Of a stretch of 35,721 bases of DNA, positions 1 to 35,721 are shown in pieces (within the stretch, counting starts at the first letter, position 1; every line of letters starts with the position of its first letter). The DNA lies in NCBI GenBank assembly GCA_021838945.1, contig JAKCCH010000024.1:1-35721 (forward strand). Reading direction: 5' to 3'. Source of the stretch: Actinomycetes bacterium (GTDB lineage: Bacteria > Actinomycetota > Acidimicrobiia > Acidimicrobiales > Bog-793). The translations under genes and the position numbers were made by a program. Under the pieces are notes generated by a model. It made no database searches and had not been told where the DNA came from. It saw only the letters and a list, made by a program, of their open reading frames with translations.

Positions 1-1
1 C

Positions 2-1816
2 AGCTGGCCGCCGGTCGAGGACCCGGCACGGCACCGCCGGCTCGTGCGGCGGCTCGTGGCCGCGCTCGTCGCCGCGATCGGAGTGCTCGACGTGGTCACG
101 GCGTTGCTCCCGCCCGAGGTCCGCGGGCGGCTCCATCCGTATCTCGGCTACGTGCCCCTCGAGGTGAGCGCAGCGGCCGGTGCTCTCGTCGGCCTCGCCG
201 GCATGGCGCTGCTCTTCGTGGCCCGCGGGCTCCGGCGCGGCCACCGGCTCGCCTGGTTCCTCGCCTCCGGCGTGCTCGCTCTCACGGCTGTCCTCCACAT
301 CGTCCGCCAAGGGGACCTTCCGGCGACGCTCGCATCACTGGCAGTGTTGGCCGCGCTCGTCTGGTCACGCGAGTCGTTCCGGTCCCGCTACGAGCCCGCC
401 GCCGTCAAGACCGCGCTGTGGACGCTCGCGGCCGGCGCCGTCGGCGTGTCGGTCGTCGTCACGGTCATCCTCGAGTTCGGCATCCAGTTCGACCGCGACC
501 ACGGGCCCCTCCCCTGGCCCACGGCCTTCGCGGCCGCCGTGGAGCGGCTCGTCGGCATCGACTCGATCGCGCTGCCGCATGTGGCCGCCACCTTCCTCAA
601 CCCCGCCGAGCTCGTCATCGGCGTCGGGCTCGCGCTCGTCGCCCTCGCGGTCGTCTTCCGTCCGGTGGCCGAGCGGAGGCGGGAAGGGTCTCACGGGCGG
701 GCGGTGCGCCGCGGCGGCCCGGCCGAGAGCGACTTCGACCGAGCGCGTGAGATCGTCATGCGACGGGCGAGCGGCACGCTCGACTACTTCACTCTTCGCA
801 ACGACAAGCAGCACTTCTTCGCCCGCGACGGCGTCGTCGCCTACGCCGTCCACAGCGGCGTGGCACTCGCGTCCCCGGACCCGATCTGCCCGCCCGAGGA
901 GCGAGCGTCCCTGTGGACGGCCTTCCGGAGGTTCGCCGACGAGCACGCATGGTCCGTCGCGGTCCTCGGCGCCGGCCAGGAGTGGCTGCCCATCTACCAG
1001 GGATCCGGGATGCGGGACCTCTACATCGGCGACGAGGCGGTCGTGGACGTGCGTACCCTCTCGCTCGCGGGCGGGACGAAGAAGGGACTGCGCCAAGCGG
1101 TCAACCGCATCGCCAAGTACGGCTACACGATCTCCTTCCACGACCCGGCGAACGTCGATGAGGCGCTCGCCGAGGCGCTACGCGACGTGATGGTGAAGAG
1201 CAGGCGAGGAGGGGTGGAGCGGGGTTTCTCGATGACGCTCGGCAGGATCTTCGACCCGGACGACACCGGCTTGCTGCTCGCCGTCGCCCATGGCCCCGGC
1301 GACGGTGCCCCACCCGTCGCCTTCTGCCAATTCGTGCCGGCGCCGGGCATCAAGGGCTACTCCCTCGACCTCATGAGGCGGGAGCCCGGCGACCACCCGA
1401 ACGGGCTCCTCGACTTCATCCTCGTGCGCACGATGGAGCGGCTCCGTGAGCAGGGCGATGAGGGGCTCGGGCTCAACTTCGCCATGATGCGGGCGGTGCT
1501 CGCCGGCGAGGCAGGTGGTGGGATCACGACGAAGGTCGAGCGTTTCGTGCTGAGGCGGATGTCGGATTCGATGCAGATTGAGTCGCTCTGGCGCTTCAAC
1601 GCCAAGTTCGATCCCGAGTGGCTGCCGCGCTACGTCGTCTGGGACGCAGCCGAGCACTCCCTCGCCGCTGCGCTCGCCATCGCCCGTGCGGAGAGCTTCT
1701 GGGAGCTGCCCCTCATCGGAAGGTTCCTCGTGCCAGCCGATGCCGGGTCGGATGCTCGGGAAGGCGCGGCGGCAGCTTCGTCCTCGGCCGCCTCGTCTTC
1801 GGCCGCCTCTTCGTGA
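2..1816 (+). CDS. Phosphatidylglycerol lysyltransferase/DUF2156-like membrane protein (5' end probably outside window)
   Basis: Hydrophobic N-terminal helices followed by a DUF2156-like catalytic region (LDYFTLRNDKQHFFARDGVVAYAVHSGVALASPDPICP...KGLRQAVNRIAKYGYTISFHDP). The frame is open to base 2 (SWPPVEDPARHRRLV...), so the ORF-track start at 44 may be internal. Ala/Ser-rich C-terminal tail. Confidence 0.8.
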   Translation, partial: SWPPVEDPARHRRLVRRLVAALVAAIGVLDVVTALLPPEVRGRLHPYLGYVPLEVSAAAGALVGLAGMALLFVARGLRRGHRLAWFLASGVLALTAVLHIVRQGDLPATLASLAVLAALVWSRESFRSRYEPAAVKTALWTLAAGAVGVSVVVTVILEFGIQFDRDHGPLPWPTAFAAAVERLVGIDSIALPHVAATFLNPAELVIGVGLALVALAVVFRPVAERRREGSHGRAVRRGGPAESDFDRAREIVMRRASGTLDYFTLRNDKQHFFARDGVVAYAVHSGVALASPDPICPPEERASLWTAFRRFADEHAWSVAVLGAGQEWLPIYQGSGMRDLYIGDEAVVDVRTLSLAGGTKKGLRQAVNRIAKYGYTISFHDPANVDEALAEALRDVMVKSRRGGVERGFSMTLGRIFDPDDTGLLLAVAHGPGDGAPPVAFCQFVPAPGIKGYSLDLMRREPGDHPNGLLDFILVRTMERLREQGDEGLGLNFAMMRAVLAGEAGGGITTKVERFVLRRMSDSMQIESLWRFNAKFDPEWLPRYVVWDAAEHSLAAALAIARAESFWELPLIGRFLVPADAGSDAREGAAAASSSAASSSAASS

Positions 1817-1870
1817 GCCCTGGGGGTTTCGACCTCCTGGAGGGCACGTCGCGGCGATCGCAGTCACACA

Positions 1871-2046
1871 GGCGTTCGCCTGCGACATGCCAGCTTCACG
1901 AATTGGGAGCCAGGCGCGGGATCGGCAAACTGTGAAGCCAGGCGTTCGCCGGCGACATGCCAGCTTCACGAATTGGGAGCCGGGGGCGGGATCTGCCAAC
2001 TGTGAAGCCAGGCGTTCGCCGGCGACATGCCAGCTTCACAAGTTGC
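1871..2046. repeat. 70-bp tandem repeat, about 2.5 copies, with internal inverted repeat
   Basis: GGCGTTCGCC(T/G)GCGACATGCCAGCTTCAC begins at 1871, 1941 and 2011 (exact 70-bp period). Each junction carries AACTGTGAAGC...GCTTCAC(A/G)A(A/G)TT arms. Confidence 0.9.
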
Positions 2047-2075
2047 CCCGCTGACCGGCGGAGCGGCCCTGATGC

Positions 2076-3854
2076 TCAGAATAGGAGCGAGGCGGCGTGG
2101 ACGAAGGCGAAGAGTGGCCCCGGCCAGATGCCGAGCACGACGGTGAACAGCACGGTGACGGCGATGCCGACGGCCGTGGTCGGTGCGAGGTCGAACGGAA
2201 GCGCCCGTGCGGGTGAGGGTGCGCCTCCTGCTCCCGCCGGCGCAGTCTCTCCGGCGTCCGGCTCCGTCGGCGCCGCCACCAGCGTCCCGGCCGTAGCCGT
2301 TGCCCCCGAAGCGACAGCGCCGCCGGCCCCACCCGGTGCGACCTCCAAGGCGCCGCCGGGAGCGCTCGCCATGGCAAGCTCCGGGTGCCCGGCGAGCGCC
2401 TCACCAGGCACCGCCGCCGAGCCAACACCGGCACCAACACCGGCGCCATCGTCAGCGCGAGCACCAGCACCGGACCCCTGCCCGTACATCACGAACACGA
2501 CCCGCAGGTAGAACCCAGCCGCCACCGCGCCCGTCAGCATGGCGATCACGGCGAGCGCGTAGGAGTGCGACTGCACCGCCGCCTCGACGACGTACAGCTT
2601 CCCGAGGAACCCCGTCGTGAAGGGTGCACCTGCCTGCGCTAGGAGCAGCACGGCGAATGCGAGCGCCAGCATGGGGTGGCTACGGGCGAGCCCGCGATAC
2701 GACTCGATCGCATGGTCCCGGTCGCCGCGCCGGCCGATCACGGTGATGATCGCGAAGCTCCCGAGCACGAGGAAGGCGTATACGAAGACGTAGTAGAGGC
2801 TGGCTGAGATCCCGGAGGCCGACGCCGCCTGCAGGCCGAGAAGGATGAACCCGGCGTGGTTGATCGAGGAATACGCCAGCATCCGCTTCACGTTGCGCTG
2901 CACGAGGCCGAGCACGGCCCCGAGCACGAGCGTCAGCACGGCGACGACCCACAACACGGGCTGCCAGGTCGCGGTGAGCGAGTGGAACGTCGAGAAGAAG
3001 ACCCGCAGCAACGCTGCGAAGCCGCCGACCTTCGCGATGGCCGCCATGTAGCCCGTCGCAGGAGTCGGGGCGCCCTGGTAGACGTCCGGCGTCCACATGT
3101 GGAACGGGACAGCGGCGATCTTGAAGAGGAACCCGACGAGGACGAGCCCCATCCCGGCGAGCAGGAGCCCGTCGTTCGTGCTGACGTTGTTCGCGAGGTA
3201 GCCGGCGATCTGGGCGAGGTTCGTCGAACCGGTCGCGCCATAGGTCAAGGCGATGCCGTACACGAATATCGCCGACGAGAAGGCCCCGAGGACGAAGTAC
3301 TTCATGCCCGCCTCGCCGGACTCCGCCCGGCGCTGGTCCATGGCTGCGAGGACGTACAGCGGGATGGACATGATCTCGAGCCCGAGGAAGATGACGATGA
3401 AGTCGTTCGCCGCGGCCATGAACATGGCCCCCGACGCGCCGAGCAGGGCGAGCGCGTGGTACTCGGGGCCGGCGATGCCCTCGCGCCGCAGGTAGCCGTC
3501 GGCGATGAACGACGACACGATGATGACGCAGGCCGAGAGGATGACGAATGCCGTCGAGAAACCATCGATCGACAACGCGTGCGCGATTGCCGTGAAGGGC
3601 CGTCCCTTGCCGTGGATCTTCTCCCACAGGACGATCCCCGAGACGAGGGCGGCGACGCCGGCGGCGGCCGAGAGCACCGTGTAGGCGAAGGTCGGGAGGT
3701 GGCGGACCGAGAGCGCCCCGGCCGCGAGCATGAGCAGCGCCCCACCGATCAGGATGAGCTCGGGCAGGATCGCGGTGTAGTCGATGTGCGGGATGGAGAA
3801 CGCGCCCGAGCTCGCGACCGAGCCGACGAGCGCCCCGAGCAGGCTCGCGATCAC
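2076..3854 (-). CDS. nuoN: NADH-quinone oxidoreductase subunit N
   Basis: 592 aa multi-TM antiporter-like protein (MWTPDVYQGAPTPATGYMAAIAKVGGFAALLRV...LAYSSINHAGFILLG), last gene of nuo order A-N. Has an Ala/Gly-rich insertion near the C-terminus. Confidence 0.95.
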   Translation of the reverse strand: MIASLLGALVGSVASSGAFSIPHIDYTAILPELILIGGALLMLAAGALSVRHLPTFAYTVLSAAAGVAALVSGIVLWEKIHGKGRPFTAIAHALSIDGFSTAFVILSACVIIVSSFIADGYLRREGIAGPEYHALALLGASGAMFMAAANDFIVIFLGLEIMSIPLYVLAAMDQRRAESGEAGMKYFVLGAFSSAIFVYGIALTYGATGSTNLAQIAGYLANNVSTNDGLLLAGMGLVLVGFLFKIAAVPFHMWTPDVYQGAPTPATGYMAAIAKVGGFAALLRVFFSTFHSLTATWQPVLWVVAVLTLVLGAVLGLVQRNVKRMLAYSSINHAGFILLGLQAASASGISASLYYVFVYAFLVLGSFAIITVIGRRGDRDHAIESYRGLARSHPMLALAFAVLLLAQAGAPFTTGFLGKLYVVEAAVQSHSYALAVIAMLTGAVAAGFYLRVVFVMYGQGSGAGARADDGAGVGAGVGSAAVPGEALAGHPELAMASAPGGALEVAPGGAGGAVASGATATAGTLVAAPTEPDAGETAPAGAGGAPSPARALPFDLAPTTAVGIAVTVLFTVVLGIWPGPLFAFVHAASLLF

Positions 3855-5488
3855 GACCCGGACCCCTGGGATCCGTCGGCAGCCCCGCCTGACCCGCCTG
3901 ACCCGCCTGACCCGCCTGACCCGCCTGACCCGCCCGACCCGCCCGACCCGTGCGACACGTGAGCTGTCAGCACGGGCTTCCCCGTCGTCGGGATCTTCGG
4001 GTGCGCCACCTGCTCGATGTGCGCCACGAGCCGATCGACCGATGGTGTTATCCGGCTGAGCACAGGACCCGGGAACACGCCGAGGAACACGATGATCGCC
4101 ACGAGCGGCGCCATGTAGAGACCCTCACGCCACGTCATCTCGGTGAAGCCGGCCTCCTTCGCCGTCGGAACGCCATGGAAGACCTGCTGGTAGGCCCACA
4201 ACATGTAAACAGCGGCGACGACCACTCCCGCCGTGGCGACCACCGCCCACCATCGGTGGGTGAGGAAAGTGCCTGACAGGATCAGGAACTCGCCGACGAA
4301 GCCGTTCAGCCCGGGCACGCCGATCGAGGCCAGCATCGTCAACGTGAAGACGCCGGCGAGCACCGGCGCCTTGGACTGGAGCCCTGTCAGATCGGTCGTC
4401 GAGAACGAACCGAGGCGCCGGTAGATCATGGCGATGAGAAGGAAGAGAGCAGCGGTGTAGATGCCGTGGTTCACCATCTGCAAGACGGCGCCGGACAACG
4501 CCGGCCCGGTCAGCGCGAACGCGCCGACGACGATGAAGCCGAGGTGCGCGAGCGACGAGTAGGCCACGAGCCGCTTCAGGTCACGCTGCACCGCCGCGAC
4601 GATGCCGCCGTAGATGATCCCGATCACGCCGAGGGTGAGCAGCAGCGGCGCGAGGGTCACGACCGCCTTCGGGAACAGCTCCAGATCGAAACGCACGATC
4701 CCGTACGTCCCGAGTTTGGCCATCACTCCCGCGAGGATGACGCTCCCGGTTGCCGGCGACTCCCGGTAGGCATCGGGCGACCACGTGTGGAACGGGAAGA
4801 TCGGCGCCTTCACAGCGAAGGCGACCGTGAACGCGAGCAGGAGCAGGACGCCAGCCGTTCCCGACAGGCGGGTGGAAGCGAGCGCCCGGACGTCGAAGGT
4901 GGTGACGCCTGTCTGCTCCGCGTGGAGGGCGACCACCGCCAGGATTCCCACCAGCAGGAAGGCCGAGGCGGCGAGTGTGTAGAGGAAGAACTTCGTCGCC
5001 GCGTAGCCGCGCCGCTCGTGTCCCCATCCCGAGACGAGGAAGTAGATCGGCACGAGCGTCAGCTCGAAGAACAGGAAGAACACGAGCAGGTCGAGCGAGA
5101 GGAAGCTTCCGAGGCAGCCCGCCTCGAGCAGGAGAAGCCACGCCACGAAGGACTTGTCGCCGTCGCGCCCCGCGCCCGACCCGCCGAGAGCGATCGGGAA
5201 GAGCACTGCGGTCATCAGCACGAGGAAGAGCGAGATCCCGTCGACGCCGAGCGACCACGAGATCCCGAGTGACGAGATCCACGGGTGCACCGACACCATC
5301 TGGAAGCCGGCGGTGTGGCCGGCGAATGCCGCAGTCGTCGCAGCGGCGAACCCGAGCGTGGCGATGGTCCCGGCCCAGCCGACGAAACGGATGGCAGCCT
5401 TGGCGAACGAAGGCAGCAGCGCCGCCACGAGGGCTGCACCTGCCGGCAGCAGCACGAGGACGTTCAGGTACGGGAACCCGCCGCTCAC
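3851..5488 (-). CDS. nuoM: NADH-quinone oxidoreductase subunit M
   Basis: 545 aa; FHTWSPDAYRESPATGSVILAGVMAKLGTYGIVRF...LVAYSSLAHLGFIVVG; Gly-Gly-Ser repeat at C-terminus. Confidence 0.95.
   Translation of the reverse strand: MSGGFPYLNVLVLLPAGAALVAALLPSFAKAAIRFVGWAGTIATLGFAAATTAAFAGHTAGFQMVSVHPWISSLGISWSLGVDGISLFLVLMTAVLFPIALGGSGAGRDGDKSFVAWLLLLEAGCLGSFLSLDLLVFFLFFELTLVPIYFLVSGWGHERRGYAATKFFLYTLAASAFLLVGILAVVALHAEQTGVTTFDVRALASTRLSGTAGVLLLLAFTVAFAVKAPIFPFHTWSPDAYRESPATGSVILAGVMAKLGTYGIVRFDLELFPKAVVTLAPLLLTLGVIGIIYGGIVAAVQRDLKRLVAYSSLAHLGFIVVGAFALTGPALSGAVLQMVNHGIYTAALFLLIAMIYRRLGSFSTTDLTGLQSKAPVLAGVFTLTMLASIGVPGLNGFVGEFLILSGTFLTHRWWAVVATAGVVVAAVYMLWAYQQVFHGVPTAKEAGFTEMTWREGLYMAPLVAIIVFLGVFPGPVLSRITPSVDRLVAHIEQVAHPKIPTTGKPVLTAHVSHGSGGSGGSGGSGGSGGSGGSGGAADGSQGSGS
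3891..3944. repeat. 9-bp tandem repeat, GACCCGCC(T/C) x6, inside the 3' end of nuoM
   Basis: Six consecutive 9-mers read directly; on the minus strand they encode (GGS)n. Confidence 0.95.
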
Positions 5489-7488
5489 GAGACCGACCTC
5501 GAGACGACGTAAGCCAGCAGCACGACGAGCCCGGCCATGACACCGAGGGCGTAGTTGCGGACGTAGCCCGTTTGAACCTTGCGCAACACGCCTCCGCCGG
5601 ACCGGAACAGCCCGGCGACCCCGTTCACCGCGCCGTCGATGACCCGGTTCTCGACCACTGCGGAAGTGAAGGCGGCGAACACGGTCGATGTGCGGGCGAT
5701 CAGGCGGTCATAGCCGAAGTCGATGAACCAGGCCCGCTGCAGGAAGGTCGGCTCGACCTCGGGACGGTCGACGGCCGAACGCCAGAGGGCGATGGCCAAC
5801 CCGACACCGAGCACGGCGAGGGCCGCGTCGACGCAGGCGAACAGCACCTGTGTGCCCGCACCGAAGTGGTGGTTGAACAGGCTCCGGCTCACGACGGGGT
5901 CCAGCCAGCGTTCGAGGAAGACGAGGTTCGGGTGGAAGGGCAGGTTGATGATGCCTCCCACGAACGAGCAGACGGCGAGCACGACGAGCGGGACCGTCAT
6001 GACCCATGCCGGGTCGTGCGGATGGAGCTCGCGCTGCGACACCCGCTCGTGCGACACGTTCGGGTTCGAGGTGTCCGCCTCCTCCTGCGCGTGTCCGGAG
6101 GCCGGTGGCGTCGAGGCGTGCGACACGACCGCTCCGTGGCCGTCCCCGCTCGCCCGCGCCTCTACCCAGCGGGCGTTCCCCGAGAAGACGAGCATGTAGC
6201 AGCGGCCGATGTAGTAGGCCGTCAGCACCGCCGTCAGTGCTCCGAGGGCATACAACCACGGGCTGAAGCCGTAGGCGTTCAAGAGCACGTCGCCCTTCGC
6301 CCAGAAGCCGGCGAGCGGCGGCACCCCGCCGATCGCCAACCACGCGACGAGGAAGGTGATCCAGGTGATCGGCATCACCGCCCGAAGGCCGCCCATCAGC
6401 TTGGTGTTCTGTTCGTCGTTCATGGCATGGATGACCGAGCCCGCCCCGAGGAACAGCAGCGCCTTGTAGAAGGCGTGCGCAAGCATGAGGAAGATGGCCG
6501 CCACGTAGGCGCCCACGCCGGCGGCGAGGAACATGTAGCCGAGCTGCGAGATCGTCGAGTAGGCGAGGATCTTCTTGACGTCGTTCTGCGCGCAGGCGAT
6601 CGTCGCCCCGAGGAAAGCGGTGACCGCGCCGATGATGGCGACCGTGTGGGCGGCGTCCGGCGCCCGGAACAGGATCGGGTTGATCCGGCACATCAGATAG
6701 ACGCCGGCAGTCACCATCGTCGCTGCGTGGATGAGAGCCGACACCGGCGTGGGGCCCTCCATCGCATCGGCGAGCCACGGGTAGAGGGGGAGCTGCGCCG
6801 ACTTGCCCACCGCCCCGAGGAACAGCAGGAGGGCGATCGCGGTCAGCGACGCCCCGCTCACGTGACCGAGACGGGAGAAGACCGTGGTGTACTGGAGCGA
6901 GCCGGTCCGCTCGTACACGAGGAACATGCCGACCAGGAACCCGGCGTCACCGATCCGGTTGAAGATCATCGCCTTCTTGCCGGCGCTCGCCGCGCTCGGC
7001 CGATCGAACCAGAAGGCGATGAGGAAGTACGAGCAGACGCCGACGCCCTCCCAACCGAGGAACGTCATGACGAGGTTGCCGCCGAGGACGAGCAGCAGCA
7101 TCGACGACACGAACAGGTTCATGTAGAGGAAGAATTTCGGCAACTGCGGGTCGTGCTCCATGTAGCCGATGGAGTAGAGGTGGATGAGCGTCGAGACACC
7201 CGTCACGAACAGCGCCATCGTCATCGACAGCGGGTCGACGAGGATTCCCGCCGTCACGTGCAGCCGGTCGACCGAGAACCAGGTCCACCAGGTCTGGTCG
7301 AAGGACCGGTGAGCCGGCGCCTGCTGGAAGAGCCCGGCGAAGACGATCACCGTCACGACGAAGCTCGCGGCCACCATCGCAGTGCCGAGCCAGCCCGCGA
7401 CTGGGTTGCCGAGGCGCCTGCCGGCGAGCGCCAGCACCGCGAACCCGGCGAGCGGGAAGAGCGGGATCAGGAAGGCGGCGTGCAGCAC
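5485..7488 (-). CDS. nuoL: NADH-quinone oxidoreductase subunit L
   Basis: GWEGVGVCSYFLIAFWFDRPSAASAGKKAMIFNRIGDAGFLVGM...LADAMEGPTPVSALIHAATMVTAGVYLMCR. GTG start at 7488 (VLHAAFLIPLFPLAGF) chosen because it fits next to the nuoK stop; the ORF-track start at 7701 is over-extended. Confidence 0.93.
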   Translation of the reverse strand: MLHAAFLIPLFPLAGFAVLALAGRRLGNPVAGWLGTAMVAASFVVTVIVFAGLFQQAPAHRSFDQTWWTWFSVDRLHVTAGILVDPLSMTMALFVTGVSTLIHLYSIGYMEHDPQLPKFFLYMNLFVSSMLLLVLGGNLVMTFLGWEGVGVCSYFLIAFWFDRPSAASAGKKAMIFNRIGDAGFLVGMFLVYERTGSLQYTTVFSRLGHVSGASLTAIALLLFLGAVGKSAQLPLYPWLADAMEGPTPVSALIHAATMVTAGVYLMCRINPILFRAPDAAHTVAIIGAVTAFLGATIACAQNDVKKILAYSTISQLGYMFLAAGVGAYVAAIFLMLAHAFYKALLFLGAGSVIHAMNDEQNTKLMGGLRAVMPITWITFLVAWLAIGGVPPLAGFWAKGDVLLNAYGFSPWLYALGALTAVLTAYYIGRCYMLVFSGNARWVEARASGDGHGAVVSHASTPPASGHAQEEADTSNPNVSHERVSQRELHPHDPAWVMTVPLVVLAVCSFVGGIINLPFHPNLVFLERWLDPVVSRSLFNHHFGAGTQVLFACVDAALAVLGVGLAIALWRSAVDRPEVEPTFLQRAWFIDFGYDRLIARTSTVFAAFTSAVVENRVIDGAVNGVAGLFRSGGGVLRKVQTGYVRNYALGVMAGLVVLLAYVVSRSVS

Positions 7489-7496
7489 GAGCCCCG

Positions 7497-7802
7497 CTAT
7501 CCCTTCAGCACGTGGATGTCGTCGGCCGTGGCGCCCACGCGACGCCGGAAGATGGCAACGATGATGCCGAGTCCCACGACGACCTCGGCTGCCGCCACGA
7601 CGAGCACGAAGAACACCGCCGCCTGCCCCGCGACGTCGTTCAGCTCGCGGGCGAACGTCACGAAGGCGAGGTTCGCGGCGTTGAGCATGAGCTCGACGCA
7701 CATGAACATGACGAGGACGTTCCTCCGGACGAGCAGACCGATGGCACCGATCGTGAACAGCACCGCCGACAACGTCAGGTAGAAGCTCGCCGGGACGCTC
7801 AT
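7497..7802 (-). CDS. nuoK: NADH-quinone oxidoreductase subunit K
   Basis: 101 aa, three TM helices, [21 protein letters not shown]...[27 protein letters not shown]. Confidence 0.95.
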
Positions 7803-8617
7803 GACTCCCGCCTCTGTACGATGCTCACGCCTTCTGCCTCCTTCAATACGGCCCCGAAGGGTTCGCCGGCGGTCACGAGCTCGCCGGCCGCCCGCTCTGC
7901 TTGGATCGACTGCTCCGGGCTGACCGCCCCAGCGCTCCCGGCCCCGGCGCTCCCGGCCCCGGCCCCCGCCCCGCCACGACCCGCCGACCCGCCGCCACCT
8001 GCCACGATCTCACCGGAGTCGACCCGCGGCCCGATGCTCGGGTCGACGTCCTCACCCGAGCCCCGCGGGCGCCGGGCGAGCACAACCGCGCCGATGACGG
8101 CGATGACGAGCAGGGCGGAGGTGATCTCGAAGGGTAGGAGGTAGCTCGTGAAGACGGACCGCCCGAGCACCGCCACGTTTGCCTGGCCCGTGCCGTGCAG
8201 CGGCCCGGCGACCGTGTGCGCGCCGGTCGGCCACTTGCCGCGGGCGAGCAGGATGACCTCGGCGAGGCCGAGCACTCCGAGCGCCACCGCCAGCCAGCGC
8301 TGTGCAGGCATGGGCTCGGCGGCAATGGACTCGTTGCGGTCGACGCCGAGCAGCATGATCACGAACAGGAACAGCACGACGATGGCGCCGGCGTAGACGA
8401 TCACCTGTACCGCTGCGAGGAACTGGGCATCCTCCTCGACGAACAGCACCGCCACACCGAACAGCGTCATGATCAGCATGAGGGCCGAGTGCACCGGGTT
8501 GCGCGACAGCACGACACCGAGCGCGCCGACGACCGAGATGATGGCAGCGACCGCGAACGTGAGGGCGTCCGGCACCGTTGCGGTGGCGAGCAGGCCGCCG
8601 GCCAGGGCGCCGTGCAT
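7799..8617 (-). CDS. nuoJ: NADH-quinone oxidoreductase subunit J
   Basis: Start at [10 protein letters not shown] (CAT at 8615-8617); [51 protein letters not shown]; Gly/Ala/Ser-rich C-terminal extension. Confidence 0.93.
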
Positions 8618-9306
8618 CAGATGACCTTGCCTCCGGCTCGCCGTGGGATCTTCGTACGCTCGACGGCCCGGACCGAGATGTTCCCGGTCGCCTCGTCGTC
8701 GCGCTTCCCGCTCTGGCCCCCCTCGGGCGGCCGCACGCCGTAGCCGAGCTCGCCGGACCACTGCACGCGGCCCTCGTACTCGGCCGAGCCCGCCGGGGAT
8801 GTCGCCCGCATCCAGCCGGAGGTGTGCTGGTCCTCGCCTTCCCGCCAGTCCTCCCAGGGCAGGTGTTGCGGCAGCCCGTCGTCGTCCACGAGCAGCTCCT
8901 CGCGCGTGTAGATCGCGTCAGCGCGGCTCACGAAGGAGAACTCGAACATCTTCGACTCGGTGATCGCCTCGGTCGGGCAGGCCTCGACGCACATGTCGCA
9001 GTGGATGCAGCGAAGGAAGTTGATCTCGTAGACGAACCCGTACCGCTCGCCCGGCGACACGGGCGCGTCGGGCGGGTTGTCCTTCCCGCGCACGTAGATG
9101 CAGTCGGCGGGGCACACCGCCGCGCACAGCTCGCAGCCGATGCACTTCTCCATCCCGTCCTCGTAGCGGTTGAGGACGTGGCGCCCGTGGATGCGTGGCG
9201 GCTTCGGCTGTTTCTCCTTCGGGTACTCGTGGGTGACCCGTGGCTCGAGCACCTGCCGGAGCGTCACCTTGAACCCACCGAAGAAACTCGGCAACAGCCC
9301 GCTCAC
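8617..9306 (-). CDS. nuoI: NADH-quinone oxidoreductase subunit I (2x 4Fe-4S ferredoxin)
   Basis: CIGCELCAAVCPADCIYV and CIHCDMCVEACPTEAI motifs. Confidence 0.95.
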   Translation of the reverse strand: MSGLLPSFFGGFKVTLRQVLEPRVTHEYPKEKQPKPPRIHGRHVLNRYEDGMEKCIGCELCAAVCPADCIYVRGKDNPPDAPVSPGERYGFVYEINFLRCIHCDMCVEACPTEAITESKMFEFSFVSRADAIYTREELLVDDDGLPQHLPWEDWREGEDQHTSGWMRATSPAGSAEYEGRVQWSGELGYGVRPPEGGQSGKRDDEATGNISVRAVERTKIPRRAGGKVI

Positions 9307-10568
9307 CGCTCACCTCCCTCGTCCGTCGACGCCGCCGAGGACGACGACGCCGACGCCGCCGTCGACGCCGCCGCGAGCGCCCGCAGCCGGATCTGCTCGG
9401 CGACACGGGTCACCCGGCCCCGCCCGGCGGTCTCCGCCTCGAGCTCGCGCCGGCGCCGGCTGACGTTGAGCGCCTGCGAGAGCACCAGCCCCGCGAGGAT
9501 GACGCCGCCGAGGACGCCGAACAGCCACCCGACGTGCAGGTCGGCCCCGGCGATCACGAGCAGCCAACCGAGCGAGAGCGGGATGAGCGTCTTCCAGCCG
9601 ACGTCCATCAGCTGGTCGTAGCGAAGCCGCGGGAGCGCCGCCCGGATCCACACGTAGACGTACAGGAAGACACCGGTCTTGCCGGCGAACCACAGGATCG
9701 GCCACAACCAGCGGAGGAAGTGGAAGCCCGGCCCGTCCGGCCCGCCGAAGAACAGCGTGACCATGATCGCCGACATCGTCACCATGTTCATGAACTCGGC
9801 CAGGTAGAACATGGCGAAACGGATCGACGAGTACTCCGTGTTGAACCCGCCCACGAGCTCCTGCTCGCCCTCCACGAGGTCGAACGGCGGCCGGTTCAGC
9901 TCGGCCGTCCCGGCGATCCAGAAGATGACGAACGGGATGATCCCGGTGGTGAACACGCCCCACTTCCAGAAGTGCGGCGCCTGCGCCAGCACGATGCCGC
10001 GAGTCGACAGCGTGTGGGTCTGCAACACGACAGCCACAACCGACAGGCCCATCGCCGCCTCGTAGCTGATCATCTGGGCACTCGCCCGCACCGACCCGAG
10101 CAGCGGGTACTTCGACCCTGACGACCAGCCCGCCAGCATCGTCCCGTACACCGAGACCGACGACAACGCGAGGAGGAAGAGGATCCCCATCGGCGGATCG
10201 GCCACCTGGAGCTCGACCGCGTGTCCGGCGATCGTCACGATCCCGCCCACCGGCACGACCGTGAAGATCAGGAACGCCGGCACGAGCGTGAGGTACGGCG
10301 CCAGCTTGAAGATGATCCGGTCGGCGCGCTCGGGGAGCAGGTCCTCCTTGAAGAAGAGCTTGATGCCGTCGGCGAGCGACTGCAGGATCCCGAACGGGCC
10401 GGCGCGGTTCGGGCCGATCCGGTTCTGCATGTCCGAGATGACCTTGCGCTCGACCCAGATCATCATCATCACGGTCACGAGCAGGACCGCGAAGATGGCG
10501 ACCACCTTCACGACGGCGATCAGGATCACCGCCAGCCCGACGCCGTGGGCGAACAACGGGTCCGGCAT
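9303..10568 (-). CDS. nuoH: NADH-quinone oxidoreductase subunit H
   Basis: WVERKVISDMQNRIGPNRAGPFGILQSLADGIKLFFKEDLLP; ELNRPPFDLVEGEQELVGGFNTEYSS. Start MPDPLFAHGV at 10568. Confidence 0.95.
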   Translation of the reverse strand: MPDPLFAHGVGLAVILIAVVKVVAIFAVLLVTVMMMIWVERKVISDMQNRIGPNRAGPFGILQSLADGIKLFFKEDLLPERADRIIFKLAPYLTLVPAFLIFTVVPVGGIVTIAGHAVELQVADPPMGILFLLALSSVSVYGTMLAGWSSGSKYPLLGSVRASAQMISYEAAMGLSVVAVVLQTHTLSTRGIVLAQAPHFWKWGVFTTGIIPFVIFWIAGTAELNRPPFDLVEGEQELVGGFNTEYSSIRFAMFYLAEFMNMVTMSAIMVTLFFGGPDGPGFHFLRWLWPILWFAGKTGVFLYVYVWIRAALPRLRYDQLMDVGWKTLIPLSLGWLLVIAGADLHVGWLFGVLGGVILAGLVLSQALNVSRRRRELEAETAGRGRVTRVAEQIRLRALAAASTAASASSSSAASTDEGGER

Positions 10569-13327
10569 CAGTCCTCCACCGTCTCGATCCGAACGGTCTG
10601 GGCAACCTCGTCCGCGTCGATGATGGAGGCAAGGCCGGGCTCGTCGACGGGCTCCAAGTTGAACCCGAGCACGGCGACGCCGCCCGGCACGCTCTCGTCG
10701 AGCTCGACCGGGACGATGAGCTCGCCACGAGCTGATCGCACGCGTACCTTGCCTCCGTCCTCGATGCCGAGCTGCTGGAGCTCCTTCCGGCGGAGGTGCA
10801 GGCGCTGGCGGGGTGCGAGCTTGCCGAGCGACGGCGAGGCCTGCACGAGGGCGCCCTGGTCGTAGAGGAACCGGCGGGCGACGAGGCGGAAGCCGTAGGA
10901 GTCCGGCACGGGAGCGCCGGGAACGGGCCAGCGGTCCGGGTCGAACGTCGCAGGCGCCGGGCGCGGTGCCGACGATCCGGACGTCCGGACGCTGTCGGCC
11001 GAAAGGGCAGGCGGCTCGACTCCGGCCCAAGCCTCTTCGATCGCCACCGACTCCGCCACCTGGCCCGAGGGCACCTCGGCGAAGCCGGCGAACATCGGGG
11101 CACCCTGAGTGATGACCGAGTCGATGCCCGGGGTGGCAACCGGGTCGAGGCGCCGCCTCGGGTCGGCACCGGGCGGGAGGAGGCTGAGGCCGACCCCGGA
11201 GACCGGCAGCACGACGCCGTCGGCTCCTGCGGGCCCGTACACCGCCTCGACCGTGGCGCCGAAGTGCGACGGCACGACCTCCTCGATCTCCTCCCAGATC
11301 CCCTCGAGGTGGTCGAAGCCGAGGTCGAGCCCGAGCTGCTCGGCGATCTCCGAAGCGATGACCCAGTCTTGGCGGGCGACTCCCGGTGGGACCACCTTCT
11401 GAGCGAGGTGCGTCACCCGCCCTTCGATGTTCGTCGTGGTTCCACCGCGCTCCGTTGGTCCCGCCGCAGGCAGCACGACGTCCGCCAGCTGTGCCGACGC
11501 GGTCGGCAGGGTGCCGATGGCGACGAGGAAGGGGATCCGCTCGAGCGCACGCGTGGCGAGGTCCCGGTCCGGGAAGTCGCAGAGCGGATCGGCGCCGAGC
11601 AGCACGAGCACGCGCATGGTCCCTGCGGCCGCAGCCTCGAGCATCGCCCGCGTGTCGAGCCCCGCCGAGGCCGGCATGGAACCCCACTGCGACTCGTACC
11701 AGGACCTTCCCGCTTCGAGCGTCACCCGGCCCGGCAGCATCCCGGGCGCGAGCCCCATGTCCAGGGCGCCGCGCACGTTGGCCCGCCGCAGCGCCGGCAG
11801 GAAACGCACTCCCGGCAACGCCCGCACGAACGCCGCCGCCGCGGCAGCGACCGAATCGGCGCTCTCCGACACCGACGGGCGACCGAGGACGACCACGACG
11901 TCGCTCCCGTCGACACCCTCGAGCGGCCCTCCCGAGCCGACGAGGTCCGGGACGGAGGCGGCGGACTCACCGGGCTTCGCCGGGACGACGGCAGCCGCCA
12001 CCTCCGCCAGGGCGGTCGGGACGGGCGAGCAGTCGACGACGAGCAGCCCGTGATGCGCGGCCGCCGTCCGCAGCCGGAGGTGCAGGATCGGCAGCTCCTC
12101 TCGGAGATCGCCGGCGAGCACGACCACGTACTTCGAATGGCACGCCTCGTCGATGGTCGCCTGCGGGAGCGACACCACGAGCTCCGCCGGCAGGCCGTCG
12201 CCGAGCTGGGCGTCGACGTTGTCCGTGCCGATGACCGCACGGGCGAGCTTCGACCAGGCGTACTGGCCCTCGTTCGGCAGGCGGGCTCCCCCGATGATCC
12301 CGACCGAAGCAGGCCCCTGTGAGGACACCGCCTCGCGGATGCCTCGCCCGACGTCGGCCAGAGCCTCGTTCCACGAGACCGGGACGAGCTCACCGTCCTT
12401 GCGGCAGAGCGGCTGCCCGAGCCGCTCGCGCGCATTCACGGCCTCGAACCCGTACCGGCCGCGGTCGCAGAGCCAGGACTGGTTGACGGGACCGGAGTCG
12501 ATACCGAGGAAGCGGACGACCTTGCCAGCGGACGACTGCACCGCCACGCGGCAGCCGACGGCACAGAAGGTGCACGTCGACTCGACCTGCTCGAGGTCCC
12601 ACGGCCGGGACTTGAACCGGTACGGCACGGACGTGAGGGCTCCGACCGGGCAGATCTGGATGGTGTTGCCGGCGAAGTAGGAGTCGAACGGCTTCTCGGG
12701 GAAGGTCGCTACCTCGATGGCGTCGCCCCGGCTGAAGAAGTCGATGAGCGGTTCGCCGGCGATCTCCTCGGCGAAACGCGTGCACCGCGCGCACTGTATG
12801 CACCGCTCGCGGTCGAGCAGCGTGAGGGGGCCGAGGACGATGGGTTTGGCCCAGTGACGTTTCTCCTCGATGAAACGGGACTCGCCCGGGCCGTGGCTCA
12901 TCGCTTGGTCCTGCAGCGGGCACTCGCCTCCCTTGTCGCACACCGGGCAGTCGAGGGGGTGGTTGACGAGGAGGAACTCGAGCACGCCCTCCTGGGCCTT
13001 GCGGGCCGCTGGCGACTCGGTCTCGATCTCCTGGCCGTCGGCCACGCTCACGAAGCACGCTGGCTGGAGGCTCGGGCCGCGCGGGCTCGACACCTCGACG
13101 AGGCACATGCGGCACATGCCGACCGGCTTCATCCGCGGGTGGTAGCAGAAGCGCGGGATGAAGACGCCGTGCCGCTCGGCCGCCTCGATGATGAGCTCGC
13201 CCGGCTGTGCCGTCACCTCCCTCCCGTTCAGGGTGATCGCGAGCGTCTCGGGCTTGGCCGGCGCCTCCGGCGTGTCCGGCGTGGCCGTCGTGGTCGTCGT
13301 GGTCGTCGTGGCCGTCGTGTCAGGCAT
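10568..13327 (-). CDS. nuoG: NADH-quinone oxidoreductase subunit G
   Basis: 919 aa; N-terminal 2Fe-2S domain (CYHPRMKPVGMCRMC), CDKGGECPLQDQ, CIQCARC, CTFCAVGC motifs, molybdopterin-oxidoreductase body. Thr-rich N-terminus. Confidence 0.95.
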   Translation of the reverse strand: MPDTTATTTTTTTTATPDTPEAPAKPETLAITLNGREVTAQPGELIIEAAERHGVFIPRFCYHPRMKPVGMCRMCLVEVSSPRGPSLQPACFVSVADGQEIETESPAARKAQEGVLEFLLVNHPLDCPVCDKGGECPLQDQAMSHGPGESRFIEEKRHWAKPIVLGPLTLLDRERCIQCARCTRFAEEIAGEPLIDFFSRGDAIEVATFPEKPFDSYFAGNTIQICPVGALTSVPYRFKSRPWDLEQVESTCTFCAVGCRVAVQSSAGKVVRFLGIDSGPVNQSWLCDRGRYGFEAVNARERLGQPLCRKDGELVPVSWNEALADVGRGIREAVSSQGPASVGIIGGARLPNEGQYAWSKLARAVIGTDNVDAQLGDGLPAELVVSLPQATIDEACHSKYVVVLAGDLREELPILHLRLRTAAAHHGLLVVDCSPVPTALAEVAAAVVPAKPGESAASVPDLVGSGGPLEGVDGSDVVVVLGRPSVSESADSVAAAAAAFVRALPGVRFLPALRRANVRGALDMGLAPGMLPGRVTLEAGRSWYESQWGSMPASAGLDTRAMLEAAAAGTMRVLVLLGADPLCDFPDRDLATRALERIPFLVAIGTLPTASAQLADVVLPAAGPTERGGTTTNIEGRVTHLAQKVVPPGVARQDWVIASEIAEQLGLDLGFDHLEGIWEEIEEVVPSHFGATVEAVYGPAGADGVVLPVSGVGLSLLPPGADPRRRLDPVATPGIDSVITQGAPMFAGFAEVPSGQVAESVAIEEAWAGVEPPALSADSVRTSGSSAPRPAPATFDPDRWPVPGAPVPDSYGFRLVARRFLYDQGALVQASPSLGKLAPRQRLHLRRKELQQLGIEDGGKVRVRSARGELIVPVELDESVPGGVAVLGFNLEPVDEPGLASIIDADEVAQTVRIETVED

Positions 13328-14642
13328 GGCGGACCTCGTCGGGCGGCATCGGGCAGCCGCCCTCCTTCACGTGGAGGAGGAACTCGTCCCTGAAGCGGTG
13401 GATGCCCGACACGATCGACGGCGGGATCGACGGGCCGAGGACGCAGATCGTCGTCTGCCGCGGCGGCCAGCTGAGCCCCGGCGAGATGTTGTCGCACGCG
13501 TCGAGCAGGAGATCGATGTCCTCCTCGCGGCCGAGGCCGTCCTCGAGGCGGCGCATGATCTTGTCGATCCAGCCCGCGCCCTCCCGGCACGGCGTGCACT
13601 GGCCGCACGACTCGCGATGGAAGAACCGGCTGATACGCCAGGCCGCCCGCACGGCACAGGTCGTCTCGTCCATCACGACGATCGAGCCGGAACCGAGCAT
13701 CGAGCCCGCCTTCCCGACGGCGTCCTGGTCGAGGCCCATGTCGAGGTGCTCAGGGAAGAACCAGGGCGAGGAGACGCCGCCCGGGATGATCGCCTTCAGC
13801 TCGCGGCCGTAGCGGACGCCGCCGCCGAGGCTGGGGTCGTAGATCAGGTCGCGGAACGTCGTCTTCGACATCTCGAGCTCGTACCAGCCGGGGCGCTCGA
13901 CGTGGCCGGACAGGGCGAACATGCGCGTCCCCGTCGACGTGCCCTGGCCGAGGGCGGCAAAGGCCGCGCCGCCGTTGAGCACGATCCAGGGGATGTTCGA
14001 CATCGTCTCGACGTTGTTCACCACCGTCGGCTCGCCGTACAGCCCGATCACGGCCGGGAAGTACGGGGGCTTGATCCTCGGGAACCCGCGCTTGCCTTCG
14101 AGGGACTCGAGCAGGGCGGTCTCCTCGCCGCAGATGTAGGCGCCTGCGCCTGGATGGACGATGAGGTCGAGCGAGAAGCCGGAGCCGAAGATGCCGGCGC
14201 CGAGCGCACCGTGCGAGTACGCCTCGTTCACCGCCTGGGTGAGGCGCTCGAGGCCGAGCGCGAACTCGCCCCGGCAGAAGATGAACGCCTGCGCCGCCCC
14301 GATCGCGTAGGCCGTGATGATCGTCCCCTCGACGATCTGGTGCGGGTCGCGCTCGATGAGGAGGTGGTCCTTGAACGTCGCCGGTTCGGACTCGTCGCCG
14401 TTGACGACGAGGTAGGTCGTCTCCGCCTTCCGCAGCATCGACCACTTGCGCCCCGCCGGGAAGCCGGCGCCGCCGCGGCCGAGCAGCGAGGCGGCGTTGA
14501 CCTCCTCCTGCACCTGCTCGGGGGTCATCGACAGGGCCTTGCGCAGGCCGTCGTAGCCGCCGGTGGCGAGGTAGCGCTCGAGCGTGTGGGAGTCCTCGTG
14601 CTCGATGCGCCGGGTCACGATGCGGGGGGCGTCGGTCAGCAT
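13320..14642 (-). CDS. nuoF: NADH-quinone oxidoreductase subunit F
   Basis: GRGGAGFPAGRKWSM, NGDESEPATFKDHLLIERDPHQ, ESCGQCTPCREGAGW. Start MLTDAPRIVT at 14642. Confidence 0.95.
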   Translation of the reverse strand: MLTDAPRIVTRRIEHEDSHTLERYLATGGYDGLRKALSMTPEQVQEEVNAASLLGRGGAGFPAGRKWSMLRKAETTYLVVNGDESEPATFKDHLLIERDPHQIVEGTIITAYAIGAAQAFIFCRGEFALGLERLTQAVNEAYSHGALGAGIFGSGFSLDLIVHPGAGAYICGEETALLESLEGKRGFPRIKPPYFPAVIGLYGEPTVVNNVETMSNIPWIVLNGGAAFAALGQGTSTGTRMFALSGHVERPGWYELEMSKTTFRDLIYDPSLGGGVRYGRELKAIIPGGVSSPWFFPEHLDMGLDQDAVGKAGSMLGSGSIVVMDETTCAVRAAWRISRFFHRESCGQCTPCREGAGWIDKIMRRLEDGLGREEDIDLLLDACDNISPGLSWPPRQTTICVLGPSIPPSIVSGIHRFRDEFLLHVKEGGCPMPPDEVRHA

Positions 14643-15340
14643 CAGCCGGCTTCGCCCTCCTTCTCCTTGCGCGGGTTCTGTTCCGGCGTGGCCTTCGCGA
14701 CCGCGTCGCCGGAGGGGGCGGACTCGGCCAAGGCGCCGGCGGGCGGAGCGCCGGCCGACTGCGGGTTGCGCGAGATCGTGGCCGAGACGGGCTGGCGGGC
14801 GGGCAGCCCGACGGCCCTGTGGACCCGGTTCAGCACCCCGTGCGGCGGAACCGTGCCGTCGAGGCGGCCGGCTGACAGGTCCTCGACGAGGCGGTCGAAG
14901 CCCTCCTCGTCCACGGGCCCGAAGAAACGATGGTTCACCTGCACGCACACCGCCCGATCGCACCCGGCGAGGCACTCCGCCTCCTCGATCGTGAACATGC
15001 CGTCCGGGGTCGTCTGGCCTGAGTGGATGCCGAGGCGTTCCTCGGCGTGCCCGAGCACGTCGTAGGCCCCGGCCAGCATGCAGGCGATGTTCGTGCAGAT
15101 CGCGAACACGTAGCGGCCGACCGGCTCGGTGTGGAGCATGTCGTAGAAGGAGGCAGTGCCGCGCACCTCGGCCGGCGACACGCCGCAGAGCTTGGCGATG
15201 TCCTCCATCGCTTCCTCGGTGAGGTAGCCGTCCTGGGCCTGTGCCAGGTGGCAGAGCGGGACGAGGGCCGAGCGCCGCTCGGGGTAGACCGCCACGATGG
15301 CCTCGGCCCGCTGGCGGTTCTCGGCGCTGAGACGGCCCAT
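14642..15340 (-). CDS. nuoE: NADH-quinone oxidoreductase subunit E
   Basis: Thioredoxin-like 2Fe-2S subunit: CTNIAC and CLAGC cysteine pairs; C-terminal extension. Confidence 0.94.
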   Translation of the reverse strand: MGRLSAENRQRAEAIVAVYPERRSALVPLCHLAQAQDGYLTEEAMEDIAKLCGVSPAEVRGTASFYDMLHTEPVGRYVFAICTNIACMLAGAYDVLGHAEERLGIHSGQTTPDGMFTIEEAECLAGCDRAVCVQVNHRFFGPVDEEGFDRLVEDLSAGRLDGTVPPHGVLNRVHRAVGLPARQPVSATISRNPQSAGAPPAGALAESAPSGDAVAKATPEQNPRKEKEGEAG

Positions 15341-16764
15341 CAGCGGTCCACCTCGCCCATGACCGGGTCGACCGAGGAGATGATGGCGATGGCGTCCGCG
15401 ATGAGCCCGCCGCGCAGCATCGCCGGGAGCGACTGCAGGTTCACGAAGCTCGGCCCCCGCACGTGCAGCCGGTGCGGCTTGTTCGTCCCGTTCGCGACGA
15501 GGTAGCAGCCGAGCTCGCCCCGAGGCGACTCGATGGCCGTGTAGACCTCGCCCGGCGGCACCTGGAATCCCCTCGTGAAGATCTTGAAGTGGTGGATGAG
15601 AGCTTCCATCGACTCGTCGATGCGAGCCCTCGGCGGCGGCGTCACCTTCTTGTCCTGTGCCCGGTAGTCCCCTGCCGGCATGCGCTCGGCGATCTGGCGC
15701 ACGAGCTTGCAGGACTCACGGATCTCGTTGAGGCGCACGGCGTAGCGGTCGAAGGTGTCCCCCACCGTGCCGACGATCACGTCGAAGTCGAGCTGGCCGT
15801 ACTCGAGGTAGGGCATCGCGCGACGGAGGTCCCAGGGGACGCCGGCGGCTCGCAGGATGGGCCCCGTCGCAGACATGGCGATGGCGAGCTCCGGCCCGAT
15901 GACGCCGACGCCCTCGGTCCGCTCGCGGAAGATGGGCTGGCCGGTGAGCAGCTCGTCGTACTCGTCGACGCGACCGGGGATCGTGTCGAGGATCGCCTCG
16001 ATGTCGTCCTCCCATCCGTCGGGGAGGTCGGCCGCCACACCGCCCGGCCGGATGTAGTTGTGGTTCATCCGGAGGCCCGTGGTCTTCTCGAAGAACGTGA
16101 GGATCATCTCCCGCTCGCGAAAGCCGTAGATCATCATCGACGTCGACGCCAGGTCCATGCCGTTCGTGGCGGTCCACATGACGTGCGAGGAGATGCGGTT
16201 CAGCTCGGACATGAGCATGCGGATCCACGTCGCTCGCGGCGGGATCTCGATGCCGAGCAGCTCTTCGACGGCGAGGGAGTAGACGAGCTCGTTGTTGAGG
16301 GGTGAGAGGTAGTCCATGCGGGTGACGTTCGTCGCGCCCTGGACGTAGGTGAGCTCCTCGCCCGTCTTCTCCATGCCGGTGTGGAGGTAACCGACGACGG
16401 GCTTGGAGCGGAGAACCGTCTCGCCCTGGAGCTCCAGCATGATCCGCAGAACGCCGTGGGTCGAGGGGTGCTGCGGCCCCATGTTGATGATCATCGTCTC
16501 GTCTTCGCCGAACTCGACGTCGACGTCGCCGGGGTCGAGCACGAGCCCCTCGGGCAAGCGGAGAATCGAGCCTTCCTCGAGATCGAGCTCCCCCGGGTCG
16601 GTGTGAACCCGGTCGAGCAGCTCCTGGCGACCCTCTGCCGTCTCCCGCTCGAAGATCTCGTCGTAGGGGTTGACTCTGTCGGAGGCCTGTGCACCCTCTC
16701 TCGCCGTCTCGCCGTCGCTCTCGTCGCTCTCGTCGCTCGTCCAGTCGGGCCGATCGTTGCTCAT
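15340..16764 (-). CDS. nuoD: NADH-quinone oxidoreductase subunit D
   Basis: [23 protein letters not shown]; long acidic N-terminal extension before the conserved core. Confidence 0.95.
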
Positions 16765-17363
16765 CGCGGCCCCGGCGCTTCCTTGAACTGGACCGGCACC
16801 CGGCCAGGGGCGTAGTCCTTGCGAAGCGGATGGCCCTCCCAGTCCTCTGGCATGAGGATCCGGGTCATGTCGGGATGCCCCTCGAAACGTAGCCCGAACA
16901 TGTCGAACGCCTCGCGCTCCATCGCGTCGGCGCCCGGCCAGATCCGTACCACGCTCGGGACGACGGGGTCGCTCTCGGGCACCTGGACGCGGATGGAGAC
17001 GCGCTCGACCCGCTCCATCGAGAGGACCTGGACCGCCACTTCGAAACGCTGCGGCTCGACAGAGGCCGGCAGATCACGGCCCGGGTGGCGCAGGTAGTCG
17101 ACGCCGCACAGGTCGGAGCACATGGTGAAGGAATCCTCGTGCAACGCCTGGCAGGTCGCGAAGTACTGCTCGCGCGACGGGTGGAGCACGAGGTGTCCGC
17201 GCACGAAGAGCCGGGGCACGTCGGCGAGCACCGGGTTCGCGTCGACCGGCACGACTGCCGCCGTGCCGGCATCGGTTGCAGCACCGGCCACGTCGTCGGT
17301 TGCGTAGCCGGTTGTGGCATCGGTCACGTCGTCGGTCACGTCGTCGGTCACGTCGTCGGTCAC
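16761..17363 (-). CDS. nuoC: NADH-quinone oxidoreductase subunit C
   Basis: [72 protein letters not shown]-repeat N-terminus. Confidence 0.95.
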
Positions 17364-17938
17364 TTCGGCGTCGCCACGTGGACCGGCCGGGCGAGCGGCT
17401 GCACCCAGCCCGGGGTCGGCGCGCCTTCTTCGTCGAGATGGATCCCGGCGCCCCGGCCCTCGGCTCGGCGCCGAGTGATCTCACCGGTGCGGATCTTCTC
17501 GTGCAGCGTGAGGATCGAGTGCATGAGCGTCTGAGGGTTGGGCGGGCAGCCGGGGGCATAGACGTCCACCGGGACGATCTGGTCGACGCCCTGGACGATG
17601 GCGTAGTTGTTGAACATCCCGCCGGTCGAGGCGCACACGCCCATGGAGATGACCCACTTGGGTTCCATCATCTGGTCGTAGACCTGCCGGAGGACGGGCG
17701 ACATCTTCTGGGAGACCCGGCCGGCGACGATCATGAGGTCGGCCTGGCGCGGCGATGCGCGGAAGACCTCCATGCCGAAACGTGCGAGGTCGAAGTCCGC
17801 CGCACCGGCGGCCATCATCTCGATGGCGCAGCAGGCGAGCCCGAACGTCGCCGGCCAGACGCTCGAGCGTCGGGCCCATTTCACGAGCTCCTCCAACTGG
17901 CCCGTCAGGAAGTTGTGGCTGAGGTCCTCAAGCCCCAT
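17360..17938 (-). CDS. nuoB: NADH-quinone oxidoreductase subunit B
   Basis: [46 protein letters not shown]...[17 protein letters not shown]. Confidence 0.96.
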
Positions 17939-17955
17939 TGCTTGCCTCCTCGCCC

Positions 17956-18411
17956 TCAGGCCGCTTCGCCGCTCGAAGGCCCTACCCGTTGCACCGTCGA
18001 GCGGCTCGTCCGCACCTGCACGGTCGAAATCGGCCGCACCCGCTTGATCGGGCCCCAGTCGAGGGCCCCGTTCGAGATGAGGTACACGAACGAGATGAAG
18101 ACGGCGGCGGCGAACACCAGGATCTCCACCAGGCCGAACGTCTTCAGCTCTCGGAACACGACGGCCCAGGGGAAAAGGAAGATGATCTCGATGTCAAAGA
18201 TGATGAAGATCATCGCGATCAGGTAGAAGCGCACCGGGAAGCGGCGCGCGGGCTCGTGCGTGGGCACGATGCCGCACTCGTACGGAGCCTCCTTCGCCGC
18301 CGTTGGCCGCTGCGGTGCTAGCAGCCGGGATGCGATGAAGGACAGCGCCGCGAACACGACGCCGAGCACGGTCATCAGGAAGATCGGAAGGTAACTGTCG
18401 AGGCTTCCCAT
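17956..18411 (-). CDS. nuoA: NADH-quinone oxidoreductase subunit A
   Basis: [43 protein letters not shown]. Confidence 0.95.
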
Positions 18412-18438
18412 GGGTCTCCGTGGCGTTCTACCACGCGC

Positions 18439-18456
18439 TTGTGCAGGCGGTCACAT
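18439..18456. promoter_or_regulatory. Candidate Rex operator upstream of nuoA
   Basis: TTGTGCAGGCGGTCACAT; the inner 16-mer (18440-18455) TGTGCAGGCGGTCACA matches the Streptomyces-type Rex operator TGTGAACGCGTTCACA at 13 of 16 positions by direct alignment. Confidence 0.55.
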
Positions 18457-18544
18457 CCGGGTGCGGCGGCCCGCCATGCGTGTGCTGCATCGGCGGCGGG
18501 GCGTCGGTCCGACCTTACAGGCGGTTCCTCGTACACTCCACTGC

Positions 18545-19909
18545 GTGACCCCGTCACCCCCCACCGGCACGGCCGCGCCCCTCCAGCCGCCACGGCCCCC
18601 CGAGCGGGAGTGCGACGTGCTCGTCATCGGGGCCGGCCCGGCGGGGTCGGCGGCGGCGTACTGGCTCGCCCGGCGCGGCATCGACGTCGTCGCCCTCGAG
18701 AAGAAGCGCTTTCCACGTGAGAAGACCTGCGGTGACGGCCTCACCCCCCGCTCGGTGCGGCAGCTCGCCGACATGGGCGTCGAGCCCGAGCTCGGCGCCG
18801 GCCACCACCGCTACGAGGGGTTGCGGTCCGTCGCCTTCGGTCGCACGCTCGAGATGCGCTGGCCTGAGCACCCGGACTTCCCGGACTACGGCTACACGAT
18901 CACGCGCCACGATCTCGACCAGATGGTGGCCGAGAACGCCGAGAAGGCCGGTGCCGAGCTCTGGCAGGAGGCCGAGGCCGTGAGCCCTCTCGCGGGCGGG
19001 AACGCCAACGGTGACGGGCCCGGCCGGGCGGGTGGCGCGGTCGTGCTCGACCGCGGGCGGGGCACGACGTCAGAGGTGCGTGCGCGGGTGACGGTCGTGG
19101 CCGACGGGTCGCTCTCGCGTTTCGGGCGGGCGCTCGGCACGGCGCGCGTGAAGGCATGGCCGCAGGGCATGGCCATCCGCGGCTACTTCTCGTCGCCTCG
19201 CCATGACGACGCGTACATCGAGTCGCACCTCGACATCAGGGACCGTGACGGCAGCGTGGTGCCGGGCTACGGCTGGATCTTCCCCCTCGGAGACGGGCGG
19301 ATCAATGTCGGCATCGGCCTGCTGTCGACGGCCGATCGGTGGAAGGGCGTCAACACGACCAAGCTCATGGAGCAGTTCGCCGAGTACGCGCCGAGGTCGT
19401 GGTGCATCTCCCCGGAGACGGCCTTGAGCGAGCCCACCGGTGGCCGCCTCCCGATGGGCCTTGCGGTCGGGCCGAGGGTCGGACCGGACTGGGTCGTCGC
19501 CGGCGACGCCGCCGGCGCCATCAACCCCTTCAACGGCGAAGGCATCGGCTACGGGTACGAGACCGGCCGCCTGGCCGCCGAGATCGTCGCCGCGTCGCTC
19601 GCCTCCGGCGATCTGTCCCGCCTCGAGGACTACGAGTACCGCCTGCAGGCCGAGTACGGCCGCTATTACGCCGTTGCCCGGTCGTTCGTGAAGGCGATCG
19701 GCAACCCGAGGCTGATGCGCGCCTGCGTCGGCAGCGGCATGTACGCGAAGCCCGTCATGGAGTGGATGCTCCGGATCATGGCGAACCTGACACGACCGGA
19801 CCTTGCCGGGCCGCCGGAGGCGATCTATGACACCCTTGCGGGGCTGTCCCGTGCCGTCGAGCGTCGACGTCGGCAGCGCTCGGGGTTGGCGGCGCCGGCC
19901 GGCCGCTGA
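18545..19909 (+). CDS. Geranylgeranyl reductase family flavoprotein (menaquinone-saturating reductase-like)
   Basis: FAD motif CDVLVIGAGPAGSAAAYWLARRGIDVVALEKKRFPREKTCGDGLTPRSV and GDAAGAINPFNGEGIGYGYETGRLAAE. GTG start at 18545 (VTPSPPTG) is inferred; the track start at 18410 overlaps nuoA. Confidence 0.88.
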   Translation: MTPSPPTGTAAPLQPPRPPERECDVLVIGAGPAGSAAAYWLARRGIDVVALEKKRFPREKTCGDGLTPRSVRQLADMGVEPELGAGHHRYEGLRSVAFGRTLEMRWPEHPDFPDYGYTITRHDLDQMVAENAEKAGAELWQEAEAVSPLAGGNANGDGPGRAGGAVVLDRGRGTTSEVRARVTVVADGSLSRFGRALGTARVKAWPQGMAIRGYFSSPRHDDAYIESHLDIRDRDGSVVPGYGWIFPLGDGRINVGIGLLSTADRWKGVNTTKLMEQFAEYAPRSWCISPETALSEPTGGRLPMGLAVGPRVGPDWVVAGDAAGAINPFNGEGIGYGYETGRLAAEIVAASLASGDLSRLEDYEYRLQAEYGRYYAVARSFVKAIGNPRLMRACVGSGMYAKPVMEWMLRIMANLTRPDLAGPPEAIYDTLAGLSRAVERRRRQRSGLAAPAGR

Positions 19910-19939
19910 CGCAGCCGCTCGATCTTCCGTCCCGCGGCC

Positions 19940-19989
19940 GACGCGTCACGACACATGGCGGGGCATGTCTGCAGAATCCGTGACGCGTC
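19940..19989. repeat. Inverted repeat between convergent genes (possible bidirectional terminator or paired operator)
   Basis: GACGCGTCACG (19940-19950) and its exact reverse complement CGTGACGCGTC (19979-19989), with an inner imperfect ACACATG/CATGTCT pair. Confidence 0.8.
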
Positions 19990-21316
19990 AGTCCGCTTGC
20001 GCGACGACTTCATGTGCCGCCTCGGCGGCGGCCTCGACCGTGCGGTCGATGTCGTCGTCCGTGTGCGCCAACGAGCAGAAGCCGATCTCGTACGCGCTCG
20101 GCGCCAGTGCCACCTTGCGCCGGAGCATCGCCCGGAAGAACGGCGGGTACCGCCCGGTCGAAGCCGAGCGGACGGCATCGTCGTAGTTGCGGACCGGCAT
20201 GCCGTCGTCCGTGAAGAAGATCGAGAAGAGCGTGCGATACACCGGCACCTCGACCGGCAGTCCGGCGCCTCGGATCGCCTCGAGCAGGCCGGCAGCGAGC
20301 CGCGCCACCCGCCCCGACAGCGCCTCGTAGTCGGGCTCCTTAAGGAGGCCGAGCACGGCGAGGCCGGCGGCGGTCGCGAGCGGGTTCCCCGACAACGTCC
20401 CGGCCTGGTAGACGCGCCCCGCAGGCGCCAGGTGCTCCATCACGTCACGCCGCCCGCCGAGGGCGGCGAGCGGCAGCCCTCCACCGATCACCTTGCCGAA
20501 GGTGAAGAGGTCGGGACGCACCCCGAACAGCTCCGAGGCACCCGCTCGGGACAACCGGAACCCCGTGATGACCTCGTCGAAGATGAGCAGAGTACCTGCC
20601 GCGTCGCACGCCTCCCGGAGACCTTCGAGGAAGCCGGGCGGCGGCACGACGAGGCCCATGTTGGCGGCGACGGGCTCGACGATCACGCAGGCGACGTCCT
20701 CGTCGACCTCTGGGACGACTCCGTAAGGCATGACGAGCGTGTCGGCGACAGCCGCCGGCGTCACGCCGTCGGAGCCCGGCAGCCCGAGCGTCGCCACTCC
20801 GCTCCCACCGGCGGCGAGCAACCCGTCGCTGTGGCCGTGGTAGCACCCGGCGAACTTGACGATGCGAGGCCGCCCCGTGACGCCGCGAGCGAGGCGAACG
20901 GCCGTCATCGTCGCCTCGGTCCCCGAGGACACGAGCCGTACCTCGTCACAGCCCGGGACGGCGCTCGTGATCGCCTCGGCAAGCAGGACCTCGCCTTCGG
21001 TCGGCGCCCCGTACGTCGTGCCTCGTTCCGCCGCCGCCTGAACGGCCCTCACGACGGCGGGGTGGGAGTGGCCGAGGATGGACGCGCCCCAGCTCTGCAC
21101 GTAGTCGAGGTACTCGTTCCCATCGGCATCGGTGACGTAGGCACCCCTCGCCGAGGCGACGAAGTACGGGGTGCCGCCGACCGAGCCGAACGCCCGCACC
21201 GGCGAGTTGACCCCGCCCGGTGTCACCCGAAGCGCCCGGTCGAACAGGTCGCGACTGCGCCGGCCGAGCATTTCCGCCTCACTCCGGCCGGCGGGCGCTC
21301 CGACGGTCTCAGTCAT
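19988..21316 (-). CDS. hemL: Glutamate-1-semialdehyde 2,1-aminomutase
   Basis: SPVRAFGSVGGTPYFV, VSSGTEATMTAVRLARGVTGRPRIVKFAGCYHGHSD, GTLSGNPLA. Confidence 0.94.
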   Translation of the reverse strand: MTETVGAPAGRSEAEMLGRRSRDLFDRALRVTPGGVNSPVRAFGSVGGTPYFVASARGAYVTDADGNEYLDYVQSWGASILGHSHPAVVRAVQAAAERGTTYGAPTEGEVLLAEAITSAVPGCDEVRLVSSGTEATMTAVRLARGVTGRPRIVKFAGCYHGHSDGLLAAGGSGVATLGLPGSDGVTPAAVADTLVMPYGVVPEVDEDVACVIVEPVAANMGLVVPPPGFLEGLREACDAAGTLLIFDEVITGFRLSRAGASELFGVRPDLFTFGKVIGGGLPLAALGGRRDVMEHLAPAGRVYQAGTLSGNPLATAAGLAVLGLLKEPDYEALSGRVARLAAGLLEAIRGAGLPVEVPVYRTLFSIFFTDDGMPVRNYDDAVRSASTGRYPPFFRAMLRRKVALAPSAYEIGFCSLAHTDDDIDRTVEAAAEAAHEVVAQAD

Positions 21317-21321
21317 GCCGC

Positions 21322-22308
21322 TCAGGCACCGAGCAGCTCCGCCACCCTCGCCGAGAAATACGTCAGCACGAACGAAGCACCCGCCCGCTTGATCGCCGTG
21401 AGCTGCTCGAACATGACGGCATCAGCGTCGATCCAGCCGCGCTCGGCGGCGGCCTGCACCATCGAGTACTCACCGCTCACGTGGTAGGCGGCCACCGGCA
21501 CGCCGACCTCCTCGCGCACGGCAGCCAGCACGTCGAGATACGTCACCGCAGGCTTGACCATCACCATGTCGGCACCTTCGGCGACATCGAGGCGGGCCTC
21601 AGTCACGGCCTCAGCTGCGCTCCGGCGCCAGTCCTGCTGGTACGACTTCCGGTCGCCGCCGCCTGAGATCCGGACGTCGGCGGCATCGCGGAACGGCCCG
21701 TAGAGCGCCGAGGCGTACTTGGCCGAGTAGGCGAGGATCGCCGTCTCGCCGTGCCCTGCGCCGTCGAGCGCGGCACGGATCGCCGCCACCTGGCCGTCCA
21801 TCATCCCGCTCGGCGCGACGACGGCTGCACCGGCATCGGCCTGCGCGACCGCCGCCTCGGCGTACCGCTCGAGGGTGGAGTCGTTGTCGACGCTGCCGTC
21901 CTGGCGGAGCAGCCCACAGTGGCCGTGATCGGTGTACTCGTCCAGGCACAGGTCCGCCATGAGGGCGATGTCGTCGCCCACGGCGGAGCGAAGCTCCCGG
22001 AGCGCCACCTGCACGATGCCGTCGGGATCGGACGCACCCGACCCAGCAGCGTCCTTGTGCGCCGGCACGCCGAAGAGGATGAGGGCGGGGATGTGGAGGG
22101 AGGCGAGGTGTTTCGCTTCGGCGACGAGCGAGTCGACCGTGTGCTGGACGACGCCGGGAAGCGAGGCCACCGGAGCCGGTTCGTCGATCCCCTCGCGCAC
22201 GAACAACGGCGCGACGAGGTCGTCGGTTGTGATCGCGGTGTCGGCGACGAGCCGACGGAGAGCATCCGAGCCACGCAGGCGGCGCATGCGGCGCGCCGGG
22301 AAGGCCAT
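21322..22308 (-). CDS. hemB: Delta-aminolevulinic acid dehydratase (porphobilinogen synthase)
   Basis: DLCLDEYTDHGHCGLL, APSGMMDGQVAAIR, AYSAKYASALYGPFRDA, MVKPAVTYLDVL. Confidence 0.95.
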   Translation of the reverse strand: MAFPARRMRRLRGSDALRRLVADTAITTDDLVAPLFVREGIDEPAPVASLPGVVQHTVDSLVAEAKHLASLHIPALILFGVPAHKDAAGSGASDPDGIVQVALRELRSAVGDDIALMADLCLDEYTDHGHCGLLRQDGSVDNDSTLERYAEAAVAQADAGAAVVAPSGMMDGQVAAIRAALDGAGHGETAILAYSAKYASALYGPFRDAADVRISGGGDRKSYQQDWRRSAAEAVTEARLDVAEGADMVMVKPAVTYLDVLAAVREEVGVPVAAYHVSGEYSMVQAAAERGWIDADAVMFEQLTAIKRAGASFVLTYFSARVAELLGA

Positions 22309-22335
22309 GGCCAGAGCGTACCGGGCGAGTCCCGC

Positions 22336-24087
22336 TCAGCCTTTGGCACGCTGGGCGGCGTGTGCGGCCAGGCCAGCGACGAGCGCCTCGATCGAAGCCT
22401 CCGATGCTTCGACGTCGACGTGGAGACCATGCACGCGGGCCGTGGCGGTCGTTACCGGCCCGATCGATGCGACCACAGGAGGGACAAGATCCCGACCGTA
22501 GGCTCCGAGGAACCCTTCGACGGTCGACGACGACGAGAACGTGATCGCATGCGCGCTCTCGAGGAGCGAGGCGGTGTCCTCCCCCGGCTCGGGGTGCGTC
22601 GTGCGGTAGGCCTCGACGGTCTCGACCTCGTAGCCGAGTGCCCGGAGGCCGTCGCGGAGCGCATCCCTCGCTCCCGCCGCCTGGGGCAGGAGCACGCGGG
22701 TGCCTGGTGGATCGGCCGGCCCGAACGCCTTCACCAGCTCCTCGGCCACCGCGACGGAGGGCACCAGATCGGCCTTCACGCCGCGCACCGACAGAGCGGC
22801 CGCCGTCGCCCTTCCCACCGCAGCGACCTTCACACCCCCGAGCACACGGGCGTCGGTGAGCCGGCCGAAGGTGCGCTCCACGGCGTTCGCGGAGGCGAAG
22901 GCAACCCAGCCGAAGGAGTCGAGTCGCGCGAGCGCCGTGTCGAGCGCCCTCCCGCCATCGGCAGGGTCCACGATCTCGATGGTCGGCACCTCGATCGGCT
23001 CCGCCCCCGCGTCTCGCAGGAGCTCGACCAAGCCCGACGCTTGCGCCAGGCTCCGGGTGACGACGACACGCCAGCCGGAGAGCGGTCGCGCTCCGAACCG
23101 CGCCGTGTCGAGTGCCGCCACACCGATGCCGCTGACGATCGGTGCCCCCGCCCCGAACGGCTCGAGGAGTGACCTGGCGCCCGACTGATCGAGGACCAGT
23201 TTGGCGAGCGCGGCCCCGACCATTCGAGGATCCGCACCGGTCATCGACTCGCGCACGATCGTGTGGCCGTCGAGGGAGGCGATCATCGCATCGAGTGTGA
23301 TCCGGCCATCCTCGTCGACTCGGCAATATGCGCCGACCGGGAGCTCGCATCCGCCCCCGACGGCCGCCAGGTACGCCCGCTCAGCCTCGAGCCCGCGCCG
23401 GCTCGGGGCGTCGTCGACGGCTGCGAGCAATGACGCCACGTCCTCGTCATCCGGCCGAGCGCAGACCGCGATGGTCCCCTGCCCGACCTGCGGAAGCATG
23501 GTGAGCGGAGAGAGGATCTCAGCCGCCTGGTCGGACAGCCCGAGCCGCGCCAGTGCTGCGGCCGCCACCGCGACCGCACCCCCGGTCGGGAGTTTCGACA
23601 GTCGGGTGCCGATGTTCCCGCGGAGCTCGACGAAGGTCAGCCCGGGTCGCATCCAGGCCAGCTGAGCCCGGCGCCGGACCGAGCCGGTCGCCACCTTCGC
23701 CCCGGGCCGCAACTCGGCCAGCCGGCAGCCGACGAGCGCGTCGCGCGGATCGCCGCGCGGCGGCACGGCGACGATGGGCAGCACGGGTGCCGACGCCGGC
23801 AGGTCCTTCGCGGAGTGGACGGCTGCGTCGGCCCGTCCCTCGAGGACGGCGCGCTCCACGTCCTTGACGAAGATCCCCTGGCCGCCGACCTCGTGGAGGG
23901 GCAGGTTCTGCGTGCGGTCACCTGCGGTCTTCACGATCACGAGCTCTGTCTCGACCTGCCCGCCAAGCGAACGATCGACGAGCTCGCGGACGATCTCCGC
24001 CTGCTTCAGCGCAAGAGGGCTGCCCCGCGTCGCGAACCGAAGCGTCCGCCGCCGGGTCCCCGGGGTCAAAGGCGCCGGAGGGCTCAA
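22336..24087 (-). CDS. Porphobilinogen deaminase / uroporphyrinogen-III synthase fusion
   Basis: N-terminal HemC (RFATRGSPLALKQAEIVRELV...AVHSAKDLPA...RRRAQLAWMRPGLTFVELRGNIGTRLSKL) continuous with a HemD-like C-terminal domain (GWRVVVTRSLAQASGLVELLRDAGAEPIEVPTIEI...FSSSSTVEGFLGAYG). Confidence 0.9.
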   Translation of the reverse strand: MSPPAPLTPGTRRRTLRFATRGSPLALKQAEIVRELVDRSLGGQVETELVIVKTAGDRTQNLPLHEVGGQGIFVKDVERAVLEGRADAAVHSAKDLPASAPVLPIVAVPPRGDPRDALVGCRLAELRPGAKVATGSVRRRAQLAWMRPGLTFVELRGNIGTRLSKLPTGGAVAVAAAALARLGLSDQAAEILSPLTMLPQVGQGTIAVCARPDDEDVASLLAAVDDAPSRRGLEAERAYLAAVGGGCELPVGAYCRVDEDGRITLDAMIASLDGHTIVRESMTGADPRMVGAALAKLVLDQSGARSLLEPFGAGAPIVSGIGVAALDTARFGARPLSGWRVVVTRSLAQASGLVELLRDAGAEPIEVPTIEIVDPADGGRALDTALARLDSFGWVAFASANAVERTFGRLTDARVLGGVKVAAVGRATAAALSVRGVKADLVPSVAVAEELVKAFGPADPPGTRVLLPQAAGARDALRDGLRALGYEVETVEAYRTTHPEPGEDTASLLESAHAITFSSSSTVEGFLGAYGRDLVPPVVASIGPVTTATARVHGLHVDVEASEASIEALVAGLAAHAAQRAKG

Positions 24088-25460
24088 AGGTCGAACAGCG
24101 CCCGCAGCGCCTCGGCGAGGCGCTCGCCCCGGGGCGAACCGGCCGCGTCCTTCACTCGGACCGTCGGGTCGTGGAGCAGCTTGGCGACGAGGCGGCGGGT
24201 CAGCGTCTCGACGAGCTCCCGGTCTGCCGGGTCCATGGTGCCGAGGCGCGCGGCATAACGGTCGAGCTCCGCCTGGCGCACCGCCTCGGACCTGTCCCGC
24301 AGAGCAGCGATCACGGGAGCGGCGAGCCGGCCGGCAGCAGTCGTCCGGTATCGCTCGAGCTCCTCTGCCAACAGCGTCCGCACCGCGGGCACCTCTGCTG
24401 CTCGGCTCGCCATCTGCTCTTCGGCGTAACGGCGCACGTCTTCGACGTCGAGCAGCTCCACTCCCGGGATGCCGGCGACGGCAGGGTCGACGTCGCGGGG
24501 TACGGCCGCGTCGACGATCACCACCTTGCCGCCCGGAAGAGCGCCCCCGCGCTGCGCGTCGCGCCCGAGCCGCACTCTCCGGTGGAAGATCGGCTCGAGC
24601 CGCTCGCGGGAGAAGATCACGTCCCCGGCCGCCGTCGAGGTCAGCACGACGTCGGCGACCTCGAGCTCGTCCGGCAAAGCGTCGAGCGACACCGCACGAC
24701 CGGCGACGAGGTCGGCCACCGACCGTGCGCGGTCCGCCCCCCGGTTCGCCACGACGACCTCGCCCGTCAGATCGCTCCGCCCCGACAGGGCCTTCACGAT
24801 GCCCGCTCCCATCTCGCCCGCACCGATGACGAGCACCCGCCTGCCGTCGAAGCCGAGCGCGTGGTCAGCGGCGAGCTCGACGACGGCGTGGGCGAGCGAC
24901 GTGGTGCCGCGCTGGATGGCGGTCTCGGTCCGAGCACGCTTGCCGGCCTCGACGGCGTGGCGAAACAGCGGCCCGAGCACCGGACCGGCCGCCTGCTCGG
25001 CACGGGCCTGCTCCGCGGCGTCCCGCACCTGGCGCAGGACCTCCCCCTCCCCGAGCACCGGCGAGTCGATGCCTGCCGCGACCTCGAACAGGTGCAGGAC
25101 GGCTGCATCGTCGTACCAGCAGACGAAGCTGCCACCCAGCTCGAACGACCCACCGCCGGCCTCAGGGCGGCGCTCTCCTTCGGCCGGGTCGGCCGGCTCC
25201 AGCCCGTGTGGGCCGAACAGGCTGTCGCCTGTGCGGCCGCGTATCCAGCCCTCGATGTCGGACAGACCATCGTGGAACCGCTCCACGACCGCGTAGATCT
25301 CGGTGCGCATGCACGTCGAGAGCACGACCGCCTCGCTCACCTGTGGGCTGTCGGTGAGCTCCTTCAACATCTTCGGGAGGTCGCGCTCGGAGACGGCGAC
25401 CTTCTCGAACAGCTCGAGCGGCGTGTCCCTCTCGTGGACCCCGACTACGACGACTGGCAC
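24084..25460 (-). CDS. hemA: Glutamyl-tRNA reductase
   Basis: VLSTCMRTEIYAVVERFH, GEGEVLRQVRDAAEQAR, VLVIGAGEMGAGIVKAL, IVDAAVPRDVDPAV. Confidence 0.94.
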   Translation of the reverse strand: MPVVVVGVHERDTPLELFEKVAVSERDLPKMLKELTDSPQVSEAVVLSTCMRTEIYAVVERFHDGLSDIEGWIRGRTGDSLFGPHGLEPADPAEGERRPEAGGGSFELGGSFVCWYDDAAVLHLFEVAAGIDSPVLGEGEVLRQVRDAAEQARAEQAAGPVLGPLFRHAVEAGKRARTETAIQRGTTSLAHAVVELAADHALGFDGRRVLVIGAGEMGAGIVKALSGRSDLTGEVVVANRGADRARSVADLVAGRAVSLDALPDELEVADVVLTSTAAGDVIFSRERLEPIFHRRVRLGRDAQRGGALPGGKVVIVDAAVPRDVDPAVAGIPGVELLDVEDVRRYAEEQMASRAAEVPAVRTLLAEELERYRTTAAGRLAAPVIAALRDRSEAVRQAELDRYAARLGTMDPADRELVETLTRRLVAKLLHDPTVRVKDAAGSPRGERLAEALRALFDL

Positions 25461-25594
25461 TTGCCGTGAACCTCTCCTCTGACGACGCGCGTGCCCGGCG
25501 ATCCGGTGGCGAGCCGGGTTCGCACCCGGGTGCCAGGGACTTCGGACGACGAGCGTAGCGAGTCCGGCCCTCCGGGACTGCGCGAACTGCCAGG

Positions 25595-26449
25595 TCAGAA
25601 CCGATCCGCCTCCTCGACCACCAGCGTCTGGCCGTTCAGGGCTCCGTTGACCTCCTCGGGGGCGCTCCTGACGCCCCTGTCGAGCGGGTTGTCGAGCGGG
25701 TTGTCGAGCGAGCTGACGACCGGGCTCACGCCGGAACCCGCCGGCGGCCCCGGCGAGCGCCTCGCCTGCGCGCTCCGCAGCGCCACCGATGCGCCATCGC
25801 GCGTCGCCACTGCCTCCGGATGTGCCTGATAGAACGCCAGCACCTGGAGCTCTGCCGAGAAGTCGACGTGGCGAACCTGGACGTCCGCCGGCACCACCAG
25901 CACCGCCGGCGCGAAGTTGAGGATCGCTCCGACTCCGCCCATCACCAGTTGATCGGCCACCTCTTGGGCGGCAGATGCCGGAGTCGTGACGATGCCGACC
26001 GAGACGCCGTTCAACCCGCAGAAGCTCGGCAGCTCCGAGATGTGGCGCACCGGCAGCCCGCGCACCTCCTCGCCGACGGTCTCCGGGGCGTTGTCGAAGA
26101 GGCCGACGAGCCGGAACCCGCCGCTCGCGAACCCTTGCGAGCGCGCGAGCGCGTGGCCGAGGTGTCCCATTCCGACGATCACGACAGGTCGATCCTGGTC
26201 GGTGCCGAGCTCACGCTGGATCTGACCGAGCAGGTAGTCGACGTCGTAGCCGGTTCCGGGTGTGCCGTAGGTCCCGAAGTGCGACAGGTCCTTGCGCACC
26301 TTCGCCGCGTTCACACCGGCCGCGCCGGCCAGCTCAGCAGACGAGACGGTCGAGACCCCGCGTGCCGAGAGCTCGAGCAGCACGCGCTGGTAGATCGGCA
26401 AGCGGATCACGGTCGGTTCGGGGATCCGCCTGCCGAAACGCTCGGGCAT
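25595..26449 (-). CDS. rex: Redox-sensing transcriptional repressor Rex
   Basis: N-terminal winged helix (AAGVNAAKVRKDLSHFGTYGTPGTGYDVDYLLGQIQRELG) and NAD-binding domain (VIVGMGHLGHALARSQGF). Start MPERFGRRIPEPT at 26449 chosen over upstream Met codons. Confidence 0.95.
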   Translation of the reverse strand: MPERFGRRIPEPTVIRLPIYQRVLLELSARGVSTVSSAELAGAAGVNAAKVRKDLSHFGTYGTPGTGYDVDYLLGQIQRELGTDQDRPVVIVGMGHLGHALARSQGFASGGFRLVGLFDNAPETVGEEVRGLPVRHISELPSFCGLNGVSVGIVTTPASAAQEVADQLVMGGVGAILNFAPAVLVVPADVQVRHVDFSAELQVLAFYQAHPEAVATRDGASVALRSAQARRSPGPPAGSGVSPVVSSLDNPLDNPLDRGVRSAPEEVNGALNGQTLVVEEADRF

Positions 26450-26469
26450 GGCGGTGATGGTAACGACCT

Positions 26470-26485
26470 CGTGCATTCGCTCACA
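26470..26485. promoter_or_regulatory. Weak candidate Rex operator upstream of rex
   Basis: Minus strand TGTGAGCGAATGCACG, 11 of 16 matches to TGTGAACGCGTTCACA, about 20 bp upstream of the inferred rex start. Confidence 0.3.
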
Positions 26486-26522
26486 AAACCGCAAACCGCA
26501 CGGCCTCCGGCCGCCTGCGCCG

Positions 26523-28061
26523 CTACCCCACCACCCGCCGGAGCACCTTGCCCTGCAGTCCGTGAGGCAGCTCGCGCACGAAGGTCACCTGCGACGGGCA
26601 CTTGTAGCGGGCGAGGTGCTGCGAACAGCGACGCATCAGGTCCTCGGCCGTGATGCCGCTCGGAACTTCGTCCCCTTCCGGCCAAATCGAAGGGTCGGGC
26701 ACGACGAAGGCTCGGACGGACTCACCGTGCTCCTCGTCGGGGATACCGACCACGGCGGCTTCCGCCACCCCCGGGCACTCGGCGAGCACCTGCTCGACCT
26801 CTCCGGGGAAGACGTTGAACCCGGAGACGATGATGAGGTCCTTCTTGCGGTCGACGATCGTGAGCGTCCCGTCGTCTGCCATGGCAGCCACGTCGCCGGT
26901 GTGCAACCAGCCCCTGCGGTCGAGCGCGGCGCTCGTGGCGGCAGGGTCCTCGAAGTAGCCCGCGAAGACGTTCGGGCCGCGCACGAGGACCTCGCCGGGA
27001 TCGCCCGGCTCGACGTCCTCACCGTCGGCGTCGACGACCCGCACTTCGACACCTGGGAGCGGCACTCCCACCGAATGCACGTCGCGCCGGCCTGCGAGGT
27101 CAGGGAAGGTCACCGTGGGCGACGCCTCTGTGAGCCCATACCCCTGCCAGATCGGCACGCCGAAGCGCCGCTCGAAACGATCCGCTGTCTCAGCATCGAG
27201 CGGCGCCGCCCCGGAGCAGGCCAACCGAACCGAGCGCAGCTCGTCCCCGGTCGCCTCGGGAAGGTCAGCGAGGGCGGCAAAGAGCTGGGGTACTCCGGCG
27301 AGGATCGTCACGCGCTCCGATTGGATCGTCTCCAGCGCCGAAGCCGCGTCGAAACGCTCGACGAGCACGAGGCGGCCACCGACAAACATCTGCACTCCGA
27401 GCACCGCGTTGAGACCGAGGATGTGGAACGGCGGCACGACGAGCAGGCTGATGTCGTCGGACGTCGCTGCGAGGCCGACGCGCAGCTCGACCTGCTCGAT
27501 GTTGGCGAGGAGGCTCCCGTGGGTGAGGATGGCCGCCTTCGGCGACCCGGCGGTCCCGGATGTGAACAGGTAGGCAGCCTCGTCGTCGGGCTCACGCTCG
27601 CAGACCGGAGCGACCTCGGCCGCCCCTTCGGCGAGCTCGGCCGCTCCACCCGCTGCTGCTGCGGCGGTGCCGTCCACCTCGCCCACGCCAAGGACCTCGT
27701 GGCCGAGCTGACGCAGGTCCTCCACTACGCCCGTGCCCGACGCTGCAGCCTCGCTGCCGGCGAGCACGACCGACGCCCGGACCGTTCGAAGCTCGCGGTC
27801 GAGCTCGGTGGGAGGGCTGCTCGGGTTGAGGGGAACCGAGACCGCACCGTGGCCGAGTGCTCCGAAGTAAGCGACCGCGAACTCCGGGGTGCCGCCGAGC
27901 AGGAGCGCCACACGGTCCCCGGGCTCGAGACCCTGCTCGGCGCACCAGCCCCTCACGGCGGCACAACGCGCTCGCAGCTCGCCGTAGGTGACGTCCTCGC
28001 CGTTGAAGCGGAACGCGACGCCGGACGCGTCATGACGCTCGATGATCTGGGCGAGATTCAC
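26523..28061 (-). CDS. AMP-dependent acyl-CoA synthetase/ligase
   Basis: YLFTSGTAGSPKAAILTH, IWQGYGLTEASPTVTFPD, GWLHTGDVAAMADDGTLTIVDRKKDLIIVSGFNVFPGEVE. Confidence 0.9.
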   Translation of the reverse strand: MNLAQIIERHDASGVAFRFNGEDVTYGELRARCAAVRGWCAEQGLEPGDRVALLLGGTPEFAVAYFGALGHGAVSVPLNPSSPPTELDRELRTVRASVVLAGSEAAASGTGVVEDLRQLGHEVLGVGEVDGTAAAAAGGAAELAEGAAEVAPVCEREPDDEAAYLFTSGTAGSPKAAILTHGSLLANIEQVELRVGLAATSDDISLLVVPPFHILGLNAVLGVQMFVGGRLVLVERFDAASALETIQSERVTILAGVPQLFAALADLPEATGDELRSVRLACSGAAPLDAETADRFERRFGVPIWQGYGLTEASPTVTFPDLAGRRDVHSVGVPLPGVEVRVVDADGEDVEPGDPGEVLVRGPNVFAGYFEDPAATSAALDRRGWLHTGDVAAMADDGTLTIVDRKKDLIIVSGFNVFPGEVEQVLAECPGVAEAAVVGIPDEEHGESVRAFVVPDPSIWPEGDEVPSGITAEDLMRRCSQHLARYKCPSQVTFVRELPHGLQGKVLRRVVG

Positions 28062-28246
28062 GGCTCGAACTACCCTCCGGAGCCCTTCGGCGACTCCTCG
28101 ACGGGCGCGGCCTCGGCGCGCCGGGCCGCAACCCTACACAAGCAGCCCGACTCCTCGCCCGGACAGCGTCTCGACCGGACGATCTCGTCCGGCGCCCCCG
28201 ACGGTGAGCTGAGTGCGGAGCGAAGCGAGCGGACCGAGGAGCGGGC

Positions 28247-28450
28247 TCAGCCCGCTTCGGTGAACTGGCTCGACAGGTAGCTGTTCACGTCCTCTTCCCG
28301 GAGCCGGTAGGACTTACCAACCCTCACGGCAGGTAGCTGGCCCGAGTTGATGAGTCGGTACACGGTCATGCTGGAGACGCGAAGCAGCTGCGCCACCTCC
28401 GCGACTGTGTAGAACTTCGCCTTCGAGTAATCGATTGTCGTCAGATCCAT
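28247..28450 (-). CDS. Excisionase-type helix-turn-helix DNA-binding protein
   Basis: 67 aa FYTVAEVAQLLRVSSMTVYRLINSGQLPAVRVGKSYRLREEDVNSYL; start MDLTTIDY at 28450 preceded by GAGAGGGGTG. Confidence 0.88.
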   Translation of the reverse strand: MDLTTIDYSKAKFYTVAEVAQLLRVSSMTVYRLINSGQLPAVRVGKSYRLREEDVNSYLSSQFTEAG

Positions 28451-28621
28451 CACCCCTCTCCGCCTGGATGCCATGGTACGCCAATGTTGCTGGAGTGAAA
28501 AGTGGTTCTTGCGTGGCGGGTGTGACAACGGGATCCGAGCCCCGGACAGGTGCGAGGCGAACCCCTCCCGAGGGGATGCGTCAACGACCGGGCAAAGCGC
28601 GCGCAAAGGGCGCGGAAGCGC

Positions 28622-29419
28622 TCAGTGAGTCTGTTGTCCCAGCTCACGTGACCTTGCAGTGGCGGCGGCGACAGCCTCGACGACCGCCGAGCGGAAGCCG
28701 GCGCGTTCGAGCTCGCGGAGTGCCGCGGCCGTCGTGCCCCCCGGCGAGGTGACCCTCGCCCGCAGGTCCTCGGCCGTGTCGCCGAGCTCGCTCATCATGC
28801 GGGCCGTCCCGAGCAGCGTCTGGATGGCGAGCAGCCGGCTGACCTCGCGATCGAGGCCCTGGAGCACTCCGGCCTCGATCAGGGCTTCGGTGAGCACGAG
28901 CACGTAGGCGGGCCCGGATCCGGACAGGCCCGTCACGGCGTCGAGCAATGGCTCGGGGACCCGGGCTACGACACCGAACGCCGACAGCACCGCCTCGGCC
29001 CAGCTGTAGTCCTCCTCGGTGGCAGTCGGTCCGCCGGCGAGCCCGGAGGCTGCCGCTCCGACCACCGCCGGGAGGTTCGGCATCGCCCGCAGGACGACGG
29101 CGCTTTCGCCGAGATGGAATTGCAGGACCGAGATCTTCACGCCGGCGACGATGGAGACGACGCGATTGATCCCCTGCTTGCGCATCATCTCCGTGGCCTC
29201 GGGCGCGTCCGGTGGCTTGACGGCGAGCACAGCCGAGCCGGCGGGCACGACATCGCCCGAGACCTCGACGTCGGGGAATCGATGCTGCAGATCTGCTCTC
29301 GCCGCCTCGTACCGCTCGGCGATGGCGATCTCCGACGGCTCGATCCAGCCGGACCGGAGGAGGCCGCTGACGAGCGCGCGGCCCATGCGGCCACCGCCCA
29401 CGACGCAGAGGCGGGTCAC
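28622..29419 (-). CDS. proC: Pyrroline-5-carboxylate reductase
   Basis: VGGGRMGRALVSGLLRSGW, VLAVKPPDAPEATEMM, MPNLPAVVGAAASGLAGG, VTGLSGSGPAYVLVLTEALIEAG, VTSPGGTTAAALRELE. Confidence 0.94.
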   Translation of the reverse strand: MTRLCVVGGGRMGRALVSGLLRSGWIEPSEIAIAERYEAARADLQHRFPDVEVSGDVVPAGSAVLAVKPPDAPEATEMMRKQGINRVVSIVAGVKISVLQFHLGESAVVLRAMPNLPAVVGAAASGLAGGPTATEEDYSWAEAVLSAFGVVARVPEPLLDAVTGLSGSGPAYVLVLTEALIEAGVLQGLDREVSRLLAIQTLLGTARMMSELGDTAEDLRARVTSPGGTTAAALRELERAGFRSAVVEAVAAATARSRELGQQTH

Positions 29420-29420
29420 G

Positions 29421-30707
29421 TCAGCATTCGACGAGCGTCCGGTGGGAGAGCTCCGAGTAGAGCTGCGACAGCCTGCCCGCGGCCGTGCCCCACGTGTAGC
29501 CGGCGGCCATCTCCGCGCCGGCCTGGCCGAGCCGTCTCCGCAAAGCGTCGTCCACGACGATCTCCGCTACACGCTCGGCGAACCCGGCGGCATCGCCCGG
29601 CTCGACGAGGAAACCTGTCTCGCCGTCCTCGACCAGTGTGGTCAGCCCGCCGACGGAGGCGGCGACGACCGGGATGCCGCAGGCCGACGCTTCGAGGGCG
29701 ACGAGCCCGAAGGACTCCGAGCGGGACGGCACGATGCAGCAGTCGGCTGCGCGGTAGTACGTCGACAGGAGCTCGTGCGGCTGCGGAGGGTAGAAACGCA
29801 CCCGGTCCCCGAGCCCACGCTGGCCAACGAGCTGGTGCAGCGTGGCGACCTCCGCCTCGCCCATCGGGCCGCTCGGACCGCCGACGATCACGAGCCTCGC
29901 GTCGTCGTGCCCGGCGTCGTGCAGCTCGGCCAGCGCGTTCACCGCCACGTCGGCACCTTTCAACGGCTGGATCCGGCCGACGTAGAGCAGCAGCGTCCCG
30001 GATCCCTCCAGCCCGAGAGCGCGCCGCGCGTAAGCACGGTCTCCCGGCGAGAAGAACGCGTGGTCGACTCCGAGCGGGACGATCTCGATGCGACCGGGGT
30101 TGGCTCCGTACAGCTCGACCAGCTGGTCGAGCTCGACGCTGCAGGAGGCGCAGAGGGCGTCCGAGCAGCCGATCACCGCCGCCTCGTACCGGGACCGCCG
30201 GCCGGAGGCCACCTCCGCAGCTTCCTCGGGACTCGCCTCGGCCTTCACGCGGTCGAGGGTGTGGAACGTCGAGACGAGCGGCAGGTCGAGCCGGTGCTTG
30301 ATCTCGTGGCCGGCGACACCCGAGAGCCAGTAGTTGGCGTGGACGGCACCGGGCATCTCGTCGGGGTCGCCGAAGTATGAGTCGGCGGGGAAGGTCCGGC
30401 GCGGGATGCATCCGGTGAGGTGTGCGATCACGCCTTCTGTGAACTCCTCGAGGTGCTCGAAGAGGAGCTCCTTCGGCACGTGGGATGCCGGACCTGCTCG
30501 TACGTGATGGACGGCGAAGCCCGGCTCGACGAAGACCGTGTCGGGAAGCTCTGCGTCGTATCTGCGGGTGTAGACGTCGCAGAAGATCCCGGCGTGGGCG
30601 AGCGCGGAGGACAGCTCTTTCACGTAGACGTTCATGCCGCCCCCGTCGCCCGTCCCCGGTTGTGCGAGCGGGGAGGTGTGCAGCGAGAGAACCGCGAGCC
30701 TCCGCAT
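29421..30707 (-). CDS. GT4-family glycosyltransferase, MshA-like
   Basis: MRRLAVLSLHTSPLAQPGTGDGGGMNVYVKELSSAL, HANYWLSG, LLLYVGRIQPLKGADVAVNAL, PSRSESFGLVALEASACGIPVVAASVGGL. True start inferred at 30707 within the longer 499-aa ORF. Confidence 0.85.
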   Translation of the reverse strand: MRRLAVLSLHTSPLAQPGTGDGGGMNVYVKELSSALAHAGIFCDVYTRRYDAELPDTVFVEPGFAVHHVRAGPASHVPKELLFEHLEEFTEGVIAHLTGCIPRRTFPADSYFGDPDEMPGAVHANYWLSGVAGHEIKHRLDLPLVSTFHTLDRVKAEASPEEAAEVASGRRSRYEAAVIGCSDALCASCSVELDQLVELYGANPGRIEIVPLGVDHAFFSPGDRAYARRALGLEGSGTLLLYVGRIQPLKGADVAVNALAELHDAGHDDARLVIVGGPSGPMGEAEVATLHQLVGQRGLGDRVRFYPPQPHELLSTYYRAADCCIVPSRSESFGLVALEASACGIPVVAASVGGLTTLVEDGETGFLVEPGDAAGFAERVAEIVVDDALRRRLGQAGAEMAAGYTWGTAAGRLSQLYSELSHRTLVEC

Positions 30708-30717
30708 CGTCGGCAGA

Positions 30718-31206
30718 CTACCGAGGCCGCCGCGGCTGTTGAACGTGAGGATCCTCCGCCGCCTCACCGGGCATGGCGGTGCCGGACCCATCCGTGCCGT
30801 TCGCATCGGCCTCGGGCGCCGGCGCGTCGGGGTCGGCGGTCTCGTCCGGCACGTCCATGTAGCCGTTCTCGTGCCGAAACGACACGTAGATCCGCACGAG
30901 CGCCTCGCGCTGGTAGGCATCGAGAAAGGGATCGGTCCGGATGCGGCGGACGAGGTCCTGGTCGTCGGAGTCGGCGTCGAGGATGCCGGCGCGGACGTAC
31001 AGCGTCTCGGCCGACAGCTGCAGCCCCTTCGCGATCTGCTGGAGCACTTCCGCCGAAGGCTTTCGCAGGCCTCGCTCGATCTGTGAGAGGTAGGGGTTGG
31101 AGATGCCGGCGATCTGCGAGAAGCGCCGCAGCGACAGGCGGGCGGTCTCGCGCTGCTGGCGGATGAACTCGCCGAGGTCTGCCCAGCGGTCGGGGATCTC
31201 TTTCAT
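30718..31206 (-). CDS. XRE-family transcriptional regulator
   Basis: LGEFIRQQRETARLSLRRFSQIAGISNPYLSQIERGLRKPSAEVLQQIAKGLQLSAETLYVRAG. Confidence 0.92.
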   Translation of the reverse strand: MKEIPDRWADLGEFIRQQRETARLSLRRFSQIAGISNPYLSQIERGLRKPSAEVLQQIAKGLQLSAETLYVRAGILDADSDDQDLVRRIRTDPFLDAYQREALVRIYVSFRHENGYMDVPDETADPDAPAPEADANGTDGSGTAMPGEAAEDPHVQQPRRPR

Positions 31207-31233
31207 GATGCTTGTGGAACGCGCACCCCGGCC

Positions 31234-31827
31234 TCAGGTGAGGAGGCTGTCGGGATCGGCCGCGCCGGACTTGTAGCGGTCCACGATGGTGGCCTGTATG
31301 GCGTCGATGCGCTCGTGCAGGACCCTCCGCTTGCTCGAGAGCGTCGTCTCCTCGTCACGGAGGCGCTCGAGCACCGCGCCGAGCTCGCTGTCGCCGAGCG
31401 TGCAGAGGTTGGCCCCCGGCAGCAGCTCGCCGGGTGCAACGTGCCCCTCGTCGTGGGAGAGCACCTGTGCGAGCAGCACCTCGAGCGGCACGTCGTGCTG
31501 CAGGTCCATCATCTCGGCGACCGCCGGCATCGTGTGGACGGAGCTGTGCGCCGGCTCTGTCAGGCTGGCCGTGGCGGAGGAGAGGATCGTCGGGAGCTCG
31601 TCCACGAGGCGGCCGATGTCGCTGCGACCACCGTCACGGCGGATCTCGATCTCGGCGAGCACGAGGTCGATCTCGCCCTGAAGGACGCGCCGGAGGTAGG
31701 ACAACACGACTTCGGCGCGCTGGCAGTCGTCCCGCCGGGCGCGGAGCTCCGCCACCGGTGCCGCCTCGAGGCCGTCAAGGTAGGACGGAGCGCACAGCTC
31801 GCTCAGGTGATGTGCTGTGAGACTCAT
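31234..31827 (-). CDS. RsiG-like protein (putative c-di-GMP-responsive anti-sigma factor)
   Basis: 197 aa. Motif 1 E39-VVL-S-YL-R-RVL-Q-GEI-D54 matches E(X)3S(X)2R(X)3Q(X)3D exactly. Motif 2 E160-TTL-S-SK-R-RVL-H-ERI-D175 matches with Q to H. Confidence 0.75.
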   Translation of the reverse strand: MSLTAHHLSELCAPSYLDGLEAAPVAELRARRDDCQRAEVVLSYLRRVLQGEIDLVLAEIEIRRDGGRSDIGRLVDELPTILSSATASLTEPAHSSVHTMPAVAEMMDLQHDVPLEVLLAQVLSHDEGHVAPGELLPGANLCTLGDSELGAVLERLRDEETTLSSKRRVLHERIDAIQATIVDRYKSGAADPDSLLT

Positions 31828-31854
31828 GGCGTCATCCCGCCCCGATTCCTACGG

Positions 31855-32259
31855 TTACCTGCGACTGCGCCCATCGTACCTGCCCCGGCGGGTGATCGAC
31901 CCCGCCCGTGCGGACGGGTGGTAGCGGTACACCGCGCGCCCGAGGACGGCGCGCCGATCCACCGGGCCGAACTCGCGCGAGTCGCGACTCGGGCCCTCGT
32001 TGTCCCCCCGGACCTCGATCGACGTGGCATGAAGACGCGAGACGCGCTTCACGAGGACCCGGTCCGGCAGCTCCGGGTCGCGGAACACCACGAGGTCGCC
32101 GAGCTCGAGCACGGGCCAGCGCACGGCGACGAGGCGATCTCCCGGCGCGAGCTCGGGGACCATCGAGACACCCGAAACGGTCACGCGCGTGACAGGACGG
32201 GCGCGCCTCCACCACGCGACGGCGGCAGCCAGGACGGCGGCGGCGGAGACAATTCGCAC
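31855..32259 (-). CDS. sodX: S26-family signal peptidase, nickel-SOD maturation protease-like
   Basis: VSGVSMVPELAPGDRLVAVRWP...LGDLVVFRDPELPDRVLVKRVSRL...VRGDNEGPSRDSREFGPVDRRAVLGRAVYRYHP; probable GTG start at 32259; divergent from sodN. Confidence 0.85.
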   Translation of the reverse strand: MRIVSAAAVLAAAVAWWRRARPVTRVTVSGVSMVPELAPGDRLVAVRWPVLELGDLVVFRDPELPDRVLVKRVSRLHATSIEVRGDNEGPSRDSREFGPVDRRAVLGRAVYRYHPSARAGSITRRGRYDGRSRR

Positions 32260-32357
32260 TCCGGTCGACCCCCGCGGGCGGGGCAGAATCCGCGCACCCC
32301 CCCGATAGGGTGACTCCCGAATCGACCGAACCCCATCCTGACGAAGGAGACACGCCA

Positions 32358-32777
32358 ATGTCGTTCACCTCCAGAGTGCTCTCGAGCCTCGACCGCTGGA
32401 GCGAGCCGCTGACGGCCCATGCCCACTGCGACCTGCCGTGCGGCGTGTACGACCCGGCGCAGGCCCGTATCGAAGCAGAGTCGGTGAAGGCCTGCATGGA
32501 GAAGTTCAACGGGTCGGACGACCCGGTGTTCCGCGAGCGGGCCGTGTTCATCAAGGAGGAGCGGGCGGACCTCGTGAAGCACCACCTCTGGATCCTCTGG
32601 ACCGACTACTTCAAGCCCGAGCACGTCGAGAAGTACCCGGAGCTGCACGACCTGTTCTGGAAGGCGACGAAGGCGGCCGGCGACTCGAAGAAGACGAACG
32701 ACGTCGGCGTGGCCGAGCGGATGCTCGCCAACATCGGCGAGATCGACCGCATCTTCTGGGAGACCAAGAAGGCCTGA
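32358..32777 (+). CDS. sodN: Nickel superoxide dismutase precursor
   Basis: Ni-hook HCDLPCGVYDPAQARIEAESVK after a 22-residue leader; RBS-like AAGGAGA upstream of the ATG at 32358. Confidence 0.96.
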   Translation: MSFTSRVLSSLDRWSEPLTAHAHCDLPCGVYDPAQARIEAESVKACMEKFNGSDDPVFRERAVFIKEERADLVKHHLWILWTDYFKPEHVEKYPELHDLFWKATKAAGDSKKTNDVGVAERMLANIGEIDRIFWETKKA

Positions 32778-32785
32778 GGCGGCCC

Positions 32786-33022
32786 TCAGCCTCCTGAGAC
32801 CGGCGGGAGGACGGCCACCTCGTCGGCATCGCCGACGGGCTGATCGGGTTCTGCGAACTCCCCGTTCACCCAGATCGCGCTGATCTCGATCACCTGGGCC
32901 AGCCGGTCGCCGAACCGTGCGGCCGCGCCTCTCAGCACCTCCGCGACGGTCGACCCGTCGACCTCCGCCTCCCGGCAGCCGGCCGCGTCGCGTGCCTGCG
33001 CGAAGAAGCGCACCTTCGCCAC
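32786..33022 (-). CDS. MoaD/ThiS-family sulfur carrier protein
   Basis: VRFFAQARDAAGCREAEVDGSTVAEVLRGAAARFG...VLPPVSGG with C-terminal GG. Confidence 0.88.
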   Translation of the reverse strand: MAKVRFFAQARDAAGCREAEVDGSTVAEVLRGAAARFGDRLAQVIEISAIWVNGEFAEPDQPVGDADEVAVLPPVSGG

Positions 33023-33025
33023 CGC

Positions 33026-33247
33026 TCAGCCGCCGCCAGTCGAGCACCGAGCGCAGAGTGAGCGCTGCGGCTCGAGCTCGAGATCCGCGTCGTCGATCGG
33101 CCTGCCGCACGACGAGCAGCGGCCGTAGCTGTTCTCCTCGAGCCTCTCGAGCGCTGCCTCGACCTCCGCGAGGCGACGCTCGGCGGCAGTGAGGTCGAGC
33201 GGCGGCTGTTCGCCGGTCGCCTGTCCGGTGGCCGCATCGTCGCTCAT
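33026..33247 (-). CDS. TraR/DksA-type zinc-finger protein
   Basis: 73 aa RLEENSYGRCSSCGRPIDDADLELEPQRSLCARC; start MSDDAATG at 33247. Confidence 0.85.
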   Translation of the reverse strand: MSDDAATGQATGEQPPLDLTAAERRLAEVEAALERLEENSYGRCSSCGRPIDDADLELEPQRSLCARCSTGGG

Positions 33248-33301
33248 CGACCGGATGGTATCGGTGAGCACGCCACCCTCGGGGGCGATAGAACGGATGC
33301 C

Positions 33302-34672
33302 GTGCCAATAGCCACCATCAACCCTGCAACGGGCGAGACCGTGAAGACGTTCGAGCCCTATGACGACGCCGAGATCGAGCGGCGCCTTGCCCTGGCCGAC
33401 GAGGCCTTCTCCCGGTACCGCACGACGTCGTTCGCCGAGCGGTCCGAGCTCGTGAACAAGGTGGCCGATCTCCTCGACGCGGACCTCGAGGACCTCGCCC
33501 GCACGATGGTCGTCGAGATGGGCAAACCCATCGAACAGGCCAAGGCAGAGGTGAAGAAGTGCGCCGGCGGCCTGCGCTGGTTCGCCGAGCACGCCGAGTC
33601 GCTCCTCCGGGACGAGGACGTTCCCGGTACGGCGGCCAAGCGGCGCTCGTTCGTCACCTACCAGCCCCTCGGACCGGTGCTCGCGGTCATGCCGTGGAAC
33701 TTCCCGCTCTGGCAGGTCTTCCGTTTCGCGGCGCCGACGTTCATGCTCGGCAACGTCGGGCTGTTGAAGCACGCCTCCAACGTGCCGCAGACGGCGCTCT
33801 ACCTGGAGGACGTGTGCCGCCGGGCGGGCATGCCCGAGGGCGTGTTCCAGACGCTGTTGATCGGTTCCGACAAGGTCGAGAGGATCCTTCGCGACAAGCG
33901 CGTGAAGGCGGCGACGCTGACCGGTAGCGAGGGCGCAGGGCGCTCGGTCGCGAGCATCGCCGGCCGTGAGATCAAGAAGACCGTGCTCGAGCTCGGCGGC
34001 TCCGACCCCTTCATCGTCATGCCGTCGGCAGACCTCGCCCGCGCCGTCGAAGTCGGCGTGAAGGCGCGGGTCCAGAACAACGGCCAGTCCTGCATCGCAG
34101 CCAAGCGCTTCATCGTGCACGAGCAGATCGCGGACGAGTACATCGAGCGTTTCGCCGACGCGATGGCAAGGCTCACCGTCGGTGACCCGCTCGACCCGGC
34201 GACCGACGTCGGGCCGCTCGCGACGCCGTCCGGCCGCGACGAGATCGCCGAGCAGGTGGAGGACGCCGTCTCGAAGGGAGCCAAGCTCCTCTGCGGCGGG
34301 GAGCGCATCGACGGCCCCGGCTGGTTCTATCCGCCGACTGTCCTGAGCGAGCTGACCGAGGACATGCGGGTCTACCGCGAGGAGGTCTTCGGGCCGGTGG
34401 CGCTCTTCTTCCGCGTCGGCGACATCGAAGAGGCCATCGCCATCGCGAACGACTCCGACTTCGGGCTCGGCTCGAACGCCTGGACCGAGGACGAGGCCGA
34501 GCAGCTCCGCTTCATCGAGGGCATCGAGTCCGGCATGGTCTTCATCAACTGGATGACGACCTCCTACTACGATCTGCCCTTCGGCGGCGTGAAGAACTCC
34601 GGCTACGGCCGCGAGCTGGCCGCCCCGGGCATCAGGGAGTTCGCCGTCACGAAGACCGTCTGGGTCGACTGA
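33302..34672 (+). CDS. NAD(P)-dependent aldehyde dehydrogenase, succinate-semialdehyde dehydrogenase-like
   Basis: VMPWNFPLWQVFRFAAPTFMLGNVGLLKHASNVP, LELGGSDPFIVMPSADL, NNGQSCIAAKRFIV, EEVFGPVALFF, PFGGVKNSGYGREL. Confidence 0.93.
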   Translation: MPIATINPATGETVKTFEPYDDAEIERRLALADEAFSRYRTTSFAERSELVNKVADLLDADLEDLARTMVVEMGKPIEQAKAEVKKCAGGLRWFAEHAESLLRDEDVPGTAAKRRSFVTYQPLGPVLAVMPWNFPLWQVFRFAAPTFMLGNVGLLKHASNVPQTALYLEDVCRRAGMPEGVFQTLLIGSDKVERILRDKRVKAATLTGSEGAGRSVASIAGREIKKTVLELGGSDPFIVMPSADLARAVEVGVKARVQNNGQSCIAAKRFIVHEQIADEYIERFADAMARLTVGDPLDPATDVGPLATPSGRDEIAEQVEDAVSKGAKLLCGGERIDGPGWFYPPTVLSELTEDMRVYREEVFGPVALFFRVGDIEEAIAIANDSDFGLGSNAWTEDEAEQLRFIEGIESGMVFINWMTTSYYDLPFGGVKNSGYGRELAAPGIREFAVTKTVWVD

Positions 34673-34707
34673 ACCGACCAGCCCGGTTCAACCGGCCTTC
34701 GCCGAGG

Positions 34708-34995
34708 TCACTCGGCGTCGGACCACCACCGCCGGGACGAGACGACCTCGAGGCCGGGCGAGGACCACACGAGCCGCTCGACTGCGTCGAGCTCGTCGGT
34801 CACCACCTTCGCGGCTGCTGCCACCGCCGCCACTTCGAGGAGCGTGCGCTGGTGGAGGTCCTGGTAGCCGACCTCGGCTATGGCGACCCGGTAGCGCGCT
34901 CGTGAGGAGTCGACGATGGGGCGGAGGAGCGCACGTTTCTCCTTGAGGGAGCGGCAGGACGGAAAGTGGAGCTCGATCTCGAGGGCGCCGATCAT
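34708..34995 (-). CDS. DUF503 family protein
   Basis: MIGALEIELHFPSCRSLKEKRALLRPIVDSSRARYRVAIAEVGYQDLHQRTLLEVAAV. Confidence 0.85.
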   Translation of the reverse strand: MIGALEIELHFPSCRSLKEKRALLRPIVDSSRARYRVAIAEVGYQDLHQRTLLEVAAVAAAAKVVTDELDAVERLVWSSPGLEVVSSRRWWSDAE

Positions 34996-35026
34996 CCCTG
35001 CCGATGGTACGTGGCACCATCGCGAC

Positions 35027-35593
35027 ATGGAGAGGGGCCCGACCATCGAGACGGACCGACTGCTGCTGCGGCGCTGGCGAGAGAGCGACCTCGCGCCCTT
35101 CGCCGCCATGAACGCAGACCCGGAGGTCATGGAGTACTTCCCAGGCGCCCTCGACCGGGACCGGTCCGACGCACTGGCGAGGGCCGCCGACGACTCCTTC
35201 GAGCAGAACGGCTACGGGCTCTGGGCCGTCCAGGTGAAGGACGGAGAGCCCTTCATCGGGTTCGTCGGGCTGCACCACGTCTCGAACGACATCCCGGTGC
35301 GAGGCTCGACCGAGGTCGGCTGGCGCCTCGCCCGCTCGGCCTGGGGCAAGGGATACGCCCCTGAGGCCGCGCAGGCCGGCCTGAGCTTCGGCTTCGAGAA
35401 GTGCGGGCTCGGCGAGATCGTGTCGTTCACGTCACTCCTCAACGAGCGGTCGCAACGGGTGATGCAGAAGATCGGCATGCACACCGACCCCGCCGACGAT
35501 TTCGAGCACACCTCGCTCGATCCCGGCCACCCGCTGCGCCACCACGTGCTGTACCGCTTGACGGCCGAGGAGTGGCGGGCGGTGGCGGGCTAA
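35027..35593 (+). CDS. GNAT-family N-acetyltransferase
   Basis: IETDRLLLRRWRESDLAPFAAMNADPEVMEYFPG...EVGWRLARSAWGKGYAPEAAQAGLSFGFEKCGLGEIVSFTSLLNERSQRVMQKIGM; start MERGPTIE at 35027. Confidence 0.9.
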   Translation: MERGPTIETDRLLLRRWRESDLAPFAAMNADPEVMEYFPGALDRDRSDALARAADDSFEQNGYGLWAVQVKDGEPFIGFVGLHHVSNDIPVRGSTEVGWRLARSAWGKGYAPEAAQAGLSFGFEKCGLGEIVSFTSLLNERSQRVMQKIGMHTDPADDFEHTSLDPGHPLRHHVLYRLTAEEWRAVAG

Positions 35594-35637
35594 GCCCAAT
35601 ACCGTTCAGTTAAGTGGCAATGGTGTAGTTTGGGGCC

Positions 35638-35721
35638 GTGCCCCGCTCCGGGTGGAGGAAGCCAGCCTCAGACAGACGGCTCTCTGACCTCGTCTCTGTA
35701 GGCGTGCTGACGCGGACGTTC
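35638..35721 (+). mobile_element. 5' end of an IS4-type transposase gene, truncated by window end
   Basis: GTG start at 35638 then PRSGWRKPASDRRLSDLVSVGVLTRTF, resembling the N-terminus of IS4-family transposases; preceded by CAATACCGTTCAGTTAAGTGG, a possible IS left end. Confidence 0.65.

What the first reader, a model, noticed from the sequence alone, without database searches (positions are those of the whole stretch)
31234..31827. RsiG-like c-di-GMP-dependent anti-sigma factor with one canonical and one variant ligand motif
Residues 39-54 (31666-31713) read EVVLSYLRRVLQGEID, an exact E(X)3S(X)2R(X)3Q(X)3D signature. Residues 160-175 (31303-31350) read ETTLSSKRRVLHERID, the same spacing with Q replaced by H. 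Streptomyces RsiG binds c-di-GMP through two such motifs on an antiparallel helix pair and holds sigma WhiG; a simpler form is known from Rubrobacter. Two motifs, one with a Q-to-H change, could represent a diverged state with altered ligand stoichiometry or affinity. No sigma factor is encoded in this window, so the partner must lie elsewhere.
Basis: partly seen in the sequence, partly recalled or inferred. Interest (0 to 1): 0.8.

Follow-up and report, generated by a model that had tools for sequence, protein, structure and literature searches.

The report
RsiG anti-sigma factor in Acidimicrobiales
The gene encodes an ordinary twin-motif RsiG, a protein that uses the signal molecule c-di-GMP to hold the sigma factor WhiG; its odd histidine is the normal residue in this bacterial order, not a sign of a diverged or changed switch.

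Summary
In detail: the 197-aa ORF at 31234-31827 (-) carries both motifs as stated. It is a genuine RsiG: Pfam RsiG 95 bits (cut-off 27), and an AlphaFold model (pTM 0.77) whose only significant PDB matches are the four chains of Streptomyces RsiG from RsiG-WhiG-c-di-GMP crystals. The partner lies elsewhere in the genome: a WhiG sigma factor 54% identical to S. venezuelae WhiG, with all three c-di-GMP-contacting residues. The genome also has ten GGDEF and four EAL domains. Across 98 related genomes RsiG and high-scoring WhiG co-occur (Fisher p about 6e-17). The "variant" motif is no peculiarity: all 47 Acidimicrobiales RsiGs examined have H (42) or F (5) there. Published work already reports H in place of Q at this stacking position (in motif 1), and an H-type RsiG that binds c-di-GMP. 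The proposed change of stoichiometry or affinity is therefore unsupported, though not measured. Mildly new: the stacking residue of motif 2 varies widely (Q, H, F, L, M, I) over the phylum. The regulon is unknown; a search for WhiG-type promoters gave only background. Verdict: new member of a known kind, low interest.

The parts
31234..31827 (-). rsiG: twin-motif c-di-GMP-dependent anti-sigma factor, 197 aa
   Evidence: PF22802 RsiG 95 bits vs cut-off 27; phmmer hit to 6pfj_T 4.2e-10; AlphaFold/Foldseek match to 6pfv and 6pfj
31666..31713 (-). c-di-GMP motif 1 (residues 39-54) EVVLSYLRRVLQGEID, on helix 25-64
31303..31350 (-). c-di-GMP motif 2 (residues 160-175) ETTLSSKRRVLHERID, on helix 146-187; stacking residue H171
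   Evidence: H or F in all 47 Acidimicrobiales examined
31351..31665 (-). stretch between the motifs (residues 55-159): rest of helix 1, inter-helix loop, start of helix 2. [quoted passage not shown] here it is longer than in the rest of the order and has LLPGANL near residues 135-141
   Evidence: alignment; low pLDDT only at 87-101; role of the loop from PMC8325347
30718..31206 (-). XRE/Cro-type HTH regulator directly downstream of rsiG on the same strand; a conserved neighbour in the family, no role in the switch shown
   Evidence: PF01381 46.8 bits; neighbour conservation
31855..32358 (-). S26 signal peptidase upstream of rsiG on the same strand, divergent from a nickel superoxide dismutase; a neighbour, probably not a part of the switch

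Best explanation
This is a monomeric twin-motif RsiG. The two long helices (residues 25-64 and 146-187) pair antiparallel, so that the E, S, R, Q/H and D residues of both motifs form one groove that binds an intercalated dimer of c-di-GMP. Loaded RsiG then clamps sigma2 and sigma4 of WhiG and keeps it off RNA polymerase; when c-di-GMP falls, WhiG is released. H171 does the guanine-stacking job that Q does in Streptomyces motif 2. Shown by sequence or model: family membership, helix-pair fold, conserved motif residues, a WhiG with its ligand contacts in the genome, c-di-GMP enzymes in the genome, co-occurrence of RsiG and WhiG. Inferred from the solved relatives: ligand binding, sigma binding, stacking by H171 and the direction of regulation.
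For: PF22802 95 bits vs 27. Sequence match to the RsiG chain of the solved complex. AlphaFold pTM 0.77; Foldseek E 3e-5 to 3e-4 for the four RsiG_Sv chains and nothing else below E 0.6. Invariant columns are nearly exactly the ligand residues. WhiG in the same genome: 262 bits against TIGR02479, best solved relative WhiG_Sv 6pfj_A at 2e-81, K57/G61/R62 conserved, placed between an XerC/D-like gene and rpsB-tsf-pyrH. Ten GGDEF domains, eight with an intact GGDEF or GGEEF signature, and four EAL domains. RsiG and WhiG: both 48, RsiG only 8, WhiG only 2, neither 40 of 98 genomes, p = 6e-17. Published mechanism PMC8325347.
Against: No binding data. Cognate promoters were not recognised: the flagellar/WhiG consensus with up to 2 mismatches gives 10 matches against 9 for the reversed control in this genome, with no clear excess in relatives. 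Two RsiG-positive genomes at 93% completeness lack a high-scoring WhiG. The co-occurrence is not corrected for phylogeny.
Confidence: 0.93

Rival explanations
1. A diverged RsiG in which motif 2 is weakened by Q to H, giving one strong and one weak half-site with altered stoichiometry or affinity for c-di-GMP.
For: H171 is not the Streptomyces residue, and the published logos of 130 twin-motif RsiGs show the second motif well conserved.
Against: H or F is universal at this position in 47 Acidimicrobiales RsiGs while the other motif residues stay fixed, apart from one D to A. H can stack on guanine like Q, and RsiG of Conexibacter woesei, with H, binds c-di-GMP at 25 uM, tightened to 1.7 uM with WhiG. 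The ligand is one c-di-GMP dimer held across both motifs.
Confidence: 0.04
2. The protein has kept the fold but lost the switch: a c-di-GMP-independent anti-sigma factor or a scaffold with another partner.
For: Two RsiG-positive genomes at 93% completeness lack high-scoring WhiG; no WhiG-type promoters recognised.
Against: Ligand residues of both RsiG and WhiG are conserved in this genome. In the one relative with K57R and G61S in WhiG (G065), RsiG is reduced to a weak hit, so the two seem to decay together.
Confidence: 0.03

Closest known systems
Streptomyces venezuelae RsiG (PDB 6PFJ, 6PFV)
   Same: Twin motif, antiparallel helix pair, WhiG partner with K57/G61/R62; whiG next to rpsB-tsf-pyrH here, which from my own knowledge (not checked here) is also its setting in Streptomyces
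   Different: H instead of Q in motif 2; longer inter-helix region; 27-30% identity in the Foldseek alignments; what it controls in this order is unknown
Rubrobacter radiotolerans and Conexibacter woesei single-motif RsiG (PDB 7LQ2-7LQ4 for Rubrobacter)
   Same: Same motif and helix; C. woesei RsiG has H at the same motif position and binds c-di-GMP (PMC8325347)
   Different: Those are small homodimers with one motif per chain; this one carries both motifs in one chain

Membership tests
RsiG (twin-motif) | Match to the RsiG profile above the curated cut-off | tested here: met
   PF22802.1 95 bits vs 27, two stretches
RsiG (twin-motif) | Two E(X)3S(X)2R(X)3[Q/H](X)3D motifs, one on each helix | tested here: met
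   the published motif admits Q or H
RsiG (twin-motif) | Antiparallel helix-pair fold of RsiG | tested here: met
   AlphaFold model pTM 0.77 with helices 25-64 and 146-187; only RsiG_Sv chains match with E below 0.001, TM-score 0.66-0.69 by target length.
RsiG (twin-motif) | WhiG sigma factor with c-di-GMP contact residues K57, G61, R62 in the same genome | tested here: met
   G000:C143:24106-24774, all three present
RsiG (twin-motif) | Binds c-di-GMP | not testable with these tools
   needs protein
RsiG (twin-motif) | c-di-GMP-dependent binding and inhibition of WhiG | not testable with these tools
RsiG-WhiG pathway (not a defining feature of RsiG itself) | WhiG-type promoters (TAAA-N15-GCCGATAA) above background | tested here: inconclusive
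   10 matches vs 9 in the reversed control at 2 mismatches; only one spacing tested genome-wide, assembly 81% complete

The most novel reading that the evidence does not exclude
In Acidimicrobiales the switch uses a lineage-specific asymmetric pocket (Q in motif 1, aromatic H or F in motif 2, plus, in this family, a longer loop between the helices) that sets a different c-di-GMP threshold and controls a regulon other than sporulation or type IV pili, read from promoters unlike the flagellar consensus.
Probability: 0.12. Interest if true: 0.4.

Novelty: new member of a known kind. Interest (0 to 1): 0.2.

Why it matters
It adds an uncultured branch of Acidimicrobiales to a switch that turns out to be widespread (RsiG-profile matches in 200 of 297 sampled genomes of the phylum), and it refines a detail: the stacking residue of motif 2 is not generally Q outside Streptomyces-like taxa. 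It does not open a new mechanism.

Tried and rejected
Altered stoichiometry through Q to H: rejected as the default because the residue is lineage-wide and Q and H are published as equivalent. Lack of a partner: rejected, WhiG is in the genome. WhiG regulon by promoter pattern, in the own genome and in 98 relatives: no signal over the reversed control. Type IV pili as the target, as in Rubrobacter: a pil cluster exists at G000:C32, but the only consensus-like sites there lie inside reading frames, so no support. Flagella: no flagellin N-terminal domain in the assembly. NCBIfam has no useful hit for the protein. The scan of named genomes reached only 18 loci, all with H in motif 2.

Full report
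Observation. The ORF on the minus strand at 31234-31827 encodes 197 residues with the two motifs exactly where stated. Shuffling the protein 200,000 times never produced two such motifs, and no other frame of the window carries one. The two helices aligned on their motifs are 15/40 identical, in line with the intragenic duplication proposed for twin-motif RsiGs (PMC8325347).

Identity. Pfam assigns RsiG (PF22802) at 95 bits against a cut-off of 27, in two stretches. A sequence search of solved structures finds S. venezuelae RsiG (6pfj_T, listed as AmfC protein) at 4e-10, then Rubrobacter RsiG at about 0.001. An AlphaFold model from 40 homologues has mean pLDDT 82 and pTM 0.77, with long helices 25-64 and 146-187 carrying one motif each. 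Against the PDB it matches the four S. venezuelae RsiG chains (E 3e-5 to 3e-4) and nothing else below E 0.6.

Partner and signal. The genome, of 3.04 Mb and 81% completeness, belongs by its named relatives to the Acidimicrobiales. It has one FliA/WhiG-family sigma factor above the curated cut-off, at G000:C143:24106-24774. Its best solved relative is S. venezuelae WhiG (2e-81). The three WhiG residues that touch c-di-GMP, K57, G61 and R62, are all present. The gene lies after an XerC/D-like recombinase and before rpsB-tsf-pyrH, an arrangement kept in the relatives inspected. In the high-scoring WhiGs of RsiG-positive relatives K57 and R62 are always kept, while G61 is sometimes S, A or T; the best FliA-like proteins of eight genomes without RsiG all lack the triad. 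The genome has ten GGDEF domains, eight with an intact GGDEF or GGEEF signature, and four EAL domains. Over 98 related genomes, 48 have both RsiG and a WhiG above 240 bits, 40 have neither, 8 have RsiG only (six of these below 90% completeness) and 2 have WhiG only (Fisher p = 6e-17). This is not corrected for phylogeny.

The variant residue. In 29 relatives from the family and order, and in 18 loci from the collection of named genomes (all MAGs labelled Acidimicrobiales, Acidimicrobiia or actinobacteria), the residues at the stacking positions of motifs 1 and 2 are Q/H in 40, Q/F in 5 and H/H in 2; none has Q in motif 2. The two sets may share some species. Across 40 aligned sequences the invariant columns are E39, S43, R46, R47, D54, E160, S164, R167, R184 and Y185. 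Elsewhere in the phylum, 31 twin-motif sequences gave Q/Q 14, H/L 6, H/H 4, Q/F 3 and single cases of H/M, Q/H, Q/L and Q/I; that set was picked by a motif pattern and from the best-scoring matches plus a hand-picked spread of families, so the counts are illustrative. The published set of 130 described H as frequent in motif 1 and the rest as strikingly conserved. With wider sampling the motif 2 stacking residue is the more variable one. The same paper argues that H can make the same stacking contact, and shows that C. woesei RsiG, with H, binds c-di-GMP (25 uM alone, 1.7 uM with WhiG). So H171 is the long-fixed state of this order and most likely a working stacking residue, not a sign of decay.

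What it controls. Not established. The flagellar/WhiG consensus gives 10 matches at up to two mismatches against 9 for the reversed control in this genome, and no clear excess in relatives. A type IV pilus cluster is present, but its only consensus-like sites fall inside reading frames. No flagellin domain was found.

Surroundings. rsiG is flanked on the same strand by an S26 signal peptidase upstream and an XRE-type regulator downstream, followed by a GT4 glycosyltransferase, ProC and a short excisionase-like HTH protein. This order is kept in the two other family members inspected and is partly broken in more distant relatives. No evidence ties these neighbours to the switch.

Verdict. A correct observation of an ordinary member of a well-studied family, in a poorly studied order, with one small addition to what is known about variation at the motif 2 stacking position.

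Noticed in passing
G159:C1 around 2743813 (L181) and G205: The phylum survey shows five and six RsiG-profile matches in single genomes; more than two suggests several RsiG copies, whereas the 2021 paper found only one genome with a second copy.
   Followed up: no
G065:C1:631198-631869 (L093): WhiG with K57R and G61S in a 99% complete genome whose only RsiG hit is weak (E 7e-5, one match); looks like a switch in decay.
   Followed up: partly
window 31855-32777: Nickel superoxide dismutase (+) divergent from an S26 signal peptidase (-), resembling the known sodN/sodX pairing.
   Followed up: no
window 28247-28606: Short excisionase-type HTH protein resembling BldC next to proC; conserved in relatives.
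   Followed up: no
alignment A1, residues about 85-141 of P0001: This family has a longer inter-helix loop than the rest of the order, with a conserved LLPGANL-like stretch just before helix 2.
   Followed up: no
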